Shown: positions 1 to 64,000 of the stretch, piece by piece
Numbering within the stretch: the first letter of the stretch is position 1
How the letters are laid out: every line of letters begins with the position of its first letter
Source: Pegea sp. RAD2-039
Lineage: Eukaryota; Chordata; Thaliacea; Salpida; Salpidae
NCBI GenBank assembly: GCA_034620365.1
Contig: JAQGEQ010000192.1
Coordinates: forward strand, 4,397,001 to 4,461,000
Length of the DNA: 64,000 nucleotides
Direction of reading: 5' to 3'
Notes under the pieces: generated by a model
What the model saw: the letters and a program-made list of their open reading frames with translations, nothing else
The model's database searches: none
Told to the model about the DNA's origin: nothing
Translations under genes and position numbers: made by a program

Positions 1-2191
1 AAACTGCATCCAGCTCTTCCACTCCTCTTTTTAACACAATTCGTTTCTTCTCACCAAAGTTAGACTTTTAAATTGCTTCTAATAAATTTCATTTTCTTTT
101 CAAGCTTATAATTTTTCACCAAAATTACCATTTCAGCTGTTCTCCTCTGCCTGGTGGCAATGAAGTTAACTTGCTGGATTCCAAAGTCAGTTTGTAGCAT
201 CAACCATCCTTTATGTTTGAATTTATCTATTTTATAGCAACCGCCAATTCAACGGGACACTTGCATGGAGCTCAATATGGATGCTGTTACTCCAAATAGT
301 AATTACCTGCTTCTCTTCTTCAGTTTTTACAGTTATGTTCTTGTTTGCAGAAAACAAATATGAAGAGATGAAAATTCGAGAAAAAAAGGTGAAGTAGACA
401 GTAACTAACTTTTTAATTATTTACTTTTTTTCTTAATATTTGCAGCAGCCAGCTAACTACTTAGATGATTATCTTTTTTGTGAGATTATTGATGAACTAA
501 AAGATTCTGGAGAAATGATAAAGAGCTTTCAACGAGATAGTTGTTCTTCTCAGCAAGTTGAGTATTCTCCTGGTCAGATCAAAGACCTCTACATGAAATT
601 GATGACGGATACTTACTTGAAGAACAGCGACAAGTAAAATAAAATTCAATTTGCAATTTTAAGTTTAAGTAAATATTTTTTTATCTTTTTATCCATCTGT
701 TTCTGCTCTCATGTTTCAAGTTCAATTGTCAAACTGAATTGAGTACAAAACCCATCTTACACAACATCATATTCAGAAACAACTTTTCAAATGATAAAGA
801 AGCTGAGTGGAGATTTTCAGATTCGTCTAACAGTCAGACACAACAGAACATCAACAAACAAAGCAGTGTTAGCGAGAGTTTGCGCTTGCAGATCTTGCAA
901 TCTCATTTCTCCATGTTGTATGAACGAAGCAAGCGCGAAGAACAAGCTGCTCGTGTTCGCAAATACGCTCGCCTCTTACGTGAGTCTCAGAAGAGTGAAG
1001 AACAAGCCACTGGGATGGTAAGTTTCTTCATTCATTCAATCAATTTGTAAAGAAGATCTTGTTGCAGCGATTTCAGATAAAAGCTTTGCAAGATCAAGTA
1101 GAGAGTTATGTGAAGACGATTCAAATTCTTAAAACGCAAGTTTGTATCTCTGATTTTTCCTTAATCGGATGTTAAATGTTTACTTCTCAGTATAAAGAGT
1201 CCTGTGATTTGAGTGACGATAAAGAAAAAAACCTGAAAACACAAATAACTGAATATGATAAAAATCTGAAGATCTCTGAGAAGTCCAAAGATCTTTTGAT
1301 GCAAGGTATCTTTTTTCAGGTCATCTTTTCTCAAATTTTGTGACACAAAATAATTATAGAAAATAAAAAATTGCGAAAAGAAAATGAAGAGTTGAAGAAG
1401 AATGTCTCTGAGGTAAATCATCGGCTGTTTGATCTCGAGAAGCAAGCATGCGCTGAAAGAGTAAATCGGAAAGATGTTGCCGAATATGAAAAGAAGGTAA
1501 CTTGTGATCTTATTAAGATCTTCATCTCATCTCTTATATTTTAGCTCAAGCAGATACGAGTACAGATGTTAAACATGAAGATAGAAAATAGAGAACTTTT
1601 GAATGAAAAGGAAGTTTATATTTCTAACTCAGCTGCTAAATTACAAGAAGCACGAGCTCTTATTGCTTCCTATGAAAAGAAATGTTCAGTTGAAACCAGG
1701 TTCTTTATATCTGTTTCGATCTCTGCCTTTATTCATCAATTTGTTTTATAGAAGTGAAGAAAATTCTCAAAAAGAAATAAAAAATCTTCAAGTGAAGCTA
1801 AAATTTAAAGATGAAATTATTGAGAAGCAAAAAAATGAGTTGACAGATGTAAGAGAGATTGCCAGGTTTGTCACTCCTCAAAAAAGGGGGTCCGTTTTAT
1901 TTGTTCGATTTCAGTTCACAGAACAAATCTCTTTGTGAAAAGATGGAAGCTTATAGAAAAGTCTACGAACGTTTAGAGTTGGAACTGATGAAAGTCTCTC
2001 ATCAATTTAAGGTTCTTAAAGAATTAACAAGAAATAAAGACTTCTCATCGGATGTTTCACAAGTAAGTCTTCAGTCTCAGACTTTTTTTTCTACCTGATC
2101 TTCTTCTTTATTTTAGTTTACTCTTAAGGATGAACCTTCAGAAATTTCTCCTAAGTTTATGCTGGATAAACCGGCGACTGAAAAAGAATGA
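1..2191 (+). CDS. TSC1: Hamartin (TSC1), C-terminal half, 5' end outside window
   Basis: Hamartin is the scaffold of the TSC1-TSC2-TBC1D7 complex that restrains Rheb and mTORC1 at the lysosome. I read exons 1-58 (partial), 137-185, 238-298, 351-388, 446-633, 744-1017, 1068-1139, 1191-1305, 1360-1496, 1545-1699, 1752-1865, 1915-2062 and 2117-2191, all GT-AG and in phase, giving about 495 residues. A Ser-rich stretch is followed by a long coiled coil. The start of the coil, with LYERSKREEQAARVRK, lines up with human LYERFKRQQHALRNRR. Further on, KFKDEIIEKQKNELTDV matches the human segment KKDHLLLEQKKYLEDV. An upstream YLDDYLF segment and an AEWRF motif match the human LDRLIQ and VDWTHF order. 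The acceptor at 744 was chosen because it keeps the frame. The human Ser/Gly-rich tail is absent: the protein ends about 30 residues after the coil. An AATAAA lies at 2289. The identification comes from remembered family sequence. Confidence 0.82.
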
Positions 2192-2931
2192 ATGTTCTTA
2201 ATCAGATTCTATACCATGCTTTCTTTTTATTTACATGTTTGCAATAATAATCTTTCGTACTTTCAGCTGAATGTTATTTTGTCAAGTAAATAAAGATTTC
2301 AGTTCTTTGCTTGACTTTCAATAATTAGCAAGTTTAATATTTTTTTTTAAACACAAGCTTTAATAGATAAAAATCTGTTAGAAATTACTGTAAGGTCATC
2401 AACAGTTTCAATTAGATATTTTGTTGGTAATCAGTATATATAGAATAACTTGTAGATTTGTACTCTAAATAAATCATTTATTAAGTTTTTGTTAACCACA
2501 TAAACTCATTAATAGTTTGTTATTTTCAACTTTTGCTTCAAATTTGTCTAAAAAACGTTCTCACGACTTCAGTAGCTAATCAGCAGACTTGTTGACAAAA
2601 GTCAAACATGAGAAAACTAACAGATGTAATGTTCTTCTATCTTTATATATTACTAACAACTACATAATAATTACAATTAATGTAATATTAATTACAATTA
2701 AGTCAAAACTTATTAAATAAATATAATTTATATAAACTAACTTACAAGTGGTCAGATTGAGCTTCAGTTTTTTAATTTACAGATTGTTATCTCACAGATT
2801 TGCATAAGAGAAGTTTTTAGTTCTGTTGAAGCTGAGATTATTACTGGGTAGTAATGTAAATGTTGTTCTTTATAAAGTGAATTAAAACAAACATGTTTCA
2901 GATAGTTTTCTTATTCATTAAAATTTATAAG
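2192..2931. other. Intergenic, TSC1 3' end and lipase promoter side
   Basis: Holds the AATAAA polyadenylation signal of the upstream gene at 2289-2294, then A+T-rich sequence without supportable ORFs. A TTATAAAG box near 2870 lies about 60 bases before the lipase start codon and is a candidate TATA box. Confidence 0.5.
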
Positions 2932-5177
<2,246 letters not shown>

Positions 5178-6221
5178 TGTTCTAAATAAAAGTACTTTCA
5201 AGCTTTATCGATTGTTGCATTTTTTCTTTATTTTATTGTAACAACAAAGGCAAGTTGATAAGTGCAGAAAGTCAAAATTCGACTTTTTTTACCAACCTTG
5301 TTATTCTTAGACTCATCTTTAGCTTATCAGAAAGCTTCCAAATCAATTTATAGATTAGATCAAATATAAAACTTTTCTTAAAGTATATACGAGAAAAAAG
5401 CTTGTTAAAAATTTTCGTCGGCTAAAAAACACTGATTTTACATAAGCTTTTATAAAATGACACCAGGTGAATAAGTCCTATTATATGTTCAAAAATTACA
5501 GATCTTTAATCTATATTTTAGCTCGGTGTCTAAGGTTTAAGCAACAGAACCAACAAAAAAACACACAAATAATTAGAGCTATATCAGACCCTGACAATTT
5601 ATTTAACAAAAATTTATAAAAATTAAACATTTTTGACGGCTTAAAGTTAAGGGCAGTTGTTCTTAACATTTAAGGCCCTAAAATTGATCTATTTGCGAGC
5701 TGAACATCGATATAATAAATATGAATAAGATAGAGGCAAATAAATCAGTAGTATGGTATATATAAATGTAAAGTAATTAATTACCAAGGCAATTGTATTA
5801 GCAGACTCAAACAGACCTGCTAATGACTCATAAACTTAAGTTTGAGAAAAAACTTTAAGGTAAGTTTAAAAAGTAAACATAAATCAAAACAGAAAGATTA
5901 CAACTAAAACAATCAGTTTTAATGTTTGTTTCTTAGTTCTCAATATGTTATCAACTTTTCCATGAATGATACGTAGGTACAAGAAAAAGTTACTTAAAAC
6001 TTATAGTTGAATCTTTATTCAGAATTTGTCATAAATTAAACTTGCTTTTAACAAACCTATTATTCAATCGACTTTTTTCAGATTTGGTTAAAAATTTAGT
6101 AAGTTTGTTTTAAAAAAGTAATTCAAACATTTTTGTTAATTGCTTGTCAACCTAGTTAATTTTTTACTTGAGCTTCGTTAATGTATAGCCACAGCTTATC
6201 TTCTGTAAAATAGTTTTAAAA
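5178..6221. other. Intergenic, A+T-rich
   Basis: After the lipase polyadenylation signal I see only A+T-rich sequence with short homopolymer runs and no coding signal. Confidence 0.5.
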
Positions 6222-6574
6222 ATGCAAGAACAAATTTTAAACTCGTTTGATGAAGAAGACACAGTCTATGTTAGGTATTGCTTTGATAGCTGCTTATTCA
6301 ACCTGAGACATCTAAGATTTAACTCTAAAAATTGGCTCTTTGTTGTTTGAGGACTTTTTTAGCCGATCATGATACTGTAATGACACACGCTGAATTGGCA
6401 ATAAATAAAATAAAATTTTGCTTCGCTAAGGACGAAAGACTCGTCAGACTTGAAAACAGCCTAAAAAAGTTTGCCAGCCTTCTCTGTATAAATTATACCC
6501 TAATATCACCGAAAACAACAACAAACTCAGCGCGTTCAATGTCTGTGCATTCTTTCAAGTATCTGTCAGCATGA
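6222..6574 (+). CDS. Possible small two-exon gene, unrecognised
   Basis: An acidic start (MQEQILNSFDEEDTVYV) at 6222-6274 ends at a GT donor. After a 77-base intron an in-phase exon (6352-6574) continues with RTFLADHDTVMTHAELAINK and a helical, Lys/Leu-rich segment, stopping at TGA after 92 residues. I do not recognise the family. The first about 65 residues look protein-like (amphipathic, with acidic and basic residues balanced). The tail, rich in Thr, Ser and Asn, looks like read-through, so a further donor may have been missed and this could be the 5' end of a longer gene. The case rests on frame continuity across a plausible intron and on slightly higher G+C than the surroundings. It could be chance. 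Confidence 0.3.
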
Positions 6575-7703
6575 TATCAGTTAAAGCTAACATTGATTAG
6601 AAAGTAGACATCAGACTATAACGGGCAAACGGAACCATCTACTCCAGAAAAAGTTTCCAATAATAACCAGCTCAAAACTGGGATAAAAATCGGACAACGA
6701 AAACTATTGTTTTAATCACACTTCTGTGTATACCCAAATCTTGGGTCATATACTATTGTTTACTTCTCAACCATTTCCATCAACAATAACTCCAAAATTT
6801 CATCCGTATCAAATGATAAGGTTTTATCCCTTTTACCACTTAACAATGTCACCCAGCAATTTATTTTATTACAACCTTATACAAAATGTGATTGCTACTC
6901 ACCATACGCTGCTCATTACATATTACTCAACATCTAAATAAGCTTTTGTAGAGATCTTAAATGGCTTAATGTTTTTAACATCTCCTATATCTAATACTTT
7001 ATAAAATTGCAAGTGGTAACTTTACGATGATAGTATTTCATATTTTGCGATATTTTAAATTTGATGATAAAAAGGGACTGTAAGCGTAAATTATTTCTGT
7101 AGTTATTTAGACTGTCAAAAATTTATTTAATAAAAACAAATTAATTCAATAGTTATCGATGTTAATTTATTTTTATAGTTTAAGGAAAATTATCAGCAAC
7201 TTATTAATTATACCATCTTAATTATTTCTTTAAATAATATTTTCTTAGATGCTTTAAATATAGTAAAGTTTTTTACCGCTTCATACATTTCTAGTCTTGC
7301 GATTTATGCAGTTTCTCACGTGTAGGAGGTCTTCTACCATGTTTGTTAGGCTCGGTGCCGTCTTTTCAGTTTTCGTCTGCTTCTCGTATGTCTAGTTTAA
7401 GGATTACTTTTTTTTATCTAGTTTTTTATTTTATATGTATCGGTGAAAGTTTATTTTTGCTAATTATTTTATTTATTAAAGTTTCTATAAAATTAGTTCT
7501 TTACTAGTAAAAACTTTCTTATAATTTTCATATATGGATTATTTTTATAAGTTTTTTTAAAGCTGTTTGTATTATGAATTACTTATATTAGTTTAAAGTA
7601 AAATCTAATTTTATTTCATTCTAACCAATAATATCCATTATAACTTTGCAGAAAATTTTATAATTCATAAATTATATATTTAAAAAATTGTCGATTACAC
7701 AAT
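6575..7703. other. Intergenic upstream of nucleolin
   Basis: A+T-rich. A less A+T-rich stretch around 7290-7395, containing CACGTG at 7318 and several CpGs, is the best candidate for the nucleolin core promoter. The roughly 300 bases from there to the start codon would be 5' UTR, possibly with an intron. Confidence 0.35.
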
Positions 7704-10280
7704 ATGGTTGATTTAAAGAAAAAGGTAACCTTTAGTTTTCTGTTTAAATCATTTAATAAATTTAATTAATTTGTTATATTTTCAAGGTTTCGAAGAAAGG
7801 AAAGGTTGCTGTGATCAAACCAGTCAAAAAAGACGTGGAGGTAAAAACTTTATATTATAAATTAATATTTATAAATATAAATTAATATAATTATATTGTA
7901 AATTATATATTACTGTTGCTAGCTTGTATTAATCTAATATAAAAATTTGAAATATTTCTACATAAATTGATTATTTTTTATGTATCTAGAAAATGGTCAA
8001 AAAAGTGGAAAAGCCAGTTAAGCCAGTGTCCAAGAAAGCAGTTGTAAGTTAAAAATTGAACTTGCTGAATTTGAAATAAATTTGTAAATTTAGTTTTTAC
8101 TTTTTAATTGATGTTTCAAATATTTTAGGTGAAGACACCAAAAAAAGGAAAGAAGGTTCCAAAAAAACCCGTGAAGAAGGAATCATCTTCTGAAGAGGAG
8201 GAAGAAGAAGAAGAAGAAATGGAAGTTGAAGTTAGTTTTGACTTCGAAAATTTATGATTTGACTTATAACCATCGACTTTTCAGGAACCAGTCCAAGAAG
8301 TTGCCAAAGAAGTAATTTCAATTTTTCATAATTTCAATCTCACACTTGCTTCAGTTTGTTGAATGACCAAAATGTTTATAGAGTGAAGATGAAAGTGAAG
8401 AAGAGTCTGCAGATGAAAAAGCAGAAGAGGAATCTGAGGAAGAAGAAGATGAAAGTGAAGAAGAAACTGCTGTTGTGAGTTATGAACTAAAATTTTATTT
8501 TCCAAATTAATTTTTTATTTACTGAATTAGGTGAAAAAAGCAGGAAAGGCAAAAGCTGCTGCTAAAGAAGAGTCTGATGATGATGAGGAAGAAGAAGAGG
8601 AGGATGAAGATGAGGAAGAGGAATCTGAAGAAGAATCCGACAAGAAATCTTCTGAAGCTGTTAGTAGACTAAAATCTGTATTTTCTAATTTTTATTCACT
8701 AAAATTTGTTTCAGAAAGCTGAAGAAAGTGATGATGATGATGATGAAGAAGAAGACGATGATGAGGAAGAAGATGATGAAGAGGAGGAAGAAGTAAGTCA
8801 ATTGCTTAAATTTTTTAACTGATGATTGATGAGGATTTTGTTTGTAGGAGGAAAGTTCAGAAGAAGAAGAAGTAGAAGAGGTAAGAAATAGTCTTGTTCT
8901 GATGCTTGATCAACGATAAATTTAAATTTTAGACAAAAAAAGAAACAAAGAAAAGAAAAATTGAAGATGAAAATGAATCTCAGAGCAAAAAGCAGAAGAC
9001 TGATGGTCAGTTGATATAATCAAATCCATCTAATTGCAACTGAGTTAAAATTTTTCACAGAAGTTCTCACTTTCCAATTCACCGAACTTCCTGAAAATCT
9101 CAATGACAGCGTCTTTGAAAAATTCCTCAAGAGCAAAGAAATTGAGTGCATCTCGTGTCGCGCCAACTACGCGAGACAGTGAGTCTTTCGTCTTCAATAT
9201 AGTCTTCATCAAACATTTGCTTATTTCACAGAAAAGCTTTTGTTGATGTGAACGCCGATGATAAAGGCAAAGTACTTCTGTTGGACCAGACAGAATTTAA
9301 TGGGTACACTATCAGCGTGTCTGAAGACCAGCAACGTCAACAAAGACAAAGCATGGGAGGAAATGATCGAGATCAACGGACGCTGTTTGCTAAAAACCTT
9401 CCTTACTCCGCTGATGAGCATATGATCTCTCAAATCTTTGAAGGAGTTCGAGAAGTCCGTATTCTTCGTGATCGCGACTCCGGTAGAGCTAAAGGGTAAG
9501 CAAGCCAGATGAAGACATCTTCTGTGATGTTATTTTGTGTCTTCTTCAGCATGTGTTTCATCGAGTTCTACGATAAAGATGCCAAAGATGCTGTCTACGC
9601 TTCCAAAGACAATTATGAGTTAGAAGGTCGTCAGCTCTACATTGACGTTGTCGATGGTGGCGGTCGAGGAGGCCGAGGTGGTGGCCGTGGTGGCGGTCAA
9701 CGCAACAGCTTCGGTGGACGAGGTGGTGGCCGAGGCGGCGGCGGTCGCGGTGGTCGACAACCATCAGCACCAAGCAGTACTTTGTTCGTAAAAGGAATCA
9801 CCGAAGACACAACGAAGGATTCCCTCTTCAGTGTCTTTAACGGAGCTTCAGATGTTCGTCTGATTACTGATCGTGAAACCGGCCGAAACAAAGGGTAATA
9901 TTTTGCTAATTTGCATCTTGCCCCAACTCACTAACCTCTTTCAACAGTTTCTGTTACATCGAATTCCCGTCTGAGTCATCAGCAACTGATGTCTACAAAA
10001 ACTCCAAAGGCGGCATTGAAGTCGATGGATCCAGAGTTTACGTCGATTATGCGTCACAAAGAACCAACGATGGCGGTCGCGGAGGCCGTGGAGGTGGCAG
10101 AGGTTGGTTTGATTCCGATTAAAATATCGGATGTCATTAAATGTAATTTTGACATCAGGCGGCGGCTTTCGAGGAGGCCGTGGTCGAGGCCGCGGAGGAT
10201 ACTCAGCAGCTGCAGCGAAAAATAAAGGAGCCATCCAAGACTTCCAAGGAAGCAGAAAGACATTTTCTGACTCTGAATAA
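7704..10280 (+). CDS. NCL: Nucleolin (acidic N-terminus, three RRMs, RGG)
   Basis: The major nucleolar protein binding pre-rRNA and chromatin during ribosome production. Fifteen exons (7704-7724, 7787-7840, 7990-8043, 8129-8230, 8285-8311, 8382-8474, 8531-8659, 8715-8792, 8848-8880, 8933-9005, 9061-9178, 9232-9495, 9550-9894, 9948-10102, 10159-10280) join in phase to 555 residues. Residues about 1-80 are Lys-rich with TPKKGKK-type repeats. Residues about 65-200 are alternating acidic and Ser tracts spread over many tiny exons, several ending in phase 0. A basic KRK patch follows, probably the nuclear localisation signal. RRM1 is weak. RRM2 has TLFAKNLPYSADE and MCFIEFYD. RRM3 has TLFVKGITEDTT and FCYIEFPS. 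RGG repeats lie between RRM2 and RRM3 and again at the C-terminus. Vertebrate nucleolin has four RRMs and only a terminal RGG block. AATAAA is at 10307. Confidence 0.9.
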
Positions 10281-11199
10281 TTTTTTTGTTCCAAAATAGT
10301 TTAGAAAATAAATTTTTAAAAATCTGTGTTTCAAGGTGTTTCAACCTTGTTTCGTTTTACGCCGAAATTTTTCAAATGTACCTTGCTTCAAAACTAAGTA
10401 ACTCATCCACTCCGAACAAATAGACCTTCTGTTCGACTGCCGTCTTCATTTATGACATTTTTGGAGACTTGTAAAGCTGTAATTTAGATCTTGTCTTTTA
10501 ATTTAAAAAACCCTTGGTTGACCAGCTCAAGCTAGTTAGTGCTCGTCTATTGTTACAATAAAAAGCATGTACATATTGAAACTGGTTCTTAATCATTTAG
10601 CAAACTTTAGTTTCAATGTAACTTCAAAATTGTGATCAATCTTGAAGCCATAGATCGACTTGTTTAGTTTAGACAGCAGTCTTGCTGTAACTTATGCAAA
10701 TTATTCAAACCATGTAACTGGGTGGGTTAAACTTCAATATAAAACCTTGCAGACATAAACTCTGAAATTAAAAGCTTGCATTGTTTAACACTCACATGAA
10801 AAAGTTTCAGTCGGTGGTTGAAGGTTTGATGGATAAGTGAAAGTATTCTATTAAACAAATGGCCGCGAGTGACAAATTCTACAACTTTTATAACGAACAA
10901 TGTGAGGAAAAGGTATTACAGCTTAGAATAGCTAATCCCAAAATTTATAACATCAGTGGAGAAACTGACTTTTCAGTTATTGGTGAATAAGTTAATTATC
11001 GAATAATTATATTTTTCTAACTGAGTTATAAGATGGATGATAGATTTTGATGCCGTGGTTACTCTTTAAGAAGCTGTTACTTCACTGGGTATTATTAAAG
11101 ATTTTAAGTGGGTTTAATTTAGATGGTGAACCTCTGAAGGTGTATGAAATATTATGATCTTCAAAGAAGTCACTGAAGTTTAGATGATAGAAATTAATG
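10281..11199. other. Intergenic, nothing supported
   Basis: Nucleolin 3' UTR with polyadenylation signal at 10307-10312, then A+T-rich sequence with no ORF or repeat I can support. Confidence 0.45.
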
Positions 11200-12060
11200 A
11201 TTCTAAATAGTAGTATAACGTAGGAGGAAAGGCTGTTAATAATGCAAGGGTGTCAATATTCATCTTATAGAGACTATCTTTGTATGAAGAAAATAGTATG
11301 CCGCATCTAAGGAAGCTTTCCAAGTGAATAATCGTTGAACATATTTAAGCTTTATAATGTATTTTTTCAAGCTGAGGACTCCATAAATAGAAGTAGATGA
11401 ACCAATTCTGAACAAATGATCTACATCGAGAGTCCATTTTAAACCATGAAGAATAAAAATGCCCAAGTCCTTAATAGACATTGTGGAATTTCATGGCTGC
11501 TTAAGTAAAAGCCAAATGATGTTAGAGCTTGAAGGTCTATTTATTGAAAGGGTTATTGAAGGGAACATTTGTCGGTAGCTAGCTTGAGTTGTCTGGATTG
11601 AAGTCATAAGTTATTGGATTCCAAAGAAAATTGAAAAGCAACTGATTTAGTAGTAACATTTTTGATATCTTTAGCAAAGAGCATAACATTTCTAGAACCA
11701 CATCTTTATGAAATTGATCAATTCCAAGAGGTAAGAGAAGGGTACATATACGAGATGTTTTGAGGGTTTTTAATAAAATTAGATTTGAAACTGAATCAAA
11801 AGCTTTGCTAATAATTATTTATATGAGGAGCGTAGCTACTGGTAGAGACCAGACAAACAGCTGGTTATTGGTTATCTTTGACAAGAGGACCCAAATTGAT
11901 ATTCAGAAAGTAAATTTTTGTGGAAAAGATATGTTTTCTGTGAAACTATCAATTTGAAGATTCGATAGAAGCTACAAGTAAGATAATTGGTAATTTAGCA
12001 TCGTATTTCTGGAACTGTTTTTAGGAAGTGGGATAATAATTAATTTGCAATATTGTCCAA
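11200..12060 (-). mobile_element. Decayed LINE reverse-transcriptase fragment
   Basis: On the minus strand the translation carries degenerate non-LTR reverse transcriptase motifs in order. ISKAFDSVSNLILLKTLK (about 11815-11755) corresponds to the F-S-K-A-F-D-S-V block. VMLFAKDIKNVTTKS (about 11690-11640) corresponds to the FADD catalytic block, with the first Asp replaced by Lys. KDLGIFILHGLKW (11470-11430) matches the motif that follows the palm. These lie in at least two frames with stops between them, so the copy is dead. The family is jockey/CR1-like by motif order. The ends are not visible, and no poly-A tail or target duplication was found. Confidence 0.7.
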
Positions 12061-12109
12061 ACGCAATAACAATATGTTGCTTAAAAGTCCTGAAGTTGAT
12101 TTTTACTGC

Positions 12110-12480
12110 CTGGCAGCAATGTATAATATGCTAAGCTAGAACAGGCTTCGCTGGCTCGGTCACACACGTCAGATGAAAGACGGACGGATCCCCAAAAAAC
12201 TGTAGTATAAAAAGCTTTCATAAGGCAAACGTAGCATCGACCGTCCTTGCCTTTGTTCTAAAATGACTTAGATCGATACCAGCAAAAGAGAAAATATTGT
12301 AACTCCAAATTGTGCTCTCTACTTCATAAACAATAGAAGAATAGAGAAGAAATTCAGTATAAAAAAGGAAGAAACCCTAAAAACTTTCCTACTTCTTCTT
12401 CACTGTGTCTATTTTGTTTACGACACTGTTTCAGGAGCACGCCCAACACGGCCCTATTCACCCAAAGAAGACCATTATTA
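12110..12480 (+). mobile_element. 3' fragment of an RTE/craniin-type LINE, plus copy
   Basis: Translates as NRLRWLGHTRQMKDGRIPKK, the well-known C-terminal block (LRWLGHVxRM-DGRIPK) of endonuclease-reverse transcriptase LINEs. A stop follows, then GKRSIDRP. It ends in a GARPTRPYSPKED-like tail. It is interrupted by several stops and, compared with the opposite copy at 14780-15350, lacks about 24 bases near 12267. It is one arm of an inverted pair. Confidence 0.8.
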
Positions 12481-13469
12481 TTATCTCAGTTGAATCGGTG
12501 TTACAAGAAAAAATATATAAAAATATAAAAAATTTTACTTAAACACTTATAAACCTTATTTAATCTAATATTTATGACGTTCAGCTCATACAAGATTTAA
12601 AATTTAATTCAAATAAGATTTCGAGCTGAGATGACATCATATGAAAAATCGACTGACTTTCGCCTGAACTTGTATATGATGTCATCAAATGATGAAATGT
12701 AAAATATCTAAATGCTGTTTCAATGAGGTGGTAGAAACTCGAAATAAAACCACAAACAACTTGTTTGAAAAATAAACTTTGCGCTTGATGGTGGTAAAGA
12801 ATGCTTGAGAAATGTCTGCAAGCGAGACCTTGATCATGGTGTGTATCTGTTCCAAAAAATCGATCAAATTAATAATGATATGTTCATGTTGATATTACAT
12901 TTTATTATTGTACGATTATTTTATATGAATTTTTATGAAGTTATTTCTTCTATTAAACATCATAAACCGTGTTACGTGGCTATTACTTTAAATTAGTTGT
13001 AAATATTTTTACTTGTTTGTCTGTATCAAAAATCCAAGATACAATCAAATAAGCATTTATGAAGTTGATTTACTGACTATTTGCCAAAGTGTTAATTGCT
13101 TTTAGCAAATCGAACTAATTAGATAGTATTGTGTTTGCTGTTCATAGCAATAAATTAAAAATTATCTGTTCAACTAATATAAAATATAGCTTAATCACTT
13201 ATTTCACTCAATTTTTAACATAGATAAGAGCTTAAACAATATCTTAGTAGGATGACTTTTCTTGTTAATATTCTAATTCCAAATAAAAATGTTGTTTGTA
13301 AAAGATTTCTTGAAAGGAATTACGATAGCCTCTCGCTTTGTTTGATTAAGCCCTCATACATTGTGATCGAATAAAAGAAAAAAGATTTTCTTACAATCAT
13401 AAAGCTACCCTTTAGTTTGTGAGTTTTATAAAACTATCAAGTGTTAAAGTTTGTTTGAAACGGCATAAA

Positions 13470-13751
13470 ATGCCTCATAATTCTAAGGTTATTATTGAGT
13501 ATGGGCCTTATAGAGGTGGTTGTGCTATTATTGGACATCGAACAGCTAGATTAGAGGGACTACAGCAAGTATTGACTGACGAAGGGCATCTTATAACATT
13601 AAAGAAAATTCCATGTTGGAATGTTGTTCGTATAATTGTAAGTGGTGAGGTGATTTTCACCTGTTGTGTTGATGATTTTGATTATGGAGGTGATGGAAAG
13701 CTAGATACAAGGTGTAAAGAAATTGCAAAGCTGGTAATCTTAGCTTACTAG
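13470..13751 (+). CDS. C10orf53: UPF0728 family protein (C10orf53 homologue)
   Basis: A 93-residue protein encoded in one exon. YGPYRGG, LEGLQQVL, LKKIPCWNVV, VSGEVIFTC and YGGDGKLD match the human C10orf53 pattern YGPYSAAG, LQGLQAVL, LEKIEDWNVV, VNEEVIFHC and FGGDGKLD at the same spacing, and both end in LxAY. Function is unknown for the family. The start MPHNSK was chosen over an upstream in-frame ATG at 13419 because human begins MPKN and the upstream 17 residues have no counterpart. The absence of introns in a genome where neighbours are densely spliced raises the question of a retrocopy, but the frame is intact over the full family length. It lies between inverted LINE fragments. Confidence 0.87.
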   Translation: MPHNSKVIIEYGPYRGGCAIIGHRTARLEGLQQVLTDEGHLITLKKIPCWNVVRIIVSGEVIFTCCVDDFDYGGDGKLDTRCKEIAKLVILAY

Positions 13752-14779
13752 TTTTGAACTTGCTTCTGAGTTCAATACAAATGTTTGTAAAGCTGTATAC
13801 AGACTTAAAAAATGAATTTAATTTATCTGAGAACTTTATTTGAATTAGTAATTTTAAACAAGTGTTTGATGCGTTTAAAGAATTTTTCTTTCTGTGTACT
13901 GTTATTGTTTGTTTAATTGTGCTTGTTTATTCGACTTTGATAGCAGTTAGTATGTAAACCGTGTTAAATCTTTAGTTTGAAAATATTACTTTTCAGCTTT
14001 TTTCAAATTATTTTATAAAATATCTCAAGCGTTAAAACAGTATGTTTTTTATTTCTCTGTTTATTTCTCATAAAAATAAATATTTATAAAATATAGTTAT
14101 AATCTGTATCAAAATATAGAAAATTTGTGCCAAAATGTAGAAAACGCCTCGTGGAACTTTTTTGGGTGATAACACTACATGGTTTACAATTAAATGAAAG
14201 CAAGTTTAAACTTAAAATTTAAAGTTAGCTTTATTAAACTGCTAAGTAAAGAAAATTACAAAATAAACAGCCATAATACAATTAAAAAAGTTGAACAGTG
14301 TTAATAAGTAAAAAACAGGATATGAAATTTTTCAAGGTTAATCATCTAAGACTTTAATTTTTCCACTTTTGTTCTCAAAGAGAGTTGTAAACTTCAGTGT
14401 AGTGTTTAATAACAACTAAGTTTAAATAAAAAGCAGTTCACACCGCCAACTCTAATTTATTTTTTATATAAATTTTAATTGCTTTAACAAAAGAGTTTTA
14501 TCATGGTATATTTCTTTGACCCTAAAACGAAAATGAAACATTTACGTTGATTAACAAAAAGTTTGTTTTCTTTTGTTTTGATTTGTTTTGATAAGAGATC
14601 CAGAAAATAATGACTACTATTTTACAATTTTGATAGTTTATAATATTCTGTTCACTATTTTTTTAGACTTGAATAATTATAACTTTATCGTGCCAAATTC
14701 AGTTAATTGTAAGCTTTAAATATTAAAAAATAAAGTAGTAGATGAGCATCCAAAACTAAATTGTTATAACAGTAAAAAT
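13752..14779. other. Intergenic, A+T-rich
   Basis: 3' flank of the UPF0728 gene. Only A+T-rich sequence and short ORFs without recognisable content. Confidence 0.4.
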
Positions 14780-15350
14780 AATAATGACTTGTCTTGGCTT
14801 TGTAGGACTATGCTGAATGTGCTTCAGAAATGATGTCAAAAACACAGTGAAATGAAAAAAACTAAACGTTTTTAGGGTTTCTTCCTTTTTTATGCTGATT
14901 TTCTTCTCTATTCTTCTATTGTTTGTGGAGTAGAGCATTTGGAGTTGCAATGTCTTCTCTTTTGCTGGTATCGATGTAAGTGATTTCATATCACGCTGGC
15001 ATATATCTTTAAAACGAAGGCAAGGACGGTCGATGCTACGTTTGCCTTATGAAAGCCTTTTATACAACAGTTTTTTGGGGATCCGTCCGTCTTCCATCCG
15101 ACGTATGTGACCGAGCCATCGAAGCCTGTTCTAGCTTTGTATATTGTACATTTTTGTTAATTCGATACGCCTTAGGATTTTCTCGTCAGAGCTCTTTTGC
15201 TGCCATTTAATACGTAGGATACGACGAAGACAACGAATATAAAATGGGTTGAGTTTATTTTCGTTAGCCTTCGACAAAGTCTAAGTTTTGCTCGCGTACA
15301 ATAGCGTACTGCAGACGAAGGCTCTGTGGTTTTGACCAATAACTCATTAA
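14780..15350 (-). mobile_element. 3' fragment of an RTE/craniin-type LINE, minus copy
   Basis: Minus-strand translation gives, in order, an SLRLQYAIV-like block, MAAKELSDEKILRRIEL, then NRLRWLGHIRRMEDGRIPKK, GKRSIDRPCLRFKDICQRD and a Lys/Glu-rich tail. This is the standard C-terminus of the family. A few stops interrupt it (for example before NRLRW and before GKRS). It preserves more of the element than the plus copy at 12110-12480: about 200 bases further toward the 5' side and a segment missing there. Confidence 0.85.
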
Positions 15351-16526
15351 TATAGGATAGTTTTATTAGGATAATATTAAAAGAATGTTTTAAAAAAAGC
15401 AGTTTGATATTTTTTGAATTATTATTTTATTTATATCGAAACAGTATACAAAACTGCCAATAAAGGTATGATTTTTTATTTAAATATAAAATTTTTTTTA
15501 ATTTCTCGAAAGTAGTGCGTAAAAATCATCATAAAATAATCTCAATATTATCGAAATTTTTAATATAAACATTTTGTAGTTTGTAACTTTTTTTTGTTAA
15601 ATTAGCCAATAACTGGCGGCCAAATGTCTAACAGTATGACGTATACTGCGTGGGCGAATTTAATTGGTTCCTGATTAAATGACGACGACCAGTCACGCTT
15701 GACTGCTCATTATCGGCCAGCATAAGGTCCTGAGCTAAAGACACGTTTTACTATAGTCAGCTGACTTGTATTCTGATCAGCAAATTTGTTTTGTTAGTAG
15801 TTACTCATCGTATCTGTAGACCATCCTTCATTCTGCATAAAAATAATTTATGATTTGTTTAATGCTACCGATTTTAAAAGTTTACTTTAGAAGCTTTGAG
15901 TACCATCTAGTATTAACTTTGAAGTTTTTATGCAAGTTTATCTTTTAGATAGATCTCTGGTTCTTAGATTTTATAAAAAAAACTGAAATTTTATTCAATT
16001 GTTATGAAAAAAATTTTCATGGTTTTTTATTGATAATAATATTAATTGCTGTTTACACTTGAAAATTATGTTGATATTTTGAGTCTTGTTGTACATGTAA
16101 TAATATTAATAGCAAAATTAGAATATTTTCAATAAAATATAAAAAGATTATTATTCTATATTGTAAAGTTTGGTAAAAAAAAAATTAGAATTAAAGTTAG
16201 ATCGATTTGAAGTTCATCTTCAATTTAATTTTTATTGTTTGAAAAATACAATAACAAGTGATGAAAAATTTCTGATTTTGATTCAATTTGATTCAATGAT
16301 TCCGTCTAATTGATTTATTTGATAGTTTAAAGTTAATCAAATCAGCTAATAAATGGTTTTATTCTATTATATATTGAATATAGGTGTCAAGTTTAACTTG
16401 TAGCTAGAAATAGACCTTGCATTTTTTGTTATGTTTTAGATTTATAAATATTTAAATTTAATTTTATTTTCACAGTTTAGTTTAGAATCAGACTCTTACT
16501 AGTTAGGAACATTTTAAAAAAACATA
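15351..16526. other. GRP94 promoter and 5' UTR region
   Basis: A locally G+C-richer block (15600-15790) with a CCAAT box, a TGACGTAT site and the ER-stress element lies 740-930 bases before the ATG. It is followed by A+T-rich sequence. A polypyrimidine tract ending in CACAG at 16475 suggests a 5' UTR intron whose second exon begins at 16476, which would place transcription start near 15700-15800. I could not fix its donor. Confidence 0.5.
15649..15667 (-). promoter_or_regulatory. ER stress response element (ERSE)
   Basis: On the minus strand this reads CCAAT, nine bases, CCACG, a perfect match to the ERSE consensus bound by NF-Y (CCAAT half) and ATF6/XBP1 (CCACG half). In mammals the element controls GRP78 and GRP94 and works in both orientations. 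It is upstream of the GRP94 homologue and inside the only G+C-rich block there. Function is inferred. Confidence 0.72.
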
Positions 16527-19500
16527 ATGTCAAAAAACTTTTGGATTTTGACATTATTTGTTGGATGTCTTCTTTTAAGTAAGTTTATTAATTTTATAAA
16601 TGAAAAATATATAATTATAAATACTTTTTCTAAATTTTCCACTTAATTATCCTTTCAATAATGATTTTGAATTTTAATTAACAGATACTGGATCAGTTAG
16701 ATCAGAAGAAGAAGAGGATTCAACTGCGTCTAATGAAGATCCAGTTGTTGAAGAAGATATTGGAAAAGCATCTCATGGCTCTAAAACTGATGATGAAGTC
16801 ATTCAAAGGTTTTGATTTAAACTTTTTATTGGAAGTTTTTTTTTTCAAATTTTTTATAATGTAGATTTATTGAAGAAACTTATACAGTTATCTAGCTAAA
16901 ATAACTTGTAATCTGACAGGGAAGAAGAAGCTGTTCATATAGATGGATTGAGTCCTAAAGAAGTCAAACAACTACGTGAGCAGTCAGAGAAACATGTCTT
17001 TCAAGCTGAAGTTAACAGAATGATGAAATTGATTATCAATTCTCTTTATAAAAACAAAGAAGTTCGTATCAACTTTATCACCATGAATAAATATTTGAAA
17101 TAAGTATAGATAGATAAATATATATGATCAAGTCAAGCTTTTCCTAATTGCTCTTTCATGTTTTATTTTTGTAGATCTTTTTGAGAGAGTTGATCTCAAA
17201 TGCTTCCGATGCATTGGATAAAATCAGATTAACTTCACTTACTGATAAAGATATTTTAGGTGACACTGAAGAACTATCTATTAAAGTTAAGGTATGCAGG
17301 ATACAGCAACATCCTTTAATTGTAAATTGATGAATGGTTATTTGAAGGTCGACAAAGAAAACAACGTACTTCATGTAACTGATACTGGTATTGGTATGAC
17401 CAAAGCAGATTTAGTTAAAAATCTTGGTACTATTGCTAAATCTGGCACAAGTGATTTCTTTGAACAAATGTCACAAGCTTCATCAGAAGATTCTGTCTCT
17501 GATTTGATTGGTCAATTTGGTGTTGGATTTTATTCGTCATTTTTGGGTGAGAACTTCAGAACAATTTAGAAATTGAAGAAATCTGAAGCTAGCAAATTGT
17601 CTAAATGAATCTTTTACAAATATAGTTGCTGATAAGGTGATTGTTACATCCAAAAACAATAAAGATCCCAAACAACACATCTGGGAATCCGACTCAGAGT
17701 CCTTCTCTGTAGTTGAAGATCCTCGTGGAGTAACTCTTGGACGTGGAACAACAGTTTCTCTGTATCTAAAAGAAGAGGCACTTGATTATTTGGAAACTAA
17801 CACTGTTAAGGATCTGGTGAGTAAATACTCTCATGAAGTTGACTTTTTGTTTCATGTGATTTTTACAGGTTCAAAAATACTCACAATTTATCAACTTCCC
17901 TATTTACTTGTGGACCGAAAAAACTGTGAAAGAAGAAGTTCCAATTGAAGAAGGCGAGGAAGAAGAAAGTCCAGTTGAGGATACTGAAGACAAACCTGAT
18001 GATGATGAAGCTGAAGTACGTTCCCATCTTCTAATTACTCCAAATTAAAATGGTTTCTTAAAAGGTTGAAGATGAAACTGATGAAGAAAAGAAACCCAAA
18101 ACTAAAACTGTCGAGAAAACTGTGCAAGATTGGGAATTGTTGAATGAGACCAAGCCTGTTTGGCAACGACCAGCCAAAGAAATTACTGACAAAGAATACA
18201 GCGAGTTTTACAAATCTATTTCAAAGGTAAAAAACTTTACAAAAAATTTGAAGATTTTTGAAGTTCAAATAATTTTATGAAATATTTTCAAGATTAACTA
18301 AAATTTTTATTTCAGTTTTTTTATCAATAAAATTATTGTGTCTACTATTAGAAATTCTTGCCAAATTTCATTTGATGAAATCACTAAATCCTATTCTTGT
18401 TGATATTAAATATTATAAAAGCATCAGGATTCTTCTTCTCATATCAGGATTCCACTGACCCAATTGCCAAAACTCATTTCGTTGCTGAAGGAGAGGTTTC
18501 CTTCAAATCAATTCTTTTCATTCCAGCTACAGCTCCTTCAGGAATGTTTAATGATTATGGAGGCAAAAAAGCCGATGCCATCAAGGTCAAGAAAGCATGC
18601 TGACGACTTTGTGCATGTTTTCACCATCTGCATGACATATTTTGTGATAATCAATCTTTGCATGCTCATTTCTAACCCCGTTTTCTTTTCTTTGCTTTGC
18701 TGCATGTTTGCAAGGATTTAAACACACCTCTTGGTCACATTCACTTCTCTGCCGAAGGTGAAATCTCCTTCAAAGGCATTCTATTTGCACCTGATTCACC
18801 CCCTAAAGCCATGTACGATTCAGACACTGGCAAAAAAGTCGACCATGTCAAGGTACAATTTATATCAGTGAAATAACAAGGATGTAAAAATATTCAAACT
18901 TTTATCTGCAACTTCCCAAAAAGACCTAATCTGTTTTTCTTCATTTTTCTCAGCTATTCTGTTAATGATTTACTTTTGATATTATTTTGTTGAAAGCTTT
19001 ATGTGAGGCGCGTATTTATCACTGATGATATGAGAGAGATGTTGCCAAGTTATCTGAATTTTATTTACGGTGTGGTGAGTGCGTAGACAACGCACAAGTA
19101 GCTTCTGCATGTGTGCTTATTAGTGCTTTCTTTGCATGAAGTGTTTTTATCGAAGATAAAACAGGATAATTATTCTTAGTTTCGTCTTGTAGATGTACGT
19201 TCGACGTGTATTCATTACAGACGATTTCCAAGACATGATGCCTAAATACTTGCAATTTGTTCGTGGTGTAGTAAGTATTCATTCAAATCATTTTCTTAAG
19301 TTAAAGATGTGATGACTTCAGTGATGGTTCTCGAAAAATGTTGAGTTGAAGTAGTTAGTTTAGATGATGTTTGAAATCTCAAATTTTAACATCTTTAGCT
19401 TGAATTCGTTTTTCATTATTAGAAATGATGAAATAGCTGATAAAAAAGAACTACATTTTTACAGAAGCTAAGTGATTGATATTTTCATCCAGGTCGACAG

Positions 19501-21430
19501 CGATGATCTTCCATTAAATGTGTCTCGTGAAACTCTTCAACAACATAAGCTGTTGAAAGTCATCAAGAAGAAGTTAGTTCGCAAAGCGCTTGATATGATT
19601 AAGAAGATCGACTCAGAGGCTTACATGGAGAAGTTCTGGAAACAATTCGGCACCAAGTAAGCTGACATCGTCTTGGATGTTACTTGAAAGATGTCGATCT
19701 GTTCAGTATCAAACTTGGAGTGATTGAAGATCATAGCAATCGAACCAGACTTGCCAAATTACTTCGTTTCTTTACATCTAATCATCCAACAGATCAAACT
19801 AGTCTTGAAGATTATGTTGAACGTATGAAAGAGAAGCAAGAGAAGATTTATTTCTGTGCCGGAAATGGACGCGAAGAGGTCGATATTAAAACTTTATTTA
19901 CTGCTAGCAGTTTCTGAAGTGAGGTGTTCTTAGGTCGAAAACTCCCCATTCCTTGAAAGATTACTTAAAAAAGGATATGAAGTCCTCTACTTGACTGAGC
20001 CAGTTGATGAATACACTATCCAAGCTCTTCCTGAGTTTGATGGTAAACGATTCCAAAATGTGGCCAAGGAAGGTTTAGATATTGATCAAGGTGATAAAGC
20101 CAAAGAGCGTAAAGAAGCTCTTGAAAAAGAGTTTGAACCTCTTGCTAAATGGCTCAAAGAAAGTGCTTTAAAAGACAAGGTAAAGTTGATAGTTAGTTGT
20201 TTCAATCATCAATTGATTATTTGTAGATTGAAAAAGCTGTAATAACTGAACGTCTCACTGAAACTCCATGCGCTCTTGTTGCCAGTCAATACGGATGGTA
20301 AAACTGACTTGTTGATTTCTGTTGTAAAAATGGTAATCATGTAACTGGTAGTTTATCCGACATTAAAGGCCCAGTTCTGTTTAAATGTAGTCACTTTGTA
20401 AACATATTTTATGATAATAGGTCAGGAAATATGGAACGTATTATGAAAGCACAGGCTTATAAGTCTCAAGCTGATTCTTCTCAAAAGTAAGTACCACGAC
20501 TACTTTGTTTCAAGTTGTTTTTCTTTTGATAAGGTCAGGAAATTATGAACGATTACAGTCGTCACAACGTTATCAAAATCAGAAAAATACGTGAGTTACT
20601 ACACCAGTTATTGGTGTAGCAGTGGGAAGGGTCTATCACGTTTGATTTCCTCAATCAACAGCTTAATTTAGACCAGTCTACGACTCAATCAAACAATGAT
20701 TCAGTCTTAACTTGTAGAAAAGTTGTAGATGATTATAGATTAGTAACATAGGGCTAGTTACAAACGTTTCTCGAACAAAACGTTGTTGTAGTTTCAAGCA
20801 AACAATTTGCACTTTATCTAAACGTAAATATCTTTTCAGCTTCTACAGCAATCAGAAGAAAACTTTGGAATTAAACCCAAGGCATCCTCTGATCAAAACT
20901 CTTCTTTCAAAGATTGAGGTTCAATTTGAAACCGAATCTCATCCTAAATTAGAATCCTAATCTGATGACTTGCAGGCTGATGAAGAAGATGAGCAAGCTG
21001 CCAATATCGCCAAGGTTATGTTTGATACAGCTGTTCTTCGTTCTGGTTATCAACTTAAGGATCAAATGGACTTCTCCAAACGTATCATGACCATGTTGTA
21101 CTCGACCCTAAACATAGACCCAGATACACCAGTAAGTGGTCACATCTTTCAACTAGTTCCCTTTTCAATCACTGATTTTTAGATTGAAGCCGAACCCGAA
21201 GAGGAAGAAGAAGAGGCTGATGAAGACGAGGAAGAAGTTGATGCAGATGATGAAGATGATAATGATGAAGATTCAACTGAAACTCCAACTGAAGAAGCAA
21301 CTGAAGCTCCAACTGAAGAAGCAACTGAAGCTCCGACCGAAAAAGCTTCCGAAGAAGAGGTTTGTGTGATCTTCCTACTTTTCATCTGATTTTCATTTCA
21401 TATATTCTTCAGACTCACGATGAATTATAA
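16527..21430 (+). CDS. HSP90B1: Endoplasmin/GRP94 (ER HSP90) with three duplicated exon pairs
   Basis: The ER-lumenal HSP90 chaperone that folds secreted and membrane clients. Exons: 16527-16578, 16685-16808, 16920-17061, 17175-17291, 17348-17546, 17626-17816, 17869-18015, 18065-18226, then 9A/9B, 10A/10B, 19493-19656, 19707-19878, 19934-20179, 20227-20297, 15A/15B, 20840-20918, 20976-21131, 21183-21359 and 21413-21430. Taking one copy of each pair gives 832 residues (829 with 15B), close to 803 in human. Signal peptide at residues 1-17. The N-domain ATP site has [13 protein letters not shown] and [12 protein letters not shown]. An acidic charged linker is encoded by exons 7-8. The catalytic Arg loop [11 protein letters not shown] lies in exon 11, which is not duplicated. 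The tail is acidic with ATEAPTEE repeats and ends in THDEL, an HDEL-type retrieval signal where vertebrates use KDEL. Regulation: ERSE upstream, TGCATG clusters inside. Confidence 0.95.
18448..18585 (+). other. GRP94 exon 9A (canonical-like copy)
   Basis: 138 bases, phase 0 at both ends, residues 379-424. Encodes [19 protein letters not shown] and [13 protein letters not shown], close to human HFTAEGEVTFKSILFVPT. This is the start of the middle domain and includes the src-loop region of HSP90s. Acceptor TATCAG; weak donor GTCAAG. Confidence 0.9.
18595..18706 (+). promoter_or_regulatory. Cluster of RBFOX-type TGCATG motifs between exons 9A and 9B
   Basis: TGCATG occurs at 18612, 18629, 18659 and 18701, and AGCATG at 18594, all inside one 129-base intron. 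UGCAUG is the RBFOX family binding site, which usually promotes inclusion of an upstream exon and blocks a downstream one. The last copy overlaps the 3' splice-site region of 9B. I found none in the other long introns flanking the duplicated exons (8-9A, 9B-10A, 10B-11, 14-15A, 15B-16). Confidence 0.75.
18715..18852 (+). other. GRP94 exon 9B (diverged copy)
   Basis: Also exactly 138 bases and phase 0. Encodes [19 protein letters not shown] and [13 protein letters not shown]. By my count 22 of 46 residues match 9A. The structural core AEGE-x-SFK-x-ILF is kept and the loop after it differs. Acceptor GCAAG, with a TGCATG ending eight bases before the exon. Confidence 0.88.
18997..19074 (+). other. 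GRP94 exon 10A (diverged copy)
   Basis: 78 bases, phase 0, residues 425-450. Encodes [20 protein letters not shown] then NFIYGV. It matches 10B at 17 of 26 positions, with the differences in the second half. Acceptor GAAAG, strong donor GTGAGT. Confidence 0.88.
19106..19138 (+). promoter_or_regulatory. Two RBFOX-type TGCATG motifs between exons 10A and 10B
   Basis: TGCATG at 19106 and 19133 within the 118-base intron separating 10A from 10B, the second place where duplicated exons adjoin. Confidence 0.7.
19193..19270 (+). other. GRP94 exon 10B (canonical-like copy)
   Basis: 78 bases, phase 0. Encodes [20 protein letters not shown] then QFVRGV, close to human [19 protein letters not shown]. 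Acceptor TTGTAG, donor GTAAGT. Confidence 0.9.
20421..20486 (+). other. GRP94 exon 15A (canonical-like copy)
   Basis: 66 bases, entered and left after two codon bases. Encodes [20 protein letters not shown], where human has [13 protein letters not shown]. Met672 and Met676 correspond to the two methionines of the gp96 C-terminal client-binding segment. Acceptor AATAG, donor GTAAGT. Confidence 0.9.
20534..20590 (+). other. GRP94 exon 15B (diverged copy)
   Basis: 57 bases, same phases as 15A, beginning 47 bases after it. Encodes [18 protein letters not shown]. The two methionines become Tyr and Gln and the insert is three residues shorter. Acceptor GATAAG, donor GTGAGT. Including both 15A and 15B would also stay in frame. 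Confidence 0.86.
20599..20619 (+). promoter_or_regulatory. Hairpin just downstream of exon 15B donor
   Basis: CTACACCA and TGGTGTAG form a perfect eight-base-pair stem with loop GTTAT, starting eight bases after the GTGAGT donor begins at 20591. Position suggests an influence on 15B donor use. This is inference. Confidence 0.5.
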
Positions 21431-24191
21431 AACATCTGATGAAGATTCTTCTGTTTTCTTATGGATTCCATGATTTTTAGAAAATATTAGTCGCTCAGTA
21501 TTAATTGTATAATACACCACTGATTGTGGATCTCGTTTAACTGAATTAGAAGTGATACTTCTACTTCATGTAACAATTGAACTAATGTTGAATATCTATC
21601 AGTTTATTTTTTGATCTCATACTTATATAGGCTATCCTCTTTCATTTTGGGCTAATTGTTGTTTGTTGAAGCTTAAGAGCTCCCCAATTCATTTAATGGC
21701 TGTTGTCGGAATAATTTTGGTGTACTTTTGCATCTATTCAACATTAAAATCCTGAATAATGTAGCAGTTGTTCGTTGATTGATTTATTTCTGATGCTGAT
21801 CAAATGTTATGAAGTTGATATTCAAACAAGATTCGTAAAACTAGCAAGTTAGTTGATAACCAACTGCAATCAATTGCTGGTCATTTTCATCTATATGTTT
21901 TGTAGTTAATCTGAATATTTTATTTACTGAAAGTCTTTCAAAACGTTGGTTTCAAACAAATATTTTAGGTAAATTTTGAAATAGTCGGTGAAAGATTTTA
22001 TTAATTTATTTAATGCGTGGTTGTGAGTAACAAATTCAACAGCTCTTATGGCAGATAAAAACTAGATATTACGAGCAAAGATAACTGGAAGGTCGTAGAT
22101 GTTACAATTAATAAAACGTAAACTATGATTCAAAAATCGAATATGACAAAATAGAAGAAAGTGAAGAAACTGGTAGTTTTTGTATCAATTGTTAGAGAAA
22201 CTACTTGAATCATATTTTTTGAACAAAATCTTAAAAGATGTGATAGAAATTGATTTACAGATGGAATCGGGAAGTAAACTCCAAACCTTGATACCCTATT
22301 TAAGGGGGTTTATTGGATGTTTGAACTGTAGAAAATCTTGTCGAGTTTGTGTAGTGATTATCAAGCTTCCTAATTTAATGTATATATTTTAGTTATTAAT
22401 TTTTATGAAGTCCCCATGTAGGTAGACCATTAAACATCAAAATGACAATTATTTGAAGTTGCCTACACTTAACAAGAATTCCTTAATTGCCATAATAACT
22501 TAGAAAAACTCCAAACAAATAGAAAATGTTCAACAAATTAGTTGATATTTTTTGAGACTATTTGTCGAGTTACTTGTGCATCTTATTTATAAACCTAGCT
22601 AAGATATTTATTTGTTAAAATCCATGATTGTAATACCAACAACTATAAAGCTACGGAAGGTTTCTGGATTTATAAATGATTAAAAACTTGCAGTTATCCT
22701 AATTATAAAAGAATTCTCCTAATTCTCATTAGTTTAGAATTTATATGGATAGAAATGAGTTTAGCTAGGTTCTGTAAAATGATTATTTGGACAAGTAATT
22801 TGATTGATAAAAAATTGTTGAAGTTTTTATGAAATATTGTTAAAAATTCTAACTAATTGTAAAATATGGATAATCAAAAAAAAATCTTAGAAGAAATAGA
22901 TGCGTAATAAATTGACTTTGTTAAGATTATTGCTGAAAGGTAATTATTTATCATTAATGCTATTTGCTTAACGGGAACGTATTTTACAATTCAGATGTTA
23001 GAAAAATATTCAAACTATTAAGTTCAAGATTATCCACTTTATCAATATTTAGAACGATTGTTCCCAAAAGTAAAGTCTAAACCTTTTTGGTTGTGAATCT
23101 AAAAGACCTTGACTTTCTTGATGAAAAATTACATTAAAAAGGCACTTCATAGTTAATTTATTAATTCAATTTGTAAATTAAGAAAAAAAAATTAGTTGAA
23201 AATACTCATTAGCCTTAAGAGTTAAAGATTTATTGCTAAAAAACAACCAAAGAAACAAAAAAATAATAAATAATATTTGAGAAGTTTTCAAATTTACAAG
23301 AGTTTCTGCTTATTACTACTATTTTGTATTCACTAGTATGAGCTTTGGTCTCTTACTTAGTCCAAGTTTTAAAGCCTTTAAAACTGTCTAAGCATCAAAC
23401 TTTTTAATTATATAACAATTCAATAAATTATGATTTGACCCAAAATGTTTTTTACTGGAAATTTTTTGCTTAACATTTTATTATGTATTCTAATCTTAAA
23501 AAAATATATTTTGAACAACCATTTTTTCATCTAACTGCATAATTATAGAGTAAATTAAAAGGTGATTATAAGACTTTTGTTGGTTACCATCTATAAAAAT
23601 GTATTTGATTTTCCAAATGATGAATATGTCTAGGTTTAATTTATCCAAATATATGTTTGGCTTATTCAGCTTGAACTTAGGCTCAAATAAGTTTCAAATT
23701 TGAAAACAGTTCTAAAAAACTCAAAATATCTTGTGATAGAAAAATATAAATAAGGTGTTCTGACCAAACTGGAAATTTATGTTTAAAAGTATTTATTTGT
23801 ACAGAATTTTAAACGCTTATCTTATTTAAATTATGGTTTTGTGATACAATTATTCTAAAGTCGATTTTAATTTTCAGATTTTATCAAAATTCGTTTTTAA
23901 TTTAAACTAGAATTTTTGTGGTCTTCATAATTTCAAATATTTGGTTTAACATTCTTTAAAAAATCAAAACGAAGCTTATGCGTTTTTGATGGATTTTTAA
24001 GTAAGACAATTCAGTTGTTGTAAATTAAAAGCTTCAATTTTGATAAAACAAAAATTCTTTTGTAGTTCTAATATAAAAGAAATATTTAAAATCATCAATT
24101 AACACAATTTGTTCTGCAACATTAACGATTAACAAAACCTAAAAACGATCGATTAATAAGATTTACTTTTTTTATTTCACTCATTAAGTAG

Positions 24192-24199
24192 TGACGTCA
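24192..24199. promoter_or_regulatory. Palindromic CRE (TGACGTCA)
   Basis: A full CREB/ATF consensus palindrome in the desert, followed 70 bases on by a TGACGTGG half-site-like sequence near 24267. Stands out in sequence this A+T-rich. Target gene unknown. Confidence 0.4.
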
Positions 24200-25652
24200 C
24201 AAATTTACTAAACAAGATAAGCTTACTGATGATGGTAGGCAATTTCCTGCCTGATACGATAAGTGACGTGGTTAGATTTGGGAAGAAGGAAATTCCCGTA
24301 TTTTAACTTTACGATTCTCTATTAAGGAGTTAGTTCTCATGACTACGTTTAGGTTTTGTTAATAACATTTTTTACTTGTTTTATTTACGCTTTTGATAAA
24401 TAAATAGGACTAGATAGTTGCCTTCTCCGTTAAAATTATCTATACTTTGAACTATAAGAGATATTGTTTTGTTTTCTAAAACTTATAAGCTTTTTCGCAC
24501 TATAAATTAATCAAGAATTACGATCAAATTAACCGCAAGGTGGCGGTAATGAATAGTTTTTTTTCTTATTTTGATTTTGCGATTAGAAGAAAGAGATGAA
24601 ACTTAAGTCGTATTTGATAAGACGTTTGACATGACTAGTTAATAACTTAGTTAATTTCTGTCAGAAATTTATTGCTTTTGTATTTAAGTTATAAAATGTG
24701 TAACTATAAACTAAATTACTTAGCAGGTTAAAATGACTTTGCAGTATACTATTTGATAGAAATATATAATTGTGTATTGCGTTGTCTTTAGCTTCCAAAG
24801 TAATTTGAGAAAGCTTTATTACAATCGATAAGTTTTTGCAGAACTTCTATCTCAACAATTTAAGGTGGAGCAAAAATTTTTATTATTTCTGTTTGAAACG
24901 CAACTTTTGTAGCGATTTCAAAGTAAGCTTATTTCCCAAATTCTTACCATTTAAACTTTATTTGGTGTTTTTTTGAATTTAACCATTAAAAAAAGTTTTC
25001 AAGTTGAATTAACAGCATTCAATAGTTTAGTTTGTTATTTATTTTTATCTTAAGTAAAAACAAATAGAATTTAATTTTGTTTTAAAATAGTTGGTTGCAC
25101 ATTCAAACGGTATTTAGCTGATAAAAATAGTAAAATTTTTAATGATTATGATTTACAAGAGATAAGCTGAAAATAAATGGCCAGACACTAAGCGATAAAA
25201 TAAGTTTATCAAAGCAAAAAAGCAAGATACTTTCACATTATTAAAACTTTAATAGAAATTATTGTCACAACAAACAAACGAAATTTTCCTTACATGAAGA
25301 TACTCTGCAATTTACTACCACAGTTTAAAGTGAAAAAAAGTTATTTTAACAGATAAACGATTTAAAAAGCTTTTGATCCAGAATAAGAAAAATCAGAATT
25401 AGAAAATGTTCTTTTACAATTCTCTCGATTGATTTAAATTTATCACTTAAAAATATTTAAATTTTCATTAATACCTTAATTAAAGTTTTGCCTCAACTAC
25501 ATGTCATCGAATTTTGATTAGGGATATTCTAAAACCCTAAATTGATCTTTACAAAAAGGTTGATCGAGTTAAAAATTTTAAATTACTTTTTTCGCGAACA
25601 GAAAGGTAAAAAGCATTTAGCTTCGGCCTAGGGGGCCATAGATTTGTTAAGC

Positions 25653-25671
25653 AGCTAACACTCTGTTAGCT
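25653..25671. other. Small hairpin in a G+C-richer island
   Basis: AGCTAAC and GTTAGCT form a seven-base-pair stem around ACTCT, next to a GGCCTAGGGGGCC stretch. The island (about 25610-25710) has no reading frame I can support. Confidence 0.3.
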
Positions 25672-26796
25672 TCAGTCGTCGATACAAGCTCATTTGGGGA
25701 CATTCTTGTCGAAGGTTTGTGCAGTTTCAATTTAAATAATTTAAAACCTAATCAGTTTAACTGAGAGCCAGTTATAATAACTGTTCATATCTAATTTATA
25801 ATTTTATGCTTCATACTTGCTTAAGAGCTGCCAGTATCTCCCTAGTAATTATTTGTGGTTATAGGCTAACTATTTGATACCTGTTTCTGGTTTGAGTTGA
25901 CAGATATATGACAGAAACTTATGGGTTTGATTGATAAGAAAAATAATACAACGAAACAATGGAGCCATATCTAAAGGCTTGTAGTAAATGTCTGCTTTTC
26001 AATTGCTCATTTAAATAGCCACTTGCTTCTGAGTTATTTTAATTGTGCAAATAATGTTTAAAAATTAAATCATGTTACTGATATAATCTAAGTTGGTTTG
26101 TAAAAATAATTTGTAAGATAGATTGATATTTTTTAGATTAAGTATATTTTTATATTTATGTAGTTACTTATACATTTGTGATATGAGGTACTGATTACAA
26201 GAAGCTTATATATTTAATTTATACTTTATCACAAATATCTGATATCTTTGTTTCTAATTTTCTAAATATTTTATTAGATTAATCAGCTGCTAGAGAACTG
26301 AAATTGTTGTTCTTCAAATTTGTTTTTACAAATTAAGCTGTTGTGTATGCCGGTAAACTGATGACAAATAATCATAGAATTAGTCATACAATAAGTAGAC
26401 AAAAAATTGTGTAAAATGAGTAATTTAGATGTAATCTAAGATTGTACATAAAAAGATTATTAGAAATAAATCTAAAGTTTACCTATCAATAGTTTGAAGC
26501 TTGAGAAGTTTTTTATCCAAAAAGTATTTATTTTGCAATTAACAAAACTTAAAAAAGAAATATTAATTCAAGTGACATTTTTATTTGTAGTAATTTTAAC
26601 TTTGTATGAATCGCTGGTTAATATGTATTTAAAAGATAACCTACAGTGTTTTTTGTGACAAGAACTTAATATTTTATGTGAAATATGTAGCAAATTCATT
26701 AATTAAACATGAAATGTTTGCGTTTTCGAAGAGTTAGCATATACATGTATATATACAAACTAGTCGGCCCCTCATATAATGAGTTTTTTCATACTG

Positions 26797-26840
26797 TATA
26801 TAAGTTGAGACCAATTGCGACTAGTGGTTTCATGTAAGGT
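26797..26840 (+). promoter_or_regulatory. TATA box followed by a strong 5' splice site
   Basis: TATATAAG at 26797-26804 is followed at 26839 by the near-perfect donor AAG/GTGAGT. It could mark a tiny noncoding first exon, conceivably of the AT-hook gene 4 kb downstream, where a good acceptor (tttttttacaatcag) ends just before the ATG exon. Confidence 0.3.
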
Positions 26841-29800
26841 GAGTATGTGCTTCAAGTTAGACTTGTCTATGATAAGAAATGAGTACATTTTACTTATAAA
26901 AGATTATAAAAATATTGATTGATATTATTTGAATGTATGTCAACGAAAGTTTATTTTTCATAGAAGTTTTATTCTAAATATGATTAATTTTTTTCTTCAA
27001 GTTACGTTTTTTTTTTCGATCACTTCATAATTGGTAAAAAGTGTTAACTTGCAATCAATTTATCGTGCTTTTAAGGTTTTGGTAATACCTCATCAGCAAA
27101 ATAACTTATCACTATTTTACTAACAAGATTTTTTGATTGAAAGAAAAGTTAAACTTGACCAATAAACTTCTTAACAAGAGATAATGAAATAAAACATTTA
27201 AACATTTATTTGATACTTTATCTAATCTGGTTACATTTTGATTTATAAACACGGTTGTCAATGATAAAGAAATATATAATTAATTAGTCTGGTTTTATTT
27301 TACTTTAAAAATTTCCACCATTTTATAAAAGAAAATTAATGCAAAGTATATAAGTTTTTAGACATTATCTTAAACTGTTTGAACTTTCAACAGGGTACGC
27401 TGCTAAGCTTTTTGTTAAAGAAAAAATTTCATCTTTTTTTTGATTTCAATTTTCAAAGCCTTATATTTTGTAAAAATTAGAAATGAACGTCTAACTGCGG
27501 TCTGTATTCTTTTATGTGAAATGTTTAAGCTGATGGCCATACTAACCAAAACATTCTTTCAGGTGAGTTTTTTTTTTGAGAATTTACATTTTGAAATAAA
27601 ACTAAACTTTAAGCTGAGCTTAGTCACCATGATATGTTCTACTTTATTTTGATATATTACCAAATAGAATTTAAAAAAAGTTTATATGAAAAAGAATTTA
27701 AATATATCTACCAAAAGTTGCTCAAAAGCTTTTTATAAAATTATTAAATATGATTATGAAAAAGAAGGCGAGATTCAGAGACTACAGTTTGATAATAATT
27801 TAATTTAAGTTTTTATATGAAAATCTGATAGACTAAGTGGAAAAGATATTTTTATTGTCGGTTCTATTTTTACTTGATTTCTTGAAAAAGATAACCTTAT
27901 AAGGATTTTTTACAAGATGAGTAAAAGAAATACCTATTATAGGTTTTGATTCAAACTTATTTAATTTATCTGAAGATAATTAGTACTTGAAATCATTTCC
28001 CTATTTACTTGAAGTTACCTGGCTACGTTCAGCTGCTTATTTACAGAGTTTGAGCATAATCAAAAGTTTTCAACAAGTAGTTTTAGTTGGCACATTTCTG
28101 ATTTGTTTTAATCATTCCGTTCAAGAATAAAAATGAGTAAGCGTTTACAAATCTTACTGATTGATGAAGATACTTAAGCCAGTAAACACAGCTTTGATCT
28201 TTAAGCGTAAATCCTTACTTTCTACAAGAGCTTTCAGCTACTTACTGATTTCAAATATGTTCAATGATCAAGATTTATACTTTCTATAAAATAAACAGGT
28301 GGAAAAATAAAAATCAGACTAAGCAAGAGATGAAATACTAGAAATTACGTATTAAATTCATCACCTGGGTGGGCTATTTCAATCGTTCAATTGTGAGCAG
28401 AAGTAGACAAACTCATCGCCTGTCTAAAAAATATGAGTTTTACCCATAGACGTTTTGATCAAAAACACTGAGAATACTAGCCTATATTGTGAGGGTGTGA
28501 AGTAGGTAGTGTTTTACTCAAAGTATGAACATGTCATTTGATGGAACTCAAAAGCAAATATCAGAAATATGATTGATTTTATTTAAATACTAGTGTATTA
28601 CACAACATCAAGTATTTGCTACTCCCACAGAGAAAAGCTTTATAAAATTTTTAGAACTTATAGCGTTGAGTGAACAGCCAGAATAAAGAAACTACAGAAT
28701 TAAAAGTTATTTGTTTTATCCGTCAAATTCAGTAAACATCAGATGAATGATTATTGAGATTAGCAGAGCTGTGGTTTAATGATAAAACTATTCTTATTAA
28801 TCTATCTTAAATCACAAAATCTTCATTGATAATGATTTCATAAATTCTGAGAGGGGATAATCTGATTTTTAAAACAATCAACGAAAGATTTTAAGAACTT
28901 TTTATTTTACAGCTAATCTTTTCTCACTGCAGCTGGCTTCATCTTGAATTGCTGTGTAATTGCGGCTCTGAGAATTTTCAACAAAAATAGCAGATAACCT
29001 TCATATGCACTAATAGGTAAGACGCATTAACATATTTGGTTTGACAAACTACGTGAGCTTTTTATTGGATTTGTTTCTTAAACTAACAAAACATTTTTTT
29101 GAATCTGTTACTTTAGCTTTAATACTTATTTTTAGATAGACAGTTTTTTATTTTGTTTACTTTTCATGCAACTTTATTGATTTTATGATCAAGATAAAAA
29201 CTATTGTCATATTATTGACCGGATAGATATAACTAAGAAACATCAAATCGTCAACTTACGTTTATAGTTTCAAATTATTCCTCTAATTACTTTCTCACAA
29301 ACAATGCTGAATGATTTTTGTAACAGCTTTTACATAAATGTTTTAGCGTTTAGAATAGGAGCCAGTAGGCCGAGTAATCGAATGCTCGTTCTGTTTCGTG
29401 TGACGTACAAATAAATCTATTAGTTTGATAACCACTTGTAAAGACGACGGTAAAGCTGGCATTGATTACTCGTCTGCAGGTAATAACATGTCCAATCGAA
29501 AAACTAACTAAATAAAATTTATTATCTATTTTGGTAACATTGTTAAGGTAGCCTTTATCGCCAACTCAATCTTATTTAAAAGAGATAAAATCTGATGAAG
29601 ATATTAAAACTATGACTGTGTAGACTGATGTAAAACTTAACATTGAAAACAAGCTGCTTTTACAAATTCTAATTTTAAATGTACAAATGACTTAAGTTTG
29701 CGTTTGAGGCATTTTTTTACAGTTTATTTGTGCTTGAATATATATATATAGTATAAAACATAGATAAAATATTTTATATTCTTTTTATGGAGGTTTTCCG

Positions 29801-30817
29801 TATTCTGATAGCATACAAATTCCTTGTAGCTACATCATGATTAGATCAAATTGGGAGAAATTAAGTTATTTTTCTCAAAGTTTGGAAAATTACGCGCTTT
29901 GCTCCCTCACTTAAAACTCAAAGCTGCTATTTAGTATATCATCAAACTTAAAATCAAGATGAATAGTTTCAAAGAACTCAATGATTAACAGAAGTTAAGT
30001 TTTACAAAATGTACCGGTTTTATTTTCTATTTTATCAAGTTATTACTATAAAAGCAACAGGTTAATTAAATCAAACCAACATGTTTTGCGACCAAGAATA
30101 TTTTTCAAAGCCATACCATTTAATATAATCTTCATTTGATGATTTCAATGAAACTAAATTTCTTAAATATTAAGTCTTCTTATTTACATTTTATGATTTA
30201 TCTTTAATAAGTTGTTGACTGTTTTGGGTGTTTATCATAATTAAACAACGGTTTACTTGAAGCGCTTTCATGATACTTTTTCCACTCTTTATAGTCAAAC
30301 ATATTTATTTTGAAACACTTATCAGTGTTTTACTCAAATGTCTATTTAAAAAATAAGATTATTTGAATAATAAGTAGTTAAACGGAATGTAAGTTCAATG
30401 AAATGTAATTTTAGTTTCAAAGCCTACTAGTTCTGAAATTATATAAAAGGTCCAATTTTACCAACTGGTTTCATATCAACGTTCAGAAAGTATTTACTGA
30501 AGAAGCTAAGAAATGTTGATTAGATAGTATTTGTAGAAAAATATAAATAGGTTTAAGATTAGTCATTAAATTTATTGGAGCTCTTACTACTCAATTTTCA
30601 GTTTTCTAGATGCAAATTAGTACAGCTTTCTTTGTGATATCGTCTGCAACGTAAGGGAAACTTATGTTTCTCATTTTGTCACGTATATAGATCAACTTTT
30701 TGATTTTACAGCTTTCGCAGTAGTGACAATATCGTATAATGTTGAACTAACAAATTTAAAATTGTTTTTTTACAATCAGTATTTCATATTCAGTAAAAAG
30801 TTTTTTATATAAAAGGA

Positions 30818-33800
30818 ATGAACAAAGATACAAAAGATCAGACTCAAGAAGAAGGATCTGGACCCTCAGCAAATATTCTCGAGCAACAACACCAACAACT
30901 TCAACAACAATTACATCATCGACAACAGCAACATCAAGACGAATCTCAAATGCAAGAATTACTTGAATTTGTGCCTCAAAGGCAGCCACCACAACATCAT
31001 CAGTCTCAAGAAATTGACCCCTCTGGTTATCAACCATATGACCCCATGCAATCAGGATCAAGCCAAATGTACCAAATTCTACCACCTCATATGTCGGGTG
31101 AACTGTCTGATTGTGGAGAAATCACTCATGTGTCTGCTCTACATTCGTCAAGAGGTTTTGGGCGACCTAGACTGCATGTAAGTATAATTAGATATATGAA
31201 CAGTTATCAACAGGTGTTGACCAATCGTAATTTAATGATCAGCTTGTGCATTTCGGTTGAAATAAAACAATTAACTGTAATCAGTCATCATAGAAAAAGT
31301 ATAATCGAGAATAAATAAGGATGCTATGCTTAAAATAGAACATTTGCTTCTTGAGTAGCATTAAACATGTTAGAAATGTTACATGGTCAAAAGTTTGGCG
31401 ACCAAGTTTCTAAATTGAATCCCAGATAAGTCAAATTATATCCATAAGTTGATGAAATCCTCAATAGACAACTGTGTATCATATGGTGATAAAACAGCAG
31501 TAGGCTGCCGATGCTGACGTGGATTTTCATTGAATATTGCCGGCCCATTAACAATTTCACGGACGCTATCTATCTTAAGATTTTATTTTGTAATTTCAGC
31601 CTCTAAAGCCGAGTGGTATGAGTCGTCCACGTGGTCGACCAAAAGGTTCGAAAAACAAGAGACCAAGAAAGGTTTGTAACTTTAACATTCTTTTTGCAGA
31701 ATATATTTCAGTCTGCTCGAACATTTCCATAATTTCAATCCCTTTAAACCCGATAATAGATATTTGTTTTGCTAAATTTGAACATTAGAATCCATGAAAG
31801 CAAATAAACAGACATGATTAAGATCTTTATGATCTAACTTACAGTAGTTTTTAAGTGTTATTAGCCTCAAAAAACTGCTAACAGCAGCAGAGGTGATAGA
31901 AAAGCAAAAAAATTGGCTAGAAGTAGCTGCTAACGTTTAAACGCGCTTATAAGTTGGTGACAGTTATTGTAAATTGCCATTATGAATTAAACATGAAGGC
32001 CTCTTGACATGACAAAACAAGCAGTTTTTATTTGTTGTAGTTTTAAAAGTTGAATGACTTATTAGATTTGTCATTTCAAATTCTCTGTTTTATAGCAAAT
32101 CATATCTGATTATTGTTTTCTTTTTTGCTCTCTACTTTTTCGGTTTTGCTTCGCCGTCGACACTTCATCATTTGATTCTTCTGCAATTCTCGGCACAACC
32201 CACAGCAAAAGGATACAACGGTAAGTCGCTGTCACTTTCGTTTATAATTCATAAATTTATATCTTCTATCGCCGCCTTAGCACTTGCTGATTCAAACGAA
32301 AAATTGCAACGTATGTCGCCATTTGCTTGTCTACGATTGCAGTTCTTTCACATGTGGTACCCGTCGTACATTCAGTGCGAATTCGCATTCTACGTGTCAT
32401 AGTGGCTGGCAAACAGAAAAAGAATCGATAATAATACAACAAGCAACACATTGATCAATGTTTTCTCCTGCTGTGACTACAACTGCGTATATACAATCGC
32501 ACTAGCTATGGTTTCCTCCGTTAGGTCAATAAGGGCGTTCGAAACCAACACTGCTCCAGTAAAGCTGTTAGTTTCAGTCACCACTGTTTAACATTTTGCC
32601 ATCTTATACAAGCTTTCTGCAAACCTTAATCGCTGATAAGCATTGAGGCGTTGTTGCATCATTACAGCAAATTTGTCTTGATCTATTTTCATGTAAAAGT
32701 ATATCATCTTTTGGTATAGTTATCACTTTGATAAATCTATCCCTCGTAGCAAAATCAAACTGAACGAATAAGCAACAAGTTTACAAATTTTGCTTATTAT
32801 AGATAGATGGTTTCTTTAGTGTATGTAGATGGACTATAATTACTTAAAAAGTTTCTGTGTACTCATCAAAGAACTAATGAATTAGTAAAATACTGTTTAA
32901 AAGTAGATTAATTCTTTGTAATGTTTTAAGTATGCTTATTCAAATTTCTCTATTTAAAAAATAAAATGTTGTATATAAAAATCACAGAACAGTTTATTGC
33001 ACGGACAGGAAATTATCACGTCTCGTTTCGACAGTAAATAAACACTTTGTCGATCACCCTGTATACATGATGGCGTTTTGTTACGATTTTGTTGGCAAGA
33101 CGTCAACTCAAACACGTAATAACACGTTTAACTGAGCTTGTCGTCAAGCTTACTGAGCGGAAATGCTGGTATAAAACAATGAACCCAATCCGCAAAGCTG
33201 TATCCTCAAAAGAGTTGCTAAGCAGCTAGAAAGTTTCTCCATTTTCTATTAGCTTATACTAATTATAGACAAGTAATAAGATTTACTTTGAATTCTTAAC
33301 TCTTGTTATACTGAATGTCTACTAGCTTCTCATTTCTTCCGTATCAGATTTTTAATGATATAAAAAGATAATTGGTTTATCTCTTAGAAATTAGATAAAA
33401 CAAAAGTACTTTATTGCTTTCGTAAAAGTAATAAGTGTGTCTGTAATGCGATTAGATTTTATATCATCTTATAAGTTAGCAACAGTTTATTTTCGAGGAA
33501 AATAGTTAAAAACAACCATGATTAGTTCTGTCATTATACAAGAAAAGTTAAAAAAATGGTCTCTCTTAATTAGAAACAGTAAGTATAAAGCTTTCTCATA
33601 GAAATCAGATATTACTAGTTAGAAACAAAGCTGAGGAATTTAATAGTTATCTGTTTGTTGACAAGCATTCGTTTCTTATCTTAGTTTCGTACCAGGCATT
33701 GCCAAAAATTACAAGAAATGTTTTTACACCCAAGTCATCAAATACCAACATATTTCATAATGTAATTGGGCCGTAAGTTCCGACACAAAATTACATTTTT

Positions 33801-36800
33801 GTCAGATAATTTTTAACCGTTTTTCGGCAGCTTGTAGCTTAGAAATTACTATGGATTGAGTAGCTTCAGAAAAACCAGTTAGCTTAAAGTTTTAATCCAT
33901 AATGTGTTTTAAAAACATAACTTTTAAACCACAGGTTTTGTTTACAAGAAAATATGTTTTTAAACCAATTATCTTTTCATATAATGTTTACAAACATTAA
34001 AAATTTAATTTTGAAATATCAGTTAAGAAATTTGTTTATTATCTTTAAATGATGTAGATTTCCCTCATCAAGTACAAGCGCTCATTTTGATCATTTCCAT
34101 TTTATTTGCTCCCGCCTGTTAATATGAGTTTGATTAAATCAATAATTTTTTACAGAGAATCGAACGACCACCAAAAAGGCCCAGAGGACGACCTCGCAAG
34201 TGGGTGAGTAATGCTGTTCGTACCTCATTGTGTTTATTTGCACTTTAACGTGGCTTCGTTCTTACAAAATTTAATTATGCTAAAAGTAACTCCTAAAACC
34301 TGGAGACTCGAACGGAGGCAGAAAATTCTCCACCTGAGTTAAAATCTCTTCTCGCAATATTCATTATTAGATGGTTTGACTGCTTGGCGACGCACTCTTT
34401 GCAAACTAATGATTTTTTCGACATCATCGAGGCTTTATCGGTGTCTCTTTAAACCTCCCTGAACACGCAGTAGTAACAAGACTGAATGAGAGAAAGAAGC
34501 ATGTAATCACTACAGCATATGTTCTGCGTCCAATCTGGCTGATATTTCAAGCCATCTGGTGTAAAATAACCCGTTCAATGAGAGACCGAACCCGCTTAAG
34601 AACCTTTACCGTTCAATTATCGATTCAACCACCGACTAACCCAACCAGTGATATAATAGTCGTTTGTCTTACTTTTCATTTTGTCTACCGGAGCACTCAT
34701 ATGCTTGGTCGTTTATATTTCTCGCTTAGTAATTTTTTTTACAAGTTGGTCACCACCTTCTGACATACATGTTCATATAAATTATATTCCACTCGACAAA
34801 AACTCTTGCACTACCGTTGCAATACCCAATAATACACGAACGATTGTTTTTAACGTCGCCTTCACCTGCTACTATTGGTCATTAACTAGTAGAATGTGTT
34901 ATTAGTCGTACATGTGTTACTGATGACTCAAAAAATGACTTTTTAGGCGAGTACAAATTTAAAATCTAATTTGCAGCCTATTTAGGTGGCTTTGTGTAAG
35001 CGGCAAAAATCTATAGAAATTAATCATTAGCTTCATAAAAGTTTCTAATAGGTACAATCTGCAACTATCTTTTCCGAGATTTTTTCCATCTTTGACTGCA
35101 TCAGTGTGACCTTGGATAAACTGCACGGACTTTAAATGATAAACTGCTAAAATATTTTCGCCTTACAAAGTGAACGGCTTTTAAAATTCTCTTTCAAGGA
35201 TAATTCATTTTCATGAATAATTGCTGTTAAGAAGACATAATAATTTTGTGAAATATCTTGAATAACCTTTATGTTAGTTTTACGGTAAATTCACTTAAGT
35301 CAATTTTGGATGACAAAAATTTATTAATAGATGTTTTTCTAAACGTTTCACTAAAAATCAGATTGAAATGTTTATAAATATAGTCAGTGCTAACATTTTT
35401 GATGCTTATATTTTGTTTGATATTGTAATTAGATTCAAAGAGACTCTTCAAAACTACTTAAAATCAGTTATGCTTTATTACTTTAACTAATGTATAACAA
35501 GTAATCATTAGTTTGACATTTCATTTTTGCACTTATCAAGTTTTGTCAAAAATTAAACAGATTAAAATAAGTTCAATATTCGATATTTTCTACAAGTTAA
35601 TTGAGAGCTAATTTTCATTTTGAAAAGATTTCTCGCAATTTTAGACTTTATATAATTAATAAGATATCTTTCAGTGTATGATGCTTTTTGCTGGCAAAAC
35701 CTGCTAATCAATAACTAAATAATGATCGAACATTATCCAAAAGTCTTAATGAAGTAGTTTGACTCACATATAATTAATTGCAAAATAGATGATTAATGAT
35801 TTTCATGATTAGATAACATACATTCAGTATTTGTTTTTTATTTGTATTTGAAAGTTGATATTAAAGTTAGCTAAAAACGAAGTTTTTTCACTTATAATTA
35901 TATACTTGCAATTTTGTGAAGATTAAATGTTTTGAACGAGGCTGCTTTTAGTTAATAACACATAGCTAACGATGTCTAAAATCATTGTATACAAAATAAA
36001 TAGTTGAAAATAACAGTAGTAAGACCGAAAACTAATCAGTTTTTAGTACAAACAGTTATACAGCAGTAAATTTTGAAAATTTATGAAAAATATTTTCAAT
36101 TGAAATTTTTATACTGATGTTTTCCAAAAATATTTGAAATGAAGGTTGGAATTATTACATATTTTAACTTGATAGCTAAAAGGTTTTTAATAAACGGTCA
36201 ACATAAGTTTTTTGACCAAATTTCCACTCTTCAAAATTATAATTTTTTTCTTCTACAAAATACGTGACAAGAACTACAATTTTTTTATCGTGTTTATTTT
36301 TAGCCTCCTGAAATGTGGGAAGGATTTCAAAGAACACGAGAAGCAGCAGTACAACAACTACAACGACAAAGAGAGGTAAGCTGAGTTATTGAGCTTACAA
36401 CTTTTCAACGCTAATTACCTATTATAGAACAGTCAAAATTAGTAGTACATGCTTGTGGTAATTAATTATTTCAGCTTTTGATAAACAAGAAATTTTTAAC
36501 CTCTAATTTGTTTGCCAAACAGAGCAAAAAGTGTTGTTAGTATAAACTAATATTAGCTGATGCTTTTATAAGATCAGCTTATTACAGGATAATAAATATT
36601 CTATAGTTCAATAGTTCAAATGTCATTTACCTCTTCTTTATAGTTTTACCTGCAAAAGTTTGTTTCAAGTTTTATCCACAACATAATTTATATGACGTTT
36701 AAAAGAACAAAGTAGCGATTTTCTTAATTTCTAATCATCTACCTAACAATGAATTCAGTCAGCTTGTTCCGATTTTTTCACTTGATAGTAAAAAACGACT

Positions 36801-38865
36801 GCATTTTTGACATAAATAAATCTTTTCAAAAATCGTATTCTTAAATACGATTAAAATTAAACTATTTATCAAGCTCTTATCTAATGCTGCCCATCTATTC
36901 TGAAAATAATTTATATATGATGTTTCTTACAGACAGATGACTATCTATTATTTCAAGTTTTTGGCAATTAAGCTTTTTCAGTTGAACAGATTTGAGATAT
37001 CTTATTAATTTTGTCGATAATTTAATAACAAAGACACGAATATGTCTCAGAGACTTTTAATGAAATTGGTTTTCCGTAAGGCTCAGGAAATCACAAGAAT
37101 ATAATGTTAAATGTCTATAAAGTTTGACATATGAGTAAGCTTGTAACATACTGAAACAAATAGTGTTAAAACAAAAAACAAACAAATTTTAGCGCTTTGA
37201 AGTAGAGTAAGTCTGATGGAAAAACGTCGGAATTTTATCGACAAATGGCAAATAGTGCTTCTAAAGAAAATGATGTGTAACTAATTGATGAGTATCGGCT
37301 GTGTTTTTAATAGCATCTAAGTGTATTCGGTTAAGTTCTAAAGAGCTCTGTTTGAAATTTGTTGTTTGCAAGGAGTTCTTTTAAAATATTACAATTAGAA
37401 TTTAAGTTTTGAAAATTGTGGTTAGGACTCTGATTAGCAATTATGGTGGTCTGCGGTTTGTTCTGTCTTAAACAAGTGGATCTTTTAACTACTATACATT
37501 TGTTTTTAAAACGCATGTGATTCAACACGACTCCAGACAACAAACTAAGCAGTGTATGGTATACGTGCTTTAATTGGTTTCTTGTTGTTTGATAGACAAG
37601 TTTTTAATAAAATTCTTTTTATGTTTTGATTTTAACTTTACCAATATACAGTCAGTCTATTTGAATACACAGTACTCATATAACGTCTTTTTTTATGTAA
37701 GATAAGGAGCTGGTAAATAAACAAAATAATCAGTATTCATTTATAGTTAAAATATTTTGACTAACAATTCAAATCGTTCTATAATAATCTATAGCTAACT
37801 TAAGAATTTTTTGTATAAAACGTACATTCTAAATCTTTCATTTTTTCAATACAACCAACAAGCTTGGTATTGTTTGATTACTTAAACAGTAAATCTTATT
37901 ATATACAGCCGTCTTGAACGTTATAATAGCTTTGTTGTGGTCGGCCTAAACCTTTTTTTTTGTAAAAATTTGGTTGTGAACAACTACGTAGAAAAATTAC
38001 AACCATTTCAAATTGGAAATTTAGTAATTGGCATTCTTGATTTAATACGGTGACTCAGTCATTAAAAGATTAATATTACGTAAAAACAAAACGTTTGTAA
38101 TTGATTGATATAAAAGTTAAGTATAATTAAAATCGACCACTTTAAATATTGAAATCAAATCAAACTAATTTGTAAATTGCTTTTTTATGATGGCTGTTTT
38201 TTAACATTGGTCAGATTTCTGGAGGTGTGGGACGAATGGGTGCTGGAACATCTAGTAGTAGTGAAGACATGATCTTGGTTGGAATGCCTTCATCTTCAAC
38301 TGGTCCGCAAAATCCATCAATGTTGGGATGCTGTCAACCACCTTCAGTTGTTGGGGGGATACCTCATCAACATGTGGATAGTTCAAATGAACTATTTACA
38401 ATCCAACATCAAGCTCATATGCAACAGCAACATCAACAACAACTTCAACAAGCTCAATCTCAAGCCCCATTTCTCCATCACTATATGCCAGTAGAAGTTG
38501 ATAGTGATGTACAATTGAGATCAGGTATGGTGGTTCCTAACTCACCAGATCTAGCAATGATGATGTCTATGCATCATCCTCAACAACAACATCATCAACA
38601 TCATCAACATACAAGACAGCAGCAAGTTCACGTTTCAAGCAGTGAAGAACAACAATTGCATTTGCTCCACCAACAAAACCTTCCGTCATCTTCATCACCT
38701 TCGTCTATGATAATGTTGGAAGGTCAGCAACAGCAGCAAGTTGTCGTAACTGAACATGAAGAATTATTGTGGCTGCAACAACAGCAGCAACAACACACTG
38801 AAATGGCTCTACAACAGCATCACCATATGCACCATCATCAACAACCGCCGCATACTACTTCTTAA
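30818..38865 (+). CDS. AT-hook, Gln/His-rich nuclear protein
   Basis: A DNA-binding, probably transcription-related protein of 400 residues from five in-phase exons: 30818-31177, 31600-31671, 34156-34203, 36304-36375 and 38215-38865. Residues 1-120 are rich in Gln and His (LEQQHQQLQQQLHHRQQQHQ). Two AT-hooks follow in separate small exons: RPRGRPKGSKNKRPRK (about 129-144) and KRPRGRPRKW (about 151-160). AT-hooks bind the minor groove of A+T-rich DNA. Exon 4 encodes a conserved-looking helix, MWEGFQRTREAAVQQLQRQR. The last 216 residues are again Ser-, Gln- and His-rich, ending in HHHQQPPHTTS. The paired hooks resemble HMGA and other hook proteins, but the flanks are much longer and I cannot assign a family. 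The introns (0.4-2.5 kb) are far longer than in neighbouring genes. The ATG at 30818 is the first in frame; upstream noncoding exons are likely. Confidence 0.8.
31178..38214 (+). other. Long introns of the AT-hook gene
   Basis: The non-exonic parts hold patches with more G+C and CpG than the surroundings, around 31490-31570, 32090-32590, 33000-33200 and 34200-34650. The patch at 32150-32222 ends in a strong donor (AACG/GTAAGT) and could be an alternative first exon. The rest is plain A+T-rich DNA. Confidence 0.35.
31865..31933 (+). other. Possible alternative terminal exon of the AT-hook gene
   Basis: After an ATTAG acceptor in intron 2, a phase-0 reading frame compatible with exon 2 encodes PQKTANSSRGDRKAKKLARS then SC and a stop. 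It would yield a short, very basic isoform with one AT-hook. No clear polyadenylation signal follows. Confidence 0.2.
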
Positions 38866-41800
38866 ACCAAAATATTTTACAATCGTACTACAAGAATAGA
38901 CTGATTTGGAATCTTTAGTGCAGTTTAATTTGAAGTTATTATTAAATAGAGATTTATGTGGCCATATGTCTTAGTTGAAACAGTTTGCATGCCTATACCT
39001 GTTTTTATAATAAGTAGCGAATATGTTAACAGCTTTACATTTTTGCCAGCTGTGCACCAAAAAGTTCTTTCTTCTATATCATGTTTAGTTCTTTTTACTG
39101 CCTCCCTATTTTTCACCACAAAGGAAAACCAAAACATGTTTGTATCTGTTTGTTCTCCAGCATCTAACAGAACCTATGGTAATCAATTAAACTATAAATC
39201 GCGTCTTACCACAAAAAGAAAAGAAGCCTTTTTATATCATATGTGCGCTTCTAACTTATCTTAATTTTTTGTGAGCAGTCAGGAAAGCATATACCAAAAA
39301 TCTTTTTTCTATCAAAGCTATCTAGTACAACTTTTAATCTACCTTTCACAAAGCACGCAGCAAAACATTTTTTTCACATAATCCCTAAGAAATGCTTTAT
39401 ATCTGCACAATTTATGTATTACACATTTTCTATCCTTATACTTTGCTGTCGTACATCTTTACTAGATTGTAAATCAACTAGAAACCAAAATATATGACTA
39501 GTCACCTCATACCAGCTTCTTGCTGGTTTCAAGTTTACTGCTTACATAAATGTTCTTGATTAGTTTTCATTTATATTTTGAGTATAATATATATATTAAC
39601 CACTACCACTGCTATAGTCATATTGTCTTTACTATTGTCCTGCATTTGCAGTGACAAGCTCAAAACCAAAGATATCTGCATCTTTTTCCTGAATATTTTC
39701 ATAATTTTTTCGGGAAGTGCCTTTCGATTGCTGTTAGTTGATAGGTTAGGTGCTTCCCGGTTAGTTTCGACCCCTTTTGTGTTTTGTAACTTTTATCTTA
39801 CTAATAAGCTTACATTTTTAAGTTTATTTTTGGATTCAAATTTTTTACTGCTGTTATTTTCTTTGTCATAATAACCTCTTCAAAATATAGCTTTGCACTA
39901 GGTGTTAGTTATTATGTTATGTAATTTGTTTTGTTTCTATTTGGACTGTTAAAAAATTAGTACATGAAAACAAACGACCCATTTATTAGAAAATAGTTAT
40001 AAAATTTAAATTATCAAATTTGCTTTTGTTTAATAGTAGTAGACAAATGTGTTAATTCTTTTGATGCAGATCTACCTCTAATAGTTTGTTAGGAACAACA
40101 AAAAATATGTTTGATGGATTTTTTCTAAACAAATTGTGATTTTTTTCGCGTTGTGTTTGTAATAGTAATTTGTGAAAATGTTTTGACAAACAAACTTGTT
40201 GTCTCGTAACTTTTTAAATTCCAAAAATAGGTTGAATATTCTAATGAATTAGAATTCTTTTAATCTAAAGTGTTACTGGTTCAAACCATATTTGTTCAAA
40301 AAAGTTTAAGTCAAAACTATAGCTACCAAAGTTTGACTATAAGACAACCAAAGAAGTAAATGTTTTTAATTTAATTTTAAGCTACCAAATATCTACTAGC
40401 ATAAATTTTATGACTTTGGTCTATGTATACTAACAAATCATAAACTAGATATGGATTCGTCGCCTATACTTTGCTTTCGCCTTTTGTCGCTTTCCAGTAT
40501 GATGTTAAAGTTTGTCATTCACTGTGACATTACTCTATAGAAACATCGACTTTGGTGTCGATAAATGCTTAGCTAACATTTTATCTGGTAGTCGCCCATT
40601 TTATTCTGATATTGAAATTTTTACATTTAGGTTTAAATTTTAACAAATAATCATTTATGAAAAATATTGCTTTTTGCCAAAAATCGTTAAATAATTAATA
40701 TGAAATTACTTAAATTTTAGAGCTGTTAACAAATGATTAACTTTCTATTTGATGTTACTGAATGTAAATGTTGTGTGATAAATTAGGTGCTGTGATCGAA
40801 AATGGTAGTTTTCCACTTTGCGCGGCGGAGATTTTAACAACAGTGTTTTCTGGCTTAAAGATTTCAGGTTGCTGTCAGCTGTTAACTATGTGGATTATCT
40901 AATTTGTTCATCAATTTTATTTTAAACTACAAACACTAATTTATGTGTCAAGTGTTAGTAATTTCTTTTGGCCCAGTTACAAGAATTTTGTTGATGACAA
41001 ATAGACATCAACAAAAGTTTAATTTGTTGAATGTATACAAAGCTGTCAACTTCTTATCGCATCATTTTTATTATTGTAAACCCCAAACAATGTATGTTTA
41101 TGTGTATCATTTCAAAAGTCACAAATGTCAAAGAATCTACATTTAATGCAGAATTTGTTTTTACTTTTCTTTTATTCCTGGAAAAACTGACAGAAAAGTA
41201 AACACCCTGATTTTCTATTTTTTCATCAATAGTTTTGAGATGCAATAAATTAATTGCTCGTAAATAATTTGAACAAACTGATTTCTGATTTTTACTGTTT
41301 TTTGTTGTTGTACCGAAGTTGTGCAATTCTTGTTTTTTGCGTTGTATTTTGTTTGTCTGCGTTATCCAATTCCAGTTTCGATGTCGCATCTTTTAGATAA
41401 AAAAGAATTAACGCACCAGAAAAAATAGGATTGAGAAAATAATTTCATTCATCTCACTGCGTTTAGATTGGCAGATTATTTATTAGCGATGTGATTGATG
41501 TCAGGTTTTATATTTAAAGTGCTTTTTTGTCATCAAAAGCGGAGTGGTGTTTATCTGACCAAGATAAAATCAAACAGCGATTGTTTCTTGGTTGAGTTTT
41601 TTCAGCTTCCGGCTGTAATGGATCCGGAAATTAATTTTGATAAAAAATTGTATTTGGGCCAAATACTTGTTGATAAAGGCTCTACGAATATTCTGGCGCA
41701 TTTAATGTTATGACCGAGACTGAGAAATAATCTTTCACTTGCACTCTTCTGTTCTTTCTGTCAATCTTAATTTTTTAAGCTCGTTGTTTTAAAAGCGATT

Positions 41801-44800
41801 TCAGTGGTTACGTAATGCTCTCTAGCATCACGTTGGCACACTAGTTGCTAAGGACGCCGCTTTTGATCCAAAGAAAGTCCGACCTTTCGATTAGCCATCA
41901 AATACCAGTATAAAATAAGAATTGAAAATTCAACAGCTTTTTTGTAGCTAACACAAGCTGACTTTTGTCGAAATGGAGAAAATGATTGAGCTTCTAAACT
42001 TTTAAGTGGGCCATTTAATAACCAAATAGCTTTTTATCTGAAAATGGTTTCAATATTAATTTAACAAACATTTTTCTTAATAACTATACAACATTTTTTT
42101 AATATAATAGATTTTCTATATATATAGGCAAGTGTCAATAATGAAAATGTTGTAGTTGGATGTTGCCAAGAATTTTAAATAAACTGCCAATGCGGTGAAA
42201 TAGGAAATATTTCTGTTTTATTTTTACGTCTTTATACAAATGTTTATATATTTTATAATTATATGTCGTTTTTTTACTGTTTTACTTTTGTGCATGTTTA
42301 GTTACGTAAAATTTTTTTAAACAGTTTTCTTTGGATAGCCAGTTAGAAAGTCAGCATATGAGAAGGTTTTCTTCTTATTATTCACCGTGGTTGTTGTGCA
42401 GTATTTTATCACTCTTACTTTTATGCTTTATCTATTCGTTAAATATTCGACGTTTGATGATGCCAAAGAATAAATTGCTGACTTTGTTGTGTTTGTCAAA
42501 CAAGAGCTTATGATTTAGTTGCAAAAGGCAACGAAGTTAAAGAATAACATTTGTATAAAGTTTATCATGAGTATTTAGAAAACAAATTCTGAAATAATAA
42601 GAAAAACTTCGAACAGAAAAAAAAAACAAGTAGTTGCTAGGATGCTCTAAATGAAAGAATTTATTACCTAAATTAGGCTTTTCACTGTTATCTAAACTTT
42701 CAATAACCTTACAATAAGCTTACAATTACAGAAGTTTCTATTTGAGAACTAAATTCATTAATAATCAAGCAAAAGTAACTCTGTATTTCAAAAATTTGCA
42801 ATATTTGCTGAGTCGCCTGGCTTCTTTTACCCACATAAATATATATAAATTTAGGTTAACAATTTTATTCTTTTAACAATATTTAAGTCCGACCTTTGCG
42901 ATAACACAAATTGTATCCGAAAAATATTAAATTGTAAATAAGATCAAAAAAAGAAAATCGAAAGATATTTGGTAAAACCTTAAAATAGGACTTAGTGTTA
43001 GTAGGTATGATAATTTGACTATACTTAAGATTTTTCACTACACCAACGACACAAACAGACTCTTCTGCAAACATCCTGCAGCAACTTTTAAAGGTAATTA
43101 TGTTATTTTATTATTTTACGTCAAATTTATCATTTCAACATTTTCTTATGCAAGTTTAAAAAAGCGAAAAATTAATTTTATAGTAGTTTAAAAATCAGCT
43201 TAAAAATATCAAAATATTATCAGATGTAAAAGAAAGATACTAAACCAGTATCATGAATACGATGATAAGAAGATTTGTGGATACAGAATAGTATTTTGTT
43301 CAGAAAATAAATTTGAAGATAATTTATTTTGTGAAAAGTTTATTAAAAACAATTTTTCTCAAATAACAGCTTGTTAGTAAAATCAAATGCAAAATGGAGA
43401 TTTCGACTGAAAGCTTGAAAGCCTACAACTTTGCTTGGTTAAGAATATTAATTTTAAGCACTTGCATTGGCAAACACTATTGACAAGGCTTTACAATTAT
43501 CTAAACTTTAAGATTAAACTGTTTAAAACTGTACCACTTGGTAAATAGCTTTGAAGAGCTTGTATCAATTTTTTTTTATCAAATTTACTATTTAATTTTC
43601 AAAACGTAAATTTTGGCAATTAAATGTACGAGTAAATTTAGTTTTTTCATATAGCAAATTTTGATGAAAATCCAATTATTCTTGCTTAAAGCTAATATAT
43701 GAAATTACAGACGAACAGTTTTAGTTTAAGGTATTTTTTTGTCTTAAAAGCAAAGCAGTAATTGATGCAGTCAAAAGTTTAGAAACCGTCACGTGGGCAC
43801 TATGTCAATAAAGTTGTAGAAAACTTAATCGTTTTGAATTAGCAGAAATAGAATTGTATTAGGGAAGCTTTTACCCGGCATAGTGTTTCACAAACGGTTG
43901 TTAATGGTAGAGAAGTTTTAAAATCAGGCTGCATAAGATTGTAAAAATCATACAGATAACTTTAGTGAATTTTGAAACAAACTAGTTTATTTGTATCAAC
44001 CGTAAACTTCGTTCTGTTTATTCACTTTACAGAAGTTGTTGCTGGTTCTAATTTAAAAAAAAACTGAAGAAAGTTTTTTAACCACCAAACTATTATAAAA
44101 AAATAAACATGAACTCTTATATTCACTTAAATAAGTAATCTTAAAACCTCCATAAATAATTCAAGCTTATAGATATGTCATTAAAATTGAGTCTTCGATT
44201 TATATAAATTGAATTATAATTAATGATCTTACCAAAGTAAATTTGATCATTAAAAGCTTTTTAATTTAACAAAAAAAATAAATTAAACTAAGTTTTATAG
44301 CTCTGCAAATTTGTCTCTTTTCAAAAGCATTATAAATTTGTTTATTCGACAGTTCCTGATTAATTGTAATATAAATGTTAAGAGCTATTTGTGCGCAGAG
44401 AATTATAACCATCTGCTTATCAAAAACCACTGCAAAATAGGTTACAGCAAAAACAGTTGAATAATTATTAAAAGTGGAATGGTAAGTAGCAGTGCAAACG
44501 ACACAAAGCAATTATTGAAAACCTTTTTTCAAACTGCGTTTTTTAAAGAAAATATTTTAAGGAGAATGATTCTAACCATTTAGATTCTATTTTAAAAGCC
44601 TTTACTAGCATTAACAAATTTAATTTATTTTTGTTTTCCAGCTAGCCTTTTAGATTAATTATTTGACTGAAAATTTAGTTGGGTATTTGCTTAAACATAT
44701 ACAAAATCTGAATATTATGTAAATTTAAACTTTATGGTTGGAAAAAGATGTAGTTAAATAAATATTTGTCAAACTCGTTGCCACGTTTTTACCTCACAAT

Positions 44801-47800
44801 TTAAGCATTCTTAAATTGCTTGAATTTTTCAAAAAACTAAATCTAAATTGACATGATTAAAATTTTAATTTTGGAAAGTTTGCGTTAAGAAAGTATTTTT
44901 AACTTGTAAAATATAGCTCAGAGGAAGCGTGCAGGTTGTAATTCATAATTTTTATTTTATTCATTTGTATATCTATGCTTGAACGTAAAAACTACTAATA
45001 CAGTTTTTGAATAAGGCATCTCAAGTGTAAACATATCGTTCTTAAAGTTTTAATCAAAATATTTATCAATTGCTAAAACAAATTTAATTATACAAAAAGA
45101 TTTAACTTTTATTCAAAAAATCAATAAATTATGAGCTTAATCGTTTTGATTTAAGATATTTTTTCTTTTTTAAATTTAGAATTTTAAAAGAAATTTAGAT
45201 TGCTTTGAAAACTTCTTACCTGCATTCAAAGAATTAAAATCAAGCCTAAAGTCAAGATGTACAACTAAAAATTTAAAAACTCCGGTATCAATCAATAATC
45301 AGATTAACATATGATTGCTACGAATCTGTTGGCTTAAGATGTGTTATTGATTTCTAATTTTCTACTTTTATCAAATAGCATATTCATTTTAAATTCAAAA
45401 ATTACTTTAGCTAACTTGAAACTTGTTATAAACTTAAGTTGTAATGTCAAAGCTATTATATTTTATGCTTATTATATGAATCCAAATAAAAATCCATAAA
45501 CTTATTATTACCTGACACAAGTTTTTATATGATTGTACGTAAATTCAGACAGATTTATTTTAAACTTAAATTTGATTTTATATTTTTTTGTATTTCTATA
45601 GGAAGCTATTGATGCAGAAGACATTTAAATGTTACTACATACTCTTAGAAAGTTTAAACAATAATCTACCAATAGCATTTTCTGAGTCATTACTACTTTA
45701 ATCTTATGTGACATGTTTTGGGAAGATTTATATCTGAAAAAGCGTTATACTAAAGAGATCGAAAAATCTGAAAAACGTCAGGTAATAATGTTCCTATTAA
45801 ATCTTGAAAATTCTTGACAATACTTTAAATACATCTCGGACGGCGCATGATAAAAGATCCAATCGACCCATGCATTTGTCTCTTAGAGTACGTAGCAATC
45901 TGCTAAATAATGCGTTTGGTGACGACACTAAATAGTAATGCAGATGCCTGGCGATACAATACACATTCGCTAGCGCAGTAGATAGAGAACAGAGCGATGA
46001 TTTCACTCAAAAAATAAGTTTTTTATCGGATTTAAATAAAAGTTTTCTTGACTTTTCTCTCTTTTATTATTCAAGCGTTAAGAAGAGTGAAGTAGAAAAA
46101 CAGGTTGTAAGTCAGCAACTTTAGCATGTCTTAAAAATGTTGAAATTAGCACAGGTGATTAGTTCTTATCACTGGATAAAATTATCTAAATGCTCTTAAA
46201 GTCCCTGTGATATCTGCCAATTTTGAAGTAAAAAGTTTTCTAGAATTAATAAAAAGTAGTGAAAATGGAAAACTGGTTTCACGCTAATCTTAAAAGTCAT
46301 TTTAGGTTTAGTTTATACTGACTAATTATAGAGTTTTATCAACTTGTTGCTTACAAACTATCCCCACTTAAGCTTATAAAGTTTTAACTTGAATTGTTCA
46401 ATACAATAAAAAAGTTAAGTTTGAAACTACCAACTAATTTGAACTTGCTTTGCACAATTAAAACTTAGCTGTTTCCAAGATCTTACAAAAATTTGTTTAT
46501 CAAAATTATTTGCAGAAACGAGCAAATTATCAAAAAATATTTATTTGTTTACTTATTCATTACAATAAGCGTGAAGAAGAGTGCCTAAAAAGAGCACCTG
46601 TCGGTAACAAACATTCTTACAAACAATAGTATAGTAGAGTTCTTATGCCTAGTCATACTTTAAACTTGTTATTTTCAAAACTTCTTAAATAATCTTCGAA
46701 AAATTGTTTTTGAAATATATAATCTTACAAACTTTGTAAAATCAATTTCATACATCTTGGTGTAACTTGCTGACAAGATATTATTTCATAAATAAGCAAC
46801 ACAATTTATGGTACAATATTTTGATTACACTGAAAACAAAAATCTTTTTACAAAAATTATAAATTTTTAGAGAAACAGTTAGTAAAAATCATTCAATAAT
46901 CTGGGATTATATATTTTGCAACAAAAACTCTATTTGATAAAACTAACAAAAAAATAACAAAATTCTCTGAGAAACTTTTACTCAAAAGCATCAAGAAGTT
47001 AACTATCAGCTTTAAAGAATGATACCATAAAAAATAAATAAAACTGTTATACAAATAACATGATTAAAGATTAAATTAATCAATTAATTACCAAATGCTT
47101 CACTTGAAGAAAAATCATGGAATATAAGTTTCATAGAGCTTAAGAATAAATAAAAAAGCACAAATTTGAATATTAATTAATTATTTAAGCATAAATGAAA
47201 AGTTTCATTTTTCTACTTTAAAACTCGTAAATCAGGTTATTTAAAATTAATAATAAAGAAGAATAAAGCCTTCTAGCCGGCTGTTATAAATTACTTTGAA
47301 GTAGTTGTTTTTAATGTAAGATTGCTGAAAGCAACTTCACAAAACGTGATAACAAAGCTCTCACAATAATCTTTAATAATTTAAATGATGTAAATTATCT
47401 TCAATTCTTACGTTCGTTTACAACATAAATTTCTAAACATTTGAGTAGTAACGTAAATTATTCATAAAATGTCGAAGATGATAACAAACGCGATAAATTT
47501 TACTCAAGCATTTGAGTTTATTATAAACCTATGATGTGGCTGTAATGTAATTATAATTAATAGTTTCTATAAAATGCAAACAAGAGTACTTTTTATTCAA
47601 AGATATTCTTAGCGAGTGATTTAGAACAAAATTGTTAAACAATTATTCTAATAAAAGCTATGTATAAGAACAACAGTGAGCTATTTTAAGAATTGACATT
47701 ACACAGTTTAATAAATGTGAGACAAACTAATATCTACTTTGAGTTTGATTTCTGATTAAAAATAATTTAATCATTAAGCTTTTTAAAAATGGTTTATTTG

Positions 47801-48359
47801 GAATAATTAACTTCAAACTTTTTCAAAACTACTCATTAAATAACTCGATTATTTAAAACCATTTAAACGATAAAATTAGGTATTTATGAAACGTAAAAAC
47901 TTTTTTTAATTATAAATATATTTTGTTATTGAGTTAATAACACAAAAATATATACCAAAAATTATTTTATAACTGATTGAAATCAGAAGAATTAAAATAA
48001 GATGTAGAAATTTTAACCCTCTATAATGAATGTTTATGACTAACTTGTATAGAATCTGAAAAAGTTGACTTCAATACAAAACAAATTTAATTGAGTTTTA
48101 AATAGAAATTTATTGAAGATGGTTAACCTAATATTTATTAGTATTTGTTATAAAAAAAACTTACTTAAAGTTTTAGAGTTTCTCTTTCTACTATGCTTGA
48201 ATGGGTTTATTTTGCTTGCATAAATTAAAAACTGTACATCTATGTAGTATAGATGATTTAAATTATGTCTTTTTGTTTTAACACTGATTTTTAGTCATTA
48301 GGCAAATATGTTTATATCAGTTTTATTACTTTTAAGATAATTTGATTTGAATTAAATGA
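38866..48359. other. Gene desert 3' of the AT-hook gene
   Basis: About 9.5 kb without a supportable gene. The ORFs at 38956, 41495 and 42331 look like chance or UTR. One G+C-richer patch at 45825-45995 stands out (see findings). Confidence 0.5.
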
Positions 48360-48660
48360 AAAAGTTTTGCAAAACGTTTGTGGACATCCAAGAACTTTGG
48401 TAATCTTTCATAGGACTTCTCTGTTAGCAGCATCGAAGGGTTTGATGAGGTCTACAAAGATGTTATAGAGACTCTTGTTTTGCTTGCAGTATTATTCTTT
48501 GATTTCTCTACAACCCATATTATGGCATTAGTGTTTGTATTGCTTTTGAGCTGACACTGGGTTTCAAGAAGAACGTCTTTATCTATAGAAGGTAGATTTA
48601 CATTCAGTAAAACTCTTGTAAAACTTTTTCCTGTAGTCGAGAACGTTTAAGACAACTTTT
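48360..48660 (-). mobile_element. Decayed LINE reverse-transcriptase fragment
   Basis: The minus strand translates as VLLETQCQLKSNTNTNAI, then VEKSKNN, then FVDLIKPFDAANREVL with a stop, then KVLGCPQ. These match the common LINE blocks LPESQCGFR, the REQ-type spacer, and F-V-D-L-T-K-A-F-D-x-x-N-R with LGCP. Only the N-terminal palm segment survives, with stops. It is similar in type to the element whose 3' ends lie at 12.1 and 15 kb, so it may be another piece of that family. Confidence 0.75.
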
Positions 48661-49524
48661 GTTATAAGACATATATGGTTACTAATTATTAGAATTTGAA
48701 AACAGATTTTCTTTTGGAAAATTTCAATGGAAAAAGTTATTAATGTTTTTAGTTTATGGATTAAATACAGAGAAAGTGTAGTTATAAAAATTTGACCATA
48801 TTCAGATTTAAGTACTTTTTGTAGCATGATTTTAATATAACATTTAGTATCCCTTTTAGTTGTATTTTTATTCTGTTTGCAAAGCATGAAGCTTATGATT
48901 GTTTCCTATTTAGATTAACAAAGATTGAGAAAAATCTCAAATAAAATTTGACAACTTAGTTTAAATATTTTATATCTAAATACGAGTTTTCAATTTAATA
49001 GTAAAATTGCTTTAAGTAAAGATTCTGATTTGCATTATCGCTACAATTATGTAGTCATTTAAAGCAATATGACTGTAATTAGAGATTGCAACAGATTTTT
49101 TTCATATTATAGCTTTAAGGTTTAGTTTAAAAATCTGTTTTCGATATTTTCATTGTAAAAAATATCTGAATTATTAACAATAGATATATGAAACTAGTTT
49201 GCAGTTCACAAAGATGTTTGTTTATCATACGGATTATTATTGTATTTTCGATTTAGTAAGATCATTAAGTAAATATTTTTATTAAGTAATAAATTTTTCA
49301 AACTATCTAATAAAAATCAGCAACAAAATAACTTTGAAACATTTATTCTTCAAATTATTATTCAAACTAACAAATAATCTCCAATAACAAATATTTCGAC
49401 ATGTAAGCACTTTGTAAACAGCTAGGTTGCTTCTCACTACAGTAGTTCACAATAATAATTAATTTGTTTCGAATTAACTATTCAGGTTTAAGTTGAAACT
49501 GCATTAAGTGATTAATTGAAATAG
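48661..49524. other. Intergenic, A+T-rich
   Basis: 3' flank of the receptor gene that ends at 49525 on the minus strand. Nothing else seen. Confidence 0.4.
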
Positions 49525-52500
49525 TCATTGTAATGTATGGACGTAACCATAGAAGGCTAAAGTTCCAAATGTAAACAAGCACAAATACAGCCACATAAAG
49601 AAGCGGTCAATAATCTCTGCGATTTGTCCCCATTCGTCCTTTCCCTGTCAGATTTTTAATTCTAATTACTTATATTATTATTATATTTGTATAAAAACGA
49701 CAAATTGTGAAATTCAACAACATTGTTTTAGGTTTCATGGAAAATAATTTCTTCTAAACTAATTATTAGTTAGAAAGTTTATATTCAAATGCTGAGTTAA
49801 CAATTAAAGTAATTATTAGGCTTACGAATGCTAAATCATAGAATAATGGTAATAAGTTAAATGGTATTTAGCTTTCAGTATTGAATAATCACTCACTAGT
49901 TGATCATCATGATCTTTTTTCAGAAGAGATCCAATCAATTTGATCTTTGAAAAAGATTTTTCAATAAAGTATGGAACATCAGTCGTAAATTTAACTTCAG
50001 GTAAATTCAAGGTTTTTTCTTTTGTTTTACCATCATACTCATAATCATTTGAAAACAAACCAAAACGTCTAGCCTATAATTATATTCATCTTAAAAATGA
50101 TTGATAGTTCTATGAACTCAACTATAACCTTAAATAACACGATTGTATTTAAAAGGATGTTTTTCTAAACGTTTCTTACAGTTTTCAAAACAATAAAGAA
50201 TAAAGTTGTACGTAAAAGTAAAATCAACACCACATAGTTACTTCTCTTGTATAGTAAGCATCGCTTGAAAGTTTATCGACGTAGCTACAATTTGAATTTT
50301 TAAACCCATTTGTTTTATCATGACTATTATGTGTATCTGAATAAAAGAAAAAAGTTGTTAAAAATTTAATGCACCAAATTTTAAATCAACATTCGTATGG
50401 TTTTAATTCTAGCATTGTCAAAATTTGTATTAAAAACTCATAATACTATCCTGATTTGAAAATAAAACGAACCTCGAAACTTTCTCCCTGTATAGAAAAT
50501 ATTTTTACCATGATTGGTTCTTCCCATTCCTACAAATTTCTTTAAATATATAAAGATCATATCTTTTAACCATATTGGTTTGTTATGACTAGAGTTTGAC
50601 CTCCAGTGAATACTCAGTACAAAGGTACTGAAACAAAATATTCAGCTTTGAACTTGTTTCAGCTGTTTAATAAAAATTCTAACATACTTTCTCAAATGAC
50701 AAATTTGCAGTCAATGAAAATTAAATATTTAAATAAAATAGTCATTATTTAAATCACTCTTTACAAAGAGAAATTGAAAGCCCTATCATATTTAGACGAA
50801 TACAAAAGTGAAATGACATTTTTTTAACGATTTGTACTCAGCAAGCAATTTTATTTTATTACTCAAGCTGCTTGAACAAATTTATTGTTTGTAAAATGTC
50901 ATTATAAAAAGGAGTACCTTGTAACTACACAAGTTGATAGAAGAAGAGCGGTATAAAGAAGATAAGCAGCAATCAAAGGAACTGAAAATGAAGTTGATGG
51001 CATTCGCTGAGCAAACAAGAAGATGAAAATTGTATCTCCAATCAGTAGTGATATACCCAGCGATATTTTTTCGCCTGTAAAGTATTTTTTGAGGCTTATG
51101 TCGTCAAATATTACTTTTGTTTCATAAGTTTTCATTTGTATAATTCTAAACTCAAGTAAACGTTTTTAATTTTAGAATAATATTTGAAAGAAAGATTTCA
51201 ATTAGGACACGAAAAGGTTTTTGAAAAATTAAAATGTTCGAAAATAAAAATAACTTACCTGCTGCTGACGGCAAGTAAAAGGTAAAACAAGAGAGTACAG
51301 TTAGAAGAATACAAGGAAGCAGCATATTAAGCGTGTAGAACAGTGGCTTTCGTTTAGTGACTAAAGTAAACCTTATTTCAGTAGCTTCTGTTTTACTGTT
51401 TGGAATAATCATTTCTACTGGACTATCAATTAAGTCCCATTCACCATGAGGTACAAATTCTAAACAGAATTTTAATATGTAGTTTCTGATAATTGAAAGT
51501 TTAGACTCACCTTTATTATCAACCTGAACTCTATCAATTTCTTTTCCTTCTGTATCTTTTGCAAAGCTAAGATTTAGTTGAGATGGATAATAACCTGCTG
51601 ATTTGAAGACTAAGGAGCAAGTTTGTTGATCAAATGGAAAATGAGCAATCTGAGACCAAGTAGATCTATCAGTTAGCCACCGCGTAAATTTAAAAGTTAA
51701 AGCTTCTAACCGAATAAGTTTGATTTAAATAAGATAATCGCTGATATTTAGTTAAAGCTATTCACTGAAAATTCATTTTCTAGCACATTACCGTCAAGGC
51801 TAAAAAATATTACAAAGTTAGATAAAAAAAGTGTCTTTAACACCTTTAGGAACTAGCACTAAGATTTATCATATATTATAGCAACTTCTTTTAGTTTTAA
51901 TTGCTCTACCTATAACTCGAATACCTCAGAACATTTTAGTTTAGCTTTAAAAGTTTTTTATGCACGTCACTTGACATATGTTACACTAATTAGTAGAGTT
52001 TTTCTTAAAAGTGAACTATTCAACATATTTTAAGACTAACGATCACTATATGCTGCATTTTAACAACTTTTTGTTTAAGCTTATGAAAGACTACCAAAAT
52101 GTTATATCAGTAAGTATACTGTTTTTATGGATTGCAGTATATAAACAAACTTTTATTATAAAACTTTTAATAGAAATTAAACAAATATCTAATCAATTGT
52201 TTGTAATATTAGTCTCAGAAAATCTTACTCTAATCGAACATGAAGTTTTGAATATGGACAAAGGAAGCCACTCTACAACACCAGTGTCATACACTAAAGC
52301 ATTTACGAGCATCGACTCTTGCATGTTACCATCTACACTGTAATAAAATAACGATTTTGATTTAGTTTTAGTTTTTTGGTGAAATTGTTCATTTTTAATA
52401 TAATAACTAGTTGAATTTTTGTTTGATATGCACCATAATACTTAAACTAAAACAAATCGATTTATTTATTTATTTACAGAAAAACGTATGGCTGCAGATA

Positions 52501-54140
52501 ACAAATCTCAAGGCTCTTATGGCAACCACAACACTCTATGGCTGTAAAGAATTAAAAGAAAAAAGTTTAAAATAGCACAACTTAACATAAGTAGTGTAAC
52601 GAAATCAGAATTTAAAACTGATGTTAAAAACTGTTGGTATTTAATTCATTCTAAAGAATTTAGATGATTAATAATCAAAATTTAAAAGAAAAAATTTAAA
52701 TTTTGATTCCTACGTGTTTGTTAATATAATATCCGGTGTCCAAATAGTATTTGATGGTAAACGGATTAATACAATTTTATCAAAATTTTCCTTGTCCCAT
52801 TTCAATCGATCATCTTGCCAAGTATAATACATGTATAACGAAGTTGTTAAAAGTTCTTCCTTTTCATCCTGAAGTTAAAAAGACTAAATTAAGTAAAACT
52901 AAATATAGAGATGATGGTAGAACTATTCTAATTAGTTCCCTTTTCAAACATTACAGATACTGCCGTAACCATTGATGCGTTGATTTACACAGTTACTCAT
53001 TTCATAAAAATTAATGATCTTGCTTTTCAAGCAATTATTTATGAAATTGTAAAGGAAATTTGTTGCAAGTATTATCACTGATTTAAATTTTTTTACTGCA
53101 AACTTTTTAATATTAAAGTATGAAACTCTTAACATATTGTCAACACATTGCAAAATCAACTATTTATTTTTATGAAGCTGTAAAATTGTAACTTTAATGT
53201 CACTGTTATTTCAAAGTATCTCTAGGATTTTACATAAAAAGTCTTAAAGCCATTTCTAACCAAACTAATGATTTGTTTTAAGTTCATTGATACCGAAACC
53301 TGAGTAGTAGCTTTAGCTGATTTTGCTGGACGTACCTGTAAAAGTTATTAATAAATTACAGACAAAAAACTTAAGTATAAGATAGATTTTTAGCACTAAT
53401 GCTTTATAGTTGATTCATTTAAGTATAAGGTTTGAATAATTTGTTATGAAAAGTAAAAAACGTTAAAATCTAAACAAAATTATATATTTTCTTAAAGATT
53501 TCTACCAGAAAATTGTTTATCACTTTTGACAAAAGTTTATCTAAAGAGTACATTTTGTTTGTTGACTAATTCACACAAAATAAAATTAAAAGAAAGCATC
53601 AGATATGAGTAATTGTAATCAAGATGTGCTTACAAAATAAATACTTTTTAATCTCTCAAAACAAGCTCATAACATTTCAATTTTTTTAATGAAATATTAA
53701 AACTTATTTGTATCTTTTGATAACATAGCGTTTGTTGTGGTTTCATTGTATTGTTTTTTATATAACATTTAGACTATAATGATTAATTTATTAAGGAGTA
53801 AATATTTTTATCAAGTAACAAAAATAAATAAACATAAAGATTGTGTCTTAAGTTGCTTTAAAGAACTTAAAATAATAAATTCATTTAATTTTTATAATAA
53901 ATGTTAATAGGCTACATAAAATTAAACTATTTGATATAAGATTGCATTATAAAAATAAATTAATGTTATAGTCACATGGGTTTCATAGTCTTTCAACAAC
54001 TCAAATATAAGTTCAGCTTCTTTGGAAAAATGCTTTTCTGATTCAGTGTTATTAATCGATCGATTCTGAGTTGTTTCACAGTGAACTAACTGTTGCAGAA
54101 AAAACATAAACACTAAACACCCTGTTAAACTAATTAACAT
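49525..54140 (-). CDS. Nicotinic acetylcholine receptor-type subunit, non-alpha
   Basis: A pentameric cys-loop ligand-gated channel subunit of 515 residues. Eleven in-phase exons (minus strand): 54140-53976, 53335-53261, 52868-52714, 52337-52229, 51649-51511, 51459-51259, 51074-50918, 50627-50473, 50336-50242, 50073-49897 and 49644-49525. Signal peptide at residues 1-21. DEKEELLTTSLY and RLKWDKENF match loop blocks of the ligand domain. The cys-loop is Cys165-Cys179 with FPFDQQTC. Loop C has no vicinal cysteines, so it is a non-alpha subunit. M1 begins at PLFYTLNMLLPC. M2 is GEKISLGISLLIGDTIFIFL, keeping the Glu that favours cations at its start but with Asp295 at position 11' and Gln304 at 20'. 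M3 follows at VPLIAAYLLYTALLLSTCVV, then an IHWRS motif, a long loop, and M4 after DEWGQIAEIIDRFF. A second family member ends at 63452 on the same strand. Confidence 0.92.
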
Positions 54141-55983
54141 TGCTTCAACTTGTAGCTGAAACTAAACACTTAATAGCCTTTTTGCTCATCTGCACTGCCG
54201 GTTACTTTAACTGAACATTATCTCAATTCATTAAAACGACTGCTGGCGAACTACCCTAAGTTATTCCCTTGAGGTTTTGAAGTATTTATGCAAACATTAA
54301 TTTAATCGAGATAGAAGATTTATAAGATACAATTTGATTTAATTTAAATAGTTGATATTGTTGCAATAAACTTAAAAAAAATTTTAGTTATGCGGTATAT
54401 GTCTGTATACAAAAAATTACAGCAAATAAGTTAAATAAGAATAATGAGAAATTTTGCAGTAACTATAAACTACGATGCTTATCTTGGAAAAGAATAAAAT
54501 TCATTTTATGTCTATGATATTTGACCACTGTTACTTTTCAAAACTCTGATCAACAAGATTTATTAACTAGTACTCGACATTTTTCAAGAGTTTATCAGTT
54601 TTACAAATATCTTTTCGATAGCTACATAAAAAATGAGAACAACTTCCTTAGAATTGAATCTAGATAAGTTATTTTTCATCTAATTCTTAACTTTGTGTAA
54701 GCTGTAAAAACGATAGCTTTAAAGATCAAATTAGATAAATTAAGTTTATAATAAAGTATTAGAGGCTTCGGTATATTGAGCAGCTTTATGTATATGTTTC
54801 CTACAAATTGATACTTTTTATTTTCAACTTCTTATTTTGTAGATTATATGTTTTACAGCAAACAGATGAGTTTTCTGACACAGCATAATAAACTAAAAAA
54901 ATTGAATATAATTAGACGACGACTGTTATGAAATAGCAACTGAAGCTTTTTATTGAAAAGGTTTTCAGCTAATCATAGAACTTCTCAAATGTTTAACCCG
55001 AGAGTTAGTTCTGCTTTTGATTTGAAAGAAAAGTTCTTAATTGGATAAATAAAATTTATAAAAAGATATATGTGAATACCCAATGAATAAAATATGAATT
55101 GAAATCGTTTAATGCAGGTAAAAAAGAACACTAATTTTCTACAGATGAATAAACAATTTTATCTAAGAAAACAAGGATTAGATTGCTGAGTTTGAATTGT
55201 TGTAAGCCTTTAAAAATAACACAGCTAACTACCCCCACCTGAATATATTTAAGGAGAAAAATTAGTTCCTTAAAATTACCTTAGAACTTTGTGAAGACAA
55301 AAAATCAACATCCTTAGCTAAGCCAACTACAATTTGAATCGTTGATCTAAACCGAAATTAGTTTCAACCAATCAAATATAAAACTTGGTGCAAATGAGAT
55401 AGAGAAATTTCGTCAAATCGAATTGTTTAAACTTGATTTGGTTCATTTGAAATGAAAAAGAATCTAAAGTGAAGCATCATTTCGTTTTTAATGAAATTGT
55501 CAGAATAAAAAGTAAGAATCTTCCTAAACATATAAATAAACAATATTTGAGGACACCACAAAAAGTTTATTTTATCTTACGATTCAAAACCCAAAGACTA
55601 ACTCATGCAATGTTATTAGAACTTTTCAAAACTTGTAGTAAGATCCAGAAAAAGTTGAAGCAGAGATCTTTAGAGTAATAGCCAACAAATAAGAAATGAA
55701 ACATAGATAGAAAACTGACTGCAAATTTTATTCAAACACTTGGAAAGTATAAACGGAACAAAATGGCTTTTGACAAAAAGTATAGATTTAAATTGGATCA
55801 AAAAGCAAACGTTTAGAAGGTGCTCCAAAGTATTTCCTAGATGATAGTATTCAAACTGCTTAAGTATATCTTTAAAGTTTGATTCGTAATTTGATGAATG
55901 CAAGAAGGTAAAAAGCCGCCAGCTTTTTATATAAACCATTTGGTTTGTGTAAAACAGCACAGAGTGAAAAAGCCATTTTTGTA
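54141..55983. other. Intergenic between receptor and TBPL1
   Basis: Contains the promoter side of the receptor gene (right of 54140) and the 3' flank of TBPL1. A 105-codon minus ORF at 55670-55987 directly follows the TBPL1 stop and looks like UTR. No elements recognised. Confidence 0.45.
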
Positions 55984-58900
55984 TCAACTGGATTGTTTCT
56001 TAATTTCATCGACAGTAGATTTTTGATAGACAACATTAAGATCGTTTGGTTTTTCAGATCTAAAAAATTGAAAGTATGAATAAATAGTTACTAAAAATAA
56101 AAATCTACAAACTAACCTATAAAATGATCTTAGTGATGGATACACGTTGTGTATCGCAGCCACTGCCCGTTCAACACTCTTTGCTGTGACTGTTATTGAG
56201 CCGGTAGAAAAGATTTTCAGAGCTGCTTTTGCATCTAAGTCACGAAAAGCCACACCAGGGTGAATCTCCGGTTCGTAGCTAAGAAAAACAACTATTAGTT
56301 GAAAAATGTCCACTGAAAATTGTAATATGGTGGAAAAATTTAAGAAGGTTTAAAATCGGTCCTTTCTTTTGAAGTCGCCATGTAAAAGGTTAAATAATTA
56401 TAATTACTACGTTTAAAAATGTTAAAATCTTCAATCATGATGAACCATCTAGGGTTGAATTGATAAATTTTTAGCAAAGAATTTCATTTGATCGAGATAA
56501 AAGAAAAAAGATGAAAGTAAGTTTTAAGTTGATTTGGGAGAAAATATCTTGAGTGGTTGAACTTACATAAACATCATTCAACAAAACTTGTAATCATTAC
56601 TTATGTTAGTTATAAAAATAAAGCTATCACCTGTGTATAGTAGCGAGACATATTTAAAATATCATACTTTCTCGCAGAAAGTTGTTGTTTGCTAACCTGC
56701 ATTGCTTGCCTTGGTTAGCTACAGAAAACATTTGGATATCAACTTCATACGGCATCTTAGCAGTAGCCAGCACGTTGACTACTTTATAACCCGAAAATTT
56801 CGCCTAAAAAATAAAACAAATTCTTATAGTAAGAGTGACGTGAAAATTTATAGACTTTGGATAATGAGAAAAATGAAAAAAGTTGAAGAAAACTAGATGA
56901 TTTAAAAGAAGATCATTTACAATAAAAAGTTGCTAATATTTCAAGTTTTATTTTCCAATTCAGCTTAAACTTTAGCATCAACTAAAAACATTAAAATAAA
57001 TTGTTGAAACAACAAGTAATAAAGAATGGATATTTAGGAGTGATAAAAGATACTTAAAATTGCTTTTTCAGTCATAACAAAAATCTTAAATATTTGCTTT
57101 GTGATATAGATGATGATGCACTAAACTTATTTACCAATTTAAAGTAATTTAAGTAAAATGAATATAGAAATCACAATACTAGTAAATAAACCTGTTTTGG
57201 TTTAAGAAATATCTTTCTAGTCAATAAGTTTTATTATTTTAAGGAAAGAATTTATGGTTGAAGCTCATACAATTATTTTTATAGAACTAGAAGAAACAGA
57301 AACAGAAAAATCATTCAAGCAAATAATAATCGAATTTTGATTTATTGTCGAATCAAAACTATTTGATGCTAAATAACAGAATAAGATTGGTAAAGGATTT
57401 TATTGAATATTACAATTTCAGTATTTGATAAAATAACTTAGAAAAAATTTGAACTTAATTATGAAGTTAGCTACGATTAATGCCAGTGAAAAGTAAAAAG
57501 CTAGATTACCTCTTTAGTACAAATACTAAATGAAAGTTATTATTTGAAAATCAAATATTTATTATTACATAAACAAATGAAGTTAAAAAAGAAAATAATT
57601 AAATAAATTAAGAAAAGATTGAATAGCAAATGAATTTGATAATCTATCACTGATACTACAAAGTGACATGTTTTGAAATCAGAACTTTTAAGAATATAAA
57701 CAAAATATAAACAGCTAGAAATAAAAGAAATACCTGAAAACCGATCTTACGAAGTCTTTTAACAAATTTCAGAGCTGATTTTCTAGAATTAGCCGCAGAG
57801 GTTGAACCTGTACAAACTACCTTACCAGACGACCACATATATGCGGTGCATTTTGGGTATCTCATTTTCATTTCAACTTTCTGAGATATAAATAATGTAA
57901 AAATCTCTTTACCAGTATAAAAATACTGAGTTATCTAAGAAAAACAACAAACCTGTTTTTCACGATCGTAAATGACATCAAAAGACGTTGTAGCAATATG
58001 TCGAAGGTTCAGATGACAACATGCCCGGAATCTTGCAACCACGTTGCTAATTCGAACATTCAAACATTTGGCTGCTGGAATGTTTTCAAAGTTGGGCAGA
58101 ACCACCTGAGTAAAAAAAAGTTTAATTAAAAGATCCTACTTCAAAATAAAATCGAAAAAGATTAGTTAAAGACAAGTTATCGAAAAATTAAAATCTGTAA
58201 AAGATGTTACAGAATTTTGAATGATTTAAACACTAGAAAATAAAACATAAATCACCTTTCCTAAAAGACCTTTTCTCGTTTCAGATAAAGCTGACCTCAC
58301 CATATTATTACTATCAACATATACCTTCACACCCGATGATGTGTATTGTTTATTAAGAGCTAATAAACTAGGCGAACAATTTCTACGAATGATTGTTCCA
58401 CTATTAGAAGTTTGAAAATTAGCACCAAGTTGTGGTCTCGATAAAGCAGTTCTAGGATCAACAATGACATTAGCGCTTTTTAAATCTACTGAAATCTTTG
58501 GAGCTGTACTGATAACACTGATCTTTTGGGTCGACAAATTATTTACTTTTTGCATCGATGGGTTAGAGTTTAATCTTTGAGTGCTTAACTGAGAGATCGT
58601 CATTGTTTGGCCACCAATAGTTTTGACGCTCACAGGCTGGGAAGATAGACGAAGAAAGTTGCGAGGAGAAACTTGATTAGTTTTTTGGTTGCTGGTTGCA
58701 TTGATTTTACAAATGGTAGCAGGAGACCCAATTACTCGAATTGGTGAGTTACTTTGTTTATGACTAAAAGCTACTTTGTGTAATGGAGCTGTGGGATTGA
58801 GAGTTTGTATTGGAGTAATCTGTTGGATTGAATAACTACTAGAGTTGGATTGACATTTATAAATAATTGGCATCCCATTCTTGTTATCGGATCCAATATC

Positions 58901-59320
58901 TTGCAATGTAATAACCTTTGGAGGCTTGGTAATTGGAACAGATTGTACATTAGCTACAATTTCAGAACTTTTTGGAGTATCAATATTGAAAGACAAATTG
59001 TTATGCTGATCCAAAATTGATTCTAAAGAATTCTTTTCAAACTGTTCATCTTTTTCATACTGAGGAACTGAAACCATTGAATCATTTGTGATGATGTCAT
59101 TTGGTAGGTTTAAAGGAGGATCTAATGAGCTTAAATCATTCTCATTGTTTATACAAGAAGTATCCATACCAAACATGTCTGTTACTGAAAGAATATTTTC
59201 ATGATGCAGATCAAATTGCTCTGAAATTGAAGTAGAAATGTTGGACGAGTCTGGGATGCTTAGAAAAGATTCTCCTATAGGAGGGGTATCAAACATTGAA
59301 GAATTTTCATAATCTTCCAT
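55984..59320 (-). CDS. TBPL1: TBP-like factor TRF2/TLF (TBPL1) with long N-terminal extension
   Basis: A TBP paralogue that binds TFIIA and TFIIB and serves TATA-less promoters. Six exons (minus): 59320-58256, 58105-57953, 57880-57734, 56803-56697, 56278-56117 and 56059-55984, in phase, 569 residues. The core starts near residue 370. Repeat 1 has NVVARFRACCHLNLRHIA, where human TBPL1 has NVVCVFRTRCHLNLRKIA, then MWSSGKVVCTGSTS. Repeat 2 has KVVNVLATAKMPYEV, SYEPEIHPGV and KIFSTGSITVTA. These are TBPL1-specific. TBP itself has IFSSGKMVCTGA and IFVSGKVVLTGA with the DNA-intercalating phenylalanines, so TATA binding is not expected. Exon 1 alone encodes 355 residues rich in Ser, Asn, Thr and Gln, starting MEDYENSSMFDTPPIGESF. 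Human TBPL1 has no such extension, while insect TRF2 has a long one. Confidence 0.93.
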
Positions 59321-60089
59321 TTTCTTGATTAAATTTACTTTTAAAAAATTATAAACAAATGATTGTTAGAAAAATTGAAAAATATATCTAAAGATAATCG
59401 AGAAAATAGAAAAACCTCAGTATTGATCACCAAGATGGATGCTTACTAAAAGTTTAAGAATCTAATGTAATATCTGAAATGTTTTATAACTGAATTGCTG
59501 TTGATTATGATATAATACATCAACTTTTACTACAAATGCTTTACCAATTTTATCACTAGAAACAATTAATAATTTATAAAAAAAATTATGAAACAATAGT
59601 TCATGAGAATCAATTAATATAACATTTCTAATAATAATTGTATCAGCTTTATTTAATGAGGTTAACAATTATACCAAACGTTTGAACTTTTTAAACAGCT
59701 AGATTTAATTCAACTATGACCTAAATATAAATAGCTTAAAATTTATAATTATTTAAATTAAAATTAGATTATAATAAATATACTTTACCAAATAATAATC
59801 ATAAAAAATAATTGTTTAACCAACATATATATTATTTGAAAATATAAAATTAAGGCTGCTTAAATTTGAGTTAATTTGTTACAATTAAATTAATAATATT
59901 TTATAAAATCATTTTAATATAAGTTTTACTATTACAAAACTAATTCATGTTTTATATACATAGATTATAAAATACTTTTTACTATAAAGTCATTAATATT
60001 AATAACATACAACAGTTGCTTATCAATTTGTTAGACAATAACAAACAATATTTTATTATATAAAATATTTTATATTCTGTTAAGCTTAT
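59321..60089. other. Intergenic upstream of TBPL1
   Basis: Very A+T-rich. Presumed TBPL1 promoter side; no clear core element seen. Confidence 0.4.
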
Positions 60090-61165
60090 GTGACTAAAAA
60101 CCATTTTACTAAGGATAACATTATACCATCATCAGTAACAAAATGCTTTAAATTATTAAATTATAAATTTTTTTATTTATTTTTTAAATGGATGAATAAC
60201 AGATTATCAAAAAAATATTCTTTAACTTTAATTAATTTTTACATTCCTCTAATTATCTGCCTATCCAATGAAAAAGTTTCATCATTATGCCAGTCCATAA
60301 AAGAGAAGATATAAATAAGCAACTAAATTACCAACATATTTCTTTTAATAGAAGCTTCTGTATAATCTTCAAATTGATCATTTTACAAAAACTCCTCAGG
60401 CAATCAACTGTTTCCTGTCTCTGCCAGTCTCTACATTCTCTAGTAAATAATGTAGCAAACAACATCATCTTAACAAACATTCACAAAGCTTTTGGTTCAC
60501 TTTCACATTCCATATTAGTAAGAACTCTTAGAAAGTTTAACATTAACCGCACTCCTATATTTTAGATTGAACAATTTCTTTAAGATAGGCTACAAGAGAA
60601 GTCATCTCTGTTTTAAGTTTTATTTAAGTCTTCAGTGGTGTCCCTAAGACAGGATTCATTGGCCTTCTTCTCTTCAATCTTTATATCAATGATATTATAG
60701 ACTATTCTTCATCACTAAATGATTTTAGGAGCTTAATGTTCTTTGTTTACAATGTTAAACTTTTCATTATTAAATCACTTATTCTTCAATCTTCTTTGGA
60801 GTCCACTGACTTCAAAGTAGACTGCTAAAGCTAGCTACCAATAAATGTTTCTACCTCTTATAAAATAAATACTCAACAAACAATAAAACTTCTCAATATC
60901 CTGTTATTTAAGACTGAGGTATTTTCATCTCCCATAATTTAAAATGAGCTTACCACATAAGCTACTTTTTTAGATTTGGTTCAGGTATTTATACCAACTT
61001 TTTAAATCTTTTAAGACTACGAATATTTGGGCACTATTAAAAATATTCATCAATTTATACTTCAACTCTTCTGTGTAGGTCCTCAAATTGAAAAAGACAT
61101 TATAAGAATTGAATAGTCTCAAATATTGTTCACTAAAAGAGCTTTCCTTAAATGTGGCACACCCT
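60090..61165 (+). mobile_element. Decayed LINE reverse transcriptase
   Basis: Plus-strand motifs of a jockey/CR1-type reverse transcriptase appear in order: DNIIPSSVTKCF, PVHKREDINKQLNYQHISF with FKLIILQKLL, NIILTNIHKAFGSLSHSILV, FSGVPKTGF with LLLFNLYINDIIDY, and LMFFVYNVKLF in place of the YADD catalytic block. It ends with IEKDIIRIE and LFTKRAF of the C-terminal domain. Several frame changes and stops, and both catalytic aspartates lost, show an old dead copy. No ends or target duplications visible. Confidence 0.85.
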
Positions 61166-63451
61166 TTTTTCATATAAGTTAATATTAAATCTTTGCAATA
61201 TCAACATTTTCTCTCTCCAAATTAACATCAAATGAAGAAAAAAATAGCCATAAAAATATTAACTTTAGTTAACTCAACAATAAATACATACTTAGATATC
61301 TAATGAAAATTATCTATGATTTATCAGCAATTAAATATAAATTAAACTTAATATTAGAAGTTATATTAAAGTCAAATAGATAAAAGACATAAATTATAAT
61401 ATATATATTGATAATTGTTAAAAATGAAATAAGTCAATCAACTAAATAATTATATAAGTTATCTAGACTTTAATATTATTAATGCATAACAAAATATGGT
61501 GCTTTAAATTATAGAATTTATGTTAGAAGCAAATATTTGAAAAGAAAAAAATAATTATATATATATTAGGACCATTCATTCATAAAAATGTAAATTGAGG
61601 ATGATTTATATATTATATAAAATTTTTTTACTTAATTAATCAAATAAAGGATCTACTGGAATTAGATAAAATTGTAAAGCATCATAATTAGATCATGATG
61701 ATACATGACAATTCTTAGCAGTATAAATTTAATTAAGATGATAGCAAAAAATGATTATTTTACAGCAAACAGGAAAACCAACGACAAGAGTGACTTCTAA
61801 GGTAACCAGTGAAACTGAATGTAGTCGAGAAATAGTTTCTATGCCTAAGTAATCACCTTGAAGATTAAATATTTATAAGCCATTTTAGTCCAAACATAAA
61901 TAATAAAAAGCATATCGATTAAAATAGACTTTTAATTATTTGAAAGCTTGGAAAAAGTAGAAAAGTGCTGTTTATTACTAAGCAAGCTTAATCTTATAAG
62001 ATTCGTTTTCAAAAGTGATAATTGTTTGTATTACACTACATAGTTTTGTTCGATTACATACATACGCAGAATGCAAAAACTTGAAAAAAAGCTTGAAAAA
62101 ATAGCTTGAAAAAAACAAGGTCAATAACAGGAATAAGCCTCAACTAGATATTTTTAAAAAGACTTTATATACTCTATAGACGTTTCACGAAATATAAAAT
62201 AAGCTTATAAGAAACTAGTAAAAACTAAATGGCAATAATTTTTCTTGTTTATATCCAATTTATTGCTCACCATAAAACAGTGATAAGGTCTGGAAATTAT
62301 TTCGTGATCAAAATAGATTATTTATTTTTAGTAAAATTTATGTACCAAAAACAACGGTTCTTTCTTTAGTTATTTCTTATAGAAATATTTTCCTAAATTC
62401 AATTAAGTAAATACTCTGTGTTAAAAATTTCAAAAATTTAAGGAGTTCTCTTTGACGTTTAACCACCAAACCTATAATATTATATACCTTATATACCTTA
62501 TATATAACTTATAAAAATAATTGGAGCTTGAGATCTAGAATTGACCAAAGAAGGTTGTTAATGTTATGTACGAGTGTATAATCAGGGACGTTGCAGAAGT
62601 CTACAAATGTTTTTTATCAAAGATTTATTCTTTTAACTATTTAATAAGAAACATATAATGATATACTTTTAAAATATGTTTTTAATCAATAAATCAAGTT
62701 TTTTTACGATACGAAAGTTAGTTATATGTAAATAAAAAAGCGATATGCACCTAAAACTGTAAAAGAATTTTTTGATTAATAATCATTTATTTATCGATGT
62801 TTCTTAATTCGTACATAATAATCGCATCCTTTCAAAATTTTAAAGAAATCAGTCATAATTTATTTGGGAAATACATCTTCTCTACTCATATGTGGCGTCG
62901 TTTTTATCAGTAGACTATCTTATTAGGTTCTATTCGTTGAATAAGCTTTAGAAAACTTTTAAAAAACTTTCGGTTGCCATAAAAGCTGACTTATTAGACG
63001 ATTTTTACTTATAGTAGCAAAAAATTGTTTTCAGAATACCTTGTCATAATATGCAAGTAATATTGATAATTTTTATGTTACATTTTTCAGAGTTAAGTAT
63101 TTAAATATTTTATTATATAAAACTAAAGTTTTAATAAGGGCTACATTTATCTGTCATAACACAAATTTATAATAGAAGCTATATTTTTTTTTCTTTTGTG
63201 CTTAAAGTAAATCAGATATTTCAGTAAGTTCAATAAATTTAAAAGTAAAAGGTAAGACTTGTTAATAAAAAGTTATCTTATACAATCATATAAGAAAAGA
63301 TTAAAAAAAATTATTTTAAACTGAAAATTTGATTTGACCAAATATAGAGATTCAATCTCTAGAACAAAATCGAAAATACTTCAGAATTGTTTAGTATTGG
63401 TTTATTATCAATGCACCTTAGTCTTTATAACATCATGTTAATATCAATAGT
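61166..63451. other. Intergenic, A+T-rich
   Basis: Lies between the LINE and the 3' end of the second receptor gene. Short TATA-rich simple repeats (for example about 62477-62510, a TATACCTTA-type repeat) and nothing coding. Confidence 0.4.
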
Positions 63452-63568
63452 TTAGTAACCTTCAGCTTTTAAAGAAAACCCAATTGAACCAAATAAAAAT
63501 GTTATACAGTAAATCCACAAAAGAAATCGGTCTAAAATAAGAGCAACGTACGCCCAATCGTCTTGAGA
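63452..63568 (-). CDS. Second nicotinic receptor subunit, last exon only
   Basis: A 39-codon terminal exon on the minus strand after a TTTACAG acceptor. It encodes SQDDWAYVALILDRFLLWIY, then CITFLFGSIGFSLKAEGY and a stop. The DDWxYVAxILDRFLLWIY pattern is the pre-M4 and M4 signature of nicotinic receptor subunits. It aligns without gaps at the exon start with the final exon of the complete subunit at 49525-54140 (GKDEWGQIAEIIDRFFMWLY), with the same phase. The remaining exons should lie to the right of the window; I found none in 63569-64000. Confidence 0.82.
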   Translation of the reverse strand, partial: SQDDWAYVALILDRFLLWIYCITFLFGSIGFSLKAEGY

Positions 63569-64000
63569 CTGTAAACATATTTGTAAGTATTACAAAATAT
63601 TTTACAAGTTGTCTTAAGTATGCATATCTATAAATAATCTTTAGAAATTGTATAATATATGTTCTCTAAGTTAAACTTTTCACAGATAAATTTAATTTTT
63701 CAAGGATTTTTAAGATTAAAAAGGATTTTTTTTAAACAATTTTTATTATTTGAACAATTTTGTAGATTAATTTTTAGCTTTAATAATGATATTTTAGTTA
63801 TTCACAGCAGATAAGAAATAATGGTAAAAGATGTTTATAAATATTTAGAAAATGTCATTGAAAATAGTAAATTTAAATAAATATTCAAAGGATTAAAAAG
63901 TTTTTAATAAAGTACAAAAATCAGTCAACAATAAAACTAATTTAAGGCATACTAAAGAAATTTAAATCAATATTGAATACCGAAAACCTAGTTTAAAATG

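Follow-up and report, generated by a model that had tools for sequence, protein, structure and literature searches.

A GRP94 gene of Pegea with three tandem exon pairs and GCATG motifs confined to the introns within two of them: a probable splicing switch

The version of the endoplasmic reticulum (ER) chaperone GRP94 that a cell of Pegea sp. makes is probably a matter of choice between paired exons. Exons 9, 10 and 15 of its GRP94 (endoplasmin) gene each occur as two adjacent, diverged copies. We consider it likely that this one gene gives rise to several GRP94 forms via mutually exclusive splicing, with an RBFOX-family protein selecting exons 9A and 10A and with 15A or 15B being chosen by another signal. 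The gene was studied in a window of 64,000 nt (contig JAQGEQ010000192.1 of assembly GCA_034620365.1, forward strand 4,397,001-4,461,000; G+C 29%), and genome-wide searches covered the assembly of 105.7 Mb in 387 contigs.

The GRP94 gene is complete from ATG to stop and occupies 16527-21430 on the plus strand of the window. Our exon model comprises 22 exons at 19 positions, separated by 21 introns that are all of the GT-AG type. Choosing the vertebrate-like copies 9A, 10B and 15A yields a product of 832 residues, which has a signal-peptide-like start, as judged by eye, and terminates in THDEL. Its top match among the structures of the PDB is an endoplasmin (9n9j_y3, 1180 bits), aligned over query residues 5-813 and thus nearly full length. 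By its sequence the gene is a GRP94, given homology nearly end to end and a (K/H)DEL terminus, the signal peptide being assigned by eye only. It shares with vertebrate GRP94/gp96 (HSP90B1) this near whole-length similarity, an ER retention signal and the same client-binding elements, but it differs in carrying HDEL instead of the KDEL given for the vertebrate protein in the excerpted text of PMC5100913, and in its three duplicated exons. An acceptor-like TTTTCACAG is located at 16474-16475, about 50 nt upstream of the start codon, and points to an intron in the 5′ UTR or to trans-splicing at this site. Viral contigs, searched with exons 10B to 17 (one copy per pair), yielded no relative.

Elsewhere in the window we located exons of a carboxylesterase-like gene (3014-3496), of an RRM glycine-rich protein (9500-9898) and, on the minus strand, of a neurotransmitter-gated ion channel (51152-51724) and a TBP-family protein (55984-56349). 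An open frame at 13416-13751 encodes a UPF0728 family protein with a full-length model match (Pfam PF15092, 1.1e-28). Upstream of GRP94, local alignment revealed a stretch at 12118-12297 that resembles one at about 14950-15153 in the opposite orientation; one strand reads like part of what we take to be a non-LTR retrotransposon (RLRWLGH-type peptide). Arrays of TTAGGG were seen at the start of contig C125 and on C139 and C342, which argues against an arthropod source, the arthropod repeat being TTAGG. A search of the assembly for COX1 gave no match.

The two copies of exon 9 are found at 18448-18585 (9A) and 18715-18852 (9B), each 138 nt long and in phase 0; 9A is the vertebrate-like version of this middle-domain segment with the Src loop, and 9B is the alternative copy. 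Exon 10 is present as the less vertebrate-like 10A (18997-19074) and the vertebrate-like 10B (19193-19270), each of 78 nt and again in phase 0. Exon 15A (20421-20486, 66 nt) encodes the canonical client-binding helix, including the Met658 and Met662 positions, and 15B (20534-20590, 57 nt) encodes an alternative helix that is three residues shorter. All six exons lie on the plus strand, are preceded by AG and followed by GT, have lengths that are multiples of three, and match their partners in phase. All eight transcripts with one copy per pair are free of internal stops (833 or 830 codons including the stop). The exon coordinates, phases, frames and splice sites of the original prediction are thereby borne out. 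On this sequence evidence, the pairs are homologous adjacent exons of the same phase and interchangeable frame, as in mutually exclusive tandem exons, and each mature transcript would contain exactly one copy of each. The eight introns bordering an alternative exon have a median length of 136.5 nt, against 55 nt for the other 13 (p = 0.0024).

The pairs also emerge from an unguided scan of both strands of the window for tandem protein-level copies (at most 600 nt apart, score of at least 50, low-complexity filter). Among its 11 matches, pair 9 ranked first (123) and pair 10 second (107), and pair 15 scored 54; the remaining eight comprise two in an RRM gene at about 9.4-9.6 kb, four of low complexity that had escaped the filter, and two that mirror pairs 9 and 10 on the opposite strand. 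Compared with shuffled partners, the pair scores correspond to z = 14.1 (pair 9), 13.3 (pair 10) and 5.9 (pair 15).

GCATG is the core of the RBFOX site. All seven sense-strand occurrences in the gene fall within two introns: five in intron 9A-9B (18586-18714, 129 nt, plus strand), starting at 18595, 18613, 18630, 18660 and 18702, and two in intron 10A-10B (19075-19192, 118 nt, plus strand), at 19107 and 19134. Together these introns account for 247 of the 4904 nt of the gene, and the other 19 of the 21 introns contain none. The first group begins 10 to 117 nt past exon 9A, its last member ending 8 nt short of 9B; the second lies 33 and 60 nt past exon 10A. In the two introns combined, no other 5-mer is as enriched as GCATG, which occurs 7 times where 0.09 would be expected from the window; across the entire window it is under-represented (38 versus 60.7 expected, both strands). 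None of 5000 dinucleotide shuffles of intron 9A-9B reached five GCATG, and 37 of 5000 shuffles of intron 10A-10B reached two, which taken alone is only moderate. This confinement to introns 9A-9B and 10A-10B, arranged as in the switch between exons 8 and 9 of FGFR2, is new beyond the original prediction.

Such clusters were sought across the genome as a triple TGCATG pattern, with the pattern read backwards as control. The search returned 98 matches (46 forward, 52 reverse) versus 3 for the control. Most belong to tandem arrays on contigs C123, C27 and C35, leaving 10 places elsewhere, one of which is the GRP94 intron. Inspection of the best four tandem peptide matches per strand at the other nine revealed a candidate exon pair in one only, a forkhead gene (L031). 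The others are repeat arrays (L025, L032), EGF-like repeats (L024, L029), other repeats (L027) or places with low tandem peptide scores only (L026, L028 and L030, with 46, 60 and 45). Thus, the TGCATG cluster is rare outside arrays and by itself is no mark of an exon pair. The forkhead gene, presumably FOXP-like (G000:C249:1094600-1100700), has two tandem forkhead-domain exons near positions 1840 and 2659, 819 nt apart and each preceded by AG, with GCATG at 3027, 3057, 3069 and 3172, downstream of the second. Pfam Forkhead matches both exons, the second below the Pfam cut-off. This is possibly a second RBFOX-governed pair of the genome.

A candidate for the protein that would read these motifs is encoded on contig C11. 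A search for RBFOX gave 20 matches, and we inspected the loci on C11, C246 and C1. The C11 locus is an RBFOX-like RRM gene, read as three exons, which shares 50 of 72 residues with the human RBFOX RRM; the matches on C246 and C1 represent different RRM proteins.

Pair 15 has none of these motifs: introns 14-15A, 15A-15B (20487-20533, plus strand) and 15B-16 are free of GCATG. A possible but doubtful reading is that the regulated switch comprises pairs 9 and 10 only and that 15B is decaying or rarely used. This would fit a nonsynonymous difference of pN 0.41 against pS 0.57 over the first 18 codons, a comparison with about 10 synonymous sites (p = 0.23), and a lower identity to vertebrate GRP94 (14 of 30 residues, versus 21 of 30 for 15A, counting exon 15 and the opening residues of exon 16). 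Moreover, the probability that 19 codons stay open by chance is about 0.22. However, 15B retains an intact acceptor, donor, phase and frame, its first 20 nt (20532-20551) are 85% identical to those of 15A (20419-20438), and the pair score stands well clear of shuffled partners. A predicted fold at 20487-20634 (plus strand) likewise speaks against decay. Here, the acceptor tract of 15B pairs with the end of 15B, and a second hairpin follows just past the donor (minimum free energy -36.1 kcal/mol, z = -2.38, 6 of 200 shuffles as stable). For the shorter stretch 20500-20600 the value is z = -0.99, with 35 of 200 shuffles as stable, and we regard the fold around 15B as a weak lead for regulation. 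RNA structure as a switch for pairs 9 and 10 was set aside, as the predicted folds of their inter-copy introns barely beat shuffles (z = -0.51 and -1.46).

In each pair, one member is nearer to vertebrate GRP94. Exon 9A matches it at 29 of 46 residues and 9B at 21, the two copies having 22 of 46 residues in common; 10B matches at 22 of 26 and 10A at 19. These values, together with those for pair 15, agree with the original prediction that 9A, 10B and 15A are the vertebrate-like members. They could also be read to mean that 9B, 10A and 15B are unused relics of old exon duplications, but this is improbable. The copies are 59% (pair 9) and 63% (pair 10) identical in DNA. The proportion of synonymous differences exceeds that of nonsynonymous ones in both pairs (pS 0.69 and pN 0.32 in pair 9, p = 2.5e-4; pS 0.96 and pN 0.22 in pair 10, p = 2.2e-7; Fisher on rounded counts). 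With synonymous changes near saturation and amino-acid changes limited, pairs 9 and 10 look constrained on the protein level, and they look old: either the duplications are indeed old or one copy evolved fast. In addition, 46 codons would remain open by chance with a probability of only about 0.025, the splice dinucleotides are intact, and the motifs lie exactly between the copies.

Joining both copies in one transcript, to give a longer GRP94, would leave the frame intact: every copy is divisible by three, so that double inclusion, like skipping, would preserve it and exclusivity is something we only infer. A frame shift as the bar to double inclusion was rejected for the same reason. Steric exclusion by too short an intron was not supported either, the inter-copy introns measuring 129, 118 and 47 nt and the shortest of the other introns, 13-14, also measuring 47 nt. 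Even so, we find double inclusion very improbable, since it would be expected to repeat 46 and 26 residues within the compact middle domain and since the motifs are arranged as in an exclusive switch.

An assembly artefact, in which two GRP94 genes or alleles were merged, is scarcely conceivable: although another HSP90-family locus is present in two near-equal copies, the 2401-bp stretch at 18440-20840 has a single match in the 105.7-Mb assembly, the copies of pairs 9 and 10 are diverged in DNA far beyond alleles, and three separate tandem pairs alternate with single exons. HSP90-family matches in the genome lie at the GRP94 locus (contig C3), at one locus on both C25 and C245, and on C78. The copies on C25 and C245 (G000:C25:820688-822781 and C245:109170-111263) have near-equal scores; the locus is putatively cytosolic HSP90, and its two copies are either haplotypes or a recent duplication.

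The case for an RBFOX-governed choice within pairs 9 and 10 thus rests on the confinement of the motifs to the inter-copy introns, the presence of an RBFOX-like gene and the constraint on both copies. For these pairs, the splicing switch of the original prediction is supported; pair 15 has neither the motif nor significant constraint. We propose that an RBFOX-family protein would bind the GCAUG elements in the introns within pairs 9 and 10. As in FGFR2, it would block the downstream exon and favour the upstream one, so that cells with RBFOX would make 9A and 10A and other cells 9B and 10B. Pair 15 would be set by a different signal, for which RNA folding around 15B is one possibility. The prediction had also allowed up to eight proteins. 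All eight combinations are indeed open, but that number may be too high given the signal shared by pairs 9 and 10: if these switch together, about four main forms may be left. We infer the action of RBFOX, its direction, the tissue pattern and the change in clients from the features described here; the direction, namely that RBFOX would select 9A and 10A, follows the FGFR2 rule by analogy. Against such a rule, it joins 9A with 10A although the copies resembling vertebrate GRP94 are 9A and 10B, and the canonical pair would therefore occur in neither pure state. That intron 10A-10B contains just two motifs is a further point against the switch.

Known exclusive exons offer close parallels. According to the excerpted text of PMC2880598, UGCAUG lies in the intron between exons 8 and 9 of FGFR2, where Fox2 represses exon 9 and promotes exon 8. 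The similarity to GRP94 pairs 9 and 10 is the placement of UGCAUG between two alternative exons. As far as that text goes, FGFR2 differs in being a growth-factor receptor with one pair and one UGCAUGCAUG stretch, whereas GRP94 is a chaperone with three pairs and five motifs in intron 9A-9B. In Caenorhabditis elegans, exon 5 of egl-15 and exon 7 of unc-32 are controlled by ASD-1/FOX-1, and here too UGCAUG in a neighbouring intron sets exclusive exons: in the intron upstream of exon 5B of egl-15 it represses 5B, and in intron 7b of unc-32 it favours exon 7a (PMC3585155, excerpts). The unc-32 gene has two exclusive sets, 4a-4c and 7a-7b. In the same excerpts it differs from GRP94 in having its site in intron 7b and in also needing the CELF protein UNC-75. 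Since a site in intron 7b favours 7a, position alone cannot give the direction of the choice. Giardia Hsp90 is another HSP90-family gene with unusual splicing; in the portion of the source that describes it, however, trans-splicing joins two separate RNAs and no exon choice is involved.

The original prediction knew of no description of such a GRP94 gene, and our literature search, which covered few subscription journals, likewise found no GRP94 or HSP90 gene with such exon pairs among the matches listed. The excerpt of a paper on Anisakis enumerates splice types in general terms and mentions GRP94, nothing more, and the main text of a bee review yielded neither GRP94, endoplasmin nor mutually exclusive exons. 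GRP94 isoforms of this kind could already be present in automatic genome annotations.

Some of the segments encoded by the duplicated exons have published roles in client binding. Aligned by eye, exon 9 corresponds to the Src-loop segment (human Hsp90alpha 349-FDLFENRKKK-358), exon 10 to the next loop (human Hsp90alpha 368-VFIMDNCEEL-377) and exon 15 to the C-terminal amphipathic helix and loop 618-629. In contrast to these paired segments, the catalytic-loop sequence NVSRETLQQ is encoded by exon 11, a single exon. The excerpted text of PMC9063849 names the Src loop and the CTD loop of HSP90s as client-contact sites. That of PMC8002708, citing Wu et al., describes GRP94 residues 652-678, notably Met658 and Met662, as critical for integrin alphaL binding. 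Counting back in the endoplasmin alignment places both methionines in exon 15: 15A has both, and 15B has Tyr and Gln instead. A segment containing 9B and 10A still has GRP94 as its best match (202 bits, versus 226 bits with 9A and 10B). The earlier claim of client-facing duplicated parts is in line with these published elements, as far as the two excerpts describe them. The predicted forms would share the ATP-binding and catalytic-loop exons. They would be distinct in the Src loop, in the VFITDD loop next to it and, at the C-terminal end, in the client-binding helix and loop, and would thereby differ in their choice of clients.

How HSP90 chaperones choose their clients, and which surfaces they use for this, is still being worked out. 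In this one gene, swaps appear to have been made at just the client surfaces, which would allow isoforms to be compared directly for their clients. A broader reading, which we neither favour nor disfavour, is that in the only ER HSP90 of this animal the client range would be tuned by tissue-specific splicing around an unchanging ATPase; RBFOX would switch both middle-domain pairs at once, and the C-terminal pair would be set independently. If this is true, splicing, and not duplication of the gene, would give a housekeeping chaperone its cell-type-specific forms.
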